Source: Cryptobacterium curtum DSM 15641 | GTDB taxonomy: Bacteria; Actinomycetota; Coriobacteriia; Coriobacteriales; Eggerthellaceae | DNA length: 64,000 bases | Assembly: GCF_000023845.1 (NCBI RefSeq) | Contig: NC_013170.1 | Location: 496,001 to 560,000 of the forward strand | Direction of reading: 5' to 3' | In this document: piece by piece, positions 1 through 64,000 of the stretch | Layout of the letters: every line of letters begins with the position of its first letter | Position numbering within the stretch: position 1 is the first letter of the stretch | Translations under genes and position numbers: made by a program | The notes under the pieces: model-generated | The model's input: only the letters and a program-made list of their open reading frames with translations | Told to the model about the DNA's origin: nothing | Databases searched by the model: none

Positions 1-1410
1 GAAGATGTGGCTCGTCTGACCTGCTTTGGCCTGCAAGCACTGCAGCATCGCGGGCAGGAAAGTGCTGGTATTGCTGTTGGTGGTAATGGCACGGTTGTTG
101 CCTATAAAGATTTAGGTCTGGTCACACAGGTCTTTAACGAAAGTACTCTGTCTGCCCTGCAGGGTGATGTAGCGGTGGGGCATTGCCGCTATTCCACAGC
201 TGGCGGCGGGGGATGGGAATCCGCTCAGCCGCACCTGTCGGCTATCGATGATGTACTTATTGCGCTCGCGCACAACGGTACTCTGGTGAATACTACGCGA
301 ATTCGCGCGCAGCTGGTTGGTCAAGGAGTACAGCTTTACAGCAATACCGATAGTGAAGTGGCAGCCAAGGTTATTGGTGCCGAAACCAGTCGTACTCATC
401 ACCTTCGCGAAGGTATTCGTGCGATGATGTGCTTGCTTGAGGGCGCCTATGCGATGGTACTCGCAAGTCCTGATGCGCTCTATGCATTTCGCGACCCGAA
501 TGGCATTCGTCCTCTTTGCATTGGGCGTCTTGACAATGGTGGCTGGGTTGTTTCAAGCGAATCCTGTGGGCTTGATATTGTGGGCGCCACGTACTTGCGC
601 GATGTTGAACCGGGCGAAATCGTGCGGTTTTCAGCGGAAGGCATGGCAAGTGAACAGGGTGTGCCCGCCGGTCCACGCGCATCGTGCATTTTTGAATATG
701 TGTATTTTGCTCGTCCCGATTCGGTGTTGGATGGCCAAAATGTCTATACGGCTCGCCGCGAGATGGGGCGTATTCTTGCTGCTGAGGCACCTATCGATGC
801 CGATTTAGTGTTGGGCGTTCCCGATTCGGGCTTGCCGCCCGCTTTAGGTTTCGCTGAAGCATCGGGCATTCCGTATGCTGACGGTATTGTGAAAAACCGC
901 TATGTGGGACGCTCGTTCATTCAACCAACTCAAGCTATGAGACAGAATGCCATTCGTATTAAGCTTAACCCATTACCGCAGGTAATTGCCGGAAAACGCT
1001 TAGTGGTTATCGACGACAGTATTGTGCGTGGCAACACGAGCCGCAAGTTAGTTGAAATGCTGAAAGCTGCGGGTGCTGTCGAAGTGCATTTGCGTATCGT
1101 GTCGCCTGAAGTGGAATGGCCATGCTTCTTCGGCATCGATACTGACACACAAGATCAGCTGATTGCTGCCAATATGAATAACCAACAGATGTGTGAATCC
1201 ATCGGTTGTGATTCACTTGCTTTTATTTCGCTTGAGGGTCTTCATCGGGCGGTAACCGCTGATCATCCGGGCTTTTGCGATGCTTGTTTTTCGGGCAATT
1301 ACGTTATCGATATTCCTGATTCTCTGCAGGAAACAGGCTTTTTCGAGCGCAATCGCGTAACGTCTTACGCAGGTGGTGCACCCAGAAGCAACACGACTAC
1401 AGAAGGCTAA
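1..1410 (+). CDS. purF: Amidophosphoribosyltransferase (5' end outside window)
   Basis: First committed step of purine synthesis: transfers ammonia from glutamine to PRPP to give phosphoribosylamine, in the cytosol. The reading frame is open from base 1, so the GTG at 7 is internal (Val of the conserved EDVARLT stretch). The catalytic N-terminal Cys lies upstream of the window. The N-terminal Ntn glutaminase domain (ALQHRGQESAG) is followed by the phosphoribosyltransferase domain with the PRPP loop VIDDSIVRGNTSRK at about 1006-1045. Cysteines in ASCIFEY, MCESIGC and GFCDACF match the [4Fe-4S] ligands of the Bacillus-type enzyme, so an oxygen-sensitive form is likely. First of a rightward purine cluster, followed after 75 bases by purM. 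Confidence 0.97.
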   Translation, partial: EDVARLTCFGLQALQHRGQESAGIAVGGNGTVVAYKDLGLVTQVFNESTLSALQGDVAVGHCRYSTAGGGGWESAQPHLSAIDDVLIALAHNGTLVNTTRIRAQLVGQGVQLYSNTDSEVAAKVIGAETSRTHHLREGIRAMMCLLEGAYAMVLASPDALYAFRDPNGIRPLCIGRLDNGGWVVSSESCGLDIVGATYLRDVEPGEIVRFSAEGMASEQGVPAGPRASCIFEYVYFARPDSVLDGQNVYTARREMGRILAAEAPIDADLVLGVPDSGLPPALGFAEASGIPYADGIVKNRYVGRSFIQPTQAMRQNAIRIKLNPLPQVIAGKRLVVIDDSIVRGNTSRKLVEMLKAAGAVEVHLRIVSPEVEWPCFFGIDTDTQDQLIAANMNNQQMCESIGCDSLAFISLEGLHRAVTADHPGFCDACFSGNYVIDIPDSLQETGFFERNRVTSYAGGAPRSNTTTEG

Positions 1411-1485
1411 CCACAGAAGACCGCATGAGCCAAGCACACCTACGAGTGCCTGCGAGCTGGCGGAGACCGCAAAGGAGCAATAACG

Positions 1486-2721
1486 ATGACAGACAGGATC
1501 ACCGTGAGTGCTGCATCAGCCGACGATGCACCAGCGATGCCCAGCTGGGTTGGACAGGATTCAGTGACGTATGCACAGGCCGGTGTTGATACCGCCGAGG
1601 GCGCACGCGCCGTGGATGCCATCAAACAGTCGGTACAAAGTACTCGTCGCCCTGAAGTTATCGGAGATATCGGCGGCTTCGGGGGGCTATTTTCAATAGC
1701 AGCAGCAAAAGATATGGATGACCCCATTCTTGTATCGGGCACCGACGGTGTCGGTACGAAGCTACAGGTCGCCAAGATGGCTGGCAAACATGACACCGTG
1801 GGTATCGATCTGGTGGCAATGTGTGTCAACGATATTCTCGCTACCGGCGCCGAACCACTGTTTTTCTTAGACTACATTGCGGTGGGTAAGCTCAAAAGCG
1901 AAGCCGTTGCTGAAATTGTGGGCGGTATTGCCGAAGGCTGTCGTCAGGCTGGCTGTGCTCTTATTGGAGGGGAAATGGCCGAACATCCTGGCGTGATGGA
2001 TCCAGAAGAATACGATCTGTCAGGCTTTTCGGTGGGTGTTGTCGATCGCGCACGCATGCTTGATCCTGAAAACGTTACGGAAGGCGATGTGCTGCTAGGT
2101 CTAGCCTCAAGCGGGCTGCATTCCAATGGGTATTCTCTGGCTCGTAAGGTGTGCTTGGAAGGACGTACTCATTACGAAGTACGCCTGCCGCAGTCCCTTT
2201 TAGGCGGAGAAAGCGTGCAGGATGCGCTGCTTGAACCGACACGTATATACGTGAAATCGGTGCATACTGCACTGACAAATCATCCGCATGCGGTCCATGC
2301 TCTAGCGCATATTACTGGCGGGGGTATTACTGAAAACCTCAATCGTGCGCTACCGAGCCATCTTGATGCTCAGGTCGACATTGGTAGCTGGACTATGAAG
2401 CCCATTATTCCCTTTGTCTGTCGAGCGGCTAAACTGTCTGAATCTGAAGCACTTAAAACATTCAATATGGGTCTTGGTCTGGTACTTATTGTGGATGCTG
2501 CAGCGGTGGATAGCGTTGAGCACACCCTTCAAGAAGCTGGTGAAGAAGTTTTCCGTGTTGGGCATGTCGTAGCAGGCAGCGGCGCTGTACGCTATACCAA
2601 TGAAGGTGCTCTTTTGCATGATGTACTTGTTGAAGAGGAAGAAGAAAATCAACCAGTTACCCCCATTGAACAGCGTACACAAGAACGTGATGTGTTCTAC
2701 GAAGAAGAGGAGAGTGACTAG
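1486..2721 (+). CDS. purM: Phosphoribosylformylglycinamidine cyclo-ligase
   Basis: ATP-dependent ring closure of FGAM to AIR, fifth step of purine synthesis. Family motifs are clear: YAQAGVD near residue 29, GGFGGLF, SGTDGVGTKL, GGEMAEHPG and the GGGITENLNR region. An AAGGAGC ribosome site lies about 10 bases before the ATG. At 411 residues it is longer than the usual 340-350: about 24 extra residues at the N-terminus and an acidic tail of about 35 residues ending DVFYEEEESD. The same DV.YEEE pattern appears in an insertion in PurH of this operon (see findings). purN starts 3 bases after the stop, so the two are probably translationally coupled. Confidence 0.97.
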   Translation: MTDRITVSAASADDAPAMPSWVGQDSVTYAQAGVDTAEGARAVDAIKQSVQSTRRPEVIGDIGGFGGLFSIAAAKDMDDPILVSGTDGVGTKLQVAKMAGKHDTVGIDLVAMCVNDILATGAEPLFFLDYIAVGKLKSEAVAEIVGGIAEGCRQAGCALIGGEMAEHPGVMDPEEYDLSGFSVGVVDRARMLDPENVTEGDVLLGLASSGLHSNGYSLARKVCLEGRTHYEVRLPQSLLGGESVQDALLEPTRIYVKSVHTALTNHPHAVHALAHITGGGITENLNRALPSHLDAQVDIGSWTMKPIIPFVCRAAKLSESEALKTFNMGLGLVLIVDAAAVDSVEHTLQEAGEEVFRVGHVVAGSGAVRYTNEGALLHDVLVEEEEENQPVTPIEQRTQERDVFYEEEESD

Positions 2722-2724
2722 TTC

Positions 2725-3363
2725 ATGAATCGCTCACCTGCGTCTTCAGCTCCACTTAAAATTGGGGTACTTATCAGTGGAAGTGGCACGAATCTTCAGG
2801 CTATTATTGATGCTATTGAACAGGAAAATCTTGCCGCTGAAGTGGTTATGGTGCTGTCGAGTCGTCCTGATGCATACGGGCTCAAGCGTGCTGCCGATGC
2901 TGGTATTCCCACGGTGTCGCTTAATCGCGATGTGTATGCCGACCGAGCGGTGGCTGATGCCGCAATCGTCACAACTTTTAAGCAGGCGGGTGCCGAATAC
3001 CTGATAATGGCTGGTTATATGCGCATAATTGGCCCCATTGTGCTCAATGAATATCCTAATCGAGTGCTCAATGTGCACCCTGCTTTGCTGCCAGCTTTTC
3101 CGGGCGCTCATGCAATTGACGATGCCTGGCAGGCAGGGGTCAAGGTAACAGGTGTGACTGTTCATTTTGCCAATGCACTTTACGATCAAGGGCCGATTAT
3201 CGCCCAGCGTGCGGTGCCGATACATGAAGATGATACGCGTGAGGCCTTAGAGGCACGCATTCACGAAGTCGAGCACGAGCTATATCCCTGGGTAATTGCG
3301 CGACTTGCGGCTGGCGATATCTCGATAGATCCCGAAGGGAAGGTGCACATCGCTCATGCATAA
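2725..3363 (+). CDS. purN: Phosphoribosylglycinamide formyltransferase
   Basis: Transfers the formyl group from 10-formyl-tetrahydrofolate to GAR, third step of purine synthesis. 212 residues, typical size. Starts with LKIGVLISGSGTNLQAII, the phosphate-binding loop of the family. The catalytic triad is present: Asn and His in NVHPALLP and Asp in LYDQGP. A GGAGAG ribosome site lies inside the end of purM. Its last 8 bases overlap the next gene, an XdhC-family protein, so the two are joined at the translational level. Confidence 0.97.
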   Translation: MNRSPASSAPLKIGVLISGSGTNLQAIIDAIEQENLAAEVVMVLSSRPDAYGLKRAADAGIPTVSLNRDVYADRAVADAAIVTTFKQAGAEYLIMAGYMRIIGPIVLNEYPNRVLNVHPALLPAFPGAHAIDDAWQAGVKVTGVTVHFANALYDQGPIIAQRAVPIHEDDTREALEARIHEVEHELYPWVIARLAAGDISIDPEGKVHIAHA

Positions 3364-4342
3364 GGAAACCGTGCGTCGTATTATTTCCGATCTTAATGCG
3401 GGCAGACCGCCGCAGTTTCCGCTTGATGATTTCCCGTGCTTTTCTGCTGAAGCAACTGAAGGAAACCCACATATCACTCCTGCGAGTGCTTCTGTTATTG
3501 CGCAGAGTCTTACTGTGGCAGATATTCCTGTGTTTGAGCGCGCACTTTTAGCGATCGACGCTGCTGAACAGGCGTGGATTGGGTTCAAGATTGTTTTTGA
3601 TGCCACTGAGGCCACGCGCAACAAAGATAATGCGGTAACGCGTGAATATGGCGCGCAGGGTTCCGCCGACGGACAGTCGGGAGTATTTTTTTGCAACGAG
3701 GCGCGTGAGATTGTTTTCTCGCGTACCCCATCGCCGCGCGATGTCTTCCAGATGAAAGACGTTACCCGTGGTCCCTCTATGCATACCGAGCAATTTCCTG
3801 GTCTTACCTGGTGTTCTGTTGCGCTTTTTGCTCCTGTTCAGGTGTGGCTGATAGGCGCGAGTGATGTCGCAGCCGAAGTGGCTACCTTAGCGGGTCATGT
3901 TGGCTTTTCGGTGACGGTTATCGATGATGATGCCACCTATCTCAATGCGGATCGTTTTCCGCAGGCTCGTCGACTGTTGCTTGAGAACTTCGATGACCTC
4001 GCCAATCTTTCTGCTGCGCCTAAAGATTACGTTTGTGTGTTAACGCGCGGGCATATGCACGATCCAGAAGGCTGCTTATGGGCACAGCGTGCCAACGTGC
4101 ACTATACCGGTATGATGGGTTGTGCCGGTAAGAATTCGCGCGTAGCCGATCTGTGCCGTCAAGCTGGCATGACCGAAGCGCAGTGGGAGCGCATCAAACG
4201 TCCCATTGGTCTGAAATTTGGTGCAAAAACTCCCGCTGAGCTTGCCATTGCTATTGTGGCCGAACTGGTAGATGTGCGCTATCGTGAACGGTATAGCGAA
4301 CAGGAAATCCGTCAGCATGAATCGGATCTCGGAAGGAATTAA
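3356..4342 (+). CDS. XdhC/CoxI-family protein inside the purine operon
   Basis: 328 residues. The C-terminal half matches the XdhC Rossmann domain: QVWLIGASDVAAEVA is followed by VTVIDDDATYLN, then TRGHMHDPEGCLWA, YTGMMGCAGK and IGLKFGAKTPAELAIAIVAE. Known members bind molybdenum cofactor and hand it, sulfurated, to xanthine dehydrogenase-type hydroxylases. The N-terminal 160 residues are less typical, and I do not see a full XdhC_CoxI N-domain. The gene overlaps purN by 8 bases and ends 2 bases before purH, so it is co-transcribed with purine synthesis genes and not with a dehydrogenase. No molybdenum hydroxylase gene lies in the window. The role here is inferred only: maturation of a purine hydroxylase, or a recruited function. 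Confidence 0.85.
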   Translation: MHKETVRRIISDLNAGRPPQFPLDDFPCFSAEATEGNPHITPASASVIAQSLTVADIPVFERALLAIDAAEQAWIGFKIVFDATEATRNKDNAVTREYGAQGSADGQSGVFFCNEAREIVFSRTPSPRDVFQMKDVTRGPSMHTEQFPGLTWCSVALFAPVQVWLIGASDVAAEVATLAGHVGFSVTVIDDDATYLNADRFPQARRLLLENFDDLANLSAAPKDYVCVLTRGHMHDPEGCLWAQRANVHYTGMMGCAGKNSRVADLCRQAGMTEAQWERIKRPIGLKFGAKTPAELAIAIVAELVDVRYRERYSEQEIRQHESDLGRN

Positions 4343-4344
4343 TT

Positions 4345-6045
4345 ATGGAAAGCCCCCAGATCAGGCGTGTACTTATTTCTGTTACCGACAAGACGGGTGT
4401 CATTGACTTTGCCCGTGCTCTTTCGGGAGAGTTCGGCGCACAAATTATTTCAACAGGCGGCACAGCACGGACGCTTTCTGAAGCAGGCGTGCCCGTTACT
4501 TCCATTGAAGATGTGACGGGTTTTCCCGAAATGATGGATGGTCGCGTGAAGACCCTGCATCCAAGCGTTCATGGCGGTCTGCTTGCGCGCCGCGATAACC
4601 CGCAGCATCTCAACGATGCAGCTCACCAGGGCATCGAGATGATCGACATGGTTGTTGTTAACCTCTATGCCTTTGAGAAAACGGTTACCCAGGGAGCTGA
4701 TTTTGCCGAGTGCATTGAGCATATTGATATCGGTGGTCCGTCGATGTTGCGCAGTGCAGCGAAGAACTTTGAGTCAGTAACTGTTGTTACCAATCCATTT
4801 TCCTACAAACATATTCTTGCCGAGATGAGAGAAACAGGAGGTACCACCACTCGCGCTACGCGTTTTGTTCTGGCGCGTGAGGCGTTTCGCCTGACCGGTG
4901 CTTACGATACTGCTATCACCGATTGGTTGACTAACCAGATGCCTGAAAATGTCGATAGCTCAAAGTTTCTGTCGGCAGCTTGGGTAGAAACCGAAGGTAT
5001 TGAAGCATCACAGACCGGCAACGAAGTGACGGCTGGTGAGATGAGCGCTCGTGAAGTCGCGACGGGGGGCGATGTCGTTTACGAAGAGGAATGGCCCCAG
5101 CAGCTTAACCTTTCGTACAGTCGGGTGCAGATATTGCGCTATGGCGAAAATCCTCATCAGGCAGCAGCCTTCTATCGACTCCCTGATGCTCCATCTCATT
5201 CGCTCGCCCATGCCGAACAGTTGGGTGGTAAGCCTTTGTCGTACAACAATCTGCTTGACGCCGATGCCTGCTGGACAATTGTGTGCGGCCTCAATGAGAC
5301 CGCAGTGGTTATTCTGAAGCATCAGAACCCCTGTGGATCGGCTTGTGCGGATACGGTGGGTGAAGCGTTCGAACGCGCTTTTGCCTGCGATGAGAAGAGT
5401 GCATATGGCGGTATTATTGCTGCAAACCGCATGGTGACAGCCGACATGGTTGCCCGTATTAACGCCCATAAACTCTTTATGGAAGTGCTGATTGCACCCG
5501 ACTATGAACCAGCTGCTTTAGAGCTGCTTCAGCAGAAAAAGAATCTGCGTATTTTGCGTACCGGTGGAACGGATGTGTTTGATGCCACCCGGCAGGAGCT
5601 GCGCAGCATCGACGGTGGTCTGCTTGTACAGACTATCGATACCGTCTCAGAAGATCCTGCAACCTTTACGATTCCTACCAAGCGCAAGCCGACGGCCGCA
5701 GAGCTGGACGATCTTCTGTTTGCCTGGAAGGTCTGCAAGGGTGTGAAATCAAACGCTATTTTAGTGGCGAAGAATAAAGCAGGTATTGGTATGGGTCCTG
5801 GTCAGCCAAATCGTGTCGATTCGGCTCGTATCGCCTGCCAACGTGCTGGCGTTGCGTGCAAAGGGGCAGTAGCTGCTTCTGACGCCTTCTTCCCGTTCCG
5901 CGATGGGGTAGATACGCTGGCCGAACAGGGAATCACCGCTATCATTCAGCCCGGTGGCTCAATACACGATGACGAAGCGATACAGGCGGCTGACGAAGCA
6001 GGTATTACCATGGTGTTTACCGGACACCGTCACTTCCGTCACTAG
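4345..6045 (+). CDS. purH: Bifunctional AICAR formyltransferase / IMP cyclohydrolase
   Basis: Last two steps to IMP. The N-terminal MGS-like cyclohydrolase domain has LISVTDKTGVIDFA, STGGTARTL and GRVKTLHPSVHGG. The C-terminal AICAR transformylase domain has RYGENPHQ, the catalytic Lys-His in LKHQNPCGSA, KSNAILVAKN and the conserved end TGHRHFRH. GGAAGG ribosome site, ATG start. At 566 residues it is about 50 longer than usual. Extra residues lie between the domains at about 213-250 and include an acidic stretch with DVVYEEE just before the second domain. Last gene of the purine cluster. A hairpin terminator follows at 6086. Confidence 0.97.
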   Translation: MESPQIRRVLISVTDKTGVIDFARALSGEFGAQIISTGGTARTLSEAGVPVTSIEDVTGFPEMMDGRVKTLHPSVHGGLLARRDNPQHLNDAAHQGIEMIDMVVVNLYAFEKTVTQGADFAECIEHIDIGGPSMLRSAAKNFESVTVVTNPFSYKHILAEMRETGGTTTRATRFVLAREAFRLTGAYDTAITDWLTNQMPENVDSSKFLSAAWVETEGIEASQTGNEVTAGEMSAREVATGGDVVYEEEWPQQLNLSYSRVQILRYGENPHQAAAFYRLPDAPSHSLAHAEQLGGKPLSYNNLLDADACWTIVCGLNETAVVILKHQNPCGSACADTVGEAFERAFACDEKSAYGGIIAANRMVTADMVARINAHKLFMEVLIAPDYEPAALELLQQKKNLRILRTGGTDVFDATRQELRSIDGGLLVQTIDTVSEDPATFTIPTKRKPTAAELDDLLFAWKVCKGVKSNAILVAKNKAGIGMGPGQPNRVDSARIACQRAGVACKGAVAASDAFFPFRDGVDTLAEQGITAIIQPGGSIHDDEAIQAADEAGITMVFTGHRHFRH

Positions 6046-6085
6046 GGTATTTCGCCTCAAGGCTTCTTGATCACAAATGCTTCAA

Positions 6086-6123
6086 CGAGCATTGCTTGCT
6101 GTTTTCACGGTATGCAGTGCTCG
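6086..6123. terminator. Hairpin between convergent purH and J-domain gene
   Basis: Left arm CGAGCATTGC (6086-6095) pairs with GCAGTGCTCG (6114-6123), 10 pairs with one G-T wobble and an 18-base loop. Only a short T tract follows on the plus strand. It sits between two convergent genes, where a shared terminator is expected. Confidence 0.6.
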
Positions 6124-6206
6124 TTTGCGTTACAGCTTTTGCGGTGCGCGTGGCTGGCCTTTTACTTGAGCAGTTGTGAATGATGAGCTTGCAGTACTAC
6201 AAGCTA

Positions 6207-7046
6207 TCAGCTTGAGACCTTTACCTTTTCTCGTGCGGTACGCAGGGTTGAGACGCTGCGCCTGATGGTGCTGATATCGACCAGAACAGCGATTCCAAAA
6301 AACACAAATAGCCCTGCGCCGATACCAGCGCCAAGTCGGGGCATAAACCAGGCGATAAGGGGACCAAAAAAAATAATAAACGGCAGCACGAGGAAGCTCG
6401 TACATCCCTTAACTTCGCGCGCCACAGCAAGCAAAAGGGTAGCGACCACATAGGCAAACATGCCGATGGCGACGGCACCAAGCGAAGAACAGAGCGCAAG
6501 AACAGCCAGTTTGACTGCGCATCCTAAGAGCGTTTGACGCAAGTCGGCTTTTGCTTCACGTTCTTCTTCCTGAGGTGTCTTACGCGGTGCACGCGTGAAT
6601 TCCGTAAAGAAGGGGTCACCTTCAAAGGGGTTGGCATACCCCTGTCCCCAGACGCCACCACGTCGCGCACGTTGCCGATTATCTGCGTTTGCAGCGCCTC
6701 TTTGGCCTGATCCAATATCGTCCCAGCTGGTCCACACATAATCAACGGTAAAGGGGAAACCCTCAAAAGGGTCGCCATTATGGGGAACACCGCTGGAAGG
6801 ATGCGCATAGGGTGAACTGTACGTGGTTGCGCGTGGCCCATATTCAGGGTCCCATTTACCCGAATTGAGCACATCGCGCGCTTCGTTAATCAGCTTCGTT
6901 CGCTCTTCAGCCGCTTGCTTTTCGGTTGGGTCTGAAAACCGATCAGGATGATTCTCGCGAATTTTACGACGATGAGCGGCTTTGATGTCATCTTCACTAG
7001 CGCCGTCTGCAAGACCAAGTATGTTAAGGGCTTCTGATTTCTTCAT
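6207..7046 (-). CDS. J-domain (DnaJ-like) membrane protein
   Basis: About 279 residues. The N-terminal J domain starts KKSEALNILGLADGASEDDIKAAHR and holds the HPD tripeptide (ENHPDRFSD) that stimulates the Hsp70 ATPase. A Gly/Pro/aromatic-rich middle (about residues 80-170) follows, then at least three hydrophobic segments towards the C-terminus with short basic loops and a Lys/Arg-rich end. A membrane-tethered DnaK partner is the natural reading. The client is unknown. It lacks the zinc-finger and substrate domains of DnaJ proper. The frame is open to 7127, but the ATG at 7046 (or 7055) just before the J domain is the likely start. The ribosome site is weak. Confidence 0.8.
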   Translation of the reverse strand: MKKSEALNILGLADGASEDDIKAAHRRKIRENHPDRFSDPTEKQAAEERTKLINEARDVLNSGKWDPEYGPRATTYSSPYAHPSSGVPHNGDPFEGFPFTVDYVWTSWDDIGSGQRGAANADNRQRARRGGVWGQGYANPFEGDPFFTEFTRAPRKTPQEEEREAKADLRQTLLGCAVKLAVLALCSSLGAVAIGMFAYVVATLLLAVAREVKGCTSFLVLPFIIFFGPLIAWFMPRLGAGIGAGLFVFFGIAVLVDISTIRRSVSTLRTAREKVKVSS

Positions 7047-7287
7047 GGCATGCATTATCCAATGATGCTCTGCTCTTGCGGATAGCAATAGTGAGCTGTC
7101 AACGGGGTGTAACCCAACTGACTGCAACTATCTGGGATGATAACGACAAGACGATACTTGCAACAGTAATCCGCGTTCAGCGCTGCTGTTGTTTATGTTT
7201 GTCGCCTGTCCGCTGCCAAGTGGCATCAGGGCAGATGGGATATACTTGCCCGGTTGGATACGACGGGATAGCTGAAAGGAGCAGGTG

Positions 7288-8730
7288 TTGAAGAAGGCCA
7301 TCTTTCTCGTGCTGGCCGTCGTCGCAGGCTGTTTCCTTATCAGTAATGCCGAGACGATTGCCAGCATTTACGATGCCGCTCAGTCAGGCGCAACGATTCC
7401 GCTGATTCTCGCCTGCATTATTATGGTGGCTCGTCATGTGACTCAAGCAGTTTCCTACAAAGCGGCCTTTGAGGCAGTTGGTTTTTCAGGTCGTGGACTG
7501 TGGGAATATATCGTTCTTATTTTTAGCCTGGTGTTTATTAATACGTTCTGCCTGTTTTCAGGCGCGACGGGTGTGGCATTCATTGTGGACGACGCCCACC
7601 GTAAGGGCGCCAACCTAGGTAAAGCGACCAGTGGAGCGATCCTTTCGCAGATCGGTTATTTTTCGGCTCTGCTGGTGATATCGATTATTGGTTTTATCAC
7701 GATGATCGTTTCGGATTCAATCAACACGGTCTTTGTGATTGGTGCTCTCCTGTTGGCAGCGACTCTTCTGGTACTGTCGAGCTTATACATCATTGGGTTC
7801 TTTCAACCGCAGTGGCTCTATGGCTTCTTCCGCCGCCTTGCCGTGCCGGTGGGTGCCATCGCGCGCAAAGTGCGTCGTCCGCTGCGTGCACAATGGGCAG
7901 GTGATACGGCGGACTCGTTTATCACCTCGGCACAGATTATGGCTTCAAACCCACTGGGAACGTTTACCAGTGTGGCGTGGGCATCGCTTTCAGCTGTGTT
8001 GAATATGCTATCGCTTGTTGCTATTGGCTTTGCGTTTGGATTTGAAAATGTGGCAGCGCTTATTGCAGCATTTGCACTGGCGGCGATCTCGGTTATTTTG
8101 AGTCCGACACCGCAAGGTATCGGCGTTGTTGAAGCGGCTATTGCAGCAGTTCTTACCGCTTACGGCTGCTCGCTTCCTACCGCAACGGCTATCGCGCTTC
8201 TCTATCGCGGCATTATGTTTTGGGTGCCTTTTTGTATTGGAGCGGTACTCTTGTCGCAATCGGGTTTCTTCAAAACAAAAAAGAATCCGACGCAAAAACA
8301 GCGCGACAAAGATGTTGCGTGGATTAGCGGTACGGCGGTGGGTATCGTTGGTGCCGTTAGCATCGCGTCGTACTTTGTCCCTGCGCTTTTGGCGCCCTAC
8401 AACGCGCTGGTGGAATGGATCGACTTTTCCAATGTGTTTGCCGGACCTGCCATCGTATTCTTTGGGGTGCTGCTGATTGTTTTGGCAGCGGGTTTGGTCA
8501 GGCGCTATCGTACCTGTATGGCTCTGACGGTAACGGTGCTACTTTTACTGGCAAGCATCCAGTTCTTGTTTTTTGAAACCATTACGGTTGCTGTGGTGTG
8601 TGTTGGTCTTGCGGTTTGGATATTTATCAAGCGTGCCTCGTTCGACAAGCCAATGCCGCCCTTAGAAGATTTGCAGACGCTTGGCAGAGAAAAAATTCAG
8701 GCGTGGAGTTCCCGAAAGAATAGCAAGTAA
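7288..8730 (+). CDS. Flippase-like membrane protein (LPG synthase TM family)
   Basis: About 480 residues and strongly hydrophobic, with 11 or more predicted membrane helices. The N-terminal 320 residues resemble the lysylphosphatidylglycerol synthase transmembrane / UPF0104 flippase-like family: FCLFSGATGVAFIVDDAHRKG, GAILSQIGYF and SPTPQGIGVVEAAIAAVL are family-like. The soluble aminoacyl transferase domain of MprF is absent. It may move a lipid or polyprenyl-linked substrate across the membrane. The substrate is unknown. GTG (7285) and TTG (7288) are adjacent. An AAAGGAG site is better spaced for TTG. An ATP-grasp gene follows after 13 bases, so a joint pathway is likely. Confidence 0.75.
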   Translation: MKKAIFLVLAVVAGCFLISNAETIASIYDAAQSGATIPLILACIIMVARHVTQAVSYKAAFEAVGFSGRGLWEYIVLIFSLVFINTFCLFSGATGVAFIVDDAHRKGANLGKATSGAILSQIGYFSALLVISIIGFITMIVSDSINTVFVIGALLLAATLLVLSSLYIIGFFQPQWLYGFFRRLAVPVGAIARKVRRPLRAQWAGDTADSFITSAQIMASNPLGTFTSVAWASLSAVLNMLSLVAIGFAFGFENVAALIAAFALAAISVILSPTPQGIGVVEAAIAAVLTAYGCSLPTATAIALLYRGIMFWVPFCIGAVLLSQSGFFKTKKNPTQKQRDKDVAWISGTAVGIVGAVSIASYFVPALLAPYNALVEWIDFSNVFAGPAIVFFGVLLIVLAAGLVRRYRTCMALTVTVLLLLASIQFLFFETITVAVVCVGLAVWIFIKRASFDKPMPPLEDLQTLGREKIQAWSSRKNSK

Positions 8731-8743
8731 TGAGGGATGACGC

Positions 8744-9910
8744 ATGATTATTGTCGACGATGGGCACGTATCCGACCGCATGAGCACCTATTTGGCGCAG
8801 TCAAAACAACCGGTGCTTGCCACGGATGCTTCTCGCGCAATAGCAAGTGCGCATCCTGGTGTGGTGCTTGTAGAAGAAGATGCGGCTGCAAAGCGTATCG
8901 AAGAAGGGGAGCGGCTCTACACGATGTCGGAAGGGCGGCTTTCCTGGGTGCTTGAGCATGTAAAAAATCCTGATCTCCATAAAGCGATTGAGGTGTTCAA
9001 AAACAAAGAACACATGCGCAATGTATTGGCGCCACTGTATCCCGATTACTTTTATCGTGCATGCTCGATTGAAGAGCTTGCAACCATGCCCTTTCCCGCC
9101 CAGGCCATTCCGTTGGTGATAAAGCCATCTGTTGGTTTTCTCAGTGTGGGTGTCTATACCGTGCGCGATAGGGCAGATTGGCAGGCGGCGCTTGATACGA
9201 TCGAGCAGCAGCGCAGCCAGTGGGTTTCTTGGTACGACGAAGCGGTTATCGGTTCGGGGCGCTTTATTGTTGAGTCGCTTATCGAGGGCGCCGAATACGC
9301 GCTTGATGCCTATTTTGATCATCAAGGAACGCCTCATATTCTTAACGTTTTGCGGCATGATTTTGCTGACGCGGCCGATACAAGCGACCGTCTTTATGTA
9401 ACGGGTCCTTCTATCATTCGTGAAACACATGATGAAATGACGGAGTTTCTTACGCGTGTAAACAGCTTGACGTATGTGCATGATTTTCCGGTGCATGTGG
9501 AAGTGCGCGTAACTGATGCCGGTCAGATTATTCCTATTGAATTTAACGCATTGCGCTTTGCGGGGCTTGGCGGCACCGAGATTAGTTCGTTTGCTTACGG
9601 TTTCTATACGTTCGATCATTATTTGAATGATACTTATCCGGTGTGGGATGATGTGTTAGAACAACTCAATACCGACGATCTGTTTTGTATGTCGGTGCTC
9701 AATCCACCGGTCGGCACTTCTTCGCAGGCACATATGGATTACGATGCGTTGCAGAAACGGTTCAACCACGTTTTTGCGCTCGATCGATTTGATTATGCGA
9801 AGGCAGGTATTTTCGGTTTTCTTTTTTGGAAGACAAGTGCCTCAGACGATCGTGAGCGCACCTTTCTTGTACAAAGCGATCTTGCGGAATTTATTACGGA
9901 AGATGAGTAA
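8744..9910 (+). CDS. ATP-grasp domain ligase-like protein
   Basis: 388 residues. An N-terminal pre-ATP-grasp region (about 1-100) is followed by an ATP-grasp fold: nucleotide-binding strand and loop PLVIKPSVGFLSVGVY, hinge strand FIVESLIEGAEYALDAYF, and the metal-binding end IPIEFNALRF. Such enzymes join a carboxylate to an amine or thiol through an acyl phosphate. The substrate cannot be read from sequence. It sits 13 bases after a flippase-like gene and 3 bases before a Ser-rich membrane protein, so it may modify a cell-envelope precursor (inference). GAGGGATG ribosome site and ATG start. Confidence 0.8.
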   Translation: MIIVDDGHVSDRMSTYLAQSKQPVLATDASRAIASAHPGVVLVEEDAAAKRIEEGERLYTMSEGRLSWVLEHVKNPDLHKAIEVFKNKEHMRNVLAPLYPDYFYRACSIEELATMPFPAQAIPLVIKPSVGFLSVGVYTVRDRADWQAALDTIEQQRSQWVSWYDEAVIGSGRFIVESLIEGAEYALDAYFDHQGTPHILNVLRHDFADAADTSDRLYVTGPSIIRETHDEMTEFLTRVNSLTYVHDFPVHVEVRVTDAGQIIPIEFNALRFAGLGGTEISSFAYGFYTFDHYLNDTYPVWDDVLEQLNTDDLFCMSVLNPPVGTSSQAHMDYDALQKRFNHVFALDRFDYAKAGIFGFLFWKTSASDDRERTFLVQSDLAEFITEDE

Positions 9911-9913
9911 CGT

Positions 9914-10552
9914 ATGGCCGATTCTCAACAATCACAGCAGTCCCAAGAGCCTCAATCGCCGGCATCACAGTCGCAACTGACAAATGACTCTTCTTCAGAC
10001 GCGTCCCTTGACACCTCTTCTGGCGATAGGGTTTCAGCTGCTGTGACTCCTGATAGTTCTGTCTCAGATTCAGCATCATCTGAGATTGATACCGCTTATT
10101 CAGTGTCCAATGAAGTATCACATAATGCGAGTTCTCACCAACCTCGGGCGCTTAAAGATGAGTACGCTTCCGATCAACTTGACAAGGAAGCACCACAGGG
10201 TCCTAAGCCTCCTGCTGGTTGGGAAAGCAAGCCGCCGGCACCGGATGACCCTGCATTTGTTCCCTTTGACGATTTTTCTCAGCGTACGGCAGATCAAACA
10301 GGTCGAACCGTTATGGCGCTTTCGTTTGCCTGTGGGTTGCTGTTCGGGATATTCGGGCTTTTATTTATTCTGTTCTTTACGATAGGTCGTAACCAGGGCG
10401 CGCGCCCAGCCATGCTGCGTTTTTGTGCCATCGGCGTTATTGTGGGGGCACTGATCGATATGCTCGTGTTGCAACTTATGGGTGGCAGTATTGGCCAACT
10501 GTCGAACTTTACTCTTCCCAGTATATCAACGCAGACACCGAGTGCGTTCTAG
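9914..10552 (+). CDS. Hypothetical Ser/Gln-rich membrane protein
   Basis: 212 residues, family not recognised. The first about 80 residues are low complexity (Ser, Gln, Asp, Pro). A proline-rich stretch PPAGWESKPPAPDDP comes next, then two hydrophobic helices (about 130-157 and 172-197) and a short Ser/Thr tail. Most likely a cytoplasmic disordered arm with two membrane spans. It starts 3 bases after the ATP-grasp stop, so it is probably translated from the same mRNA. The end is convergent with znuB, with about 50 bases between them. Confidence 0.65.
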   Translation: MADSQQSQQSQEPQSPASQSQLTNDSSSDASLDTSSGDRVSAAVTPDSSVSDSASSEIDTAYSVSNEVSHNASSHQPRALKDEYASDQLDKEAPQGPKPPAGWESKPPAPDDPAFVPFDDFSQRTADQTGRTVMALSFACGLLFGIFGLLFILFFTIGRNQGARPAMLRFCAIGVIVGALIDMLVLQLMGGSIGQLSNFTLPSISTQTPSAF

Positions 10553-10602
10553 AAGGGTTTTCGACGTTACCGTTCTTACTTTAATCTGCTCGCCTATTGT
10601 TG

Positions 10603-11412
10603 TTAGCTGTGACGTTTTGCCAGATTGCGTACTGCTTTCGCAACAAGAACAATCAAAAGGAACGCAATAGATACCAGTACGATTGTGCCGCCTGGTTTAA
10701 GTCCTAAGTAAAATGAAAGTGTCAATCCAACAAGCGACGAAATAACACCGATGAGCGACGAAGCAACACAAACTCGCTTCCAGCCACCGGTTAGCTGCAA
10801 GGCACAGGCAACGGGCACCACCATCATTGACGACACCATCAACGAGCCGACGGTACGTGCTGCAATAGCTACCACGAGCGCCACAAGTGCGACAAAGGCA
10901 CTGTTGAGTACTGTGAGGTTCACTCCTGTCACACGTGCTTGTGTCTCGTCATAGGCAGATAGCAGCAGTGCACGTTGGAAGAACGTACAAAATGCAATGC
11001 CAAGAGCGGAAATAATGCAGACGAAAATGAGCTCTTCGTCGGTCACCGTAAGGATGCTACCAAATAAGAAACTGTTAAAACTTGCTGCATTGGGCACGAA
11101 ACCCGATAGGACACCAGCAAGTCCGATGCCAGCGGCCAGAACAATAGCGACAGCAAGTTCCGACTGATCTTTAAAGCGCATGCGCACGCCTTCTATACAG
11201 AAGGCGCCAGCAATACAGGCGATTGAGGCGCCGAGCACGGGGTTTATTCCCGCGATAAGTCCGCCTGCGACACCAGCTAGGGAAGTATGAGAAAGCGCAT
11301 CGCCCACCATAGACAGACGGCGCAAGACGACGTTAACGCCCACCAAGGGCACCACAATACCTAACAACAACCCAACGATCAGGCTTTTTTGCATGAATGC
11401 GTACTCAAGCAC
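10603..11412 (-). CDS. znuB: Zinc (metal) ABC transporter permease
   Basis: 269 residues and 7-8 membrane helices of the ABC-3 family that transports zinc or manganese. Family-like segments include VPLVGVNVVLRRLSMVGDALSHTSLAGVA and LMVSSMMVVPVACALQL. Starts 3 bases after the stop of the ATPase gene. The linked His-rich binding protein and Fur-family regulator favour zinc. The metal is inferred from context. Confidence 0.9.
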   Translation of the reverse strand: MLEYAFMQKSLIVGLLLGIVVPLVGVNVVLRRLSMVGDALSHTSLAGVAGGLIAGINPVLGASIACIAGAFCIEGVRMRFKDQSELAVAIVLAAGIGLAGVLSGFVPNAASFNSFLFGSILTVTDEELIFVCIISALGIAFCTFFQRALLLSAYDETQARVTGVNLTVLNSAFVALVALVVAIAARTVGSLMVSSMMVVPVACALQLTGGWKRVCVASSLIGVISSLVGLTLSFYLGLKPGGTIVLVSIAFLLIVLVAKAVRNLAKRHS

Positions 11413-11415
11413 TGG

Positions 11416-12120
11416 TTATCCCTTCTTGTCTTCTGCGTCTGCTTCTGCATGTAAACACCCATTTTCAAGACGCACGATTTGTGCATCTAAGGCCTGTGCC
11501 GTTGTGCGGTCGTGTGTCACCAGCAAAATAGAAAGCTGTCGTGAAGCACGCAGTGTTTGAATAAGTGTGCAGAATGCTTCGGTACTCTGCGCATCTAAAC
11601 CGGTTGTCGGTTCATCGAGAACAAGAAGGTCAGGATCACAGGTAAGAGCTGCGGCGAGCCGTACTCGTTGTAGCTGTCCGCCTGAAAGGCTACCAATAAC
11701 CTGATGAGCCTGTGCTTGCATACCAACTTCAGCAAGCCAGTACAGGGCATGTTCTTTAGCGGTGGTATGGGAGGGAAGGGAAGTGGTGCGCGGGCAGCTT
11801 GCTTGAACAATTTCAAGGGCGGTAGCGGGATGGCGCAGTACCGCGGCAGGCGGCAGTTGCTGGACATATCCGATACGCTTCCAGTCTTTAAAATGGCGCG
11901 CATTGGTGCCAAACAGGAATGCCTCGCCCGCATCGGGAACGAGGCTTCCCATAACAATACGACACAGTGTCGACTTGCCACTGCCGTTTTCGCCGGTCAG
12001 AGCAATGATATTGCCCTGACCGAGCGAGAAATTCACGCGATCGATAATCACCTGTCCGCCCAAAGCGTAGGAAACAGCGTGGAGGCGTATAGGTGTTTTT
12101 TCATCGCGGGAATCGGACAT
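11416..12120 (-). CDS. znuC: Zinc (metal) ABC transporter ATP-binding protein
   Basis: 234 residues with Walker A GENGSGKST, signature LSGGQLQRVRLA, Walker B LLVLDEPTTGLD and switch His in LLVTHD. Energises import with the linked permease and binding protein. The ATG overlaps the stop of znuA (TAATG arrangement), pointing to translational coupling. An upstream-facing part of the operon starts at zur. Confidence 0.92.
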   Translation of the reverse strand: MSDSRDEKTPIRLHAVSYALGGQVIIDRVNFSLGQGNIIALTGENGSGKSTLCRIVMGSLVPDAGEAFLFGTNARHFKDWKRIGYVQQLPPAAVLRHPATALEIVQASCPRTTSLPSHTTAKEHALYWLAEVGMQAQAHQVIGSLSGGQLQRVRLAAALTCDPDLLVLDEPTTGLDAQSTEAFCTLIQTLRASRQLSILLVTHDRTTAQALDAQIVRLENGCLHAEADAEDKKG

Positions 12121-13169
12121 TAAGAGAGGGCCTCCTTCAAGGCAGTAAGGTTGTCGCGCATGGTCGAGAAGTAATCTTCACCAGCAGCTAACTGTTCATC
12201 GGTCAGACCTTCAACAGGGTTAAGCTCTGCGGTTTGTGCGCCCGTTTCCTGAGCGATGGCTTGTGCAACCTTCGGGCTTACGAGCTCTTCGCTGAAGATA
12301 GTCTTTACGTTGTGCTCTTTAACAAACTCGGCGATTTCAGCCATTTCCTTGGCATCGGGCTCGCTATCGGCTTCGATACCTTCAATGGGCATTTGCGTAA
12401 GGTTGTAAGCATCGCAGAGGTACCCGAAGGCTTCGTGCGATACCACGATAGAGCGCTGCGCGACATTGGCGAGACCTGTTTTGAATTCATTATCGAGCGT
12501 ATCGCATTCAGCAGCCCACTTATCGTAGTTGGCACGATATACATCAGCTCCGTCAGGGTCGGCCTGGATAAGAGCATCACGGATGTTACCCATTTCGATT
12601 TTGGCGTTCTGCGGGTTCAACCAGACATGCGGGTCGGTGCCGGAATGGTCATGATCGTGATCGTCATGGTTACCCTCGGCATGTTCTTCGTGGGCATGTT
12701 CATGTTCGTCAGCTTCTTCAGAAAGCTCACGTAAGGTTACGCCCTTACTTGCTTCAACAGCAACAAGGTGGCTGGACGAAAGGCTTGCAAGGGTGTCGTC
12801 GATCCAGTGTTCCATACCGGCACCGTTGTATACAAGCACATCAGCATTCGAAAGCTTGGCAATATCGGTAGTCGACGGTTCCCAATCGTGCGGCTCGGTA
12901 CCTGCTGGAACAAGGCAGCTTACCTCGACACGATCGCCACCGATTTTTTGAGCGAAGTCATACATAGGGTAGAAGCTTGCGCTTACCTGCACCTTTTTGG
13001 TGTCTTTTGAATCGGTGGTGTTTGCGCTGTCGGCTGAAGAGCCACTGCATCCTGAAAGAGCAAAACAGGTAAGGGCAGCGGCAAGGGCACATAGTCCTGC
13101 GATAGTGAATCGACGTACGAGCGAGGTGTGTGCGCCTTCAATCGGCGAAAGAGAGAAAAGGTTGTTCAT
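12120..13169 (-). CDS. znuA: Zinc ABC transporter substrate-binding lipoprotein
   Basis: About 349 residues. A CAGGAG site 6 bases before the ATG at 13169 fixes the start; the frame stays open 81 bases further up but has no good site. The N-terminus has a basic, hydrophobic stretch and a lipobox LSGC, so it is a membrane-anchored lipoprotein. The cluster A-I fold is indicated by SASFYPMYDFAQKIGGDRV and PAGTEPHDWEPS. A His/Asp/Glu-rich loop (EHEHAHEEHAEGNHDDHDHDH, about residues 140-162 in the mature region) is the hallmark of zinc-binding ZnuA and is thought to gather or sense zinc. Downstream, ADPHVW-like DPHVWLNPQN and VSHEAFGYL carry further ligands. Confidence 0.93.
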   Translation of the reverse strand: MNNLFSLSPIEGAHTSLVRRFTIAGLCALAAALTCFALSGCSGSSADSANTTDSKDTKKVQVSASFYPMYDFAQKIGGDRVEVSCLVPAGTEPHDWEPSTTDIAKLSNADVLVYNGAGMEHWIDDTLASLSSSHLVAVEASKGVTLRELSEEADEHEHAHEEHAEGNHDDHDHDHSGTDPHVWLNPQNAKIEMGNIRDALIQADPDGADVYRANYDKWAAECDTLDNEFKTGLANVAQRSIVVSHEAFGYLCDAYNLTQMPIEGIEADSEPDAKEMAEIAEFVKEHNVKTIFSEELVSPKVAQAIAQETGAQTAELNPVEGLTDEQLAAGEDYFSTMRDNLTALKEALS

Positions 13170-13239
13170 AAATTCTCCTGTGTATACAAAGCAGGGTATT
13201 GCCTGCGAATGGTCGTTTTGATTGGTTGTTTGTCGCATT

Positions 13240-13533
13240 TCAGAGGTCAAGTCGTACTTTTAAGGACACAGGCGTTATGGCAAGTGTCATGACGGAGCAC
13301 AACAGCAGGGCACCCATGATGGTTGGCCACATACTAGCCATGCCAGGCGGCAGTGGTGGAATATCTGCTACCTGTGTTGCTGCCGCATGAGCGATAGTGG
13401 CAATAAGCGCACAGACGGGGCAATTGTCTCCAGGGCACTCATGATGAGAGGTAGCTTCAAGGGAAAGCGCTGCCATCAGCACGTTTGCTGCAAGAAGAGT
13501 AGCAGCTATCAGTTTTAAAAGACGATGGGCCAT
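13240..13533 (-). CDS. Small membrane protein with HH-C-C-C motif in zinc operon
   Basis: 97 residues, no assigned function. An N-terminal hydrophobic helix (about 3-24) is followed by a compact metal-ligand-like motif HHECPGDNCPVC (about 31-42), an Ala-rich stretch, a Pro/Met loop and a second hydrophobic helix (about 68-88). Its ATG overlaps the stop of the zur gene by one base, and it ends about 70 bases before znuA, so it is in the zinc operon. The Cys/His cluster between two membrane spans suggests handling or sensing of zinc (inference). It overlaps only the unused upstream extension of the znuA frame. Confidence 0.7.
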   Translation of the reverse strand: MAHRLLKLIAATLLAANVLMAALSLEATSHHECPGDNCPVCALIATIAHAAATQVADIPPLPPGMASMWPTIMGALLLCSVMTLAITPVSLKVRLDL

Positions 13534-13949
13534 CAGCGCTCACGCTTTCGATCTTTTTGCGCACAGGAAGCGCAGAGTCCATAGAGTACTGTGCGTGATG
13601 AATCAATCTCGAAGCCATGATGCGTTTGCACGTGCACAGCGAAGTCTGAGAGCATCGTGCAATCAAGCGGAAGAGTGCAACCGCACGAGAGACAGACGAG
13701 CTGTCCAGACCTTTTACCGGGTGCTAAGCGGTATCGTGCTTCGCCCTTGAGAGAGGTAGCTTTCAAGACCTGACCACTTGTAACAAGTGCTTCAAGATTA
13801 CGATATATCGTTGTGCGGCCTATTTCTTTGCCTGCTTCATGCAACATAACAAGCACGTCATCAACGCCAAGGTACCGATCCTGGTTGCCCGTTAGGCAGT
13901 CGATAACAAGTGCTTTTTGGCGTGTGTTGTATGATCCTCGCTCGCTCAT
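13533..13949 (-). CDS. zur: Fur-family metal regulator (probably Zur)
   Basis: 138 residues. The winged-helix N-domain contains TRQKALVIDCL and the recognition region IGRTTIYRNLEALVTSG. The C-domain holds two CxxC pairs (LVCLSCG and LCASCA), the structural zinc site, plus HVQTHHGFEID. First gene of the operon with the small Cys/His protein and znuACB, so control of zinc uptake is the likely job. Fur or PerR specificity cannot be excluded from sequence alone. A perfect inverted repeat just upstream is the likely operator for itself and the whole operon. Confidence 0.9.
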   Translation of the reverse strand: MSERGSYNTRQKALVIDCLTGNQDRYLGVDDVLVMLHEAGKEIGRTTIYRNLEALVTSGQVLKATSLKGEARYRLAPGKRSGQLVCLSCGCTLPLDCTMLSDFAVHVQTHHGFEIDSSRTVLYGLCASCAQKDRKRER

Positions 13950-13958
13950 AAGGTTCCT

Positions 13959-13991
13959 ATAATATGAATTTGGATTCCGATTTCATATTAT
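13959..13991. promoter_or_regulatory. Perfect palindrome upstream of zur: candidate operator
   Basis: ATAATATGAA (13959-13968) and TTCATATTAT (13982-13991) are exact inverted repeats of 10 bases around a 13-base centre that itself contains GGATTCC. The site lies 10 bases upstream of the zur ATG, in an A+T-rich gap, where it would cover the promoter or start of the transcript. Length and A+T-rich arms fit Fur-superfamily boxes. Binding by the adjacent protein is inferred. Confidence 0.65.
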
Positions 13992-14056
13992 CGAATGTTG
14001 AGATCACGTCAAGTAAAATTTTGCAGAGAAAGCCGCATCGAATATTAAATTCTCTA

Positions 14057-14087
14057 TTGACCTTAACGTAGCGTTATAGCGTATACC
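14057..14087 (+). promoter_or_regulatory. MerR-type promoter with 19-bp spacer
   Basis: TTGACC (14057-14062) and TATACC (14082-14087) are separated by exactly 19 bases, the over-long spacing that MerR-family activators correct by twisting DNA. Inside the spacer lies the inverted repeat TAACG-TAG-CGTTA (14064-14076). It precedes the MerR-family gene at 14111 and so probably gives autoregulation. Confidence 0.65.
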
Positions 14088-14110
14088 TATTTTCGGAAAG
14101 GAAAGAGACG

Positions 14111-14854
14111 TTGCATATGGGCTACTCGATCAAGGAAGTTGCAGACATTGCGAAGGTGTCCGTCCGGACACTTCATCACTATGATCACATAGGTCTGCTT
14201 TCGCCGCGTAAGCTTGCCAATGGGTACCGCTCGTATGACGATACGGATCTTAAGATTCTGCAGAGCATCCTTTTCTATAAATATCTAGGGTTTTCCTTAA
14301 AGGAAATCGCCAGGCTCATACAAGATGACAGAGGTAGAGTTGCGGCGCTCGAACGTCAGCTGCATCTGCTTGAGCAGGAGCAACAGCGTATGGAAGAACT
14401 AGTGCAAACGCTAAAGAGAAGTATCGAAGAAGAGAAAGGCGAACTTATTATGACCGCAAAAGAAAAATTTAAAGGCTTAACCTGGAGTGATAGCAAAGAA
14501 TACGAAAACGAGGCACGTGAGCTCTACGGGAATAACATCATCGACGCCGCCATTGCTCGACAGAAAGGCAATGAGGACGTGATGACCGAGGCATTCAATG
14601 AGGTGTTTTTCGCATTTGCACACAATTGTGAGGAGGGGATAGCGCCCGATGCTGCGGAGAACATCGCCATCGCGCAGCGTCTTCTAGATGCGCTCAGAAC
14701 ATATTCGTTCGATTGCACGCTTGAGGTATTCGGGCATATTGGCAAGGGTTATGTGGCTGACCCCCGATTCAAGGCGAATATTGATAAGTTCGGGGAAGGT
14801 ACCGCGCAGTATGCGAGCGACGCCATCGCAGCCTATGTGAAGGTGAGTGCATAA
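14111..14854 (+). CDS. MerR-family regulator with TipA-type effector domain
   Basis: 247 residues (245 if the ATG at 14117 is used; the GGAAAGGAAAG site is spaced better for the TTG at 14111). The N-terminal MerR helix-turn-helix is clear (YSIKEVADIAKVSVRTLHHYDHIGLLSP), followed by a long dimerisation coiled coil (about 75-112). The C-terminal 120 residues (FKGLTWSDSKEYENEARELYG) match the TipAS antibiotic-recognition fold, which binds thiopeptides and other hydrophobic drugs. It probably activates its own promoter and drug-response genes elsewhere. Convergent with the hydrolase gene, 12 bases apart. Confidence 0.88.
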   Translation: MHMGYSIKEVADIAKVSVRTLHHYDHIGLLSPRKLANGYRSYDDTDLKILQSILFYKYLGFSLKEIARLIQDDRGRVAALERQLHLLEQEQQRMEELVQTLKRSIEEEKGELIMTAKEKFKGLTWSDSKEYENEARELYGNNIIDAAIARQKGNEDVMTEAFNEVFFAFAHNCEEGIAPDAAENIAIAQRLLDALRTYSFDCTLEVFGHIGKGYVADPRFKANIDKFGEGTAQYASDAIAAYVKVSA

Positions 14855-14866
14855 GCCTGATACGTC

Positions 14867-15763
14867 TTAGATGCTGCTATCGATAAACTGATCGATAGCA
14901 GCATTGACGAAGGTGGCGTCATCGACGTTGGAGTTGTGTCCTGCGCCTTCAACCCAGATGATAGGTACTCCGGTGTTTATTGACCACGCTTTGTCGTAAG
15001 CGGTAACAAAGCCGGCTTTATCCTGAGTGCCGCATATAATCATCAGGGGGCACGCAATGGTATACGCGCGATCCTGTGCGACGGCGTCTGCTAGTGCCCG
15101 GTATCCATCGCCAAGAAGCGCACAAAGTTCGTGTTTGGAATAGCGTTCGAGCTGTTGGAGCATATTGCGTCTGCCATATGGCGTGGTCGAGCAGACATGC
15201 GCCATCTGATTGCGTAGAAAGTGGTCTGTTCCCCAGAGTCGGCAGAGGCCTTCCATATGGCGTAGTATGCCAAGCTGCCATTTTTTGTAGTAGCGAAGCT
15301 GCATGGGGGATGTATCGATGGCGATAAACGCGCGTGTGCAGCCGGGATACAAATCGATAAAGGCCTGAGCGACGTACCCACCAAGCGATTGACCAGCAAT
15401 GATAGGGTTGGCTGCGCGGTTCTTTTCAAGAATGGCACCGAGTGCCTCTGCCATACTATCGATTGACAGAGGGTGATTCCATGGACGCGAAAGCCCGTGG
15501 GCTGGAGCATCCCAGACGATAAGGTTCCACTTCTGAGCAAAGTGACCAAACTGAAGATTAAACAGAGTATGATCAGCGGAAAGACCTGGTAAAAAGACCA
15601 TCCATCCCTGCTTTGGGCTAGGAGAAGCGCTAACCCAGTAGTGTATGACACCGCCTTCTGTAGCAAACTGACATTCAGTCATGCCTGCTGCGATGGCAGG
15701 TTCAATACCATTGGGGTAAGGCGCACAACAGATATCTTGCAAGCTATCAAGCGTGGTATTCAT
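14867..15763 (-). CDS. Alpha/beta hydrolase
   Basis: 298 residues. Oxyanion segment MVFLPGLSADHTLF, strand LIVWDAPAHGLSRPW and nucleophile elbow AGQSLGGYVAQA, then a late catalytic His in VEGAGHNSNVDD. These are the marks of the alpha/beta hydrolase fold; the substrate cannot be told. No signal peptide, so cytosolic. Its start is 26 bases after a TetR-family gene on the same strand, and the pair is probably one operon in which the regulator controls the enzyme. Confidence 0.85.
   Translation of the reverse strand: MNTTLDSLQDICCAPYPNGIEPAIAAGMTECQFATEGGVIHYWVSASPSPKQGWMVFLPGLSADHTLFNLQFGHFAQKWNLIVWDAPAHGLSRPWNHPLSIDSMAEALGAILEKNRAANPIIAGQSLGGYVAQAFIDLYPGCTRAFIAIDTSPMQLRYYKKWQLGILRHMEGLCRLWGTDHFLRNQMAHVCSTTPYGRRNMLQQLERYSKHELCALLGDGYRALADAVAQDRAYTIACPLMIICGTQDKAGFVTAYDKAWSINTGVPIIWVEGAGHNSNVDDATFVNAAIDQFIDSSI
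14871..14904. terminator. Perfect 14-bp hairpin overlapping the hydrolase 3' end
   Basis: ATGCTGCTATCGAT (14871-14884) and ATCGATAGCAGCAT (14891-14904) are exact inverted repeats with a 6-base loop. The hairpin encodes the last residues of the leftward hydrolase and lies 17 bases past the stop of the rightward MerR gene. No T tract follows on either strand, so it is a stable mRNA 3' stem or a factor-assisted terminator. Confidence 0.55.
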
Positions 15764-15789
15764 CGTGCGCCCTCCTTTGCGAATGCCGC

Positions 15790-16374
15790 TTACCAGCGAT
15801 TGATAATGGCGTTGAAATCGCGTTCTATTGCATCGACATCAATATTGTCTGTTCGGTATCGCTGCATCACGTATCCTTCTGAAAGTAAGAGAAAATCGTT
15901 GTAGATATCCATTGCACAAAGCCCTTCGCGCAGCCCTGTATCTTTCAAATGTGACAGGCTGTTTGCTGCTATCGAAAGTGCTTCGTCGACCTGCTTTTCT
16001 ATAGCAGCTTTAACACTTGGTTCTTCTTCGTAATAAGCGCGTGTTGCGAATGCGAAAAGGCGTGGATGGGAACGCATGACGGTGCATTTTGCCGAAGTGG
16101 CTCGCCGAAGGATTTCAAACAGATTGTCACTCGCGAATACATCTGCGTCTTTGATCGAGCACTTCAATGCGTCTAAAGCGATTTCCCAGAGAAAGAGATA
16201 GAGTCCAAGTTTATTTTTGAAGTAATGGAAAAGCAGGGGTTTCGATACACCGCCTGCGCTGGCAACTTCCGACATAGGAGCCTTGCTATAGGGATAACTT
16301 GAGAACGTTTCAAATCCAGCATTAATTATCGCGTTGCGTCGAGTGGAAGGTAGTGCGAAGAATCGTTCGTTCAT
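15790..16374 (-). CDS. TetR-family transcriptional regulator
   Basis: 194 residues. The N-terminal helix-turn-helix reads INAGFETFSSYPYSKAPMSEVASAGGVSKPLLFHYFKNK, typical of TetR (the helix ending in HYFKNK is the recognition region). The C-terminal ligand domain is not assignable. GAAGGAAA ribosome site upstream of the ATG. Leads a two-gene unit with an alpha/beta hydrolase and is divergent from leuC. Confidence 0.88.
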   Translation of the reverse strand: MNERFFALPSTRRNAIINAGFETFSSYPYSKAPMSEVASAGGVSKPLLFHYFKNKLGLYLFLWEIALDALKCSIKDADVFASDNLFEILRRATSAKCTVMRSHPRLFAFATRAYYEEEPSVKAAIEKQVDEALSIAANSLSHLKDTGLREGLCAMDIYNDFLLLSEGYVMQRYRTDNIDVDAIERDFNAIINRW

Positions 16375-16611
16375 GCAAGTTTCCTTCGTTGACCGTATGG
16401 GTTAATTGAGGGCATCGTATCCCCATTGACCGAATAGTGGAAGGGGGTGCGGAGACTGAACTAAGGCAAAGGGTGCGAGACGTGCACATGCTGTGTGTTT
16501 CGGCGGAGGCAGGAATCGCCGCTGCTTTACTGTGCGATAGTGCATGAAAGCAGCCAAATGCAGGAAGAAACTAAGCGAAGGAAGAACCCAAACGCAGGAA
16601 GGCGAGGGCAC

Positions 16612-17883
16612 ATGACGGCACAACCTATGACGATGGCAGAGAAACTTCTGTCTGCTCATGCTGGTGTCGATAGTGTGCAACCAGGTCAGCTAATTGATTG
16701 CGCAGTTGATCTTGTTCTTGCTAATGACATAACGGCACCCCTTGCTATTCGTGCTTTTCACGAACTCGGCGTCAAAAACGTATTTGATCCCCAAAAGATT
16801 GCGCTCGTACCCGACCATTCCACGCCGAATAAAGACATTGCCAGCGCGAAGCTCACTAAAATGATGCGCGATTTTGCTTACGAACAGGAAATTACCCATT
16901 ATTACGAAGTGGGATGTATGGGAATCGAGCATGCACTTTTACCCGAACAAGGGGTGGTAGGCGCTGGCGATTTAGTTATTGGCGCCGATAGCCATACCTG
17001 CACATATGGAGCGCTGGGTGCTTTTTCGACTGGCATGGGATCGACCGATGTCGGCGTGGCATTTGCGACGGGTCGGGCGTGGTTTAAGGTGCCGCAAACC
17101 ATTCGCATCAACCTAGAGGGGTCTCTTGCGTCTACTGTCACGGCCAAAGATGCAATCTTGCACATTATTGGGCGTATTGGGGTAGATGGTGCCCTATATC
17201 AGGCGATGGAATTTCACGGAGGCGCTATTGAGGGGCTATCCATAGAGGGTCGCATGACCATGGCGAATATGGCCATTGAGGCCGGCGGAAAGGCTGGTCT
17301 CTTTCCCGTGGATACCACGACGCGGGCGTATTTGGATGCACGCACCGAACGTCCGTATACGGTATACAACCCCGACGAGGGGGCGGTATATGCCCGCACT
17401 ATCACTATTGATGCCGCTGATATTGTGCCCACCGTGGCTTTTCCGCACCTTCCCAGTAATACGCGTCCTGTTGCTGAAGCGCGTGATGTAGCCATCGATC
17501 AAGCAGTTATCGGATCATGCACCAATGGACGTATCGAAGATATGCGTGCCGCTGCGCACGTTTTGAATGGACGCACAGTGCACCCACGGGTGCGTTGCAT
17601 TGTGATACCCGCCACGCAAGCGGTATTCAAGCAGTGTATTGACGAAGGACTCACCGATATTTTCGTTAATGCTCATTGTGTTGTATCTACACCAACGTGT
17701 GGCCCCTGTTTGGGCGGCCATATGGGCGTGCTTGCCCCGGGAGAGCGCGCGATTGCTACAACGAATCGCAACTTTATTGGACGTATGGGCGACACAACAA
17801 GTGAAGTCTATCTTGCTTCGCCGGCTGTTGCGGCAGCGAGTGCGGTTGCTGGTCATATTGCGCTTCCTGACGACTTAGATTAA
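16612..17883 (+). CDS. leuC: 3-isopropylmalate dehydratase large subunit
   Basis: About 423 residues, the size of the compact LeuC2/homoaconitase-type large subunit. Converts 2- to 3-isopropylmalate together with LeuD, using a [4Fe-4S] cluster. Motifs: VPDHSTPNKD, GADSHTCTYGALGAF, the first ligand Cys in IGSCTNGRI and two more in TPTCGPCLGGHMG. The frame is open to 16495, but the ATG at 16612 follows an AGGAAGG site and begins at the family N-terminus (MTMAEKLLSAHAG). First gene of leuC-leuD-leuB. leuA is not in the window. No leucine leader peptide or T-box is evident in 16375-16611. Confidence 0.95.
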   Translation: MTAQPMTMAEKLLSAHAGVDSVQPGQLIDCAVDLVLANDITAPLAIRAFHELGVKNVFDPQKIALVPDHSTPNKDIASAKLTKMMRDFAYEQEITHYYEVGCMGIEHALLPEQGVVGAGDLVIGADSHTCTYGALGAFSTGMGSTDVGVAFATGRAWFKVPQTIRINLEGSLASTVTAKDAILHIIGRIGVDGALYQAMEFHGGAIEGLSIEGRMTMANMAIEAGGKAGLFPVDTTTRAYLDARTERPYTVYNPDEGAVYARTITIDAADIVPTVAFPHLPSNTRPVAEARDVAIDQAVIGSCTNGRIEDMRAAAHVLNGRTVHPRVRCIVIPATQAVFKQCIDEGLTDIFVNAHCVVSTPTCGPCLGGHMGVLAPGERAIATTNRNFIGRMGDTTSEVYLASPAVAAASAVAGHIALPDDLD

Positions 17884-17953
17884 CGAGCTAGCAAACTAGA
17901 GTAGGTCAAGGCAAGTCAGTACGTAAAGGCAGCCAGTAAGCGAAGGAGAGAAC

Positions 17954-18490
17954 ATGAGGTTTAAAGGTACGGCGCATACATTTGGACGCGATATCGATAC
18001 CGATGTCATCATTCCAGCGCGCTACCTCAACAATCCCAATCCACAAGAGCTTGCAAAGCACGCGATGGAGGATGCCGACCCAACGTTCGTAGATACCGTG
18101 CAATCGGGCGATATTCTGGTTGCGCAAGAAAACTTTGGGTGCGGTTCATCTCGTGAGCATGCACCGGTTGCCCTGAAGGCTGCCGGCATCGATTGTGTAG
18201 TGGCCAAGAGCTTTGCACGTATCTTTTATCGCAATAGTATTAACACGGGTTTAGCTATTATGGAATGCCCAGAGGCTGCAGAAGTTATTAAAGAGGGCGA
18301 TGTTGTTTCCATTGATGCTGATACCGGTTTGATTGTTGACGAGACTACCAAAAAGCACTTTATGGCTCAGCCATTTCCGACATTTATTAGGGATATTATT
18401 GAAGATGGCGGATTGGTAGAACACACGAAGCGCGAACTCACGCACACGAACAATGTTGCCGGCGGCCAGCGCAATTGCGGTGGAGAATAA
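17954..18490 (+). CDS. leuD: 3-isopropylmalate dehydratase small subunit
   Basis: 178 residues, swivelling domain that completes the isopropylmalate isomerase active site. [16 protein letters not shown] and [19 protein letters not shown] are the diagnostic stretches. GAAGGAGAG ribosome site before the ATG. The size matches the partner of the short-type LeuC. The stop lies inside the open frame upstream of leuB; leuB itself starts 20 bases later. Confidence 0.95.
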
Positions 18491-18510
18491 GAGAAAGCTG
18501 GAGAAGGCTT

Positions 18511-19638
18511 ATGGCACGGACAAGTTATACGATCTGTCTGCTTCCAGGTGATGGCATTGGCGTCGAGATTATGGATGCAGCTGCCGGTGTCCTTGATGCG
18601 ATTTCAAAGGCATCTGGCATACGCTTTGTGTTCGATCGTCAGCTGTTGGGAGGCTGCGCTATTGATGAGGTGGGCGACCCGTATCCACCTGCCACGCACC
18701 GTGCTGCGCATGAAGCCGATGCCGTTTTGCTGGGTGCAGTCGGTGGCCCCAAATGGGATTCCACTGATCCCTGTGCACCGCGGCCTGAAGCAGGTTTGCT
18801 TGCTATTCGCAAAGACCTTGGTCTGTTCGCAAATATGCGTCCTGTACGAGTGCAACCTGATCTTGTCGGATCTTCCCCCTTACGTCCTGAGGTCATCCAA
18901 GGAGTTGATCTGATCATCGTGCGTGAACTGACGGGGGGCTTGTACTTTGGAGCGCGTGAGCGCACGTACGACGAAGATGGGGCCGGTGCTAACGGTGAGC
19001 CAGGCCAGCATGCAATCGACACGCTTGACTATCGGGAATATGAAATTGAGCGTATTGTGCGTCGCGCATTTGAGGTAGCGCTTCGCCGACATCGGCGTCT
19101 TGTGTCAGTTGATAAAGCGAATGTACTTGAGACAAGTCGCCTTTGGCGTGAAGTTGTCCACCGCATTGCTCGCGAGTATCCGCAGGTAGAATGCAGCGAC
19201 ATGCTCGTTGATAATGCAGCTATGCAGCTGATTCGCGATCCACGTCAGTTTGACGTTATCGTGACGGAAAATACGTTTGGCGATATTCTTTCCGATGAAG
19301 CAAGCATGCTTTCTGGGTCGCTTGGCCTGCTTGCCAGTGCCAGTTTGGGTGAGCGTGCCGCTCTGTTTGAGCCCAGCCACGGTAGTGCGCCTGATATTGC
19401 GGGGCAAGACATTGCCAATCCCATCGCTCAGGTACTTTCGGTGGAAATGATGTTGCGCTATGCCTTTGGATTGCAGCGCGAAGCGGCTGCTGTCGCTTCG
19501 GCGGTTGATAGCGTGCTGGCTGCTGGCTGGCGCACGCGTGATCTCGCAGAAGCCGATACCCCTGATGACCGAATTGTTGGTTGCGCGCAAATGGGTAGTC
19601 TTATTGCTCATGTGACGCATCAGGCGTTAGTCGAATAG
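18511..19638 (+). CDS. leuB: 3-isopropylmalate dehydrogenase
   Basis: About 375 residues. Oxidative decarboxylation of 3-isopropylmalate with [17 protein letters not shown] at the start, [11 protein letters not shown], the substrate Arg/Lys/Tyr region ([16 protein letters not shown]), [15 protein letters not shown] for Mg, and [18 protein letters not shown] for NAD. The ATG at 18511 follows GGAGAAGG; the longer frame from 18475 overlaps leuD and is not needed. Last gene of the leucine cluster. Confidence 0.95.
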
Positions 19639-19691
19639 CTGATTGGGCCACGTTGGGTAGCTGCTCGCGCACTAATAAAGTTTTGACCCGT

Positions 19692-19770
19692 GCCAGCTAG
19701 ATAAAACTCAACAAAGAGCAACTGGATAAAGGGTAGCTAAACCCAACGAGATAAAAGCCACTAGACAAAG
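19692..19770. repeat. Degenerate A-rich repeats between leuB and rbsK
   Basis: Four copies of a CTAGATAAA-like core start at 19697, 19722, 19747 and 19761 (offsets 25, 25 and 14). They fill the gap between convergent leuB and the ribokinase gene and run into the ribokinase stop codon. No stable hairpin with a T tract is seen here. Confidence 0.45.
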
Positions 19771-20678
19771 CATTGCGGACGCGGCACGTCTTCTAAGTAG
19801 GGAATAGATTGCTGTGCCCCTACGGTAGTGGTAGTCAGCGCCGAGGCGTTCGTCGCGAGTTCCATCGCCTCGTCAAGCGAACATGCCCGTGTGTGGGCGG
19901 CAACCATGGCGCCAATATAGGTGTCACCAGCGCAGGTGGTGTCAACTGCGTTTACCGTAGGCGGAATTGATACCAGCGTTTGGCCAGATGATTGCAGTAT
20001 TGAACCGCGCTCTCCTAAGGTGATGATTGCCGTTTCAACTCCACGATCGCAGAAAAGCTGTAGGGCACGTCGGCAGGCATTTTCGTCGGCTGGGTAGATA
20101 CCTGTTAACAGCTCGCATTCTGTTTCGTTGACAACAAGCATATCAATCGAGTGATAAATCTCAGCGGGGAGCTCGCAGGCAGGGGCGGGATTAATAACGG
20201 TGTATAAGTCCTTTTCATGAGCATAGCGCAGCGCACCAAGTGTTTCGTCAAAGTCGCATTCCAACTGAGTCAGGAATATATCTTCCGGCTGCGCGAGTTC
20301 TTCGATGGCACACGCAGCATCGTGTGCGGTGGGGCAGAGATTGGCACCAGCACCTAAGATGATGCGGTTATCACCTTTGCAGCGGATGATAACCGCCACT
20401 CCTGTGGCTACGTTTTCACAGCGAGTGACATATTCGCAGCCGACACCAGTTTCCGCGAGAGATGCAATCAGATGGTCGCCAAAGAGGTCGCCTCCAACAG
20501 CGCCAACCATATGAACTTCGGCTCCCATTTTTGCGGCGGCAACGGCTTGGTTTGCTCCTTTGCCGCCCGCATTAACGATGAAGTTGCGACCAAACATGGT
20601 CTCACCTTCAAGTGGTAATCGGTCGCTTTCAATGGATAGATCCATATTCAAGCTGCCAAAAACAATAACCTTGCGCAT
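19761..20678 (-). CDS. rbsK: Ribokinase
   Basis: 305 residues of the PfkB sugar kinase family. Phosphorylates ribose at O5 with ATP. VFGSLNMDLSIESDRLP at the start and GGKGANQAVAAAKMGAEV are ribokinase hallmarks. The C-terminal anion-hole and catalytic motif reads DTTCAGDTY in place of DTTGAGDTF: the catalytic Asp is kept but the first Gly is Cys. Third gene of a leftward unit with a nucleoside hydrolase and an MFS carrier, which would supply the ribose. About 43 bases separate it from the carrier gene. Confidence 0.92.
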   Translation of the reverse strand: MRKVIVFGSLNMDLSIESDRLPLEGETMFGRNFIVNAGGKGANQAVAAAKMGAEVHMVGAVGGDLFGDHLIASLAETGVGCEYVTRCENVATGVAVIIRCKGDNRIILGAGANLCPTAHDAACAIEELAQPEDIFLTQLECDFDETLGALRYAHEKDLYTVINPAPACELPAEIYHSIDMLVVNETECELLTGIYPADENACRRALQLFCDRGVETAIITLGERGSILQSSGQTLVSIPPTVNAVDTTCAGDTYIGAMVAAHTRACSLDEAMELATNASALTTTTVGAQQSIPYLEDVPRPQCFV

Positions 20679-20721
20679 CCTCGCTCCTTTTAGCTGCTTG
20701 TCAACTTTTACAAGCGTATTG

Positions 20722-22140
20722 CTAGCTGCGATCGGCGTCTTCTGGACGCGGGATCAAAAACGAAGCAAGCAGGGCAAACACTAAAATAACGGCACCGGTG
20801 ATAAGGGACGAAGCATAGCCGGCTGCCACATCGCCCCCGATATTAACGGCACCCATTACGGCATACAGAACAACAAAGCTCAGTCCTGCACCTAAGTTAA
20901 ATGCGCCAGCGTTCATACCAGGTAAATAACCGGGATTGTCCTTCGGTGAAAGCATAATTCCCAAGCCGTTGAGCATGATATTTGCGGTACCGGCATAGCT
21001 GATACCAAGAACAACTGAAATGGCTACCAATAGGGGAATGCTTGGGCTCTGAGCAATAAAGACACCAAACAGAATGCCCGCGATGCTTACCACCAAGCCG
21101 CAGCGCAGCACTGCATGGTAGCCGAACTTGCTCGCGAGCATGCCAGTAATCGGTCCAAACACCAGGCCAAGCAGCGCATAGGGGGTCAAGGTGGCAAACG
21201 ACACGACATCAGCGCCCATGCCGCTCCATAAGGTGGTGTCTTGTGCGATTGCCGGGACAACACCGTTCATCACAGCGAACACACCGGTCATGGTAAGTAA
21301 GGTCGTCAAGAGTAAACCCCAGGTACGACGTTGCTTCATGTAGATGGTCGATACCATGGGAGCTGGGTTGCGTTTCTCAAGATTCCAGAACGCAATAAAC
21401 GCGATCACAGCCACTACGATAAAGCCCACAACCAGCGGAACACTCATGGCTGCAAGCTTTTGAATTTCATTGATGGCAAGGTAGGTTGCCAAAAAGGCAA
21501 TACCAAGAGAAAAGACGCCAGCCCAGTCCATCTTGGGAGTATCATCTGCGGTACTTTCGCGGGTAAAGGCAAGCACCAGTACAACAGCTACAATCGCGAC
21601 GAGCGCCATGGCTAAAAAGACCGAACGGAAGCCAAAGTTTCCCGCGAGCCAACCGCCGAGAATTGCGTCAACGCCAGCGATGCCACCATTAACGGAAGTC
21701 AGAATTGCCATAAGGCGAGTATAGCGCGCGGTATCAGTTACTTCTTCGTGCAGCATAATTAAGCACATTGGTACAACAGGCCCTGATACACCCTGCAGTA
21801 CACGTCCAATCATCAGAATATTGACGTCGGGAGCTATGGCCGAAATAAGGCAGCCAACGCCGGTGAGTGCAAGCATGCTGCCCAGTACCTTGCGCCGTCC
21901 AATAAGGTCAGCTAAGCGGGGAAGAAACAGCGAAAACAGGGCAGCTGCCGTAAAGAATACGGTCTGTGTCAGACCGATGGCTGCTTCGGTGGTTGCAAGT
22001 TCGTTTTGCATAGTGACGAGCGCTGGCGAAAGCATCGATGCATTAAGTTGGAAAGCAAAGATAGCAACAAGCAGCGAGGTCATAAGAACTACGATGCGTG
22101 GTGCATTTCCTGATTGAATGGGGGTGTTTACCTGTGACAT
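20722..22140 (-). CDS. MFS transporter, probably for nucleosides
   Basis: About 472 residues with 12-14 membrane helices. The conserved MFS loop reads LADLIGRRKVLGSMLAL, and GRVLQGVSGPVVPMCL fits the drug:H+ antiporter-2 branch. The start is the ATG at 22140, 5 bases after the stop of the nucleoside hydrolase gene. Position between a nucleoside hydrolase and ribokinase suggests import of nucleosides or ribose. The family itself is better known for export, so direction and substrate are inferences. Confidence 0.85.
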   Translation of the reverse strand: MSQVNTPIQSGNAPRIVVLMTSLLVAIFAFQLNASMLSPALVTMQNELATTEAAIGLTQTVFFTAAALFSLFLPRLADLIGRRKVLGSMLALTGVGCLISAIAPDVNILMIGRVLQGVSGPVVPMCLIMLHEEVTDTARYTRLMAILTSVNGGIAGVDAILGGWLAGNFGFRSVFLAMALVAIVAVVLVLAFTRESTADDTPKMDWAGVFSLGIAFLATYLAINEIQKLAAMSVPLVVGFIVVAVIAFIAFWNLEKRNPAPMVSTIYMKQRRTWGLLLTTLLTMTGVFAVMNGVVPAIAQDTTLWSGMGADVVSFATLTPYALLGLVFGPITGMLASKFGYHAVLRCGLVVSIAGILFGVFIAQSPSIPLLVAISVVLGISYAGTANIMLNGLGIMLSPKDNPGYLPGMNAGAFNLGAGLSFVVLYAVMGAVNIGGDVAAGYASSLITGAVILVFALLASFLIPRPEDADRS

Positions 22141-22145
22141 GGCGA

Positions 22146-23087
22146 TTAGCCTATCCTCTCGATGGCATCGACAATAAGATCCCAAAAACGGTCAAAATCA
22201 AGATTAACTGCCACTTGGGTATGGCAGACATCAGCAGCAGGTTCTGGCCCGCGTAAATCGGCGACGGTCATACCAAGCGTCAAGGTACTGTGTATCTCAA
22301 CATCAAGGGGGCAGCGCCGACAGGTGATAACCTGCGGATCAATTAAATACGCTATCGTACAGGGGTCATGGACGGGCGGGTCAACAAAGTCCTGATTGTT
22401 CTGATAGGTTAGACGGAAGAAATCCATTAAACCGCTGACGAACTGCGCAAGATCAGTGCCGGTGGCTTCTATACGCTTCTGCACGGCAGGGGTACAGAGG
22501 GCTTGATGGGTTAGATCAAGGCCGACCATCGTCACCTTCCACGGTTCGTTGAATACGATATGTGCCGCTTCCGGGTCAACCTTAATGTTGAATTCGGCCA
22601 CGGCACTCCAGTTGCCCACGTGATAGCCGCCACCCATCAACACGACTTCTTTCACGCGTTCGACAATGCGAGGTTCAAGACGGGCAGCAAGGGCAATGTT
22701 GGTCAGTGGGCCGGTGGGCACCAGGGTGATGGTGCCGGGTTCGTGTGCCATGATGGTCTCAATAAGATAATTGACCGCATGTTTTTGTTCGAGCGGACGT
22801 GAAGGGGAGGGTAACTCAACACCGTCTAAGCCTGTTTCGCCATGAATAGAGGCAGCCACTTCTTGAGGGCGGATAAGAGGGCGCGCACAGCCGGCGTAAA
22901 CAGGAACATTAAGGGCATGTGCTTTTTCGAGCACGGCGCGTGCATTGTACGTTACTTTGTCGAGGCTTTGGTTACCGCCGACGGTGGTAACCCCCAGAAG
23001 GTCGATCGCAGGGTTGCCAACTGCAAGCAGAATGGCAACAGCGTCATCATGCCCTGGATCGCAATCGAGAATAATCTTTCGTGCCAT
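22146..23087 (-). CDS. Ribonucleoside hydrolase (inosine/uridine-preferring family)
   Basis: 313 residues. The N-terminal Ca-binding cluster ILDCDPGHDDAVAILLA identifies the nucleoside hydrolase family, and VLMGGGYHVGNWSAVAEFNIKVDPEAA and DPPVHDPCTIAYLI supply further ligands and the catalytic His. Splits nucleosides to base and ribose. First gene of the unit with the MFS carrier and ribokinase: the ribose then enters the pentose phosphate pathway and the base enters salvage. Base preference cannot be read. Confidence 0.93.
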   Translation of the reverse strand: MARKIILDCDPGHDDAVAILLAVGNPAIDLLGVTTVGGNQSLDKVTYNARAVLEKAHALNVPVYAGCARPLIRPQEVAASIHGETGLDGVELPSPSRPLEQKHAVNYLIETIMAHEPGTITLVPTGPLTNIALAARLEPRIVERVKEVVLMGGGYHVGNWSAVAEFNIKVDPEAAHIVFNEPWKVTMVGLDLTHQALCTPAVQKRIEATGTDLAQFVSGLMDFFRLTYQNNQDFVDPPVHDPCTIAYLIDPQVITCRRCPLDVEIHSTLTLGMTVADLRGPEPAADVCHTQVAVNLDFDRFWDLIVDAIERIG

Positions 23088-23218
23088 GCTGATCCCTCCG
23101 CTATGAGACGAGATAAACCGTGTTCATTCTAGCAGTAAGACGGGCATTCTGGGTGCTACGCGCTGAGAGCAGACGAGAACAAACACCGCGTTTTACCGAG
23201 ACGCTACAGGGACTTTAC

Positions 23219-23385
23219 AAAGGTGGTTTCCAAAGATGGCTCTGGTATTTGATGTTTACTAAGCAAAGACGCTCCGATATCTAATATGTCCATTGAATAG
23301 AGACGCTCTGGTATTGCAGTGTCCGTTGAACGAAGATGTCTGGTTTTAATTGCTCGTCGAACAGAGGTGATCCTACTTATTGGAC
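23219..23385. repeat. About five degenerate 33-34 bp tandem repeats
   Basis: Units begin near 23219, 23253, 23287, 23320 and 23354 and share a TGTCC-TTGAA--GAGACGCTCTGGTAT pattern with many substitutions. The middle three are clearest. They lie in the 598-base gap between divergent nucleoside hydrolase and hisS genes. A short leftward frame crosses them, but its product has no recognisable features. Confidence 0.55.
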
Positions 23386-23447
23386 AGGGTGAGTCGGTTG
23401 TACTTGTTTGTGGAAGGCGTGCGCATCCAGGTACGGTACGGTGCATT

Positions 23448-23456
23448 TGTTAGAAT
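23448..23456 (+). promoter_or_regulatory. Extended -10 promoter element for hisS
   Basis: TGTTAGAAT matches an extended -10 (TGnTAnnnT). The same nine bases occur upstream of acpP on the other strand. No strong -35 box is visible, as is usual for extended -10 promoters. It gives a leader of about 225 bases before hisS. Confidence 0.45.
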
Positions 23457-23685
23457 CGAGCGGATGTAGAGTTAACTGCAAGAGTGTGGAATCGACCGCA
23501 GCCAAGCGAAGCGCTTATTTGCATAAGCGAATGTAACGCTTCCTGCAGAGGAGCAGAGCACGTGTTGGTATAGCGCAGTAGAAGGCGCCTGCAAATGTAT
23601 AAAACACTGGCTGCAAACGTATGGAACGTTCACTGCGTTGTCCTCACACGATAGATGAGCAGACGGATGGAAGAGGAAGCAATCC

Positions 23686-25008
23686 ATGGCGATTCAACGA
23701 CCCAAAGGAACCGAAGATCTGTTGGCAGGCAAAGCGATCTTCTATCGGCATTTTGTTGATACGGCCTTTGAGGTATTTGGTCGGTACGGATATGTACCCA
23801 TTGAGGTTCCTACCTTCGAGCAGACCGACCTGTTCGTGCGCGGATTGGGCACGGCAACTGATGTTGTGTCAAAAGAGATGTTTACGGCGATATCAGGCGA
23901 GAATCTCAAGAGTTTGTTGGCGGGTGAAACGGTTAAACCAGAGAGTCGTTTTTCACTGCGACCTGAAGGGACAGCTGGTGTCGTTCGTGCGGTTGCGCAG
24001 AATAACCTTGTTGCGCAGGGCTCTGCTCCCGTCAAGCTTATGTACGCAGGGCCAATGTTTCGCGCTGAACGCCCGCAGAAGGGTCGTCTTCGTGAATTTC
24101 ACCAGGTAGGTATTGAATGTCTGGGGGCAAGCGCGCCTTCTGTCGATGCCGAGGGCATTATTATGCTCATGCGTTTTTATGAACGCATTGGTATCCCGCG
24201 TGAAAACATGCGCCTGCTTCTGAATTCCATGGGGGATCACACCTGTCGTCCCGCGTATCGCGAAGCAGTTCGTACCTACATTATGGATCACGCGAGCGAG
24301 ATGTGTGATGAGTGCGTGCGTCGTGCGGACATCAATCCGCTTCGTTCGTTTGATTGTAAAAACCCCGATTGTCAGCGCGTTATGGCCAACGCACCGATCA
24401 TCAGCGATTGGCTGTGCGACGATTGCAAGAGCCATTACAACCAGGTTAAAGCATATCTTGATGCGGCGGGTATCGAGTACGTTGAGGACCCTTCGCTGGT
24501 GCGCGGGCTCGACTATTACACGCGCACCGTGTTTGAGATTCAAGTAGTTGATGGCATGGGATCGCAAAGTGCAATTGGCGGTGGCGGTCGCTACGATGGC
24601 CTTATGGAAGAAATTGGTGGCAAATCGTGCCCCGGTTTTGGGTTTGCTCTCGGTTTTGAGCGGTGTGTGCTGGCGCTTACGGCAGCTGGTGTGTCGGTGG
24701 CTAATAATCCAACGTGCACCCTCTTTATTGCTTGTGTTGATGATGCGGCACGTTCACAGGGTTTCATACTTGCGCAGACCTGCCGCGATGCAGGTGTAGC
24801 AGTTGAAATCGATCATCAAAGTCGCAGCCTGAAAAGTCAGTTCAAGCTTGCTGATAAGCTTGGTGCAGTCTATGTGGCGGTGCTTGGTCCCGACGAAGTG
24901 GCTGCTGGTGTTGCAAAGGTACGAGATATGGCTTCCCATGAAGAGCAGCCCGTTTCCTTTGCTGAGGTGGCTCACTTCGTTTCGCATGGTGGTGTGGAGA
25001 CCAAGTAA
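23686..25008 (+). CDS. hisS: Histidyl-tRNA synthetase
   Basis: 440 residues, class II. RPKGTEDLL at the start, motif 2 around FRAERPQKGRLREFHQVGIE, the histidine-specific LVRGLDYYTRTVFE, and GGGRYDGL with motif 3 GFGFALGFERCVLAL. The C-terminal anticodon-binding domain occupies about the last 95 residues. GAGGAAGC site before the ATG. No tRNA-modification or his biosynthesis partner adjoins. aspS follows after 198 bases. Confidence 0.97.
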   Translation: MAIQRPKGTEDLLAGKAIFYRHFVDTAFEVFGRYGYVPIEVPTFEQTDLFVRGLGTATDVVSKEMFTAISGENLKSLLAGETVKPESRFSLRPEGTAGVVRAVAQNNLVAQGSAPVKLMYAGPMFRAERPQKGRLREFHQVGIECLGASAPSVDAEGIIMLMRFYERIGIPRENMRLLLNSMGDHTCRPAYREAVRTYIMDHASEMCDECVRRADINPLRSFDCKNPDCQRVMANAPIISDWLCDDCKSHYNQVKAYLDAAGIEYVEDPSLVRGLDYYTRTVFEIQVVDGMGSQSAIGGGGRYDGLMEEIGGKSCPGFGFALGFERCVLALTAAGVSVANNPTCTLFIACVDDAARSQGFILAQTCRDAGVAVEIDHQSRSLKSQFKLADKLGAVYVAVLGPDEVAAGVAKVRDMASHEEQPVSFAEVAHFVSHGGVETK

Positions 25009-25206
25009 GTATTTATTTCAGAAGGCGGCATGAAGGCCACATGAGCCGTTCACTTCGGATGGCGAGAGGGCGTCTCCTGCGCTACAATAACCCAGTTTGG
25101 AATACAAACGTTACACGGCAAATTCCGCGAGGTCGTGCCAGTGGGGAAACCTGCCGGTTGCTGATATTGCGGCGACGATACAAAGGTAAGGACAGGAACG
25201 CGCATC

Positions 25207-26985
25207 ATGACCGACTACTTGAACGAGCATTGCATGCATACCCGCACGTGCGGCGAGCTGCGTTTGGCCGACGAGGGAACCGAGGTTACCTTAACTGGCT
25301 GGGTGTGGCACAATCGCGATCACGGTGGGCTGATTTTTGTCGATCTGCGTGACCGTACGGGCTATACCCAATGTGTGTTCGACCCTGATTGCGTTACTGA
25401 AGAAGAGTTTCATGCTGCCGAACATCTCGGCCGTGAATATGTGATTGAGGTTACTGGTACGGTACGTGCCCGTGGCGAAGGCTCAGTAAATCCTCAGATG
25501 GCTACTGGCGAAATCGAAGTTCTTGCCCGTTCGCTTCAGGTGCTCAATACGTCGGTTACGCCGCCCTTTGCTATTGAAGACGGCATCGAGACCGACGAGA
25601 CCACCCGTATGAAGTGGCGCTATATGGACCTGCGTCGCCCTGAGATGTTCAATGCACTTAAGCTGCGTCATACGGTGGCTCAGGCCATGCGTGCTGCCCT
25701 GAATAAGCGCGGGTTTATCGAGGTGGAAACACCCATTTTGGCAAACTCCACACCCGAGGGTGCGCGCGACTATCTGGTGCCGTCTCGGCCGAATCCCGGA
25801 CGCTTCTACGCTCTGCCGCAGAGTCCGCAGCAGTTCAAGCAGATGCTTATGGTGGGTGGCATCGAACGTTACTATCAGATTGCTCGCTGTTTCCGCGATG
25901 AAGACCTGCGCGCCGACCGTCAACCAGAGTTTACTCAGGTTGATATCGAAATGAGCTTCGTGAGTGAATCCGACGTTATGGATCTCATGGAAGGCGTATT
26001 CCAGGAAGTGCTTGAAGCCGCCGGTGTCGAGCATTCGTTCCCGCTTGAGCGTATGCCGTGGAAAGAGGCTATGGATCGCTTTGGCTGCGACCGTCCTGAC
26101 GTGCGTTTCGGCATGGAATTGGTGGATCTTACCGACATTGTGGCCAACTGCGGATTTAAGGTGTTTGCGGGGGCTGCTGCTTCTGGCAACATCGTGAAGG
26201 CTATTAATGCAAAGGGCGCCGGCGACTGGAGCCGCGGCGATATCGAAAAACTTGCCGAGGTAGCTGCTGCCAATGGGGCACAGGGTATGGCTTGGATTGC
26301 GTATACAAGTGACGGCAAGGAAAAAAGCCCCATTATTAAGTTCCTTGGCGAAGAAGTGCACAACCAGATTAAGACGGCAATGAATGTCGAACCGGGCGAT
26401 CTGGTGCTGTTTGCTGCCGACACGTTTGCCGTTGCTAATGCGGTGCTTGCTGCCCTGCGCTTGCATATGGCTGACCTGCTTCATATTGAACGGCCAGGAC
26501 ATCGCCTGCTATGGATCGTTGACTTTCCTATGTTTAAGTACGATGACGAAGCCAAGAAGTATGCGGCCGAGCATCATCCGTTTACGATGATTCCTCAATC
26601 CGATTGGGTAAAAATCGAAACCGATCCGCTTGCCTGTGGTAGTTACAGCTATGACATCGTTATGGATGGCTTTGAGATGGGCGGTGGCTCTATCCGTATT
26701 CACGATGCCGAGCTGCAAAAGCGTGTATTGCGTCGGTGTGGCGTGGCAGACGAAGATATGGAAGTCAAATTTGGTCACCTGATCCATGCGCTTGAGCTTG
26801 GCGCTCCGCCACATGGGGGTATTGCGCTTGGCCTCGACCGACTGGTTATGCTGCTGACAGACAAGAGTTCTATCCGCGATGTTATTGCTTTCCCGAAGAC
26901 ATCGAGTGCGGCCGATCCTATGACGGGCGCCCCCGGCCAGGTAACAGCACGTCAGCTCAAAGAAGCGGGATTGCGCATCCTGTAA
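25207..26985 (+). CDS. aspS: Aspartyl-tRNA synthetase
   Basis: 592 residues, bacterial type with an N-terminal OB fold ([24 protein letters not shown]), class II core ([53 protein letters not shown]), a GAD insertion (about 300-420) and motif 3 [13 protein letters not shown]. Whether it also charges tRNA-Asn cannot be told here, because no gatCAB or asnS is in the window. AGGAAC site before the ATG. Confidence 0.97.
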
Positions 26986-27038
26986 CGGCAACAGTAAGGG
27001 TAACGGGAACGATAACGGTAAACGCAACGGTAAAACAG
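26982..27038. repeat. Hexamer (TAACGG-like) repeats at the aspS stop
   Basis: Starting at the aspS stop codon, about nine degenerate copies of a TAACGG/CAACGG/GAACGA hexamer follow each other to about 27038, with a 12-base super-period. No coding or hairpin role is apparent. Confidence 0.5.
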
Positions 27039-27174
27039 TGCGTGCTGATGTGTGGCTGTGGGGTTGTGACGACTGTCAGTGTCATACATAAGTGCCAGTT
27101 AGCGGAATACCGCGGCAATTAAGCAACAGCGTAATTAAATTGCCGATGACGAAAGATTGATAAGAGAGGTAGCC

Positions 27175-28935
27175 ATGAAGGTTCTCTATAACGACGGACA
27201 CATCGATGAATGTCCCGAAGACGAAGAGCTCCACGTTCTGCGTCATTCGGCTGCACATATTTTGGCGCAGGCCGTTAAGCGTTTATATCCTGAGGCTCGA
27301 TTTGGCTACGGACCAGCGAACGACAATGGGTTTTACTACGACATCGATCTTGGCGATGCGAAAATTTCAGAGGACGATCTGCCCACTATCGAAGCTGAGA
27401 TAAAAAAGATCGTTAAAGAGAATCTCAAGTTTACCGTCTTCGAGTTGCCGCGCGAAGAAGCGGTAAAGTTCATGACTGAACGGGGCGAAAGCTACAAGGC
27501 AGAGCATATTGGTGATTTGCCTGAAGATACGCGCTTGACGTTTTACCAGCAGGGCGAATACGTTGACATGTGCGTTGGACCACACATCACCTATACTAAG
27601 GCGCTCAAAGCATTCAAGTTAACAAATGTTTCGGGTGCCTATTGGAAGGGCGATGCCGCTAATAAAATGCTGACGCGTATCGGCGGCGTGGCATTTCGCA
27701 CCAAAGAAGAATTAGTGCATCATGAAGAGCTGCTTGCCGAAGCGGAAAAACGTGATCACCGCAAGATCGGCCGCGAAATGGAACTCTTTATGATGGCCGA
27801 TGAAGGCCCGGGCTTTCCGTTCTGGCTGCCTAATGGTATGCGTCTGAAAAATGCACTTACCCAGTATTGGATGGAAATGCAAGAGGCATACGGCTATGAA
27901 CAGGTCGATACTCCTATTATCTTGTCGCGCAAGCTGTGGGAAACCTCAGGTCACTGGGACCATTACAAAGAAAATATGTACACGACCGTCATCGATGATG
28001 AAGACTACGCTGTTAAGCCGATGAACTGTCCAGGTGCCTGCCTGATTTATAAAAGTAAGCCGCGCAGCTACCGCGATCTGCCGCTGAAGTTGGCTGAGGC
28101 GGGCAAAGATCATCGTCATGAACTGAAGGGCGCTTTACATGGCTTGTTCCGCGTGCGTGCTTTTACGCAGGACGATGCCCATCTGTTTATTCGTCCCGAT
28201 CAGATTACCGAACAGGTAACCGATACCGCACATCTGATTACGGCGTATTACGAACAGTTTGGTTTTCCGTATCGAGTTGAGCTTTCTACCCGCCCTGATG
28301 ATTCCATGGGATCCGATGAAGATTGGGCTCTTGCTGAAGAGGGTTTGCGCCAGGCGCTTGAGGCCATGGGTGTCGATTACACCTTAAACGAAGGCGATGG
28401 CGCGTTCTACGGTCCAAAAATCGACTTCCATCTGCAGGATTGCCTTGGTCGTACTTGGCAGTGCGGCACCATTCAGCTCGATTTTCAGCTGCCGCAAAAC
28501 TTTGAGTTGGAATACACCGATTCGGATGGCTCAAAGAAGCGACCAATCCTGATTCATCGTGCGGGCTTTGGTTCGTTTGAACGCTTTATTGGTATGCTGA
28601 CCGAACAGTACGCAGGCAAATTCCCCACATGGCTTTCTCCTTTGCAGGTAAAGGTGTTGCCGGTTTCGGAAAAACACCGCGAATACTCTCGTCAGATTGC
28701 TGATAAGCTGCGTCAAGCTGGTGTACGCGTGAAGGTTGACGAGCGCGACGAGAAAATTGGTTACAAGATCCGCGAAGCACGTAGTGTCGATCGGGTGCCC
28801 TACATGCTTATTCTGGGTGAAGTGGAAGAAGAAGCGGGTAACATTTCAGTGCGCGACCGGTCAAACGAAACCGTGCAGCGCAGCCTCGATGACTTTATCA
28901 CTGACATCCAAGCCGAGATTTCCGAAAGGCGCTGA
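27175..28935 (+). CDS. thrS: Threonyl-tRNA synthetase lacking the TGS domain
   Basis: About 586 residues. The usual N-terminal TGS domain (about 60 residues) is missing: only about 28 residues precede the editing-domain motif HSAAHILAQ. The editing site looks intact (HxxxH in HSAAH and the Cys and His of YVDMCVGPH). The catalytic core has CPGACLIYKSKPRSYRDLP, HRHELKGALHGLFRVRAFTQDDAHLF and the zinc ligands expected there, then the C-terminal anticodon domain (SPLQVKVLPVSEKH). The ATG at 27175 follows AGAGAGGT; an upstream TTG at 27157 would add only six residues and no TGS. A terminator hairpin lies at 29018. Confidence 0.95.
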   Translation: MKVLYNDGHIDECPEDEELHVLRHSAAHILAQAVKRLYPEARFGYGPANDNGFYYDIDLGDAKISEDDLPTIEAEIKKIVKENLKFTVFELPREEAVKFMTERGESYKAEHIGDLPEDTRLTFYQQGEYVDMCVGPHITYTKALKAFKLTNVSGAYWKGDAANKMLTRIGGVAFRTKEELVHHEELLAEAEKRDHRKIGREMELFMMADEGPGFPFWLPNGMRLKNALTQYWMEMQEAYGYEQVDTPIILSRKLWETSGHWDHYKENMYTTVIDDEDYAVKPMNCPGACLIYKSKPRSYRDLPLKLAEAGKDHRHELKGALHGLFRVRAFTQDDAHLFIRPDQITEQVTDTAHLITAYYEQFGFPYRVELSTRPDDSMGSDEDWALAEEGLRQALEAMGVDYTLNEGDGAFYGPKIDFHLQDCLGRTWQCGTIQLDFQLPQNFELEYTDSDGSKKRPILIHRAGFGSFERFIGMLTEQYAGKFPTWLSPLQVKVLPVSEKHREYSRQIADKLRQAGVRVKVDERDEKIGYKIREARSVDRVPYMLILGEVEEEAGNISVRDRSNETVQRSLDDFITDIQAEISERR

Positions 28936-28987
28936 CGTTTTAACATCCAAGCCGAGGTTTTAAGCGACGCGAAGTTTTAAGCGACGC
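28904..28987. repeat. Short direct repeats at and after the thrS stop
   Basis: ACATCCAAGCCGAG occurs at 28904-28917 (inside thrS) and again at 28943-28956 after the stop. GTTTTAAGCGACGC then occurs at 28957-28970 and 28974-28987, period 17. The pattern looks like repeated local slippage duplications of the gene end. Confidence 0.6.
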
Positions 28988-29017
28988 AATAATCCTCAAG
29001 CGGTAATGTTTTGACAG

Positions 29018-29058
29018 TACTCAGGTGTGGCTCATAGGCTGCACCTGAGTATTTTATT
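29018..29058 (+). terminator. Rho-independent terminator after thrS
   Basis: TACTCAGGTG (29018-29027) pairs exactly with CACCTGAGTA (29042-29051) around a 14-base loop, followed by TTTTATTTG. It fits an intrinsic terminator for thrS. Confidence 0.8.
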
Positions 29059-29112
29059 TGTACAAGTTTCCAAGAATTATTCCTGGCGTGTATGTGCCAG
29101 ATTTATCTCGTA

Positions 29113-29185
29113 CTAGCACAAACTCTGGCACCGGTGTCAGTGCTGGTACCAGCGTCAGTACCAATACCAGCACCAACATCAACAG
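29113..29185. repeat. Degenerate ACCAGYRYC hexamer tract
   Basis: A run of hexamers of the type ACCGGT, GTCAGT, GCTGGT, ACCAGC, ACCAAT and ATCAAC. The short frame across it would encode Ser/Thr/Asn/Gly repeats, but it starts inside the thrS terminator and lacks a ribosome site. It closely resembles the tract that encodes the N-terminus of AcpS at 63045. Confidence 0.5.
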
Positions 29186-29455
29186 TCCGTTGAGCTGCTC
29201 TCTTTGGTGGGTGATGCTACCTATTGGGACTGCGATAGTAACGGACGTGTAAATCCTGATAGATCGTTTATCGAGGGCAAGAAAAACCAAAGATTTCTTA
29301 ATTTTTTGGTAGACTTATAGCAAAGAGGCAAACTGAAGCAGAGGCAGTATGGTCATGCTGATTCGCCACATTATTTGATGCGATCATACGAATCGATCGT
29401 ACAAGTTTGATGGTGTCGTGCTTGGACCTAATAGTAGGTTTCGGAAGGGGGCCTC

Positions 29456-31663
29456 ATGATCTCCATCGGCTACGTCTTTGCAGTGTTTTGTGCTGGTTTA
29501 CTCTCTTTCTTTTCACCTTGCATTCTGCCTATTTTGCCCGTATATATTGCCTATCTTTCAGTTGATGCCACCTCTGAAAAGCTGTCGTTTGCGCGCAAAC
29601 TTGCACGCACGCTCGCTTTTATCATTGGATTATCAGCAGCGTTTTTCCTGCTTGGGTTTGGGGCAGGCGCACTGGGTGGTGTGATCTCGTCACCGATATT
29701 TTCGATTGTCTGCGGTGTGGTGGTATTTATCTTCGGCCTTTATATGGCTGGATTGCTGAAGATTGCCCCTCTTATGCGCGAGCGGCGTTTTACGCTACCG
29801 AAGAGCATTGCAGGAAAGAAAAGTGTGGCGAGTGCCTTCTTGCTGGGGCTTATCTTTTCATTGGGCTGGACTCCTTGTGTTGGTCCAATTTTAGCTTCGA
29901 TACTGGCGCTTGCCGCCGAACAAGGAACTGCCGCATCTGGTGGGTTCCTGTTGGCTATATATTCGCTTGGCTTGGCGATTCCCTTTTTGGTGCTTTCGTT
30001 AGGATCCGACTTTCTACTGAGTCGGGTACGTAATCTCAATCGCTATCTGCCAACCATTAAACTTGTTGGTGGCTTGGTACTTGCTGCATTGGGGTTATTC
30101 ATGATTATTTCGCAGGCTTACACGCTGCAGACCGGCGCTTCCGCGTCTCGTTCGCTTACACCTGCGAGCACCACTGAGTCAGTCAAAGCAGCAGAAGACT
30201 TTACCTTGCCAGCGCTGGATGGCTCTACGGCAACCTTGTCGGATTACCGTGGCAGGCCAGTCTATACTAAGTTTTGGGCAAGCTGGTGTCCGACGTGCCT
30301 TGCGGGGCTCGATGACTTCGCTTCACTCGCAACCGACTACAATGAAGCTGGCAGCGCGCAGATATTGTCTGTGGTGGCCCCTGGGCAAAAGGGCGAAGTT
30401 GACGAAAGTTCGTTTTCTACCTGGGCTACGGGGCAAGATCTTACGTTTCCTATTCTGTTCGATAGCGATGGGGCACAGCTGAGCCACTTTGATATTCGGG
30501 CCTATCCCACCTCAGTATTTTTCGATGCTGAGGGGCGGGTCGTAAAGAAAGTCACCGGCGAGATGACTTCCGATGAAGTGCGCGCCGAAATCGATGCACT
30601 TATTGCTGGCAAGACAGGCGATACAACAACATCTGTTGTTGATGATGGAAAGGGAACTACGGTGCATATTGATACGAATAATCTGCATGATATCTATTTT
30701 GCAGGCGGCTGTTTCTGGGGTGTTGAAGAATACTTTTCGCGTATCCCTGGGGTATATGACGTTGTCAGTGGCTACGCAAATGGCACAACCGAAAATCCCA
30801 CGTACCAACAGGTGTGTTCTGGTACAACGGGTCATACCGAAACGGTACATATTCGTTACGACCCATCTATTGTAAGTCTGCGTACTTTGGCCACGCAGCT
30901 GTTCAAAATTATTAATCCCTTAAGCCACAATCAACAAGGAAACGACCGGGGTACCCAGTATCGCACTGGTATGTACTACACCGATGAAGCCGATGCGTCG
31001 ACGCTTTCATCGGTACTTGCCGAAGAACAAACAAAGTATAGCGATCCTATTGCGACGGAACTTAAGCCACTTGAGAACTTCTCTGAAGCCGAAGACTATC
31101 ATCAGGATTACCTGAAAAAGAACCCCGGTGGGTACTGCCATATCGATTTCAGCAGCTTGGACGATGTACAGCTAGAAGCGGCGCAGTCATACGTTGACCC
31201 TTCTGAATACACGCGGCCGACCGATGAAGAAATCAAAGCAATGTTGACGGATGCTCAGTATCACGTGACGCAGCAGGAAGGTACCGATCCGGCATTTTCA
31301 GGGGAATATTTCAACACATTTGAAGCAGGCATTTACGTCGATATCGTGACGGGTGAACCGCTGTTTTCGTCTGAATCAAAGTACGCTTCTGGTTGTGGGT
31401 GGCCCAGTTTTACACAGCCTATCGACCCAGCTGTGATTGTTGAGCGCACCGATACGAGTCATGGCATGGTGCGTACTGAAGTGACTAGCCGTGTGGGCGC
31501 AAGCCATCTCGGTCATGTGTTTCCTGATGGTCCCTCTGATAAGGGGGGATTGCGGTATTGCATTGATAGTTCAGCGATTCGCTTTATTCCTTACGATCAG
31601 ATGGATGCTGAAGGGTACGGCAAATTTAAAGATGCCTGTGCCTACGGTGGGGATAATAGCTAA
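29456..31663 (+). CDS. CcdA-thioredoxin-MsrA-MsrB fusion protein
   Basis: 735 residues combining electron delivery across the membrane with repair of oxidised methionine outside it. Residues 1-225: a CcdA/DsbD-type core of six helices with its redox Cys pair in [11 protein letters not shown] and [10 protein letters not shown]. Residues about 240-385: an extracytoplasmic TlpA-like thioredoxin domain with WCPTC (Cys278, Cys281). Residues about 405-560: MsrA with the catalytic Cys in GGCFWG (Cys419). Residues about 580-735: MsrB with SGCGWPSF and catalytic Cys702 in RYCIDS; MsrB zinc Cys pairs are not seen. The reducing path is probably cytosolic thioredoxin to CcdA to Trx to MsrA/B. GGAAGGGGG ribosome site. 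Compare PilB of Neisseria, which lacks the fused CcdA. Confidence 0.95.
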
Positions 31664-31695
31664 ATAACGTAAGGTGATATACTTTTGTATGACCA

Positions 31696-31739
31696 CCTCG
31701 GGCGGGGGCATTTTGTGTTAGTGAACCCCTCGCCCGAGG
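31696..31739. terminator. Strong hairpin after the Msr fusion
   Basis: CCTCGGGCG (31696-31704) pairs with CGCCCGAGG (31731-31739), extended inside by GGGG with CCCC. Very stable, but no T tract follows on the plus strand. Probably a transcript end or a processing stem. Confidence 0.55.
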
Positions 31740-31934
31740 GTTCCGCTATTTAGCTGGGATAGTGATTACTGTTTCTACTATTCTGGTTATTGGTCAGTGG
31801 GGTTGAGTGTGAAGCAAAATCGATCGTGGCGATTCTGTTGCCTTTTCGGTGCCAATGGATATGCTTGCGAAATGAAATAAATGGATCCGGTTTTCAGCGT
31901 TACTCTGGATTCGGGTTCGATAAAGGAGGATCCG

Positions 31935-32411
31935 ATGGAGTGTGCGTTTAGATTTGCACAGCGAGAAGATACCGGCAAGCTCATTGCTTTCATTAAGGAA
32001 TTCGCTGCATTCCAGAAAGTCGGCGAAACGGTGCGCGCCGATGAAGACCGCCTACGTACCTGGATGTTTGATCGGGGTATGGCTGAGGCAATCTTTGTCG
32101 AAGTTAACGGTAAAGACGTTGGATTTTGCCTATTCAATCATGGTTTTTCAGCGCTGCAAGGTAAGCCTTCTATCTATGTGGAATGTATCTATCTGTATCC
32201 GGAATTTCGCGGTAAAGGGCTTGGGTCAGCTCTGTTCCGTCATATCGCTTCCATTGCACGTGAACGCGATTGGGTGCGGGTGGAATGTGCAAGCCCCGAC
32301 TGGAACGAGCGCAGCGGTGGCTTCTACAATTCACTGGGTGCTGAAGAAATGAATGGTTGGACAGTCTATCGCTTCTCTGGTGAAGCGCTTGAGAGCCTCG
32401 CTCATGAATAA
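31935..32411 (+). CDS. GNAT-family N-acetyltransferase
   Basis: About 158 residues. The acetyl-CoA loop is PEFRGKGLGSALFRHI, preceded by IYVECIYLYP. The middle (DWVRVECASPDWNERSGGFYNSLGAEE) matches diamine/thialysine acetyltransferase-like GNAT proteins, so an amine substrate is possible but not shown. A near-ideal AAAGGAGGA site at 31923 decides for the ATG at 31935, not the in-frame ATG at 31881. Stand-alone gene. Confidence 0.85.
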   Translation: MECAFRFAQREDTGKLIAFIKEFAAFQKVGETVRADEDRLRTWMFDRGMAEAIFVEVNGKDVGFCLFNHGFSALQGKPSIYVECIYLYPEFRGKGLGSALFRHIASIARERDWVRVECASPDWNERSGGFYNSLGAEEMNGWTVYRFSGEALESLAHE

Positions 32412-32746
32412 GAATCTCAAGAATCTTACTCACGAATCTTAAAATGGGTTTCGGGTTTATCGCTTCGTATTGGCGACCATATTTTTCGCGCTATTGGCTT
32501 ATTGCTTCCATGCCAATTAAATCTGCTATTTCAGCTGCGAAGACCTCTTATTATTACTCGCCCTGCATAGATTTGCACACATGGTAGGTAGAGCGGGTAG
32601 GGTGGTATTTGTATCGCGTGAGGGAAACACCTTGCTTTCGGCGGCAGATAGTGTTACGATTTAATCAAAAGGTGTTACTAGCGATCTTCTCAGAGGATTA
32701 TACAGTCTAGGGGAGAGACGCGAGTCTGATTCTGAGGGTTAATTGT
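32412..32746. other. 335-base gap upstream of the nickel/peptide-type importer
   Basis: No gene seen. The first half is unremarkable. The second half holds an exact direct repeat GTGTTAC (32651 and 32672, 21 bases apart, two helical turns) and, close to the first gene, a stem CTCAGA (32690-32695) with TCTGAG (32730-32735) enclosing the smaller stem GTCT/AGAC. These are candidates for a regulator site and a structured leader; I match them to no known riboswitch. Confidence 0.45.
32651..32678. promoter_or_regulatory. GTGTTAC direct repeat, 21-base period
   Basis: Two identical heptamers at 32651-32657 and 32672-32678 on one face of the helix, about 70 bases before the first gene of the importer operon. 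Possible binding site of a metal or nutrient regulator. The protein is unknown. Confidence 0.35.
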
Positions 32747-33538
32747 ATGTGCGAATGCGTGACACTGCTTGACACTATTGATGCATATTGGGATGAGCGA
32801 TCCTCTTCGTACAGTGAAACCATTCAGCGTGAATTAACAACAGAAATCTATCACCATTGGTGGTCGGTATTAGCTGATACAATCCCTGGTTTTGGTAAGC
32901 GCTCTTTGCGAGTGCTCGATATCGGATGCGGACCAGGGTTTTTCAGTATTCTCTGTGCGCAGGCGGGCTGTTCAGTTGATGCGCTCGACTGCAGTGTAAA
33001 GATGCTTGCTCACGCGCGCCAAAATCTTTTTCATGCTGGGCTCAATACTGCCGATAATGTGCAGGTGCGTTTTCATCAGGGAGATGCGCGTTTTCTGCCG
33101 TTTGACGATGGCGTCTTCGATGTTATCGTCACGAGAAATGTTACTTGGAATCTTGAAGATCCGCTGGGCGCTTATCGTGAATGGCAGCGCGTGCTTATCC
33201 CTGGCGGACGTCTTATTAACTTTGATGCGGGATGGTATTCCTATTTGTCGGATGTCGGCATCGAAGCGCAGCGAGTCATGGATCAGGCCGATGACCAACT
33301 ACTCGACTTGCCAGCTGCTTGTCGGGCAACTGACGACCAGTGTACGCGCTGCGAGCGTATTGCAGCTAGGTTGCCGCTGACACGCGAATCTCGACCCGCA
33401 TGGGACGATCGGACACTTCGTCAACTGAGATTTTCGCAGGTACAGGTTCATCGTAACATTCATAAGCGCGTGTGGACGCCAAATGAAGCCGCCTATTATG
33501 CTTCATCACCGCTTTTCATGATTGTTGGCGTGAAATAA
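32747..33538 (+). CDS. Class I SAM-dependent methyltransferase
   Basis: 263 residues. The SAM-binding motif I is LRVLDIGCGPGFFSI, followed by the acidic end of strand 2 (VDALDCSVKML), GDARFLPFDDGVFDVIVTRNVTW and the RVLIPGGRLINFD motif of the Methyltransf_11 type. It opens an operon with four ABC importer genes, 4 bases before the first permease. A methyltransferase in a nickel/peptide-type import operon may modify a metallophore or the imported compound (inference). The C-terminal region carries a Cys pair (ATDDQCTRCERI). Confidence 0.85.
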   Translation: MCECVTLLDTIDAYWDERSSSYSETIQRELTTEIYHHWWSVLADTIPGFGKRSLRVLDIGCGPGFFSILCAQAGCSVDALDCSVKMLAHARQNLFHAGLNTADNVQVRFHQGDARFLPFDDGVFDVIVTRNVTWNLEDPLGAYREWQRVLIPGGRLINFDAGWYSYLSDVGIEAQRVMDQADDQLLDLPAACRATDDQCTRCERIAARLPLTRESRPAWDDRTLRQLRFSQVQVHRNIHKRVWTPNEAAYYASSPLFMIVGVK

Positions 33539-33542
33539 TTCT

Positions 33543-34499
33543 ATGGCCGCGCTTGTCGTCAGACGTCTCTTGGCTCTTGGGGCGCTATTGGTAGGCATAA
33601 GCTTTATCAGTTTTTTACTTATGCATCTTTCGCCCAGTGATCCTGCTCTTATGATGTTGTCGGCTCAGGGGGTTGCTCCAACCCCCGACTTGCTTGAGCA
33701 GACACGACATGACATGGGACTCGATCAGCCTTTTTTTACGCAGTATATAAATTGGCTGCAGGGGATCTTTCAAGGCTATTGGGGCTATAGCTATGTTTAT
33801 AGTGCTCCCGTAGCTGATGTGCTGCTGCAGCGATTACCCGTGACGCTTACGCTGTCGTTTGCTGCGCTGTTGTTGACTCTTGGTATAGCGCTTCCAGCGG
33901 GCGTGACTGCCGCCCTTCATCCGACAAAGCTCTCCGCCCTGCTTATTCGTCTGTTTGAACTCACGAGTCTTTCGATGCCAACCTTTTGGTTTGGTTTACT
34001 GCTGATATACCTGTTTGCCCTTACACTTGGCTGGTTTCCTGCGGTATCTGATGCGTCAAGCGCTGTAGGCTACCTTCTTCCGGTGGTGGCTTTGTCGTTT
34101 TCTTACGTTGGTCGCCTGATCGGGCAGATACGAGCCGATGTGACTGCGGAAGTTGCTAAGCCTTATGTTGAAGGACTTATCAGTCGTGGTATGGATACAC
34201 ACCGTATCATCTGGCGCCATGTACTGCGCAATGCATTGCTTCCTTCTCTTACGGTAGCGGGCTTAGCTTTAGGAGCTATGCTTTCGGGCTCTATTACTAC
34301 CGAGATGGTATTTAATCTTCCGGGTTTGGGTCTTGCTTCCATTGAAGCCATTACTGCGCGCGATTACGCCCTTGTGCAGGGATATGTGCTTGTTAGTGCT
34401 TTGTTTTTCGTAATGGTGAATCTGTTTGTTGACATTATCTACCGCATCGCTGACCCACGTATTCGTCTTGAGCCATCTGAAAGGCGGGCTTTCAGATGA
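33543..34499 (+). CDS. ABC importer permease (DppB/NikB type)
   Basis: 318 residues, six helices. The N-terminus RRLLALGALLVGISFISFLLM is typical of the DppB/NikB family, and the EAA loop reads EVAKPYVEGLISRGMDTHRIIWRHVLRNALLPSL. Overlaps the next permease gene by 4 bases. Substrate peptide, nickel or an opine-type metallophore cannot be separated by sequence. Confidence 0.93.
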   Translation: MAALVVRRLLALGALLVGISFISFLLMHLSPSDPALMMLSAQGVAPTPDLLEQTRHDMGLDQPFFTQYINWLQGIFQGYWGYSYVYSAPVADVLLQRLPVTLTLSFAALLLTLGIALPAGVTAALHPTKLSALLIRLFELTSLSMPTFWFGLLLIYLFALTLGWFPAVSDASSAVGYLLPVVALSFSYVGRLIGQIRADVTAEVAKPYVEGLISRGMDTHRIIWRHVLRNALLPSLTVAGLALGAMLSGSITTEMVFNLPGLGLASIEAITARDYALVQGYVLVSALFFVMVNLFVDIIYRIADPRIRLEPSERRAFR

Positions 34500-35332
34500 A
34501 CAGAAAAACCTTTCAGATAAACGGAAGATCAGCGGTGTTCTTTGTTTCAGCAGCAGGGGTTGCAGCAGTTATCTTGCTGGCTTGTATTGCACCCTGGATT
34601 ACTCCCTGTGATCCGCTTGCGACCGACTATGCCAATACACTCTGTCCGCCCATGCCAGGTCACTGGTTTGGATGCGATGTGATGGGACGTGATCTCTTGA
34701 GCCGCATTATCGTGGGCGCTCGCATTTCAGTGCTCATGGGTCTTGCCGCTGTGGCCTTACCTGCGATTGTCGGTATTGGGATAGGTTTTATAGCGGCATA
34801 TATTGGTGGCTGGGTTGATACGCTTCTCATGCGTGTTGCTGATTTGTTTCAGTCGTTCCCTGAATTTATTTTAGGCGTGGCAATTGTGGGAGTGTTGGGT
34901 CCAAGTATGTTAAATGCCTTTATTGCCATTATCGCGGTCACGTGGATTCGTTATGCACGACAGACCCGGTCACTGGTTATTGGCATTGTGCATGCCCCAT
35001 TTATCGAAACAGCGCGCCTTAATGGCTGCAATGCTTGGCAGATAGCTGTGCGGCATATACTTCCCGCCATGCTTCCCCAAACGATAGCCATGGCAGTGCT
35101 CGATATAGGGCCTGTTATGCTATTGCTTGCTGCTTTTTCCTTCCTTGGTCTAGGAGTGCAGCCACCGACGCCCGAATGGGGCGCTCTGTTAAATGACGGT
35201 CGTTTCTACTTTTCAAGCGCACCGTACCTGATGCTTTTTCCGGGTGTAGCCATATTTGTCACAGTACTTGTTTTCAATATATTGGGTACGAGTTTCAGTC
35301 GCATTATCAACAATAAGGAGAATCGCCTATGA
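34496..35332 (+). CDS. ABC importer permease (DppC/NikC type)
   Basis: 278 residues, six helices, DppC/NikC family: CDVMGRDLLSRIIVGARISVL and the EAA loop HAPFIETARLNGCNAWQIAVRHILPAMLPQ. The start codon overlaps the upstream permease (ATGA), and its own end overlaps the binding-protein gene by 4 bases, so all are coupled. Confidence 0.93.
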   Translation: MNRKTFQINGRSAVFFVSAAGVAAVILLACIAPWITPCDPLATDYANTLCPPMPGHWFGCDVMGRDLLSRIIVGARISVLMGLAAVALPAIVGIGIGFIAAYIGGWVDTLLMRVADLFQSFPEFILGVAIVGVLGPSMLNAFIAIIAVTWIRYARQTRSLVIGIVHAPFIETARLNGCNAWQIAVRHILPAMLPQTIAMAVLDIGPVMLLLAAFSFLGLGVQPPTPEWGALLNDGRFYFSSAPYLMLFPGVAIFVTVLVFNILGTSFSRIINNKENRL

Positions 35333-36984
35333 ACGCATCTGATGAGCAAACGTTCGAGCAGGGAACTTCTTGCCACACGCTTACAAAAAAATCTAGACAA
35401 GCGGTTTCTCGCCGTGCCTTTGCTAAAGGGCTTATTATCGGTGGGGCTGCCTGTGCAGTAGGAATAAGTGCTGTTGGTTGTGGGGGATCACCAGACACCT
35501 TAGGTGTGCGCGATGGCGGGAAGAGTAGTGTACATGACGGATCTGAACCGCCTGCTTCGTTGACCATCCTCTATAACGATGCACCCAACAGTTTTGATCC
35601 GGTAAATAAATGGGATGGTTGGTATACGGTCTGCCGCGGCCTGACTGAGACTCTTGTTGCCTTTGATACCGATATGTCATTGCGCCCTTGTTTGGCGGTC
35701 GACTGGACAAATATCGATGAACTAACCTGGCAGTTTACGATTCGCGAGGGAGTTTTCTTTCAGAGTGGTCGACAGATGGATCCTCAGGCGGTAAAGGAGT
35801 CACTTGAGCGTTCTATCGAACGCGCGCCGCGTGCTGCCAAGAAAGTTCGTATCGATTCTATTGATGTCGATGAAAACACGATTGTCCTTCATACGACCGA
35901 GCCGGTTTCAACCCTGCCGGGGGAGTTAGCAGAGCCAGTATTTTCCATTGTTGATGTCGAGGTGGTCGATACCGCACCGACTCATGCGGGGACAGGGCCG
36001 TACGAGGGTGATGATGTTTCAAGCACCGAGAGTTTCACCTTGCGTGCCTACAAAGGGTATTGGGGAGGAACCGCGACCGTAGCGGCTCTAACGTGTCGTC
36101 GCGCAGCTGATGCGAATACACGTGCGATTGCTTTACGCTCTCATGACGCTGACATATCTTCAAGTTTATTGGCAAGCGATCTTAAAACCTTCGAGAACGA
36201 TCCTACGTTTACGACACTGACAAGTGAAAGCGTACGCAGTGTCTTTGTGATCTGTAATTTACGTAATTCTCTTTTAGCTGATCGTGTGATACGCGAAGCG
36301 CTGAGTAAGGCTACCGATCGTGAAACACTAGGTAATCTTTTACTGGGTGGCAATATTCGTCCGAATGGTCTGCCATTCCCGTCGTATCTGTCTTACAGTC
36401 GCGCTGTGTCTGATGTTGCCCAAACATTTGATCTTTCTTCTGCCGCTACGCTGCTGGATAGTGCTGGCTATCTTGATACTGATGGCGATGGAATCCGCGA
36501 AAAGGATGGACAGAGACTTTCTTTTTCGTTGGCATACTATTCGTCACGGCCCGAATTCTTGCAGCTTGCGCCAGCCTTGCAGGATGCCTATCGACAGATT
36601 GGTATCGAGATCATCTTACAGCTCTACGAAAACATCGACACGGTGTACTACAACGCTGATTTTGACTTGATGTTGTACAACACGACAACGGTTGGCAATG
36701 GGGATCCAAGCTATTTTCTGACGCTTTATTTTGCGAGCGATGGATCGGAAAACGCAGGTGGTTATGCGAACGATGAAGTCGATACACTCGTAGAGAAGAT
36801 GCGCGGTGAATTCAACCAAGAAACGCGATTTGAGCTCGCCGCACAAGCGACTCGCCTTATTATGGCGGACTGCCCAAACATATTCATTGGTTCATCAGTT
36901 ATGAACGCGGTCTGTATCTCAGACGTTACGGGCTATTCTTTGTACCCTGTGGAGTATTACGGCGTAACGAACAAACTTTGGTAA
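35329..36984 (+). CDS. Tat-type lipoprotein, ABC importer solute-binding protein
   Basis: 551 residues, family 5 solute-binding protein (DppA/NikA type: SLTILYNDAPNSFDPVN, EGVFFQSGRQMDPQAVKESLERS, DAGYLDTDGDGIREKDGQ). The signal region has a twin-arginine motif SRRAFAKG, a hydrophobic stretch and then a lipobox-like AVGC, so it appears to be exported folded by the Tat system and lipid-anchored. Tat export would suit binding of a metal complex or cofactor loaded before export, but folded export has other reasons too. NikA-like versus peptide-binding remains open. Confidence 0.9.
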   Translation: MNASDEQTFEQGTSCHTLTKKSRQAVSRRAFAKGLIIGGAACAVGISAVGCGGSPDTLGVRDGGKSSVHDGSEPPASLTILYNDAPNSFDPVNKWDGWYTVCRGLTETLVAFDTDMSLRPCLAVDWTNIDELTWQFTIREGVFFQSGRQMDPQAVKESLERSIERAPRAAKKVRIDSIDVDENTIVLHTTEPVSTLPGELAEPVFSIVDVEVVDTAPTHAGTGPYEGDDVSSTESFTLRAYKGYWGGTATVAALTCRRAADANTRAIALRSHDADISSSLLASDLKTFENDPTFTTLTSESVRSVFVICNLRNSLLADRVIREALSKATDRETLGNLLLGGNIRPNGLPFPSYLSYSRAVSDVAQTFDLSSAATLLDSAGYLDTDGDGIREKDGQRLSFSLAYYSSRPEFLQLAPALQDAYRQIGIEIILQLYENIDTVYYNADFDLMLYNTTTVGNGDPSYFLTLYFASDGSENAGGYANDEVDTLVEKMRGEFNQETRFELAAQATRLIMADCPNIFIGSSVMNAVCISDVTGYSLYPVEYYGVTNKLW

Positions 36985-36987
36985 GAA

Positions 36988-38802
36988 ATGGCGCATGACG
37001 TTATGGCAGGCTCGACTACTCACACAACGGAAGGTGCCTTACGAGAAAGTTCTCCCGTTCTCTCTGTATACGATTTGCACGTAGCGTATCCCGATTGTGA
37101 AAAAGAAGCGGTTGGCGGTGTGTCTTTCGATCTGGCAGCGGGGGAATTGCTTGGCATTGTGGGTGAAAGTGGTGCGGGGAAATCGACGCTTCTGCGGGCA
37201 TTACAGTGTCTGCTTCCCAGTGCCAAGGTGAATGGTCGCATTCTTTTATGTGAGCGGGATCTTTTAACTCTTTCAGAAGAAGATATGCGCTCTCTTCGGG
37301 GCCGACAGTTAGCTATTATTTATCAGAATCCTGCTTCGCGATTTGACCCCACAATGCGTATTGGTATTCAGTTGGCGGAATCGATTCGCCTGAAAGAAGG
37401 TTGTTCTCGTCAAATTGCGCGTAAGGCAGCTCGTGACCTCTTACAAGAATTTGGATTTTCCAATGTCGGGCATGTATTTGATGCATACCCGTTTGAACTT
37501 TCTGGTGGTCAACTGCAACGCGCGGCGATTGCTCTGGCGCTTGCATTTGCCCCGCAGGTTTTGCTGGCTGACGAACCAACAAGCGCCCTTGACACGCTGT
37601 CTCGCCGTACGACGATTGACTTTCTAATGCAGCAAGCAAAGGCTCATGGAACCGCGTTAGTGCTGGTCTCACATGATATATCGCTGGTAGCTCACACTTG
37701 TGATCGTATGGCTGTGATGCAGCAGGGTACGTTTGTTGAATATGGCAATACGACGCATCTGTTGCGTTATCCGAGTACCGCACTTACTCGCGCGCTGATC
37801 GCAGCTACTCCACGCTTAGATGGCAATCAAAAATCACGCTTTTTCGCGAATACGGTGTCTGCTGTCAATGGATTGTCTGTTGCTGACAAACTATCCGCTA
37901 CCGATGATCTATCCGTTGCAAGTAACCTACCTACTATCAGTGATCTCTCTATCACAAATGATCTGTCGCTTGATGCCGATGAACTGCCTCCTACGGGAAA
38001 ATTTTCTGTTGCAGATGAACTTCTTGTTACTGACGAACTCCTTCGTTTTGAAAAGGTATCTCAGCGCTGGCGCCATGGCAGTGATTTTGTGATGGCGGTT
38101 TCCTCCTTTAATTTGACGCTACATGAAGGAGAGTCGGTCGCGCTTGTTGGAGAAAGTGGGGCGGGGAAGAGCAGTGTCGCGCGCATAGGAGCACTTCTTG
38201 ACCGTCCGTATGCTGGTCAGGTGTTCTGGCATGGACGCTCAGTTTCCAACTTATCTGCCAGTGCGCTGCGTGCACTTCGACCGCAGATACAATTTGTTGC
38301 GCAAGATCCCGTGCTGGCATTCGATAGGCATCTGACAGTTGAGCGTTTATTGGCTGAACCAGTGCGAAACTTCAAGGTCTGTCCTGCTAATAAAAGGATT
38401 CAGCATATTCACACTTTGCTTGAAGAGGTTTCGCTTTCACCGGACGTACTTAATAAACGTCCGTTTGAACTTTCTGGCGGTCAGTTGCAGCGGGTGGCTA
38501 TCGCGCGGGCTCTCGCCTCGTCACCGGCGCTCTTAATACTTGATGAAGCGACAAGTTCACTCGATACCATCGTGCAGGATCAAATACTCTGCTTGCTTGA
38601 AGACATTCAGGCTCGACAGGGGATAACGTACCTGTTTGTACATCACGATTTGGCGGTGGCACAGCGTTTGTGTAATCGTATTATTGTGATGCGGGATGGA
38701 AATGTAGAAGCCCGCCTTGCAGCGCGGGATTTAGGTGAAGGGGTAGAAGGCTTTACAGGCGAACTCGTGCGTGCCCGCTTTTCCTTGGGGGTAGAAGAGT
38801 AA
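36988..38802 (+). CDS. Fused double ATPase of the ABC importer (DppD-DppF / NikD-NikE)
   Basis: 604 residues with two complete ATPase domains. First: Walker A GESGAGKST, signature LSGGQLQRAAIAL, Walker B VLLADEPTSALD. Second: Walker A GESGAGKSS, signature LSGGQLQRVAIARAL, Walker B LLILDEATSSLD. They are joined by about ten imperfect hexapeptide repeats (LSVADK, LSATDD, LSVASN and so on, residues about 296-356). The oligopeptide-type C-terminal extension with Cys ligands is not seen. The start is 3 bases after the binding-protein stop. Last gene of the importer operon. Confidence 0.93.
   Translation: MAHDVMAGSTTHTTEGALRESSPVLSVYDLHVAYPDCEKEAVGGVSFDLAAGELLGIVGESGAGKSTLLRALQCLLPSAKVNGRILLCERDLLTLSEEDMRSLRGRQLAIIYQNPASRFDPTMRIGIQLAESIRLKEGCSRQIARKAARDLLQEFGFSNVGHVFDAYPFELSGGQLQRAAIALALAFAPQVLLADEPTSALDTLSRRTTIDFLMQQAKAHGTALVLVSHDISLVAHTCDRMAVMQQGTFVEYGNTTHLLRYPSTALTRALIAATPRLDGNQKSRFFANTVSAVNGLSVADKLSATDDLSVASNLPTISDLSITNDLSLDADELPPTGKFSVADELLVTDELLRFEKVSQRWRHGSDFVMAVSSFNLTLHEGESVALVGESGAGKSSVARIGALLDRPYAGQVFWHGRSVSNLSASALRALRPQIQFVAQDPVLAFDRHLTVERLLAEPVRNFKVCPANKRIQHIHTLLEEVSLSPDVLNKRPFELSGGQLQRVAIARALASSPALLILDEATSSLDTIVQDQILCLLEDIQARQGITYLFVHHDLAVAQRLCNRIIVMRDGNVEARLAARDLGEGVEGFTGELVRARFSLGVEE
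37873..38055 (+). repeat. 18-bp tandem repeats encoding the ATPase linker
   Basis: About ten degenerate 18-base units (pattern CTATCCGTTGCAGATGAT) encode L-S-V/A/I-A/T-D/N-x hexapeptides between the two ATPase domains. The reading frame is kept throughout, and the third positions vary widely. Confidence 0.7.
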
Positions 38803-38911
38803 AGAAGGGCTATCCGACTACTGTGTACGATAGGCGTGTCACTATGAAAACGACTTCGAAATAACTTAAGCCCAATACAAGCATTACTGTCTATCGGGGT
38901 TCTTTGCATGA

Positions 38912-38944
38912 AAAAGCGGCTCCAAGAGAGCCGCTTTTCAAAAT
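38912..38944. terminator. Bidirectional terminator between importer operon and acpP
   Basis: AAAAGCGGCTC (38912-38922) pairs exactly with GAGCCGCTTTT (38928-38938), loop of 5 bases. T tracts follow in both directions (TTTTT for the leftward acpP, CAAAATTTTTT for the rightward operon). Confidence 0.85.
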
Positions 38945-38957
38945 TTTTTCCAGGTAT

Positions 38958-39179
38958 TTAGTTTAGACCATCGATGTATTCAACGAGGTCACCGATGGTT
39001 TCAAGACCTTCAGGCTCGCCCATATCTACATCGCAGCGCTCTTCAAGATCGCAGGTAAGCTCGACCATATCGAGCGAATCGATATTGAGCGATTCGAACG
39101 TGGAGTCTTCAGTGACTGTTTCAGGGTCGATGTCTAAATTTTCGCTCAGGATATCTTTAACGGTATCGATGGTTGCCAT
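38958..39179 (-). CDS. acpP: Acyl carrier protein
   Basis: 73 residues, acidic, four-helix. The phosphopantetheine-attachment Ser lies in NIDSLDMVELT. Carries acyl chains in fatty acid synthesis. Modified by AcpS, whose gene is at 63033. It stands alone, not with fab genes. AAAGGAAC site before the ATG and an extended -10 upstream. Compared with E. coli ACP it has two Cys residues near the middle (LTCDLEERCDVD), an unusual feature. Confidence 0.95.
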   Translation of the reverse strand: MATIDTVKDILSENLDIDPETVTEDSTFESLNIDSLDMVELTCDLEERCDVDMGEPEGLETIGDLVEYIDGLN

Positions 39180-39215
39180 CTGGTTCGTTCCTTTCTCGGT
39201 GGTTTAGGTGCGCTT

Positions 39216-39224
39216 ATTCTAACA
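39216..39224 (-). promoter_or_regulatory. Extended -10 promoter element for acpP
   Basis: On the minus strand the sequence reads TGTTAGAAT, an extended -10, about 37 bases before the acpP ATG. Identical to the element upstream of hisS. Confidence 0.5.
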
Positions 39225-39334
39225 GAGCGCGCATCGCACGGGCCATCCTGCACGTATGTCACATTTTCGCAGATGGAGAATAATTTTTTGGTATCCAGTA
39301 ACTCCAAGCAGCATTTAATTGTTTCAAATAACGC

Positions 39335-40297
39335 CTAATCACTCCAGAAGTTCTTGGCAAGCGTTTTTCTGTCAGGCTGTCCTGTCTTCTTCAGGATATT
39401 ATGTACATGAACTTTTACCGTACTTAAAGCCAGTTGCATCACACTTGCAATGTTCTGGTTATCTTTACCCATGATAATAAGGCGCAACACTTCGCTTTCA
39501 CGTTTTGAAAGGCCATGGTTTTTACAGTAGAGCGGCAGTATACGATCGATGGACTCAGCCATTGTTGCATCGTCGCGCTGAGGAGGTGCTTCGTAGCGCA
39601 GTTGAAGCGTCTGCTGGATATTGCGCAGTGCCACTACGCCAAAACAGATGAATAGCATGTTTTCCATGGGGTTACGCTCTGCGAAGAACCACATGTTGTC
39701 TGGGGCTCCCGATGCATCAAATAACAACTGGAAGTAAACGTTTTCAAGAATGATGCCGATCGTTAGCACGAGGGCGATAAAAAATGCGCGGCGGTGGCGA
39801 CCGAGTAAGGCATGTACCGATTCGTCCTTGGTGGTTATGTAGCGGTGTGCAAGGAATGCGTATGAGAAAAATAACAGCAGTTCACGCTGTAGATAGAACA
39901 TGAATTCACGCCACTGGAGATCGGTGATAGCTACAAACAAAAGCGAGCTTGAGATTGTCCATACGATAATGGGTACATACAGCACTGGTTTGCGTTTTTC
40001 ACCAATGTAGTAGCAGATGGCCATCCAGAGAAAGAGAAAGGTACCTAACCCGGTAATGATGGTTGCAAGGGGATTGCCCACTTCCCAGAATGTTTCTGCC
40101 TTAAATACAGCGTCGGGAGTTACAAAATCATCTTTGAAGACAAGCGATACATCGAAGAAGTAAAAGATAAATCCGATTGCAATAAACAGAAACGACCGTC
40201 GCCGCGAAACAAAGTAGGCTGAAAAACTTGTTGCCGCAACAATCGTATAGAACAGCATGATGATGAGGGTGTAATAAAACAGAACCGTATACATCAT
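39335..40297 (-). CDS. Membrane regulator with seven helices and LuxR-type HTH
   Basis: 320 residues. About seven hydrophobic helices fill residues 1-235. A C-terminal LuxR/GerE helix-turn-helix follows: SKRESEVLRLIIMGKDNQNIASVMQLALSTVKVHVHNILKKTGQ. Such membrane-bound LuxR proteins are numerous in Eggerthellaceae and are thought to sense a ligand in the membrane. Divergent from a YfcC-family carrier, which is its likely target. Two Met codons stand at the start (40297 and 40294). Confidence 0.88.
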   Translation of the reverse strand: MMYTVLFYYTLIIMLFYTIVAATSFSAYFVSRRRSFLFIAIGFIFYFFDVSLVFKDDFVTPDAVFKAETFWEVGNPLATIITGLGTFLFLWMAICYYIGEKRKPVLYVPIIVWTISSSLLFVAITDLQWREFMFYLQRELLLFFSYAFLAHRYITTKDESVHALLGRHRRAFFIALVLTIGIILENVYFQLLFDASGAPDNMWFFAERNPMENMLFICFGVVALRNIQQTLQLRYEAPPQRDDATMAESIDRILPLYCKNHGLSKRESEVLRLIIMGKDNQNIASVMQLALSTVKVHVHNILKKTGQPDRKTLAKNFWSD

Positions 40298-40665
40298 TGC
40301 TTTGAGTGCCTTCTTCCTCCCAAATGATATGTATATCCGACGAGTGGTTTATGCGAAAGTGTACGCTAAATCGTTCTTATTTGAAGACCCTATGAATCAT
40401 AAGCTATCTACCTGCGGTTTAAGGGAGAACTAATTTTGTAGAAAATATGGTATGCACTAAATACATCTTCAGCGCAACTCGTTTAGCACCCGTTTATATC
40501 TCCTACACCCACTCCGCGCTTACTAAAATTTATTCTATCAAGGTGCGCGGGGGTGCGCACCAACGCTTGGATGCCCGGATACGCTTTTCTTAAAGCAGGC
40601 GCGAAGGGGCGCGCGGCAGACAGTAAGGCGCAAAACGGCCATCCTCGGACAAACAAGGAGGAATC
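40298..40665. other. Divergent control region of the LuxR/YfcC pair
   Basis: 368 bases without a gene. The left part is A+T-rich and should hold both promoters. A short perfect hairpin GGTGCGC/GCGCACC lies at 40542-40561, in the leader of the carrier gene, followed by G+C-rich sequence up to an AAGGAGGA ribosome site before the GTG at 40666. Confidence 0.5.
40542..40561 (+). promoter_or_regulatory. Hairpin in the YfcC leader
   Basis: GGTGCGC (40542-40548) and GCGCACC (40555-40561) with a 6-base loop. It may be an operator or an RNA stem. Its position about 105 bases before the start codon fits a site near the 5' end of the leader. Confidence 0.4.
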
Positions 40666-42252
40666 GTGGCTGAAGCTACCGCTACTGCGGCCCCTCTGGC
40701 CGCCGAAGGCTCTCCAAAGAAGGAAAAGAAAAAGTTTACTTTCCCTTCGGCCTTCACCATTCTGTTCATCGTGACGATTCTTGCCGTCGTGTGCACGTGG
40801 TTCGTGCCGGCTGGCCAGTATTCGAAGCTCATGTACGATGCAGGCAGTGGCAGCCTGCAGATAACCTCACCAACTGGGGAGGTTACTACGGTCGAAGCAA
40901 CCCAGGAATCACTTGATGCCATGGGTGTAAAAATCGACATTAGTCAATTTACTGGTGGCGCCATTACCAAAGCCGTTTCTATTCCAGGAACGTACGAAAG
41001 CTTGCCGCAGCATCCCGTTAGCGTTACCGAGATTCCCTTCGCCATGGTTACTGGTGTTATCGAGGGTATCGACGTTATGGTATTCATCCTGTGCTTGGGT
41101 GGCTTGATTGGCGTCGTTAAAGCGACGGGCGCGTTTGAATCGGGGCTTTCCGCTCTCACAAAAAAGACAGTTGGACGCGAGTTTCTGCTGGTCTTTGGCG
41201 TGTCCTGTTTCATGATCTTTGGCGGTACCATGTGCGGTATAGAAGAAGAAGCGGTTGCCTTCTATCCCATACTTGCCCCGGTGTTCATAGCTTTGGGCTA
41301 CGACTCCATCGTGACGGTTGGCGCCATCTTCATGGCGAGTTCCGTAGGTACTACCTTCTCAACGGTTAACCCCTTTAGCGCCGTTATTGCCTCTAACGCA
41401 GCTGGTACTGTGTTTACTGAGGGCATGGGTATTCGCCTATTTGGCCTTATTGTTGCTTCGATTGTGTACCTGCTGTATCTGCGCTGGTACGCAAACAAAG
41501 TTAAGAATAACCCCGAGTTTAGCTATTCCTACGAGGATCGTGAAGAATTTAAGGCCATGTGGGACATGGAGGAAGCTGATGGCGAAAAACACGAGTTCAC
41601 TATCCGTAAAAAGATCGTTCTCGTTATTTTCGTGTTTGCCTTTATCCTAATGATTATTGGTGTCATGCGTCTTGGTTGGTGGTTCCCACAGATGGCTGCT
41701 GAATTCGTGACGCTATCCATTTTGGTTATGTTTATTGGTGGATGGGGAAAGAAGGGCATCGGCGAAGCAAAGATGGTCGATGCGTTCTCGCAGGGCGCCT
41801 CAAGCCTTGTGCCGGTTGCCCTTATCATCGGCCTGGCGCGTGGTGTTAACTATGTGCTTAATCAAGGCCTGATTAGCGACACGATGCTGTACACTGCTTC
41901 TAATATGGTTGTGGGCATGAGTGGCCCGCTGTTCATTATATGCCTTGTACTTATCTTCTTCGTGCTTGGCTTTGTGGTGCCTTCGTCCAGTGGTCTGGCT
42001 GTACTGTCTATGCCTATTTTTGCACCGCTAGCTGATACCGTGGGTATTCCTCGTTGGATCATTGTTGGTGCGTATCAGTTTGGTCAGTACGCAATGCTCT
42101 ACATTGCCCCGACCGGGCTGGTTATGGCAACTTTGCAGATGCTGAATATGAAGATGTCGCACTGGTTCAAGTTTGTCTGGCCGATGATGGTGTTTACTCT
42201 GGTGTTCGGCAGCGCAATGCTTGCGATTTGTACCGTAGTGTTCCACGTTTAA
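40666..42252 (+). CDS. YfcC-family membrane carrier
   Basis: 528 residues, about 12 helices, DcuC-like/YfcC family (ion transporter superfamily). Family-like parts are FVPAGQYSKL, PFAMVTGVIEGIDVMVFILCLGGLIGVV, MFIG and VVPSSSGLAVLSMPIFAPLAD. The E. coli relatives are thought to handle dicarboxylates, peptides or basic amino acids; the substrate here is unknown. GTG start with a strong AAGGAGGA site. A Lys-rich cytosolic N-terminus precedes the first helix. Probably controlled by the divergent LuxR membrane protein. Confidence 0.88.
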   Translation: MAEATATAAPLAAEGSPKKEKKKFTFPSAFTILFIVTILAVVCTWFVPAGQYSKLMYDAGSGSLQITSPTGEVTTVEATQESLDAMGVKIDISQFTGGAITKAVSIPGTYESLPQHPVSVTEIPFAMVTGVIEGIDVMVFILCLGGLIGVVKATGAFESGLSALTKKTVGREFLLVFGVSCFMIFGGTMCGIEEEAVAFYPILAPVFIALGYDSIVTVGAIFMASSVGTTFSTVNPFSAVIASNAAGTVFTEGMGIRLFGLIVASIVYLLYLRWYANKVKNNPEFSYSYEDREEFKAMWDMEEADGEKHEFTIRKKIVLVIFVFAFILMIIGVMRLGWWFPQMAAEFVTLSILVMFIGGWGKKGIGEAKMVDAFSQGASSLVPVALIIGLARGVNYVLNQGLISDTMLYTASNMVVGMSGPLFIICLVLIFFVLGFVVPSSSGLAVLSMPIFAPLADTVGIPRWIIVGAYQFGQYAMLYIAPTGLVMATLQMLNMKMSHWFKFVWPMMVFTLVFGSAMLAICTVVFHV

Positions 42253-42270
42253 AAGGTAAAGGACAAAACT

Positions 42271-42310
42271 ATAAGAAAGGTGTCCTTCATGGGCGCCTTT
42301 CTTATCTTAT
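42271..42310 (+). terminator. Terminator after the YfcC gene
   Basis: ATAAGAAAGGTG (42271-42282) pairs with CGCCTTTCTTAT (42294-42305) with one G-T wobble and an 11-base loop, then CTTAT. The stem is long; the T tract is poor. Confidence 0.65.
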
Positions 42311-42328
42311 GCACGGCACCTGCCGTTC

Positions 42329-42832
42329 TTATGCACGCGAGCTATTCAGTGGGTTCTTCGACAAGGGGGTACCTTTTTTATCGGTAGCTTTGCCTGCTTT
42401 ATTACCTTTTGCTGTAGTGGATCGTTTCCGTTTGGCTGGCTCTTCCTCAGCAGGGGCAACGTTATTTTTAAATTCTGCCCAGGTGGTCTTCTTAGTTTTC
42501 GCGATTTTCTTGAGTTCGTCGTTCCAGCGTTTTGTGGCTTCTGCCGCTGGTAAAGTGGTCTTAAAGGCATGTGCGAAAAGCGCACGCTCGGGACGATTCA
42601 ATCCTGGTACGACAACAAGTAAGGAAATCGTCGGATAACCCATGCGATCGCAATAGGCGCACAGGATGTTTAAGTCGTCTAGATAACTGCGCTTCCAGCT
42701 GCTCGCGCCAAGCTCATGCGCTAGCTCTCCTTCATCAATAAGCAGGCTTTCTGCCCCTTCTTCACGACGAGCTGCCACCCAATCGATAAGAACGGTAGCT
42801 ATCTGTTTTTGGGAATCCGTTAGGGTTTCCAT
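42329..42832 (-). CDS. Hypothetical protein with Lys-rich tail
   Basis: About 167 residues, not recognised. The globular part (about 1-115) contains SLLIDEGELAHELGASSWKRSYLDDLNILCAYCDRMGYPTISLLVVVPGLN broken into a helix-rich and a strand-like region. The last 50 residues are basic (Lys, Arg, Ala, Thr), like a nucleic-acid-binding tail. The ATG at 42832 follows AGAGGTG and is preferred over the one at 42847. Single gene, divergent from the M16C protease gene. A nucleic acid role is only suggested by the tail. Confidence 0.7.
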   Translation of the reverse strand: METLTDSQKQIATVLIDWVAARREEGAESLLIDEGELAHELGASSWKRSYLDDLNILCAYCDRMGYPTISLLVVVPGLNRPERALFAHAFKTTLPAAEATKRWNDELKKIAKTKKTTWAEFKNNVAPAEEEPAKRKRSTTAKGNKAGKATDKKGTPLSKNPLNSSRA

Positions 42833-43003
42833 GGCACCTCTTTCCACGTGGTGTTTGCCTTATGGTACCGCAAAGGACTAACTGGAGAAACACACGGGTA
42901 ACAGCCAATTTGCAAGCAGCTTCTCTGCGATAGAATATGCCTCGGTAAAAATCTTGCACCATGAGCGTTTTCCCAGTGGGGTATTTGAATCAAGGAGATC
43001 GGT

Positions 43004-45961
43004 ATGATCGAAGTTAATAGTCGTCTCCATGGCTTTCGGGTGGATTCTGAAGAGGAACTTCCCGAGATTGATGGTCGCGCGTACACGATGTTTCATGAAG
43101 CGTCAGGTGCGCGTTTGTTGTATCTGAAAAACGATGATGACAACAAGGCATTTTCTATCACGTTTAAGACGCCACCGGCCGATGATACGGGTGTCTTTCA
43201 TATTCTGGAACATTCCGTGCTGTGTGGATCGGACCGATTTCCGGTAAAGGAACCGTTCGTGAATCTCTTGAAAACGTCGATGCAGACGTTTTTGAATGCG
43301 TTGACCTTTCCGGATAAAACAATGTATCCGGTGGCCAGTACAAATGAACAAGACCTGCTTAACTTGGTTGATGTGTATCTTGATGCCGTACTCAACCCGG
43401 CTATCTATCACGACAAGACTATTTTTCAGCAAGAAGGTTGGCATCTTGAGATCGATACCCCTGATGCCGCTACATCCAGTACTGTTAAGGCAGCAGACGC
43501 AAACAACAATCGCTTGAGCCTGCGGTACAACGGTGTTGTCTATAACGAGATGACTGGCGCGTTTGCTGATCCGGAAAGCGTGCTGTACCATGCGATGCTG
43601 CGGGCACTGTTTCCTGACAGTTGTTATGCCTTTGAAAGTGGTGGACATCCGCGTGCTATTCCCGATCTGACGTACGAATCGTATCTCGATACCCATGCGC
43701 GGCATTACCGCCTTGATAATGCCTACATCGTGCTCTATGGCAACCTTGACATCGATCGCATGCTTGCTTTTCTTGATGAACGTCATCTATCCCGTGCTCA
43801 GGTGCGCTCACGTACCGCACCGAATCCTGTTGGGTCGTTTGCGCCGCGTCGTGCTGTGCACGAGGTCGAATATATGGATACCGCGCCCGAGAACGCCTGT
43901 GTTGGACTGGCCTATGTGGTGGGGGATGCAAACGACTTTGAGCGAACCCTTGCGGTTGATGTACTGCTTGATGCGCTGGCAGGGGGTAACGAATCGCCCA
44001 TCAAGCGAGCCGTGCTTGATGCCGGTTTGGGTGGCGACTTTGCTGCTTATATGATGGATGCTCAAGCACGTCCTGCGGTACTCTTTACCTTGCGTAATGC
44101 CAAAGAAGGGGTGGCCGATAAACTGCGGCAGGTAGTGGAATCGGAAGTAAAACAGCTCGTATCCGAAGGTATTCCGCGCGATATTCTTGAGGCATCTCTG
44201 TCACAACTTTCATTTGCGCTGCGCGAACGCGATCGCGGTATAGCCGATGGTGTGTACCTTTCCATGAGTGCTCTTTCGGGTTGGTTATACAGTGAAGATG
44301 CTGCCACAACGTATCTGCATTACGAAGAGCCGCTTGCTCGCATGCGCGCTGGACTTACTACGGACTATTTCGAAGAGGTACTGCGTAGCCTTATTTTAAA
44401 GAGCGATCATATGACTCTTGTTGACTTGCAGGCACGTTCGCGGACGGGTCTCAGCGATATTCAAAAACGCCTTGACCAACTTGCGGAGAATTTAACCGAA
44501 GCGGATATTCATACTATCGAACAAACAGTAACGGATTTGCGTGCACGGCAGGAAGCCCCTGATACTCCTGAAGATTTAGCGACTCTGCCGCACCTTGGGG
44601 TGGCTGATATTGGCGCTGCTCCATATGAGACACCACTTGCTGTTTTGGATAACAGGCCGATCAGTTGTCTCTATCATGATTTACCGACGCGCAACATCGA
44701 CTACGTGAACTACAGTTTTAATATGGGCTGCCTTACCTGGGAAGACCTTCCGTATGCTTCATTGTTAACGTCGCTTTTTGGGAGCCTTGCAACCGCGGAA
44801 CGTTCAGCTGCTGACATAGATGTGCTGTCTCGCCAGCATTTGGGCGCCCTGCGTTTCAAGATCGATACCGATGTCGAAGCGGAAGATACCAGCAAAGTAG
44901 CATGTCGTTTTACGATTTCTGTGGCGACATTGGCCGAAGAGCGACCCTTTGCGATATCGATTCCCCGTGAAGTATGGGAGTCAACGTGCTTTGATGATGC
45001 CCAGCGCATACGCGATATTCTTATACAACGACGCATTGGTATGGAGCAATCGTTTGCAAACGAAGGACACACCCGTGCTGCTGATCGTGTTGCATCGTAT
45101 CTGTTCCCTTCAGGCGTGTTGCTTGAACAGATCTATGGCGTTGACTTCTATTTCTTTCTGAAAGATTTGATCGATCACTTTGATGAGCGCTTCGAGGATT
45201 TAATAGCGCGTCTTGATGGAGTGCGCCATCGCTTGTTTGTGCGTGAAGGATGCACGGTGAGCTTTACCGGCGACCGTGAAGAACTTGATGCGTTTTGGAA
45301 TGAAGCGGGCGATTTAGGATTGCCATGTGCACAAGCAGGGGAGCCGAATGTCCTTTTGATTCCCGCACCACAGGTGAAACGCGAAGCCTTTGTGGTGCCA
45401 TCCGATGTTTGCTTTGTGGCGAAAGGCGCCGATGTCTCTGCATTTGGAACCTATGATGGCAAGTGGGGTGTACTTGCAAATGTTCTCTCGCTTGATTACC
45501 TATGGAACGAAGTGCGTGTCAAGGGCGGCGCGTATGGCGTTGGATTCCGTCGTACACCGATGGGCTACGCGCGTTACACGTCGTTTCGCGATCCGCATGT
45601 AGACGAGACACTCAGCCGATATGATGTGGCAGGCCAATGGCTTGCTTCCTTCAGCCCAGACACAACAGAAATGGAAGGGTACATTGTGAGCACGGTTGCT
45701 TCGCATGACGCGCCAGTCAAGCCTTGGGTTATTGCCAGGCGACAGGACAGTGCCTATTTTTCCCATTACCCGGCAAACTGGCGCGAACAGTTGCGCGATC
45801 AGGTTTTGGCAACGACGCCCGAAATGCTTCGTTCATGCGCACTATCCCTGGAGGCGATTGCTGCATCGGATGCTGTTTGCGCGTTTGGCAGTAAGGCGCT
45901 TCTTGAAGGGGCGCGTGCAGGAACCTTCGATACGGTTGTTACGCTGCTTGAAAACCAGTAG
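43004..45961 (+). CDS. M16C zinc protease (PreP/Cym1-like)
   Basis: 985 residues, the size of presequence-protease-type enzymes that close two half-shells around a short peptide. The inverted zinc motif HILEH is at residues 66-70, and the third ligand is Glu182 in VVYNEMTGAF. A second pair of M16 domains fills the C-terminal half (RVKGGAYGVGF near the end helps to bind substrate). No signal peptide, so it probably degrades peptides in the cytosol. Ribosome site AAGGAGA before the ATG. Single gene. Confidence 0.94.
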   Translation: MIEVNSRLHGFRVDSEEELPEIDGRAYTMFHEASGARLLYLKNDDDNKAFSITFKTPPADDTGVFHILEHSVLCGSDRFPVKEPFVNLLKTSMQTFLNALTFPDKTMYPVASTNEQDLLNLVDVYLDAVLNPAIYHDKTIFQQEGWHLEIDTPDAATSSTVKAADANNNRLSLRYNGVVYNEMTGAFADPESVLYHAMLRALFPDSCYAFESGGHPRAIPDLTYESYLDTHARHYRLDNAYIVLYGNLDIDRMLAFLDERHLSRAQVRSRTAPNPVGSFAPRRAVHEVEYMDTAPENACVGLAYVVGDANDFERTLAVDVLLDALAGGNESPIKRAVLDAGLGGDFAAYMMDAQARPAVLFTLRNAKEGVADKLRQVVESEVKQLVSEGIPRDILEASLSQLSFALRERDRGIADGVYLSMSALSGWLYSEDAATTYLHYEEPLARMRAGLTTDYFEEVLRSLILKSDHMTLVDLQARSRTGLSDIQKRLDQLAENLTEADIHTIEQTVTDLRARQEAPDTPEDLATLPHLGVADIGAAPYETPLAVLDNRPISCLYHDLPTRNIDYVNYSFNMGCLTWEDLPYASLLTSLFGSLATAERSAADIDVLSRQHLGALRFKIDTDVEAEDTSKVACRFTISVATLAEERPFAISIPREVWESTCFDDAQRIRDILIQRRIGMEQSFANEGHTRAADRVASYLFPSGVLLEQIYGVDFYFFLKDLIDHFDERFEDLIARLDGVRHRLFVREGCTVSFTGDREELDAFWNEAGDLGLPCAQAGEPNVLLIPAPQVKREAFVVPSDVCFVAKGADVSAFGTYDGKWGVLANVLSLDYLWNEVRVKGGAYGVGFRRTPMGYARYTSFRDPHVDETLSRYDVAGQWLASFSPDTTEMEGYIVSTVASHDAPVKPWVIARRQDSAYFSHYPANWREQLRDQVLATTPEMLRSCALSLEAIAASDAVCAFGSKALLEGARAGTFDTVVTLLENQ

Positions 45962-46115
45962 TTTGTATCAGGAGCAAGGATCTATACGGGCTGAAACTTG
46001 TTCTGGTTAACCTGTCCTATCGGAATAGGATATGGCATTCAGGTTGATATAGGAAGTGAAATCCATACGAGACTGTATGGTGGTCGGTGGTGCTGGTAGC
46101 AGATAAAGGGGATGT

Positions 46116-47039
46116 ATGAAATTGTCAGATGAAACCGCGCAATACCACAAGGTTCCTAATCCTCAGACAGCAACAGATCACCCTGCCTTTAATGCTTTTG
46201 TCGAAACAATAGCCATTCTGCGTGCCCCCAATGGTTGTCCGTGGGATGTAAAGCAGACGCACGAATCTATTGCTAAGAATATGCTCGAAGAAGCCTTTGA
46301 AGCGGTGGCGGCCATTGAAGAAGCGGATCGAGATCATCTGATTGAAGAATTAGGCGATGTACTTCTACAAGTGGTACTGCAGGCTCAGATAGCCGCTGAT
46401 GCAGGTGAGTTTACGATTGATGATGTAGCACAGGCAGTGAACGAAAAAATTATTCGACGGCATCCGCATGTGTTTGGGGCCGAAGCGGCTCTCAGTGTAG
46501 CGGGAATCGATATTGCGTCGGTTAAGGACGCCGATGATGTTGCTGGGTTGTGGGATGTCGTTAAAGCGCACGAGCGAGTGCTGAAGGATGCCGCACGGGC
46601 AGAAAAGTTGCGTGCGCAAGGGATTAATGCGGATGTTCCGCGTGGTCTACTTGAAGATGTCCCCGCTGCTCAACCCGCGCTTATGCAAGCACAAGACATC
46701 TCACGAAAAGCAGTCGGTTGTGGTTTCGATTGGGAAGATGTCGAAGGCGTTTGGGATCAGGTGCGCGAGGAAATAGACGAATTCAAGGCAGCTCCATCTC
46801 GTTCGCGTGAAGCTGAAGAAGAGTTCGGCGATATTTTATTTTCTCTCGTCAATGTTGCCCGCAAAGAACATCTTGATGCCGAGACATGTCTGCGTCGTTC
46901 CTGTGATAAGTTTCGTCGTCGCTGGGCTGCTATGGAAGCGCAAGCTTACGCCATGGGGCGACGCATCGATAGTTTTTCGCCTGATGAATTGGAAGAACTC
47001 TGGCAACAGGCAAAATGCACACTATCATCAGGCGCATGA
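46116..47039 (+). CDS. mazG: MazG-family nucleoside triphosphate pyrophosphohydrolase
   Basis: 307 residues with two MazG repeats. First: APNGCPWDVKQTHESIAKNMLEEAFE with the EExxE..D metal motif continued in LIEELGDVLLQVV. Second: VREEIDEFKAAPSRSREAEEEFGDILFSLVNVARK. Hydrolyses NTPs to NMPs, cleaning nucleotide pools or lowering (p)ppGpp. About 40 residues longer than the E. coli enzyme. AAAGGGG site before the ATG. The last coding part (46918-46983) is partly duplicated downstream (see repeat). Confidence 0.94.
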   Translation: MKLSDETAQYHKVPNPQTATDHPAFNAFVETIAILRAPNGCPWDVKQTHESIAKNMLEEAFEAVAAIEEADRDHLIEELGDVLLQVVLQAQIAADAGEFTIDDVAQAVNEKIIRRHPHVFGAEAALSVAGIDIASVKDADDVAGLWDVVKAHERVLKDAARAEKLRAQGINADVPRGLLEDVPAAQPALMQAQDISRKAVGCGFDWEDVEGVWDQVREEIDEFKAAPSRSREAEEEFGDILFSLVNVARKEHLDAETCLRRSCDKFRRRWAAMEAQAYAMGRRIDSFSPDELEELWQQAKCTLSSGA

Positions 47040-47117
47040 TATACGAATGTTGTCGCTGGGCTGCTATGGAAGAGCAGATTTACACCATGGGGTGCCGCGT
47101 TGATAGTTTTTCGCCTG
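46918..47117. repeat. 66-bp segment of mazG duplicated downstream
   Basis: 46918-46983 inside mazG and 47052-47117 after its stop align without gaps over 66 bases with 9 differences (57 of 66 identical), offset 134. The second copy still encodes RWAAME..Y.MG.R.DSFSP in a frame that is not that of mazG, and most changes keep similar residues. It looks like the remnant of a second mazG-like gene end, now broken. Confidence 0.7.
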
Positions 47118-47146
47118 TCTATCAATGTTCTTCTGGAGCTTTTGGT

Positions 47147-47779
47147 TTACTGAGACTTTTCCTCATCTGGTTGTTTTCCAAGAAGTTTTGAAGTGCACTC
47201 GACATAGCATATGGACAATCTAGCTGTAATGCTTTCGGTGAACTCTATCTTCCACCCTTGTGATTCAAGATAGTGAAGATAGGTTTCTTTTGTCCATCGG
47301 TGTTCAAAACCTATTCCGACCATCTTAAGAATAGATGTCCAGAGTGCACCAATCTTGGCGTGGTTGACGAAGTTTGGAGCAATCAATAATCCGTCATTCT
47401 TCAAGACGCGTCTGATTTCTTGTAAAGCCTTGTCGGGCTTCTTCATGATATGAAGTGCGTTGGCAATGATAACGACATCGAAAGCACGGGCTGCATAAGG
47501 AAGATGGGTTGCGTCTGCAACTTCAAAGATAAGGTTTTCTGGATGTGTACCTTTTTGTGCTTCTTTGATCATGCTAGCAGAATAGTCTGTAGCGGTAACG
47601 GTTTTTGCCGCAGAAGCAATATGTTTTGCCAGAAGTCCCGGTCCTGTCGCAATCTCAAGAACTGTTTTGTCTACTACGACGTGCGAGATGTGGTCATACA
47701 TCCACTGGTATGCCTTTTTATCAGGGATCATAGCGCGCTGGTAGAAAGGGGCATACCAGTCCCAAATGGTCTTTTTCAT
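47147..47779 (-). CDS. Class I SAM-dependent methyltransferase
   Basis: About 210 residues. Motif I is TVLEIATGPGLLAKHIA, then VTATDYSASMI, VADATHLPYAARAFDVVIIANALHIM and RRVLKNDGLLIAPNF; this is the UbiE/Methyltransf_11 type. The substrate is unknown. Codons are more A/T-ending than in neighbours (many Lys, Ile), and it lies between a broken mazG copy and a tRNA gene, a place where transferred genes often sit. The start is the ATG at 47779 with GGAGAG 10 bases before; the frame is open to 47827. Confidence 0.85.
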   Translation of the reverse strand: MKKTIWDWYAPFYQRAMIPDKKAYQWMYDHISHVVVDKTVLEIATGPGLLAKHIASAAKTVTATDYSASMIKEAQKGTHPENLIFEVADATHLPYAARAFDVVIIANALHIMKKPDKALQEIRRVLKNDGLLIAPNFVNHAKIGALWTSILKMVGIGFEHRWTKETYLHYLESQGWKIEFTESITARLSICYVECTSKLLGKQPDEEKSQ

Positions 47780-47896
47780 GATAATAGACTCTCCATTCAG
47801 ATACAGTAAGGGGTAAAAGGAAGACATTTTCTTTGGCGTGTAGAGAGGTTAAAAGACTAAACGAAAGGGCCTAGACGAATCTAGACCCTGAAAATT

Positions 47897-47972
47897 TGGT
47901 GGAGCATAGGGGGATCGAACCCCTGACCTCATGGCTGCCAGCCATGCGCTCTCCCAGCTGAGCTAATGCCCC
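47897..47972 (-). tRNA. tRNA-Ala (GGC anticodon)
   Basis: 76 bases with the CCA end encoded. Acceptor GGGGCAT pairs with ATGCTCC and includes the G3-U70 pair that marks alanine tRNAs. D arm AGCTCAGCTGGGAGAGC, anticodon stem CATGG/CCATG with loop CTGGCAG (anticodon GGC), T arm GGGTTCGATCC. All stems close. Confidence 0.97.
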
Positions 47973-48069
47973 ATAAAGCGTTGAATATCTTAGCAGACAT
48001 CACAAGAGGGTCAAGCAATAATTCTGGTAAAGTGAAGTACCAGATGCGCACCAAGGAGAGGAACTCGTT

Positions 48070-48630
48070 ATGCCTAAAGCTCTGCGAATTGCGTTACCTA
48101 TCGTGCTTCTTGCGTCGGTCTATTGTGCCTTTGCGGCATCAATGCAACCCGATTCAGGTGATGCAGCCGATGCTGTCATGAATATATGGTTTGCGTCGAT
48201 GATTATTATTGGCATGGCGAATGTTGTTAACGCTTGCCTTGATCGTGGTGAAGGCAGTCCGCGACGGCTTGCATTCTGGGATATGCTGCTCAAACTATGC
48301 CTTATTCCGTTCTATCTTTTTGTGTTTGTGGGCGGTCTGCTTCTGTCCTTTGTGCTGGCGATAATACCTGGTTTCATTTTTGTGACGCCTATTTTGGCAG
48401 CTATGCTCGCCGTCATTGATTATGTGCTGCTGTTACTTACTTCTTCGTATGGTTTTGCTTCGGTTGTGCGTGCGCAGAAGCAAGGACTTATTACTAAAGG
48501 AACAGCAGTAGTGCTTGGCATACTGCATGTATTCTTTGTTGCTGATGTTGTGGCGGCAATTGTGCTGTACGCAATGATACGCAATGCAGAAAAACCGGTA
48601 CTTACTGCCGGAAGTCCGTCAGAGTCATAA
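48070..48630 (+). CDS. Hypothetical membrane protein
   Basis: 186 residues, five or so hydrophobic helices (about 6-24, 36-55, 72-98, 100-128, 146-168). GGAGAGG site before the ATG. A conserved-looking short loop LDRGEGSPRRLAFWDMLLKL lies between helices 2 and 3. Not recognised; no catalytic motif. Divergent from the tRNA. The cobalamin operon begins about 140 bases later. Confidence 0.7.
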   Translation: MPKALRIALPIVLLASVYCAFAASMQPDSGDAADAVMNIWFASMIIIGMANVVNACLDRGEGSPRRLAFWDMLLKLCLIPFYLFVFVGGLLLSFVLAIIPGFIFVTPILAAMLAVIDYVLLLLTSSYGFASVVRAQKQGLITKGTAVVLGILHVFFVADVVAAIVLYAMIRNAEKPVLTAGSPSES

Positions 48631-48768
48631 ACCCCTCAAGAAGCTTTTCGAAAAACTGATACCCACGTAAAACGGTATTTGTAACACGTTGGCCGACGTT
48701 GAAGCTCTGGGCGTATAACGCATTGGCGTACGAGTTATCTTGTGCCCGAGAAGTCTAACTGTCTGGTC

Positions 48769-48777
48769 TGGTACAAT
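48769..48777 (+). promoter_or_regulatory. Extended -10 promoter before the cobalamin riboswitch
   Basis: TGGTACAAT fits an extended -10, with no clear -35. It would start the transcript near 48784, just before the riboswitch fold. Confidence 0.5.
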
Positions 48778-48809
48778 CGCGAATAATATATTGGCTTGGT
48801 GGAGATGCC

Positions 48810-48935
48810 TCGATAGGCGTAGGTACGTTAAAGCGTGCTTGGGGAAATGCGGGTGAAAATCCCGCGCTATGCCAGTAACCGTAAACCTTCTTCGGCATTA
48901 CTGCGTCTGAAGGAAAAGTCGGAATGCCCGCCACC
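48810..48935 (+). ncRNA. Cobalamin (B12) riboswitch
   Basis: The core follows the cobalamin-aptamer consensus: GGGGAAATGCGGGTGAAAATCCCGCGCT resembles GGAA..GGTGAAA.TCCG.GCT (split: GGGGAAATGC, GGGTGAAAATCCCGC), then GCCAGTAACCGTA for the B12-box strand, a variable helix with the CTTCTTCGG loop, and the 3' part AAGTCGGAATGCCCGCC. It lies in the leader of the exoprotein-ECF operon, so corrinoid should control that operon. Confidence 0.9.
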
Positions 48936-48965
48936 GCTTTCGAGCCCTGGAAGTGAGGTTCCGAC
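48918..48965 (+). promoter_or_regulatory. Possible riboswitch expression platform enclosing the ribosome site
   Basis: GTCGGAA (48918-48924), the last conserved strand of the aptamer, is an exact complement of TTCCGAC (48959-48965), which sits two bases before the ATG at 48967. Pairing would close a stem around the GGAAGTGAGG ribosome site. This suggests control of translation start by the fold. Which state has ligand bound cannot be told from sequence. Confidence 0.55.
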
Positions 48966-48966
48966 C

Positions 48967-51900
48967 ATGTTCGGACATCGTTCTCTATGCTTTAATGCAA
49001 CGCGTTCGTCATACGAGTATGTCTCTGCAGCTGACACAGCGAATGCATCAGATGCTTCAACATCTATTGCGCCATTACCTTCTGCCATGTTGCGCGTCCT
49101 ATTAGCCATTGTGCTTGCGGTATCGCTGTGTCCACTTCCCACGACAGCTTACGCGCTTGATGAGGAATCTTCTGCCCAAGCGACACCTTTATCTGCTTCA
49201 TCTGCTGAAAACGCACCTAGCTCGGTATCGTCGACTGCGACAGATTTGGAATCATCTGCGACGGAATCGTCCGAAACATCTGCAGTTTTTGCTGATCGTG
49301 CGGCAGTTTCAAACGACGATGATGACGACTACTGGTCTGGCGATGACGATGACTGGCCTGGAGACGACGATGACGATGATACTGACGACAATACCGGTAG
49401 CAGTTCATCAACTGGCTCAGATTCGAGTGGCACTTCCGACAACACGAGCACTACAGAAAGCGATGCCTATCTTGATTCGGTCGTTGCCAAGCTGACCGGC
49501 GAAGGATTCTCTGGTTGGATACCAAAGCTTACGTACGAAAGTGATACCAATATCAATCAGGTGCTTATTAATCACCTGAAGGATCTTGGGGTAGATACAA
49601 CGGGTCTTACCGTTACGGTAAGCGAGGTGACATTTGCAAACACCAACCCGAATGCACAGGTTGGCATCTCGACGAATGAAACCGATAACGGCGCTATTAC
49701 CTACTATAAGGGTGATCCCGATAAGGTTGGGTCATGGGCCACGCCTTCGCTCCAGCGGGTCAACAAAATTGTCTTTAAGCTATCGCATGACGGTAAAACA
49801 AAGGAATATAGCCCCGCGCGCACGTTTGCTGTTCCATGGAATACTGATGCAGCAAAGACTTTGTTGGAATCAAAAGCCCAGGTACTTTCTCTGTCTTTTG
49901 CCGCTGGTGATACTGCTTTATCGGTTACAAAAGATTTCCCGCTTCCATCAAAAATACCTGGTGTCAACTGGTCGACTATTTCCTGGTCGTCTTCATCAAC
50001 AGCCATTACCGTGAAACCTCCTTTGTATAAACTGGGCGATGGGAGCGCGGTAGTAACGCGACCTAACCAAGATGAGCAAGTTGTTCTTGAGGCTACTATT
50101 TCTGGACTCGCTAACTTTGGCATGCCTGAAGGAGCATCCGTCACCCGTTCGTTTACGGTTTCTGTAGCGGGTGATTCAAGTGCTATTGAAGCGGAGCAAC
50201 AGGCACTTCAACAGAAAGTGGATGCTGCATTTACGACGGGAGCACTGAAGTACAGCGACAGCACAGCCGCTCTTAATCCAGAGAGCATAACTGACGATAT
50301 GCAGCTGCCTCGTCCACGTACGCTTAAAGTCGATGGTAAACAGTATTCCATTGCCTATCAAGCCTCAAATGATGCGCTTACTATCAATGGGTATCGGGCA
50401 AATGTGTTGCGCCCCGAGCCAGGTACGCCTGCTCGCAGTGTTGATATAACCCTGACCGTTACCAGCAAGAAGAACCCCGCCATTTCTGCCAGCAAGAAGC
50501 TGCAGTTAACAATTGAGCCAATCGATCAAGCCGATGTGCAGGCAGAACTTAACTTAATGGCGCAGGCGAAGGCCGCCTATGGTAACGCATTGGCTGCCGG
50601 AAAGGATGCGGCAGCACTCACCGGTAACCTCCATCCCTTCCAAAAGGCCTATATCGCTCAGGATGGATCGCTTACCTGGGCATATACAGCCGCAGATGCT
50701 CGTAGTGCCGTCCAGGGTATTGTGCCGGTTGAACTGCCGGGTTATGACAGTATGGGGTCATCAGATCAGGCACGCCTGTTTGCCTCGAGCTCTCCAGCGA
50801 CGATTGCTAACGAAACACTGCGTCTGACACGTCCTGACTACGATACTGAAGTCACTGTTTCGTCGGTACTTTCAAGTGAAAAGTATGCGCGGTATGCCCT
50901 GCGCTATCCCGATAATGCTGATTTCAAAGCACTTGCGTCCCAGCCAGTATCAGCGAAATTTACGGTTTTTGGTACAAAAGGCCATGTCCTTCACCTTGAT
51001 GTTTCGTGTTCCATCATCGGGGTTGACTCCTTTGGTGCCGATCAGCAATGGGTATCAGAGACACCACTTACGGTAGAGCAAGGAACTACTGCCGCACAGG
51101 TGACCGAGCAACTACTCAGCGCTGCGGGTCTTCTTCATGAATCACAGGGCGCAGGAGACACCGGGGCAGGAAGCGACTACTACCTTTCCAGTATTACATC
51201 GCCTTTAACAGGTCATTCGCTTTCCTGGGACCAAGCAACAGGGAAGTACTGGCAGTTATTTGTGAATGGTTTGCCGTCTCAGGTAGGTGCTGGTGCGGTA
51301 GTACTTCATGCTGGTGACTGCATTACGTGGTACTACTCTGCGTATGGGCAATCACTGAATGATGAAGCGCATCTGCAGGTATCTTGCAGCGTGATCGGTC
51401 CTAATGCAACAGGACAGCAAGTTTTCTGGGTGCCACTTTCTACGGTTTCACTTCCTTCGGGCGCGACAGCTGCTGACGCGAGCGAGATGATGCTCACACA
51501 GGCGGGACTCGTCCATGAATCACAAGGCACAGGTCCAAGCTATTACCTTGCCAAAATTGTTTCACCTTTTACCGGTGAAGCGCTTTCATGGAACCAGGAA
51601 ACCGGACAATTTTGGCAGCTGTTTATTAACGGCACATCAGCCTCAAGCGGGGCAGGTTCCATTGCGCTTGCAGCAGGCGATAAGATCGAATGGATTTATT
51701 CGTCTGCCGATGAAACAATACCTGATCCACATGGATCAATCGGTACTGTTGCTGTTGATCCCAATGCTCAGGGAGATCCAACACTTTCATCTGATTGGCC
51801 GACCTTTGCTGCGCACGGGCCAAGCATGTCGGGCGCGGATACGCCAACGCCCGACCAAAGTGCTCATGCCATCTGGACTGCTCACCTCAAAGATGCAAAT

Positions 51901-53448
51901 GACTGGTCGACGTATGCGAGTGATCCGATTCTTGTCGGAGATACTGTTCTGACAGCTGTTGGTTCTGAATTGCAGATGCGAAGTGCTCAAACGGGCGACA
52001 TTATTGCCTCGACACCCTTAGCAGCACCCATCGATTCAGTTGCGCGTATGACATTTAAGAGCGGCATCGTATACGTTCCTTTGCATGGAGGACGCATGCA
52101 AGCTATTGCTGTCACGTCGTCGAGCCTAACGACCAAGTGGTATACCGAGTCGCTTCCCGATGTAGGGGGCAACGCGATGCAGTCGCTGTCGAACGTGACC
52201 GTTGCGAACGGATGCGTGTACTTTGCAGCAACAGCAGCTACGTGGTCGGCCAGTACGGGCGGCTGGCTTGTTTGTTTAGATGCAGCTACGGGCGCTGTGC
52301 GATGGAAACAGAAATCTGCATCAGCTGGATACTACTGGTCTGGTTCTACTGCGGTTGCTTCGTCATTGGTTGTTGCTGATGATGCGGGGAATTTGCAGAG
52401 CATTAATGCAGCGAGCGGAACGGTGACATCAACCATTTCTCTGGGGGCTGGCGTCCGTTCAGGTGTGATAACGGATACTGATGGGCGCCATGTGTACGCA
52501 GTCTCAACTGATGGCGTACTACACAAGGTTGCAATTGATAGCGATGGTGTCTTACATGCCGATGGATCGGTAAACTTTGCTGCGTCGAGCACGTCGACAC
52601 CGGTATTGGTTGGCGGAAAAATATACGTTGGTGGTGCAGCACATACTACTCATGCAACTGAATGGGGTAGTGCACCCGATGGTCTGCTGGCGGTTATCGA
52701 TGCGCAGACACTTACAGTGGAACACGCAATTTCTTCCTTAGAGGAAGGTGGCGCAATTGGCGCAGATGTGAAGTCAGCGCCTCTCGTGTCAACACAAGAC
52801 GGGCAGACCTATGTGTATTTCACTGCCAATACGCCCCCGGGTGGCGTCTACGTGTACCGGCTTGGGGATGCAACTGCTCGTGAATTGTTTGTACCTGAAG
52901 CCGATGCTCAGAACTATTGCCTAGCGTCACCTATCGCTGCATCTGACGGCTCGCTCTATTACGTGAACGATTCGGGAAACCTGTTTAAACTGGTTGCGAC
53001 ACAGAAGCCTTTTAACCCCGACAATCCGAATACACCAGAAAAAAAGGTGCCAGTAACGCCGCATAATCCAGACGGTCTGAACAATCAGACTGGTACATCA
53101 ATTGGAAACGGTCCCGCTTATAATGATGCTTCGTCGGTGCGCTTTGCGCTACGTTCGAATGTGTTGGATAGTCGCGCGACAGGAAGTGCTCTTGAAGCGT
53201 CTGAAGAGCAAGTATCGAGTGCAAGAGCTTCTTCTGAAGCGGCCGCGTCAAAGCTTGATGCCGCTGCAAGCGGCACACGGACACCGTCAGAGTCTTTAGA
53301 TGGAGCAGTACCAGTAATGCTTTCTGAAGATGCTGTCGATCAGGTAAATCAGTTGCCAATTTGGGCAGTAGCGGGTCTTGTTGTTGGGATAGCTGGTCTT
53401 TTGATTCTTGTGTTTGGTCGGCGTCGCTCAAAGGATGAAGATAAATGA
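48967..53448 (+). CDS. Giant surface protein with tandem DUF4430 domains and beta-propeller
   Basis: About 1,493 residues. The start is the ATG at 48967, with GGAAGTGAGG upstream; the frame is open into the riboswitch but cannot start there. A signal sequence lies near residues 40-64 (hydrophobic core of RVLLAIVLAVSL, then TTAYA). An Asp/Ser/Thr-rich acidic linker (about 118-160) follows, then bacterial Ig-like domains (SWSSSSTAITVKP), two DUF4430 domains (about 670-795 and 800-915, each with a GKYWQLFVNG or GQFWQLFING strand), a PQQ-type beta-propeller (about 937-1341), a Ser/Ala-rich stretch, one C-terminal helix (LPIWAVAGLVVG) and RRRSKDEDK. DUF4430 resembles the C-terminal domain of transcobalamin. 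It probably captures corrinoid outside the cell for the ECF system in this operon. Confidence 0.85.
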   Translation: MFGHRSLCFNATRSSYEYVSAADTANASDASTSIAPLPSAMLRVLLAIVLAVSLCPLPTTAYALDEESSAQATPLSASSAENAPSSVSSTATDLESSATESSETSAVFADRAAVSNDDDDDYWSGDDDDWPGDDDDDDTDDNTGSSSSTGSDSSGTSDNTSTTESDAYLDSVVAKLTGEGFSGWIPKLTYESDTNINQVLINHLKDLGVDTTGLTVTVSEVTFANTNPNAQVGISTNETDNGAITYYKGDPDKVGSWATPSLQRVNKIVFKLSHDGKTKEYSPARTFAVPWNTDAAKTLLESKAQVLSLSFAAGDTALSVTKDFPLPSKIPGVNWSTISWSSSSTAITVKPPLYKLGDGSAVVTRPNQDEQVVLEATISGLANFGMPEGASVTRSFTVSVAGDSSAIEAEQQALQQKVDAAFTTGALKYSDSTAALNPESITDDMQLPRPRTLKVDGKQYSIAYQASNDALTINGYRANVLRPEPGTPARSVDITLTVTSKKNPAISASKKLQLTIEPIDQADVQAELNLMAQAKAAYGNALAAGKDAAALTGNLHPFQKAYIAQDGSLTWAYTAADARSAVQGIVPVELPGYDSMGSSDQARLFASSSPATIANETLRLTRPDYDTEVTVSSVLSSEKYARYALRYPDNADFKALASQPVSAKFTVFGTKGHVLHLDVSCSIIGVDSFGADQQWVSETPLTVEQGTTAAQVTEQLLSAAGLLHESQGAGDTGAGSDYYLSSITSPLTGHSLSWDQATGKYWQLFVNGLPSQVGAGAVVLHAGDCITWYYSAYGQSLNDEAHLQVSCSVIGPNATGQQVFWVPLSTVSLPSGATAADASEMMLTQAGLVHESQGTGPSYYLAKIVSPFTGEALSWNQETGQFWQLFINGTSASSGAGSIALAAGDKIEWIYSSADETIPDPHGSIGTVAVDPNAQGDPTLSSDWPTFAAHGPSMSGADTPTPDQSAHAIWTAHLKDANDWSTYASDPILVGDTVLTAVGSELQMRSAQTGDIIASTPLAAPIDSVARMTFKSGIVYVPLHGGRMQAIAVTSSSLTTKWYTESLPDVGGNAMQSLSNVTVANGCVYFAATAATWSASTGGWLVCLDAATGAVRWKQKSASAGYYWSGSTAVASSLVVADDAGNLQSINAASGTVTSTISLGAGVRSGVITDTDGRHVYAVSTDGVLHKVAIDSDGVLHADGSVNFAASSTSTPVLVGGKIYVGGAAHTTHATEWGSAPDGLLAVIDAQTLTVEHAISSLEEGGAIGADVKSAPLVSTQDGQTYVYFTANTPPGGVYVYRLGDATARELFVPEADAQNYCLASPIAASDGSLYYVNDSGNLFKLVATQKPFNPDNPNTPEKKVPVTPHNPDGLNNQTGTSIGNGPAYNDASSVRFALRSNVLDSRATGSALEASEEQVSSARASSEAAASKLDAAASGTRTPSESLDGAVPVMLSEDAVDQVNQLPIWAVAGLVVGIAGLLILVFGRRRSKDEDK

Positions 53449-54185
53449 AGGACGCACGGTGGCGTTGGATAGCCACAGCTGCTTGTTGTGTACTGATTGT
53501 CGTCAGCGCATGGACACTCGGCTCATATTTTCTTGGGTCCTCTGGCGCATCAGAAGATCTTTTTACTACCGTTGCACCAGCTGAAAGTGATGCTTCATCA
53601 GGTGTAACAACAACAGGTGACCTTATACCTAAACAAGAGGACGACACAGCCGATCAAAGCGATGGTGCTGCGGGTGAAGATACGGGATCATCGGATGACC
53701 CGACACCTCCTTTAGCCGCTGCAGATAGTGCATATGCCACCCAGTCGGGCGACCCGCAGTCGAGCGACAGTTCGAGTCGCTCGTCGGATGGCTCCTCAGT
53801 GGCAGGTGGTAGCTCTGCTTCATCTGCAACGACAAGCGGTTCATCTTCGTCATCGTCTTCTTCGGGGGACCAGTTAACTCACATTCAGGTGAATATAACG
53901 GTTGATGGCACCGCAGCTGGATCGAATATATCATCGGCATTGCTGTCGATTCCCGCCGGGTCAACGGTCTATGATGCGCTGAAAGCGACGGGCGCTTCAG
54001 TGAATGCGCGCAGTACTGTCTATGGTATGTATGTAGCGGGAATTAACGGCTTAGCTGAAAAAGAATATGGCGCCCAGAGTGGATGGATCTACTATGTCAA
54101 TGGGCAGTTTGCCGATCGGGCGTGTGATCGCTGGCGTCTTTCCGAAGGCGACTATGTTAAATGGGTTTATGTGAGTGACAACTAG
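53445..54185 (+). CDS. Membrane-tethered DUF4430 protein
   Basis: 246 residues. A basic start and one N-terminal helix (WIATAACCVLIVVSAWTLG), a Ser/Asp/Gly-rich disordered region (about 40-145), then a DUF4430 domain (about 148-246: HIQVNITVDGTAAG, STVYDALKATG, GWIYYVNGQFADRACD). Anchored outside the membrane, it should hold corrinoid near the transporter. Overlaps the giant protein gene by 4 bases. The TM is uncleaved or a signal anchor; two Cys in it do not form a clear lipobox. Confidence 0.85.
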   Translation: MKDARWRWIATAACCVLIVVSAWTLGSYFLGSSGASEDLFTTVAPAESDASSGVTTTGDLIPKQEDDTADQSDGAAGEDTGSSDDPTPPLAAADSAYATQSGDPQSSDSSSRSSDGSSVAGGSSASSATTSGSSSSSSSSGDQLTHIQVNITVDGTAAGSNISSALLSIPAGSTVYDALKATGASVNARSTVYGMYVAGINGLAEKEYGAQSGWIYYVNGQFADRACDRWRLSEGDYVKWVYVSDN

Positions 54186-54187
54186 CT

Positions 54188-55114
54188 GTGCCAATACAAC
54201 GAAGTAGCGCCGAGATGACGACAAGTTTTGATATTTTGCATCCAGCGGTGCAGGCAGTGTGGTGTGCGTTAGCGCTGGGGCTTACTATGACCGCATTTCA
54301 TCCGGTGCTTGCTCCGATTGCTCTTATGGGCGGCTTTGTTGCAAACAGCATGGTGCAAGGGGTACAACATACCGTTGCTTCGCTGCGGTGGCAGTTGCCT
54401 TTATTGATTTTAATAACTCTTGCTAATCCGTTGTTTTCGGCTTCAGGATCGACACTGCTTATTCAGGTGGGTCCATGGGCACTCGGTACTGGCGAGGTGT
54501 TTTTGAATATTTATGCAGAAAGCCTCGCTTGGGGCGCAGTGGCTGGATGTGTGTTTGTGGCTTCAATGCAATGGTTTGCGTTTACCGCTCGGCTTATGAC
54601 ATCCGACAAAGCAATGGCACTTTCGGGACCTTTTTTGCCGACAGTCAGTCTTATGGTGTCAATGACTCTGCGCCTTATGCCTCAGCTTGCCCGTCGCGGT
54701 CAGTATATCAACGCAGTTTTGCATGCGTGTACATCGGCCGGACCTGCACAGGCAGGCATGCAAAAAGGAATTTCTCAAAGGATTGCTCAACACGTGCGGA
54801 TGCTTTCTTCTTTGATGGTGTGGGGTATGGAAGACTCACTCGAGCGATCACGTGTCATGCGAGCACGCGGGTGGGGAAATGCCAGCACACACACCCGTTA
54901 TCGCACGCGGCGCTTTCGCTGCGCCGACGCTATCGCGTTGGCGGTAGTACTAGTGCTCGGTGTACTCTGCGCGGTACTTGCTTGGGTGGCTTGCAGTCAA
55001 TTTACGTTCTATCCCAAGATGAGTACGCTTATTTGGTGGTGGGGATATGGGGCATATGCCATGTTTTTTCTCGTGCCATCGTTTGTCGTGGTGCTTGAAA
55101 GGGTGAGATGGTAG
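54188..55114 (+). CDS. ecfT: ECF transporter T component (EcfT)
   Basis: 308 residues, about five or six helices at the start and end and the coupling motif RSRVMRARGWGN, where Ala-Arg-Gly contacts the ATPases. EcfT joins the two ATPases to the S component. A GTG at 54188 or the ATG at 54215 may be the start; neither ribosome site is strong. The end overlaps the fused ATPase gene by 7 bases. Confidence 0.9.
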   Translation: MPIQRSSAEMTTSFDILHPAVQAVWCALALGLTMTAFHPVLAPIALMGGFVANSMVQGVQHTVASLRWQLPLLILITLANPLFSASGSTLLIQVGPWALGTGEVFLNIYAESLAWGAVAGCVFVASMQWFAFTARLMTSDKAMALSGPFLPTVSLMVSMTLRLMPQLARRGQYINAVLHACTSAGPAQAGMQKGISQRIAQHVRMLSSLMVWGMEDSLERSRVMRARGWGNASTHTRYRTRRFRCADAIALAVVLVLGVLCAVLAWVACSQFTFYPKMSTLIWWWGYGAYAMFFLVPSFVVVLERVRW

Positions 55115-56730
55115 TAATGCATACATGTGCCATGGGTCGACCCCCTGCATTGGAGTGGTCGCACTTTACCTTCGCCTATCCCGGCGGTCAGCCATTATTT
55201 GCTCCGATTGATATCGCTGTGCGTGAGGGCGAGTTCGTTTTGTTTGTGGGGGATACGGGCAGTGGCAAAACCACACTTTTAACAAGCGCGAAGGCAGAAA
55301 TTGCTCCTGCTGGTGAACGGAATGGACACATTAAGCTGTTTGGGCACGAGGTGTGCGAGGGGCAGAGTGATATCGCTTATGCAGCACAAGATCCGGATAA
55401 CCAACTCATCTGTGATACGGTGTGGCATGAAATGGCCTTTGGACTTGAAAATGCAGGTACTCAGCCCGATACCATGCGTCGTCGAGTAGCGGAATCAGCA
55501 TATTTTTTTGGCATTGGCAATCTTATGCATCGTTCGGTCGAGAGCCTTTCTGGTGGTCAGAAGCAGGAAGTGAATTTGGCTGCTGCCTTAGCGCTTCAAC
55601 CGCGCATTCTCTTGCTTGACGAACCCTGTGCACAGCTCGATCCGGTGGCAGCAAAAAACTTTCTCCACTTGCTTTTGAGGGTCAATCGTGAACTGGGAAT
55701 AACCGTCGTCGTTGCAACGCATGAACCTGAACAAGTTGCAAATTATGCGACGCGATGTGTTGAGCTTTCCACTAGGGGAGCGCGGCCCCTTGATTTAGAA
55801 CGCTTTGCTACCCGTCCACTTGATGTGCGTTGTCTTGACGTAAGCCTTGACAAGATTCCTCATGAAGACAGCCTTGTTCAAGAAAATGGGCAGGTGAGCG
55901 ATAGTTCTCAAGCTTCTTTGGAGCAGCGAGTAAAGGGTAGCCATGCGCAGCAGGTGAATGCTGACCATACGCAGGGCATGCCGACAATCAGTAGCAATAA
56001 GTTTCGCTTCAAAACGGCTACTTTTCGATCGACGGTATCGCTGCGTGATGCCTATGTACGTTATGGAAAAGGCGAAAGCTGGGTATTGTCCGGATGTGAC
56101 TTTGAAGCTCAGCCAGGGAGCGTGCAAGCTATCGTTGGCGGTAATGGATGTGGGAAGTCGACATTACTTCTTGCACTTGCGGGCATCTTACGGTTAGAGC
56201 GCGGGCGCCAAAAAAATAGTCTGGCTGCCCACCAGGCATTTCTTCCTCAGGCACCGCAGGCGCTGTTTACGTGCGATACGGTTGCCGAAGAACTGACCGA
56301 CTGGCAGGCAAACAGCACCTATTCTGATGCTGATATTACCCGACAGATGCACGATCTTGGTCTCGAGGGCCTTGCCAATCGCAACCCGTTGGATCTTTCA
56401 GGTGGTCAACGGCAGCTTGTGGCCTTTGCAAAACTTGCGCTGACTAATCCTCATCTCCTGCTGCTCGACGAACCGAGCAAGGGTCTTGATGCGCAGACAA
56501 AATGCGTGCTTCGGCGCGAGCTGCGCAGAATGGCCGATCAAGGCTGCACCATTATTTTAGCGACGCATGATCTACCGTTTGCGGCACTTGTTGCCGATCG
56601 GGTATCGCTGCTATTTGATGGGCAGATGGTTTGTAGTTTGCCCCCACAGGAATTTTTCCGCGAGAACCTTATTTACCAAGCGCAAGCTAACCGTTTCACC
56701 GATTTAGTTATCGCTGAAACTAGTAAGTAG
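55108..56730 (+). CDS. Fused EcfA-EcfA' ATPases
   Basis: 540 residues with two ABC ATPase domains in one chain. First: Walker A GDTGSGKTT, Q-loop YAAQDPDNQ, signature LSGGQKQEVNLAAAL, Walker B LLLDEPCAQLDP. Second: Walker A GGNGCGKST, signature LSGGQRQLVAFAKLAL, Walker B LLLDEPSKGLD. A Gln/Ser/His-rich linker of about 60 residues (about 250-310) joins them. AQDPDNQ is typical for ECF ATPases. Drives cobalamin uptake with EcfT and the S component. The start is the ATG at 55108 overlapping ecfT (alternative 55117). Confidence 0.93.
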   Translation: MVVMHTCAMGRPPALEWSHFTFAYPGGQPLFAPIDIAVREGEFVLFVGDTGSGKTTLLTSAKAEIAPAGERNGHIKLFGHEVCEGQSDIAYAAQDPDNQLICDTVWHEMAFGLENAGTQPDTMRRRVAESAYFFGIGNLMHRSVESLSGGQKQEVNLAAALALQPRILLLDEPCAQLDPVAAKNFLHLLLRVNRELGITVVVATHEPEQVANYATRCVELSTRGARPLDLERFATRPLDVRCLDVSLDKIPHEDSLVQENGQVSDSSQASLEQRVKGSHAQQVNADHTQGMPTISSNKFRFKTATFRSTVSLRDAYVRYGKGESWVLSGCDFEAQPGSVQAIVGGNGCGKSTLLLALAGILRLERGRQKNSLAAHQAFLPQAPQALFTCDTVAEELTDWQANSTYSDADITRQMHDLGLEGLANRNPLDLSGGQRQLVAFAKLALTNPHLLLLDEPSKGLDAQTKCVLRRELRRMADQGCTIILATHDLPFAALVADRVSLLFDGQMVCSLPPQEFFRENLIYQAQANRFTDLVIAETSK

Positions 56731-56740
56731 GGTAGGACAG

Positions 56741-57430
56741 ATGCGTACACGCTGGATCGCTGAAATGGTTATTCTCTGTTTGGTCCCTGTCGGACTGGGT
56801 GCGTGCGCGTGGTTTCAGTGGGATGCCAGTGCTCTTCTTTCATTTGTCGTAGCGGTTGCAGCGATTGTTCTATTTTTCGTTGATTTCGAAACCAGTAAGC
56901 CTGCGTTGCGTCAGATTATGCCGACCGTGGTACTTGCTGCTCTTGCTGCTGCAGGGCGTATTCTGTTTGCACCAATACCCGATGTCAAACCAGTATCAGC
57001 TATTTGCATTTTGGCTGGTGCCGTATTTGGCCGGCGCTGTGGGTTTATGACCGGCGCGCTTGCAGCACTGGTGTCAAACTTCTTTTTTGGTCAGGGGGCT
57101 TGGACACCGTGGCAGATGTATTCATGGGGGCTTGTTGGGTATCTTGCCGGCGTGCTATCTGCGCAGGGCTGGCTGGATCATAAACCGATTCTGTATACTT
57201 ACAGCTTTCTTTCGGCGCTGGTGTTTGGGCTCATCATGAACGGTTGGTATGTTATTGGATTTGTTCATCCATTGACGTGGGAATCGGTGCTGTTGGCGTA
57301 TGCCGCGGGGTTTCCCTTTGACGTGATTCATGGCGTTGCGACGGTGGGTTTTACCGCAATCATATATTGTCCCTGGAAGCAAAAGCTGGTGCGTATGAGG
57401 GAAAAGTATGCTCTCAGTGGCTCTGCTTAG
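56741..57430 (+). CDS. ECF transporter S component, probably cobalamin-specific
   Basis: 229 residues, about six helices. GAVFGRRCGFMTGALAALVSNFFFGQGAWTPWQM is strongly S-component-like, and the PVSAICILAGAVFG stretch fits membrane-embedded vitamin binders of the CbrT/YpdP-like kind. Substrate by context: it ends the operon under a cobalamin riboswitch with two DUF4430 proteins. Lies 10 bases after the ATPase stop. Size and motif agree with S components; cobalamin is an inference. Confidence 0.85.
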   Translation: MRTRWIAEMVILCLVPVGLGACAWFQWDASALLSFVVAVAAIVLFFVDFETSKPALRQIMPTVVLAALAAAGRILFAPIPDVKPVSAICILAGAVFGRRCGFMTGALAALVSNFFFGQGAWTPWQMYSWGLVGYLAGVLSAQGWLDHKPILYTYSFLSALVFGLIMNGWYVIGFVHPLTWESVLLAYAAGFPFDVIHGVATVGFTAIIYCPWKQKLVRMREKYALSGSA

Positions 57431-57518
57431 GAGATCGTGTGGCTAAGACGGTACTGGGCTAGAGGGAACTAATGTTCTGTCCTACTTAGTGGTTCTTTTA
57501 ACAGCTACGGTCAGATGG

Positions 57519-57842
57519 CTACGACCACGGATCCTCTTCAAAGAGGGGTTCGGGAACACGGGCGTCGTGTATATCAGAGTACGGATCGTAGCCATCGTCA
57601 TCTTCATTTGGTGCGCGAAAAGGCTGCCTGCTGTCTGGTGATGTAGATGAAATAGCTTTCTTTGCTGGTGTAGCAGCCGCCGACGGATGAGTGCTTGGCA
57701 GAGCAATATCGCCATCAGCTGGCGACAAATGACCACTTGGTGTAGCGCCATTATCGACAGCGACCGACGAGGGCGCGTTTAACAGAGAACCCTCATCGGC
57801 GGCTGCAGCTACGTAACCTACTTGTTTGCGATCTTTACACAC
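57519..57842 (-). CDS. Small acidic Pro/Ser-rich protein after Mrp
   Basis: 107 residues, unrecognised. A low-complexity Ala/Ser/Pro middle is followed by a defined acidic end NEDDDGYDPYSDIHDARVPEPLFEEDPWS (split: NEDDDGYDPYSD, then ARVPEPLFEEDPWS) that looks like a conserved tail. GTG start with AAGGA 5 bases before it, 18 bases after the mrp stop, so probably co-transcribed with mrp. Real but short; an alternative frame overlaps it and is poorer. Confidence 0.5.
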   Translation of the reverse strand: MCKDRKQVGYVAAAADEGSLLNAPSSVAVDNGATPSGHLSPADGDIALPSTHPSAAATPAKKAISSTSPDSRQPFRAPNEDDDGYDPYSDIHDARVPEPLFEEDPWS

Positions 57843-57860
57843 AGCATCCTTATGTACGTC

Positions 57861-58715
57861 TTATTTATTGTCAGCTGTAGATACTGACTCAATCTGTTCG
57901 AGAATAGGATCAAGCGCATTGCCTACTTCATATTCCTCGACTTTGCCCGCGTCGCACAGGCGTGCAAAGTTCGGATCGATCGGAAGTGTTGCATAGGCAG
58001 GGATGTGGTACTTTTTAGCCACTTCTTTGCCCTGTGGTTCACCAAAGATAAAGTGCTGTTTGCCGCAATCGGGGCAGGTATAATAGGCCATGTTTTCGAC
58101 CAGACCGAGTGTTTTCACATCCATCTGGCTTGCTAAGTTAACGGCCTTGCCTACGATCATCGACACGAGTTCCTGTGGTGCCGAAACCGTCACAATGCCA
58201 TCGATGGGCAAACTCTGGAATACCGTCAACAGCACGTCGGATGTTCCCGGCGGCATGTCGACGAACATGTAGTCGATATCTCCCCAGTTCACTTCGTTAA
58301 AGAACTGGCGAATTGCCCCGGACACCACCGGTCCACGCCATGCTACGGGCATATCATCGGCAGGAAGCATAAGATTGGTTGACACAATCTTGATGCCACT
58401 CTGACTCTGTGCCGGAATAATGCCATCAGCATCAGCGGTAAGTGGGTTGCTTACGCCGAAAGCCTTAGGAATAGAAGGACCGGTAACATCGGCGTCGAGG
58501 ATAGCTACTTTTTTGCCGCGCTTTTGTTGTGCGCTGGCAAGCAGACTGGTGATGAGGCTCTTGCCGACGCCACCTTTACCCGATACAACACCAATAACAT
58601 GATGGATGTGCGAATTGCTGTTGGGTGAAAGTACTGTGGGTTCCGTCGCTTCAGCGCCGTGGCACCCTTGCAGCATTTGCTTTTCTTCTTCGCTTAATGA
58701 TTCTGTATTTGCCAT
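57861..58715 (-). CDS. Mrp/NBP35-type Fe-S cluster carrier ATPase
   Basis: About 284 residues. Deviant Walker A VVSGKGGVGKS, DADVTGPSIPKAFG, the switch FVDMPPGTSDVLL and a C-terminal CPDC motif (YYTCPDCGK) that bridges an Fe-S cluster between two monomers. Carries and delivers Fe-S clusters to apoproteins. The ATG at 58715 follows AAGGC; the frame is open to 58847. Divergent from the EF-G-like gene. Confidence 0.92.
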   Translation of the reverse strand: MANTESLSEEEKQMLQGCHGAEATEPTVLSPNSNSHIHHVIGVVSGKGGVGKSLITSLLASAQQKRGKKVAILDADVTGPSIPKAFGVSNPLTADADGIIPAQSQSGIKIVSTNLMLPADDMPVAWRGPVVSGAIRQFFNEVNWGDIDYMFVDMPPGTSDVLLTVFQSLPIDGIVTVSAPQELVSMIVGKAVNLASQMDVKTLGLVENMAYYTCPDCGKQHFIFGEPQGKEVAKKYHIPAYATLPIDPNFARLCDAGKVEEYEVGNALDPILEQIESVSTADNK

Positions 58716-59056
58716 AAGCCTTAAGACCTTCTCTCGTCTAACTGATCTTGAGGCAATCGTAACACAAGCACTGCAGTTACTCTTAAGTGATACTGCCGAA
58801 GAAGCAAACTGTTCTGTTTGCCTGTGAGTAGTTTTGCGGTGACACAATGAGTTTATCAGTTACTCGCAGGATAAACCTCCAACGAGCACGCTATTAATCA
58901 GTAGGGATATACCGCCAATTATCGCATTATCCACCAGCGGAGATACGCTAAAATGCAAGACGTGCGATGCATGGCAGTCAGGCGGGCCTGGCGTTCAGGA
59001 AATGCGCATCGGCATGGGCGCCGCAACAGGCCGCTTACGTGAAAGCAGGTGGTATC
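58716..59056. other. Gap between divergent mrp and EF-G-like genes
   Basis: 341 bases with no gene. A perfect small stem GCAAAC/GTTTGC lies near 58803 and reads as an mrp leader hairpin. A possible -10 TAAAAT lies at about 58949 for the EF-G-like gene. Nothing else stands out. Confidence 0.45.
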
Positions 59057-61102
59057 ATGGCAGCTCCCGCTACCGAACATGTACGCAATATCGTCTTGGT
59101 GGGTCAAGACGGCGCTGGGAAGACCTCCCTTGCCGAGGCGATGCTTCATGTTTCAGGGAAAACACCGCGTATGGGTACGACACACGATGGTAAGTCGTAT
59201 CTCGATTACGATGAAGAAGAGATCCGACATCGATTTACCCTCGGCACTTCAATTGCTCCCATTCCGTACAAGGACTACAAGATCAATCTGCTTGATACGT
59301 CAGGGCAGCCTGATTTTATTGGCGATGCGCTTGCAAGTATGCAGGCTGCCGAAATGGCGATGTTTGTTATCGATGCGGCCACTGGTCCGCAGGTGATGAC
59401 GACGCGTCTGTGGCATGAAGCCGAGCATATGCGCCTGTGTCGTTCGGTATTCATTAACCATATCGACCGCGAAGGCGCCAATTTCGATGTTGCCATGGCT
59501 ACATTGCACGCGCGTTTTGGCAGTCGTTTGGGTGCCGTTACTCTTCCAATTGGGGAAGAGGCCGCTTTTACGGGCGTCATCGATATTTTGCGGATGAAAG
59601 CACGTTATTTCGAGGCGGGTGGCGAACGCGTCGAAGATATTCCCGAAGCGTATGCCGATGCAGCTCAGATAGCACGTGAAAAGCTGTGCGATCTGGTTGC
59701 CGAAGCCGATGACGAACTGATGATGAAGTATCTGGAAGGCGAAGAGCTTTCTCAAGATGATCTTGAAAATCTGTTGGATAAAGCCATTGCTCAAGAGATA
59801 TTTATTCCGGTATTTGTGGGTTCCACAATTATCGAACAGGGCATTTTGAATCTCATGGAGGACATCTGCACGTACTTCCCGCACCCGCGCTCGCACGGTG
59901 CCTTTGTGCTCGCCGATGGGAAAGAGATCTTTATCGATGAGGCGGGTGAACCTGCTGCCTTTGTGTTTAAAACCATTGCTGATCCATACGTGGGGCGCCT
60001 GAGTTTTCTCAAGATTATTGGCGGCGTACTTTCTCCCGGTATTGAGCTGATCAATTCCCGCACAGGTAAAAGAGATCGACTTGCGCACCTGTATGTCATG
60101 ATGGGCAAGACAACGGAAGATGTGAAGAGTGCGAAGGCGGGCGACATCATCGTTGTTCCTAAGTTAACCGACGCGCGTACGGGAGATACCCTTTCGGAAT
60201 CCGGCGCACTGGCACTCGATCCGCTTCCGCTGCCACAACCGCTTTATCTGGTGGCTATCGAGGCCGATAACAAAAAAGATGAAGATAAGTTAGGGACGTT
60301 CTTAGCGCGCGCAGCCGAAACTGATCCGTGTTTGCATATCGAGCGCGATGAAGAAACCGGTCAGACCGTTATTCATGCGATGGGTGACACGCAAGTTGAA
60401 ACACTGCTGGCGCGCTTGCAGTCTCAATCGGACGTTTCTGCCCATCTCGTGCCCTTGCGCATTCCGTATCGCGAAACCATTCGTTCATCTGCCGAAGCGC
60501 AGGGTCGACACAAGAAGCAGACTGGTGGTTCGGGTCAGTTTGGCGACTGCTGGTTGCGTATTGCACCCCATCCAGGTGAGGGCTATGAGTTTATTGACGA
60601 AGTAACGGGTGGACATATTCCACGCAATTACATTCCCGCTGTTGATAAGGGTGTGCAAGAAGCAATGGCTGAAGGGTTCCTTGCAGGGTACCCCATGGTG
60701 GACATTACCTGTGCAGTATTTGATGGGAGCTATCATTCGGTCGATTCCAACGAGATGGCCTTTAAAACAGCTGCTCGTATTGGTTTTCGAGCGGCGTGTG
60801 AAAAAGCGAACGTCGTTCTGCTTGAGCCCATGGCTAATATGAGTATTGAAGTGGGCGAAGCCTACGCCGGTGTGGTTATGGGAGACATTTCAACACGGCG
60901 TGGACGAATTGTCGGCACCGACTCAAACGATACGGGCGACACGATTATTTTGGTGCGCGTTCCGTATGCTGAAGTGGTTTCGTACACGAAGGATTTACGT
61001 TCGCTCACGCGGGGTACGGGGTCATATTCAATTGAGTTGTCCGGCTATGAAGAAGCGCCAGCCAATATTACGCAGAAACTTGTCGAACAATATCGCAAAT
61101 AA
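59057..61102 (+). CDS. EF-G-like GTPase with altered G2/G3 motifs
   Basis: About 681 residues with all five EF-G domains. G1 is VLVGQDGAGKTS. The usual switch I is replaced by FTLGTSIAPI. G3 reads DTSGQPDF where EF-G has DTPGHVDF, so the catalytic His is Gln. G4 reads NHIDREGANFD. Domain IV starts with RETIRSSAEAQGRHKKQTGGSGQFGD. This fits the second EF-G (FusA2-type) paralogues of actinobacteria, which may lack classical translocation. Ribosome site CAGGTGG before the ATG at 59057; the longer open frame upstream has no support. Confidence 0.9.
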   Translation: MAAPATEHVRNIVLVGQDGAGKTSLAEAMLHVSGKTPRMGTTHDGKSYLDYDEEEIRHRFTLGTSIAPIPYKDYKINLLDTSGQPDFIGDALASMQAAEMAMFVIDAATGPQVMTTRLWHEAEHMRLCRSVFINHIDREGANFDVAMATLHARFGSRLGAVTLPIGEEAAFTGVIDILRMKARYFEAGGERVEDIPEAYADAAQIAREKLCDLVAEADDELMMKYLEGEELSQDDLENLLDKAIAQEIFIPVFVGSTIIEQGILNLMEDICTYFPHPRSHGAFVLADGKEIFIDEAGEPAAFVFKTIADPYVGRLSFLKIIGGVLSPGIELINSRTGKRDRLAHLYVMMGKTTEDVKSAKAGDIIVVPKLTDARTGDTLSESGALALDPLPLPQPLYLVAIEADNKKDEDKLGTFLARAAETDPCLHIERDEETGQTVIHAMGDTQVETLLARLQSQSDVSAHLVPLRIPYRETIRSSAEAQGRHKKQTGGSGQFGDCWLRIAPHPGEGYEFIDEVTGGHIPRNYIPAVDKGVQEAMAEGFLAGYPMVDITCAVFDGSYHSVDSNEMAFKTAARIGFRAACEKANVVLLEPMANMSIEVGEAYAGVVMGDISTRRGRIVGTDSNDTGDTIILVRVPYAEVVSYTKDLRSLTRGTGSYSIELSGYEEAPANITQKLVEQYRK

Positions 61103-61212
61103 AACGGTGCGGGTATTTCGCAGGTTTTCAGCTGATAGCCGATAGATCGCTTTGCAACTGGTGTATTGCACTAGAATAGGCGCATTATTTTACGACGATG
61201 GGAGCAGCTTAT

Positions 61213-63036
61213 ATGTGCGGCATTGTAGGCTATACCGGCGGCAAGATGGCAAAAGACGTCCTTATCGAAGGACTGGAGCGCTTGGAATATCGCGGCTACG
61301 ATTCGGCGGGTATCGCCCTGCAGGATGCGGGGAAGCTCACGGTGGTTCATCGGGTAGGCAAAGTCAGTGGCCTTGCCGAAGTAGTGCGATTTCTTGATAA
61401 CCCGGGTACCTGTGGTATTGGGCATACGCGTTGGGCGACACATGGTGCGCCGAGTGAGCGCAATGCGCATCCACATACGTCCTGTAATGGGGATATTGCG
61501 GTTGTTCACAACGGCATTATTGAAAACTTTGCTGAACTGCGGGAGCGTCTCGAAAAGGCGGGTCACGTTTTCACGAGCGATACCGATACCGAAGTAGTAG
61601 CACACCTCATTGAAGAAGCGTACGAAGGTGATCTGCGCGCCGCCCTTGCTGCAGCCTGTTCTCAGATAGTAGGGGCTTATGGCTTGGCAGTTGTCTGTGC
61701 CCAGGAACCAGGTCGCATTGTGGTAACACGGAAAGATTCGCCGATCGTGCTTGCTCATGGCGATGCGGGCAGTTACGTGGCCAGCGATATCATCGCGGTT
61801 ATCGAGGCTTCGCGTGATGTGACGGTGCTTGGCGATGGTCAGTTCGCCATTATGGAGCCCGATGGTATTTCCTATACCGATGCAGAAGGTAACCCGATAG
61901 AGCCAAAAATCATGCATGTCGACTGGGATATCGACGTGGCGGAAAAAGGTGGCTATCCCGACTTCATGATGAAGGAAATCCACGAGCAGCCGCGCGTGGT
62001 GCGCGACACGCTCGCGGGCCGTATGACCAATGGCGTGCTCTCTATTGAAGAGCTTGGCATGACGCTTGAAGAATTACGATTGATCGACCGCGTCTATATT
62101 ATTGCGTGTGGCACGAGCTATCATGCGGGTCTTATTGCGCGTCAGCTTATAGAAGGATGGTCCCGCATTCCGGTTGAGGTAGAGGTTGCGAGTGAATTTC
62201 GCTATCGCAACCCCATTATTACACCGTCTACCCTGGTAGTTGCCGTGTCTCAATCGGGCGAGACGGCTGACACGCTTGCTGCCATTCGCGATGCGCGCAT
62301 CAAAGGAGCCAAGGTCTTCGGTATCACAAACGTTATTGGAAGTCCGGTCGCGCGCGAATCCGATGGCGTCATTTACACGAAGGCAAATAAAGAAATTGCA
62401 GTGGCTTCTACCAAGTCATTCTTAGGCCAGGTGGTAAGTCTGACCCTGCTAGCGATGGTGTTCGCGCAAGCAAAAGGGAAGCTTTCTATTCCTCAGATTC
62501 GCCTCCTCTTCAAGGAGCTTGCCGATACGGCTGAGCAGATCGAAATGGTTCTTTCTGATACCACCGATATCGATCGCGCAGCGCTGGCCTGTAAAGATGC
62601 TCATGATGCGCTGTTTATTGGCCGCGGAATGGGCGCAGCCATCTGCTACGAGGGTGCTCTTAAACTCAAAGAGATTAGCTATTTACATGCTGAGGCTTAT
62701 GCGGCGGGCGAAATGAAGCATGGTCCGATTGCTCTTTTGACAGATGGATTCCCCGTTATTGCGGTAGCAACTCAATCGCCCGTTTATGACAAGGTCGTTT
62801 CCAATATTCAGGAAAGCAAAGCACGTGGTGCGCTGGTTATTGCTGTGGCAACTGAAGGCGATGAAGAAATCAGTCGATATGCTGATTATGTCATGTACGT
62901 ACCAAAGGTGCGTGATGCGTTTTCACCCATTATTGCTTCGGTGCCGTTGCAGTTATTTGCCCGAGCTGTTGCTATCGCTCGTGGTTGCGATGTTGATAAA
63001 CCGCGCAACCTGGCAAAGTCGGTGACTGTTGAATGA
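61213..63036 (+). CDS. glmS: Glutamine-fructose-6-phosphate transaminase
   Basis: About 607 residues. Makes glucosamine-6-phosphate from fructose-6-phosphate and glutamine, first step to peptidoglycan amino sugars. The N-terminal glutaminase is MCGIVGYTGG; the Cys after Met is the nucleophile, so the start must be the ATG at 61213 and not 61198. RGYDSAGI and HTRWATHGAPS, then two SIS domains with SQSGETADT, STKSFLGQ and the C-terminal end PRNLAKSVTVE. No glmS ribozyme is seen in the leader. The stop overlaps acpS by 4 bases. Confidence 0.97.
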   Translation: MCGIVGYTGGKMAKDVLIEGLERLEYRGYDSAGIALQDAGKLTVVHRVGKVSGLAEVVRFLDNPGTCGIGHTRWATHGAPSERNAHPHTSCNGDIAVVHNGIIENFAELRERLEKAGHVFTSDTDTEVVAHLIEEAYEGDLRAALAAACSQIVGAYGLAVVCAQEPGRIVVTRKDSPIVLAHGDAGSYVASDIIAVIEASRDVTVLGDGQFAIMEPDGISYTDAEGNPIEPKIMHVDWDIDVAEKGGYPDFMMKEIHEQPRVVRDTLAGRMTNGVLSIEELGMTLEELRLIDRVYIIACGTSYHAGLIARQLIEGWSRIPVEVEVASEFRYRNPIITPSTLVVAVSQSGETADTLAAIRDARIKGAKVFGITNVIGSPVARESDGVIYTKANKEIAVASTKSFLGQVVSLTLLAMVFAQAKGKLSIPQIRLLFKELADTAEQIEMVLSDTTDIDRAALACKDAHDALFIGRGMGAAICYEGALKLKEISYLHAEAYAAGEMKHGPIALLTDGFPVIAVATQSPVYDKVVSNIQESKARGALVIAVATEGDEEISRYADYVMYVPKVRDAFSPIIASVPLQLFARAVAIARGCDVDKPRNLAKSVTVE

Positions 63037-63770
63037 GCGAGCGCCCCATCGATACTGATGCCAGCTCCGGCGTTGATACCGCTGCCGACAGTAATGCCAG
63101 CATCGACACCGACACTGATATCAATGCCGGTGTCAACACCAATATCGATGCCGATGCTGGTACCAACCCCGACACCAATGCTGCTACTGCCGTCCCAGAA
63201 TCAGACCCAGCCACTTCGGCCGAGCGTATTATGCGCAGTGCTGCCACTCCGCAGGCGACCGCTGGTGCGGTAGGGCTGGGGGTTGACCTGGTCAATATCG
63301 AACGCATGCAAAAGGTCATCGGTCGTTCTCCCACTTTTACAACGCGTGTGTTTACCGTCGATGAGCGTGCCTATTGCGATTCAACTGCGCAGCCGCATGT
63401 TCACTATGCCACGCGATTTGCCGCGAAAGAAGCGGTTCTTAAGGCACTTGGTACGGGCATTGCCCAGGGTATTGCACCGGCCGATGTCGAAGTGGTTCGC
63501 TTATCAACAGGTGCACCAAAGGTGCGCTTGCACCGCCGTGCTGCCGAACTCGCCAAGCACAAAGGCGTGCGTGATATTCCCTTGTCGCTGTCGTATACCC
63601 ATCTTGATGCAGTGGCGTGCGCCATGGTTATTACTGACGATTCACAGCGTGCGCAGGCTGAACGGGTTGATCCCATGGAGGAATTGATGCGGCAGTTTAA
63701 AGAAGCGCGCACGTGGCTCGACGATATTCCAGCTCCTATTTCCAATCAGACGGAGGCACTTGCACAATGA
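63033..63770 (+). CDS. acpS: Holo-ACP synthase with repetitive N-terminal extension
   Basis: 245 residues. The enzyme core starts near residue 78 with VGLGVDLVNIERM, then RVFTVDERAYCD and RFAAKEAVLKALGTG (Mg and phosphopantetheine binding). It transfers phosphopantetheine from CoA to the Ser of acyl carrier proteins. The N-terminal about 66 residues are a degenerate Asp/Thr/Asn/Ala repeat, and about 40 extra residues follow the core. The ATG at 63033 overlaps glmS (ATGA). The internal Met at 63231 would skip the repeats but has no ribosome site. Its stop overlaps the next gene by 3 bases. Confidence 0.93.
   Translation: MSERPIDTDASSGVDTAADSNASIDTDTDINAGVNTNIDADAGTNPDTNAATAVPESDPATSAERIMRSAATPQATAGAVGLGVDLVNIERMQKVIGRSPTFTTRVFTVDERAYCDSTAQPHVHYATRFAAKEAVLKALGTGIAQGIAPADVEVVRLSTGAPKVRLHRRAAELAKHKGVRDIPLSLSYTHLDAVACAMVITDDSQRAQAERVDPMEELMRQFKEARTWLDDIPAPISNQTEALAQ
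63045..63190 (+). repeat. Hexamer tract encoding the AcpS N-terminal repeat
   Basis: A degenerate run of GATACC/GACACC/AATGCC/GGTGTC hexamers encodes alternating Asp-Thr, Asn-Ala and Gly-Val pairs. It is of the same type as the non-coding tract at 29113. The frame is kept for the whole length. Confidence 0.65.
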
Positions 63771-64000
63771 GATCGTATGATGCATCGTCGCTTGCACAGT
63801 TGTTGCCGTATCCTCAGCGCGAGGCAAATAAGTACACGCGCGGAAAGCTGACGCTGCTGGTGGGGAGCCGAACCTATCCTGGTGCCGCGGGCTTGGCTGC
63901 CCTGGCAAGCCAGCGAGCAGGTGCTGGCTATTCTGAAGTCTATGTTGAGGACTCTGTTGTCTCGCAGCTTCAGATCTATCATCCTTCGCTTGTTGTGAAG
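63767..64000 (+). CDS. nnrD: ADP/ATP-dependent NAD(P)H-hydrate dehydratase, 5' part
   Basis: The first 78 codons are seen and the frame runs off the window end. ATG at 63767 overlaps the acpS stop (ATGA). The start reads YTRGKLTLLVGSRTYPGAAGLAA, the typical glycine-rich opening of the ribokinase-fold carbohydrate-kinase-like NAD(P)HX repair enzyme. Then QRAGAGYSEVYV as in the family. The gene repairs hydrated NADH and NADPH. Placement after acpS is common in actinobacteria. The N-terminal epimerase domain seen in bifunctional forms is absent at this end. Confidence 0.9.
   Translation, partial: MRSYDASSLAQLLPYPQREANKYTRGKLTLLVGSRTYPGAAGLAALASQRAGAGYSEVYVEDSVVSQLQIYHPSLVVK

Follow-up and report, generated by a model that had tools for sequence, protein, structure and literature searches.

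What does Cryptobacterium curtum, an oral anaerobe, take up through a locus in which a cobalamin riboswitch, two proteins with DUF4430 domains, and an energy-coupling factor (ECF) importer follow one another, and what do the DUF4430 proteins contribute? We addressed this question in a window of 64,000 nucleotides, to which all positions refer unless a genome position is given (Table 1).

A five-gene operon behind an AdoCbl-II riboswitch

A sequence-only reading of this DNA had described a cobalamin riboswitch followed by tightly packed genes, and both features were confirmed. The aptamer scored above the gathering score of the AdoCbl-II family, and this model (RF01689) had no second match elsewhere in the whole C. 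curtum genome. Five ORFs follow on the + strand, overlapping or 2 to 10 bases apart, in the order large DUF4430 protein, small DUF4430 protein, EcfT, fused EcfA pair, and S component.

The aptamer core has 41 invariant columns in an alignment with 15 relatives, and its L5 loop presents CCAG at 48872-48875. In 21/21 leaders, this loop is complementary to the CTGG of a candidate L13 element beside the Shine-Dalgarno sequence; as the pairing is invariant, it has no covariation support. Among 617 background ORFs, 13 have CCTGGA no farther than 26 nt from an ATG start. Single-strand folding of the leader was uninformative (z score, -1.36). The mechanical ORF call had placed the start of the large protein at GTG 48835, which falls inside the riboswitch and was rejected. 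Based on the Shine-Dalgarno layout conserved in 21 related leaders, the start is likely ATG 48967, giving a protein of 1,493 aa. The conserved sequence and the behavior of related riboswitches suggest translational control by AdoCbl: at high intracellular concentration, AdoCbl would bind the leader aptamer, and an L5-L13 kissing loop (CCAG-CTGG) would form beside the Shine-Dalgarno sequence and block translation of the operon, which would be expressed when AdoCbl is scarce.

TABLE 1 Features of the C. curtum locus, in window positions
Feature	Positions	Strand	Evidence
AdoCbl-II (B12) riboswitch aptamer	48825..48937	+	Rfam RF01689, 42.3 bits (gathering score, 36.5)
CCCTGGA element (candidate L13) running into Shine-Dalgarno GAAGTGAGG, then ATG 48967	48945..48958	+	Layout in 21/21 riboswitches
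Large surface protein, 1493 aa	48967..53448	+	ORF, Pfam, AF2 model
aBig_2 domain	49870..50169	+	PF20578, 8.7e-15
DUF4430 domain 1, YWQLFVNG type	51061..51339	+	PF14478
DUF4430 domain 2, FWQLFING	51439..51702	+	PF14478
Beta-propeller, BamB/PQQ-like, residues ~930-1342	51754..52992	+	PF13570, 1.4e-8 (below family cut-off)
Predicted C-terminal transmembrane anchor of large protein, LPIWAVAGLVVGIAGLLILVFGRRRSKDEDK	53353..53445	+	Sequence
Small DUF4430 protein, 246 aa, predicted N-terminal membrane anchor, Ser-rich linker	53445..54185	+	PF14478, 6.4e-16
DUF4430 domain of small protein, SGWxYxVNG type	53937..54173	+	AF2 pLDDT 96.7; Foldseek vs transcobalamin, TM 0.84-0.87
EcfT transmembrane coupling subunit	54188..55114	+	Profile vs solved EcfT, 6.6e-13
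EcfA1-EcfA2 fused ATPases, 540 aa	55108..56730	+	PF00005, two stretches, 5.2e-46
S component, 229 aa, CbrT-like	56741..57430	+	PF07155, 3.4e-11

The ECF module resembles a B12 transporter

The assignment of the last three genes to EcfT, a two-domain EcfA, and an S component was upheld by profile searches. EcfT gave no match over the cut-off in a single-sequence Pfam scan and was recovered by a profile of 14 sequences run against solved EcfT chains. The fused EcfA matches TIGR04520 at 3.2e-73, under that model's cut-off, and the Walker A, LSGGQ, and Walker B motifs are legible in both of its domains. Among all PDB chains, the top match of the S-component profile was CbrT (6FNP_A, 5.3e-18), the next ones scoring 0.0034 and 0.1, and the S component carries the invariant motif GQG.WTP.QM.

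CbrT (6FNP) is an experimentally established B12 S component, and ECF-CbrT of Lactobacillus delbrueckii, for which B12 transport has been shown, also carries cobinamide (PMC5997447). The two systems have in common a homologous S component, EcfT, and two EcfA domains; they differ in that CbrT shares a group II module, whereas in C. curtum the operon itself includes the module, with EcfA1 and EcfA2 fused and the DUF4430 genes ahead. By analogy with the mechanism known for ECF-CbrT, the S component, EcfT, and fused EcfA would drive the import of corrinoid with ATP. We consider it very improbable that the system serves another vitamin or a metal under indirect riboswitch control: S components are diverse and riboflavin-type S models (PF07155) match ours as well, but RibU reached only 0.1 on the profile that placed CbrT first, and the riboswitch linkage recurs across the class.

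Two predicted surface proteins with a transcobalamin-like domain

Two DUF4430 domains had been noticed in the large protein and another in a second, membrane-tethered protein. Pfam model PF14478 recognized both proteins over its curated cut-off (8.7e-22 for the large one) and counted three copies of the domain in the C. curtum genome. Export and anchoring of the DUF4430 proteins are read from the sequence. The predicted architecture of the large protein runs from a signal/transmembrane segment through a conserved N-terminal region with aBig_2, two DUF4430 domains, and a beta-propeller to a C-terminal transmembrane segment and an RRR tail; aBig_2 and the propeller were missing from the earlier domain list.

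As had been anticipated, the modeled DUF4430 domain of the small protein resembles transcobalamin, as well as intrinsic factor and haptocorrin chains (Foldseek TM, 0.82 to 0.87). The other close match was 3u7z, a bacterial protein of unknown function (TM, 0.77 to 0.80), and no further fold came near, all remaining Foldseek matches having E values of at least 3. Likewise, a profile of the domain 1 type had transcobalamin-2 as its top PDB match (8.6e-4). The transcobalamin beta domain binds cobalamin in isolation (PMC5599065, PMC11107200). The fold strongly suggests that DUF4430 binds corrinoid at the surface. Not every DUF4430 domain binds B12, since the domain also occurs in Lactococcus lactis, which to our knowledge lacks B12 metabolism. 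Only the beta-grasp beta domain is common to the C. curtum protein and the animal transcobalamin, intrinsic factor, and haptocorrin: an alpha6/alpha6 domain was not found in the large protein, for which Pfam gives aBig_2, DUF4430, and propeller only, and the C. curtum protein has a propeller and several beta domains.

The two DUF4430 domains and the propeller were modeled together with a pLDDT of 88. The propeller has BamB and designed propellers as PDB profile matches, and its model matches BamB in Foldseek at 1.8e-14. A surface beta-propeller serves B12 uptake in Bacteroides, where BtuG, seven-bladed and of femtomolar affinity for B12, feeds the outer-membrane TonB transporter BtuB (PMC6143338). 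We rejected the C. curtum propeller as a BtuG homologue: BtuG was absent from the best 50 fold matches (BamB, quinoproteins, and similar proteins) and likewise from the PDB profile matches. In contrast to BtuG, the propeller is BamB/PQQ-like, and its corrinoid binding is a prediction.

DUF4430 genes and cobalamin riboswitches across Coriobacteriia and Bacillota

We then surveyed 119 Coriobacteriia genomes and found 56 DUF4430 clusters. DUF4430, EcfT, EcfA, and the S component are kept together in 39 of them, and the propeller is kept at 30/56 loci. A cobalamin-clan riboswitch lies at most 5 kb upstream of 35/56 clusters; a motif scan, used for extra riboswitches in place of a covariance model, added three to this count, and with the scan included none was found in 18/56. 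Every one of the 24 AdoCbl-II sites found in genomes with DUF4430 precedes DUF4430 genes by no more than 5 kb. In a Gordonibacter genome (G063), the operon has as neighbors a cobalamin adenosyltransferase and a MutL gene that follows a riboswitch.

The survey bears on whether the surface proteins take part in uptake at all. The ECF system might import corrinoid alone, the DUF4430 and propeller proteins being non-binding tethers to cell wall or polysaccharide, adhesins, or assembly factors. The closest folds of the propeller (BamB, quinoprotein dehydrogenases) include no corrinoid binder, Lactobacillus ECF-CbrT was characterized without any binding protein (PMC5997447), and extra domains have been suggested to tether such proteins to the surface (PMC1796856). 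Against this, the DUF4430 fold matches almost exclusively cobalamin carriers, and of the 16/56 clusters with no EcfT or EcfA nearby, 11 still bear a riboswitch, which links DUF4430 as such to regulation by B12. We judge such non-binding roles improbable and retain the proposed capture of corrinoid by the DUF4430 proteins.

In other genomes, Bacillota included, the S component has the same neighbors, with DUF4430 present at 64/80 of its loci, some contigs being too short to show it, and a cobalamin riboswitch was found in 3/9 Bacillota loci tested. Fifty genomes without DUF4430 have a cobalamin riboswitch 1.1 to 1.3 kb ahead of a FecCD/BtuC-type permease; none of the DUF4430 genomes is among those with this arrangement.

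Synthesis, use, and other import of B12

C. curtum lacks the corrin synthesis marker CbiD, and so do 111/119 genomes. MetH (strong B12-binding domain), NrdJ_Z, EutB, QueG, and a PduO-type adenosyltransferase were not detected in C. curtum, which thus has no clear B12 consumer; the B12-binding candidates are two radical-SAM proteins only, with weak B12-binding domains. A FecCD ABC system at genome position 228709 was discarded as a B12 importer, as its permease fell below the BtuC cut-off and its binding protein matched several families weakly; no riboswitch match was found there.

The main substrate might be an incomplete or non-B12 corrinoid, such as cobinamide or pseudocobalamin, obtained from neighbors, which would refine corrinoid scavenging more than compete with it. 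The transport of cobinamide by ECF-CbrT and the failure to find a classical B12-dependent enzyme in C. curtum speak for this possibility, but the present computations do not tell corrinoids apart, and we hold it to be rather unlikely.

Discussion

Corrinoid uptake by the operon, as the sequence-only reading had supposed, has good support from four independent lines of evidence: the AdoCbl-II riboswitch, the CbrT-like S component, the transcobalamin-beta fold, and genome-wide co-localization. A probably B12-repressed operon, a transcobalamin fold, and an ECF importer akin to a proven B12 transporter together make B12 scavenging very probable, and we put at about 0.8 the probability that the operon serves to scavenge corrinoids (vitamin B12 and related cobamides). 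Counting against this are the lack of a clear B12 consumer in C. curtum, the 18 clusters for which no riboswitch was found, the 16 with no EcfT or EcfA nearby, and the presence of DUF4430 in L. lactis. The surface binding and hand-off that completed the earlier interpretation keep the status of a proposal. The large anchored and small tethered proteins would display DUF4430 outside the cell, the large one together with its propeller, bind corrinoid there, and hand it over to the CbrT-like S component. More tentatively, and with the odds somewhat against it, the large protein could be the bacterial equivalent of transcobalamin, with the propeller in place of the alpha domain; corrinoid would be clamped by propeller and DUF4430 and relayed via the small DUF4430 protein to the S component, making a true extracellular substrate-binding partner for an ECF importer.

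The idea of B12 scavenging is not new. Burroughs, Balaji, Iyer and Aravind predicted in 2007 that B12 is scavenged by transcobalamin-like surface proteins whose genes accompany those of CbiO/CbiQ type; they noted that the operons often hold a paralogous pair and recorded one propeller fusion, and the main text mentions neither riboswitch nor S component (PMC1796856). Their SLBB operons share with ours surface-anchored transcobalamin-beta-like domains, a paralogous pair, a CbiO-like ATPase, and a CbiQ-like permease; here, the propeller proved conserved, the S component CbrT-like, and the AdoCbl-II linkage was counted. These three elements sharpen the 2007 prediction, the propeller partnership being the newest. 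The titles and abstract openings in the literature that we searched mention no experiments on bacterial DUF4430 binding.

Host and microbes compete for B12, and its extracellular capture is poorly known in Gram-positive host-associated bacteria, whereas Bacteroides has BtuG. If our proposal is right, Coriobacteriia and many Bacillota would use the fold with which human transcobalamin and intrinsic factor bind the vitamin, combined with a propeller, and capture proteins would stand before an ECF importer, a class thought to be independent of separate binding proteins.

Operon architecture and surface proteins

The genome of Cryptobacterium curtum, an oral, asaccharolytic member of the actinobacterial class Coriobacteriia (PMC3035227), is a single contig of 1,617,804 bases, and the window covers bases 496001-560000. 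Rfam detected an AdoCbl-II riboswitch above the curators' threshold (see the table), with five ORFs downstream on the same strand that overlap or are separated by 2 to 10 bases. Pfam assigned two DUF4430 domains to the first protein, one to the second, and a pair of ABC domains to the fourth; the fifth matched an ECF S-component-type fold. The third received no EcfT name from Pfam or NCBIfam; a profile of 14 orthologues matched solved EcfT chains, including that of 6FNP (6.6e-13). These results bear out the sequence-only reading of a riboswitch ahead of genes for two DUF4430 proteins, EcfT, EcfA, and an S component.

Coordinates of riboswitches and genes
Feature	Position	Strand	Remark
AdoCbl-II riboswitch	48825-48937	+	Rfam
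B12-binding-domain radical SAM protein	genome 631280-632800 (L094:4281-5798)		directly after uvrB
Second cobalamin riboswitch, Peptococcaceae locus L172	L172:8747-8929		directly ahead of the second, large DUF4430 gene
Second, large DUF4430 gene, Peptococcaceae locus L172	L172:8997-13160

The most probable start of the large protein is ATG 48967, not a GTG within the aptamer. C-terminal to its DUF4430 domains we found a beta-propeller, absent from the sequence-only reading and present in 30/56 related loci. In the deep relatives L033, L035, and L039 the propeller is carried by a protein without a detected DUF4430 domain, and in genome G111 (locus L088) a propeller gene lies directly downstream of an AdoCbl-II riboswitch. 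At loci L038, L047, L060, and L087, large DUF4430 proteins have LPxTG-like motifs (MPATGD, MPQTGD, LAKTGD) ahead of the C-terminal transmembrane segment, which suggests sortase anchoring in place of a plain transmembrane anchor.

The DUF4430 domains are of two types, YWQLFVNG in the large protein versus SGWxYxVNG in the small one. The top solved relative of the first type is transcobalamin-2 (8.6e-4). An AlphaFold model of the second (pLDDT 96.7) superimposed on the B12 carriers transcobalamin, intrinsic factor, and haptocorrin with TM scores of 0.82 to 0.87; it also matched 3u7z, a bacterial protein of unknown function (TM 0.77 to 0.80), and all remaining matches had E values of at least 3. 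In the carriers the beta domain is the first to bind cobalamin, and that of transcobalamin also binds it in isolation (PMC5599065, PMC11107200). DUF4430 also occurs in Lactococcus lactis, so the domain alone is no proof of B12.

S component and genomic linkage

The strongest clue to the substrate is the S component, whose profile retrieved CbrT (6FNP) at 5.3e-18, followed by matches at 0.0034 and 0.1. CbrT of Lactobacillus delbrueckii was demonstrated experimentally to transport B12 and cobinamide (PMC5997447), and in the ECF-CbrT cycle the S component dissociates, then re-associates (PMC12075633). The motif GQG.WTP.QM is invariant across the family. At L041, L049, L051, L070, L079, and L081 a single open frame has matches to EcfA as well as to the S component, which hints at EcfA1-EcfA2-S fusion proteins.

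DUF4430 was found in 54/119 Coriobacteriia genomes, in 56 clusters. The expected co-occurrence held for most clusters: EcfT, EcfA, and S genes adjoin DUF4430 genes in 39, and 35 are preceded at no more than 5 kb by a same-strand cobalamin-clan riboswitch. A motif scan added three riboswitches; about a third of the clusters had none detected even so, and about a quarter lacked an adjacent ECF module. All AdoCbl-II sites of DUF4430 genomes (24/24) lie within 5 kb upstream of a DUF4430 cluster on the same strand. In 50 genomes without DUF4430, a cobalamin-clan riboswitch lies 1.1 to 1.3 kb upstream of a FecCD/BtuC permease gene, and no genome belongs to both sets. One control element thus controls a BtuC-type system in some genomes and a DUF4430-ECF system in others, an argument for both doing the same job.

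Bacillota relatives of the S component retain a DUF4430 neighbor (64/80 loci overall, some contigs being too short to show it), and cobalamin riboswitches occur at 3 of the 9 such Bacillota loci tested. The second riboswitch and large DUF4430 gene of L172 sit downstream of the S component. Genome G041 has two separate DUF4430 loci (L053 and L052). Both have an AdoCbl-II riboswitch of their own; one locus encodes a large protein, the other a small protein plus ECF. Sixteen clusters (L063, L072, L075, L076, and L084 among them) have DUF4430, mostly with a riboswitch, and no adjacent ECF genes; in L072 and L075 an ORF of 182 to 193 aa without a Pfam match follows the DUF4430 genes.

Corrinoid supply and regulation

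CbiD was not found in C. curtum nor in 111/119 Coriobacteriia genomes, and searches of C. curtum for MetH, NrdJ_Z, EutB, and QueG found none. The only B12-domain proteins found in it are two radical SAM proteins, of which the one adjoining uvrB is a candidate corrinoid user. In Gordonibacter, the neighbors of the operon include a MutL gene with a riboswitch ahead of it and a gene for a cobalamin adenosyltransferase. Two genomes (G101 and G116) have the riboswitch-DUF4430-ECF operon, yet no B12-binding domain or NrdJ_Z was found in them.

In 21/21 riboswitches examined, CCAG is the sequence of the L5 loop and CTGG (CTGGA in 20/21) closes the leader, merging into the Shine-Dalgarno sequence ahead of the ATG; CCTGGA is equally near the start codon in 13/617 background ORFs. 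Control of the ribosome-binding site by corrinoid riboswitches is known to require an L5-L13 kissing loop (PMC10653944), so the leader is most naturally read as a translational off-switch. Because the bases are invariant, the L5-L13 pairing is an inference.

Proposed function

Computation establishes the operon, the fold, the families, and their linkage. We propose that the surface proteins would bind corrinoid outside the cell, with propeller and DUF4430 cooperating in its capture, that corrinoid would then be handed to the S component, and that AdoCbl would repress the operon. Burroughs et al. (2007) predicted that surface proteins of this sort, encoded alongside CbiO/CbiQ-type genes, scavenge B12, and also recorded paralogous pairs and one propeller fusion (PMC1796856); since they forecast such systems, the C. 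curtum operon is a further case of the predicted kind. Our analysis goes beyond that prediction in identifying the S component as CbrT-like, in documenting the riboswitch linkage and its BtuC swap, and in showing that the propeller is a conserved component.
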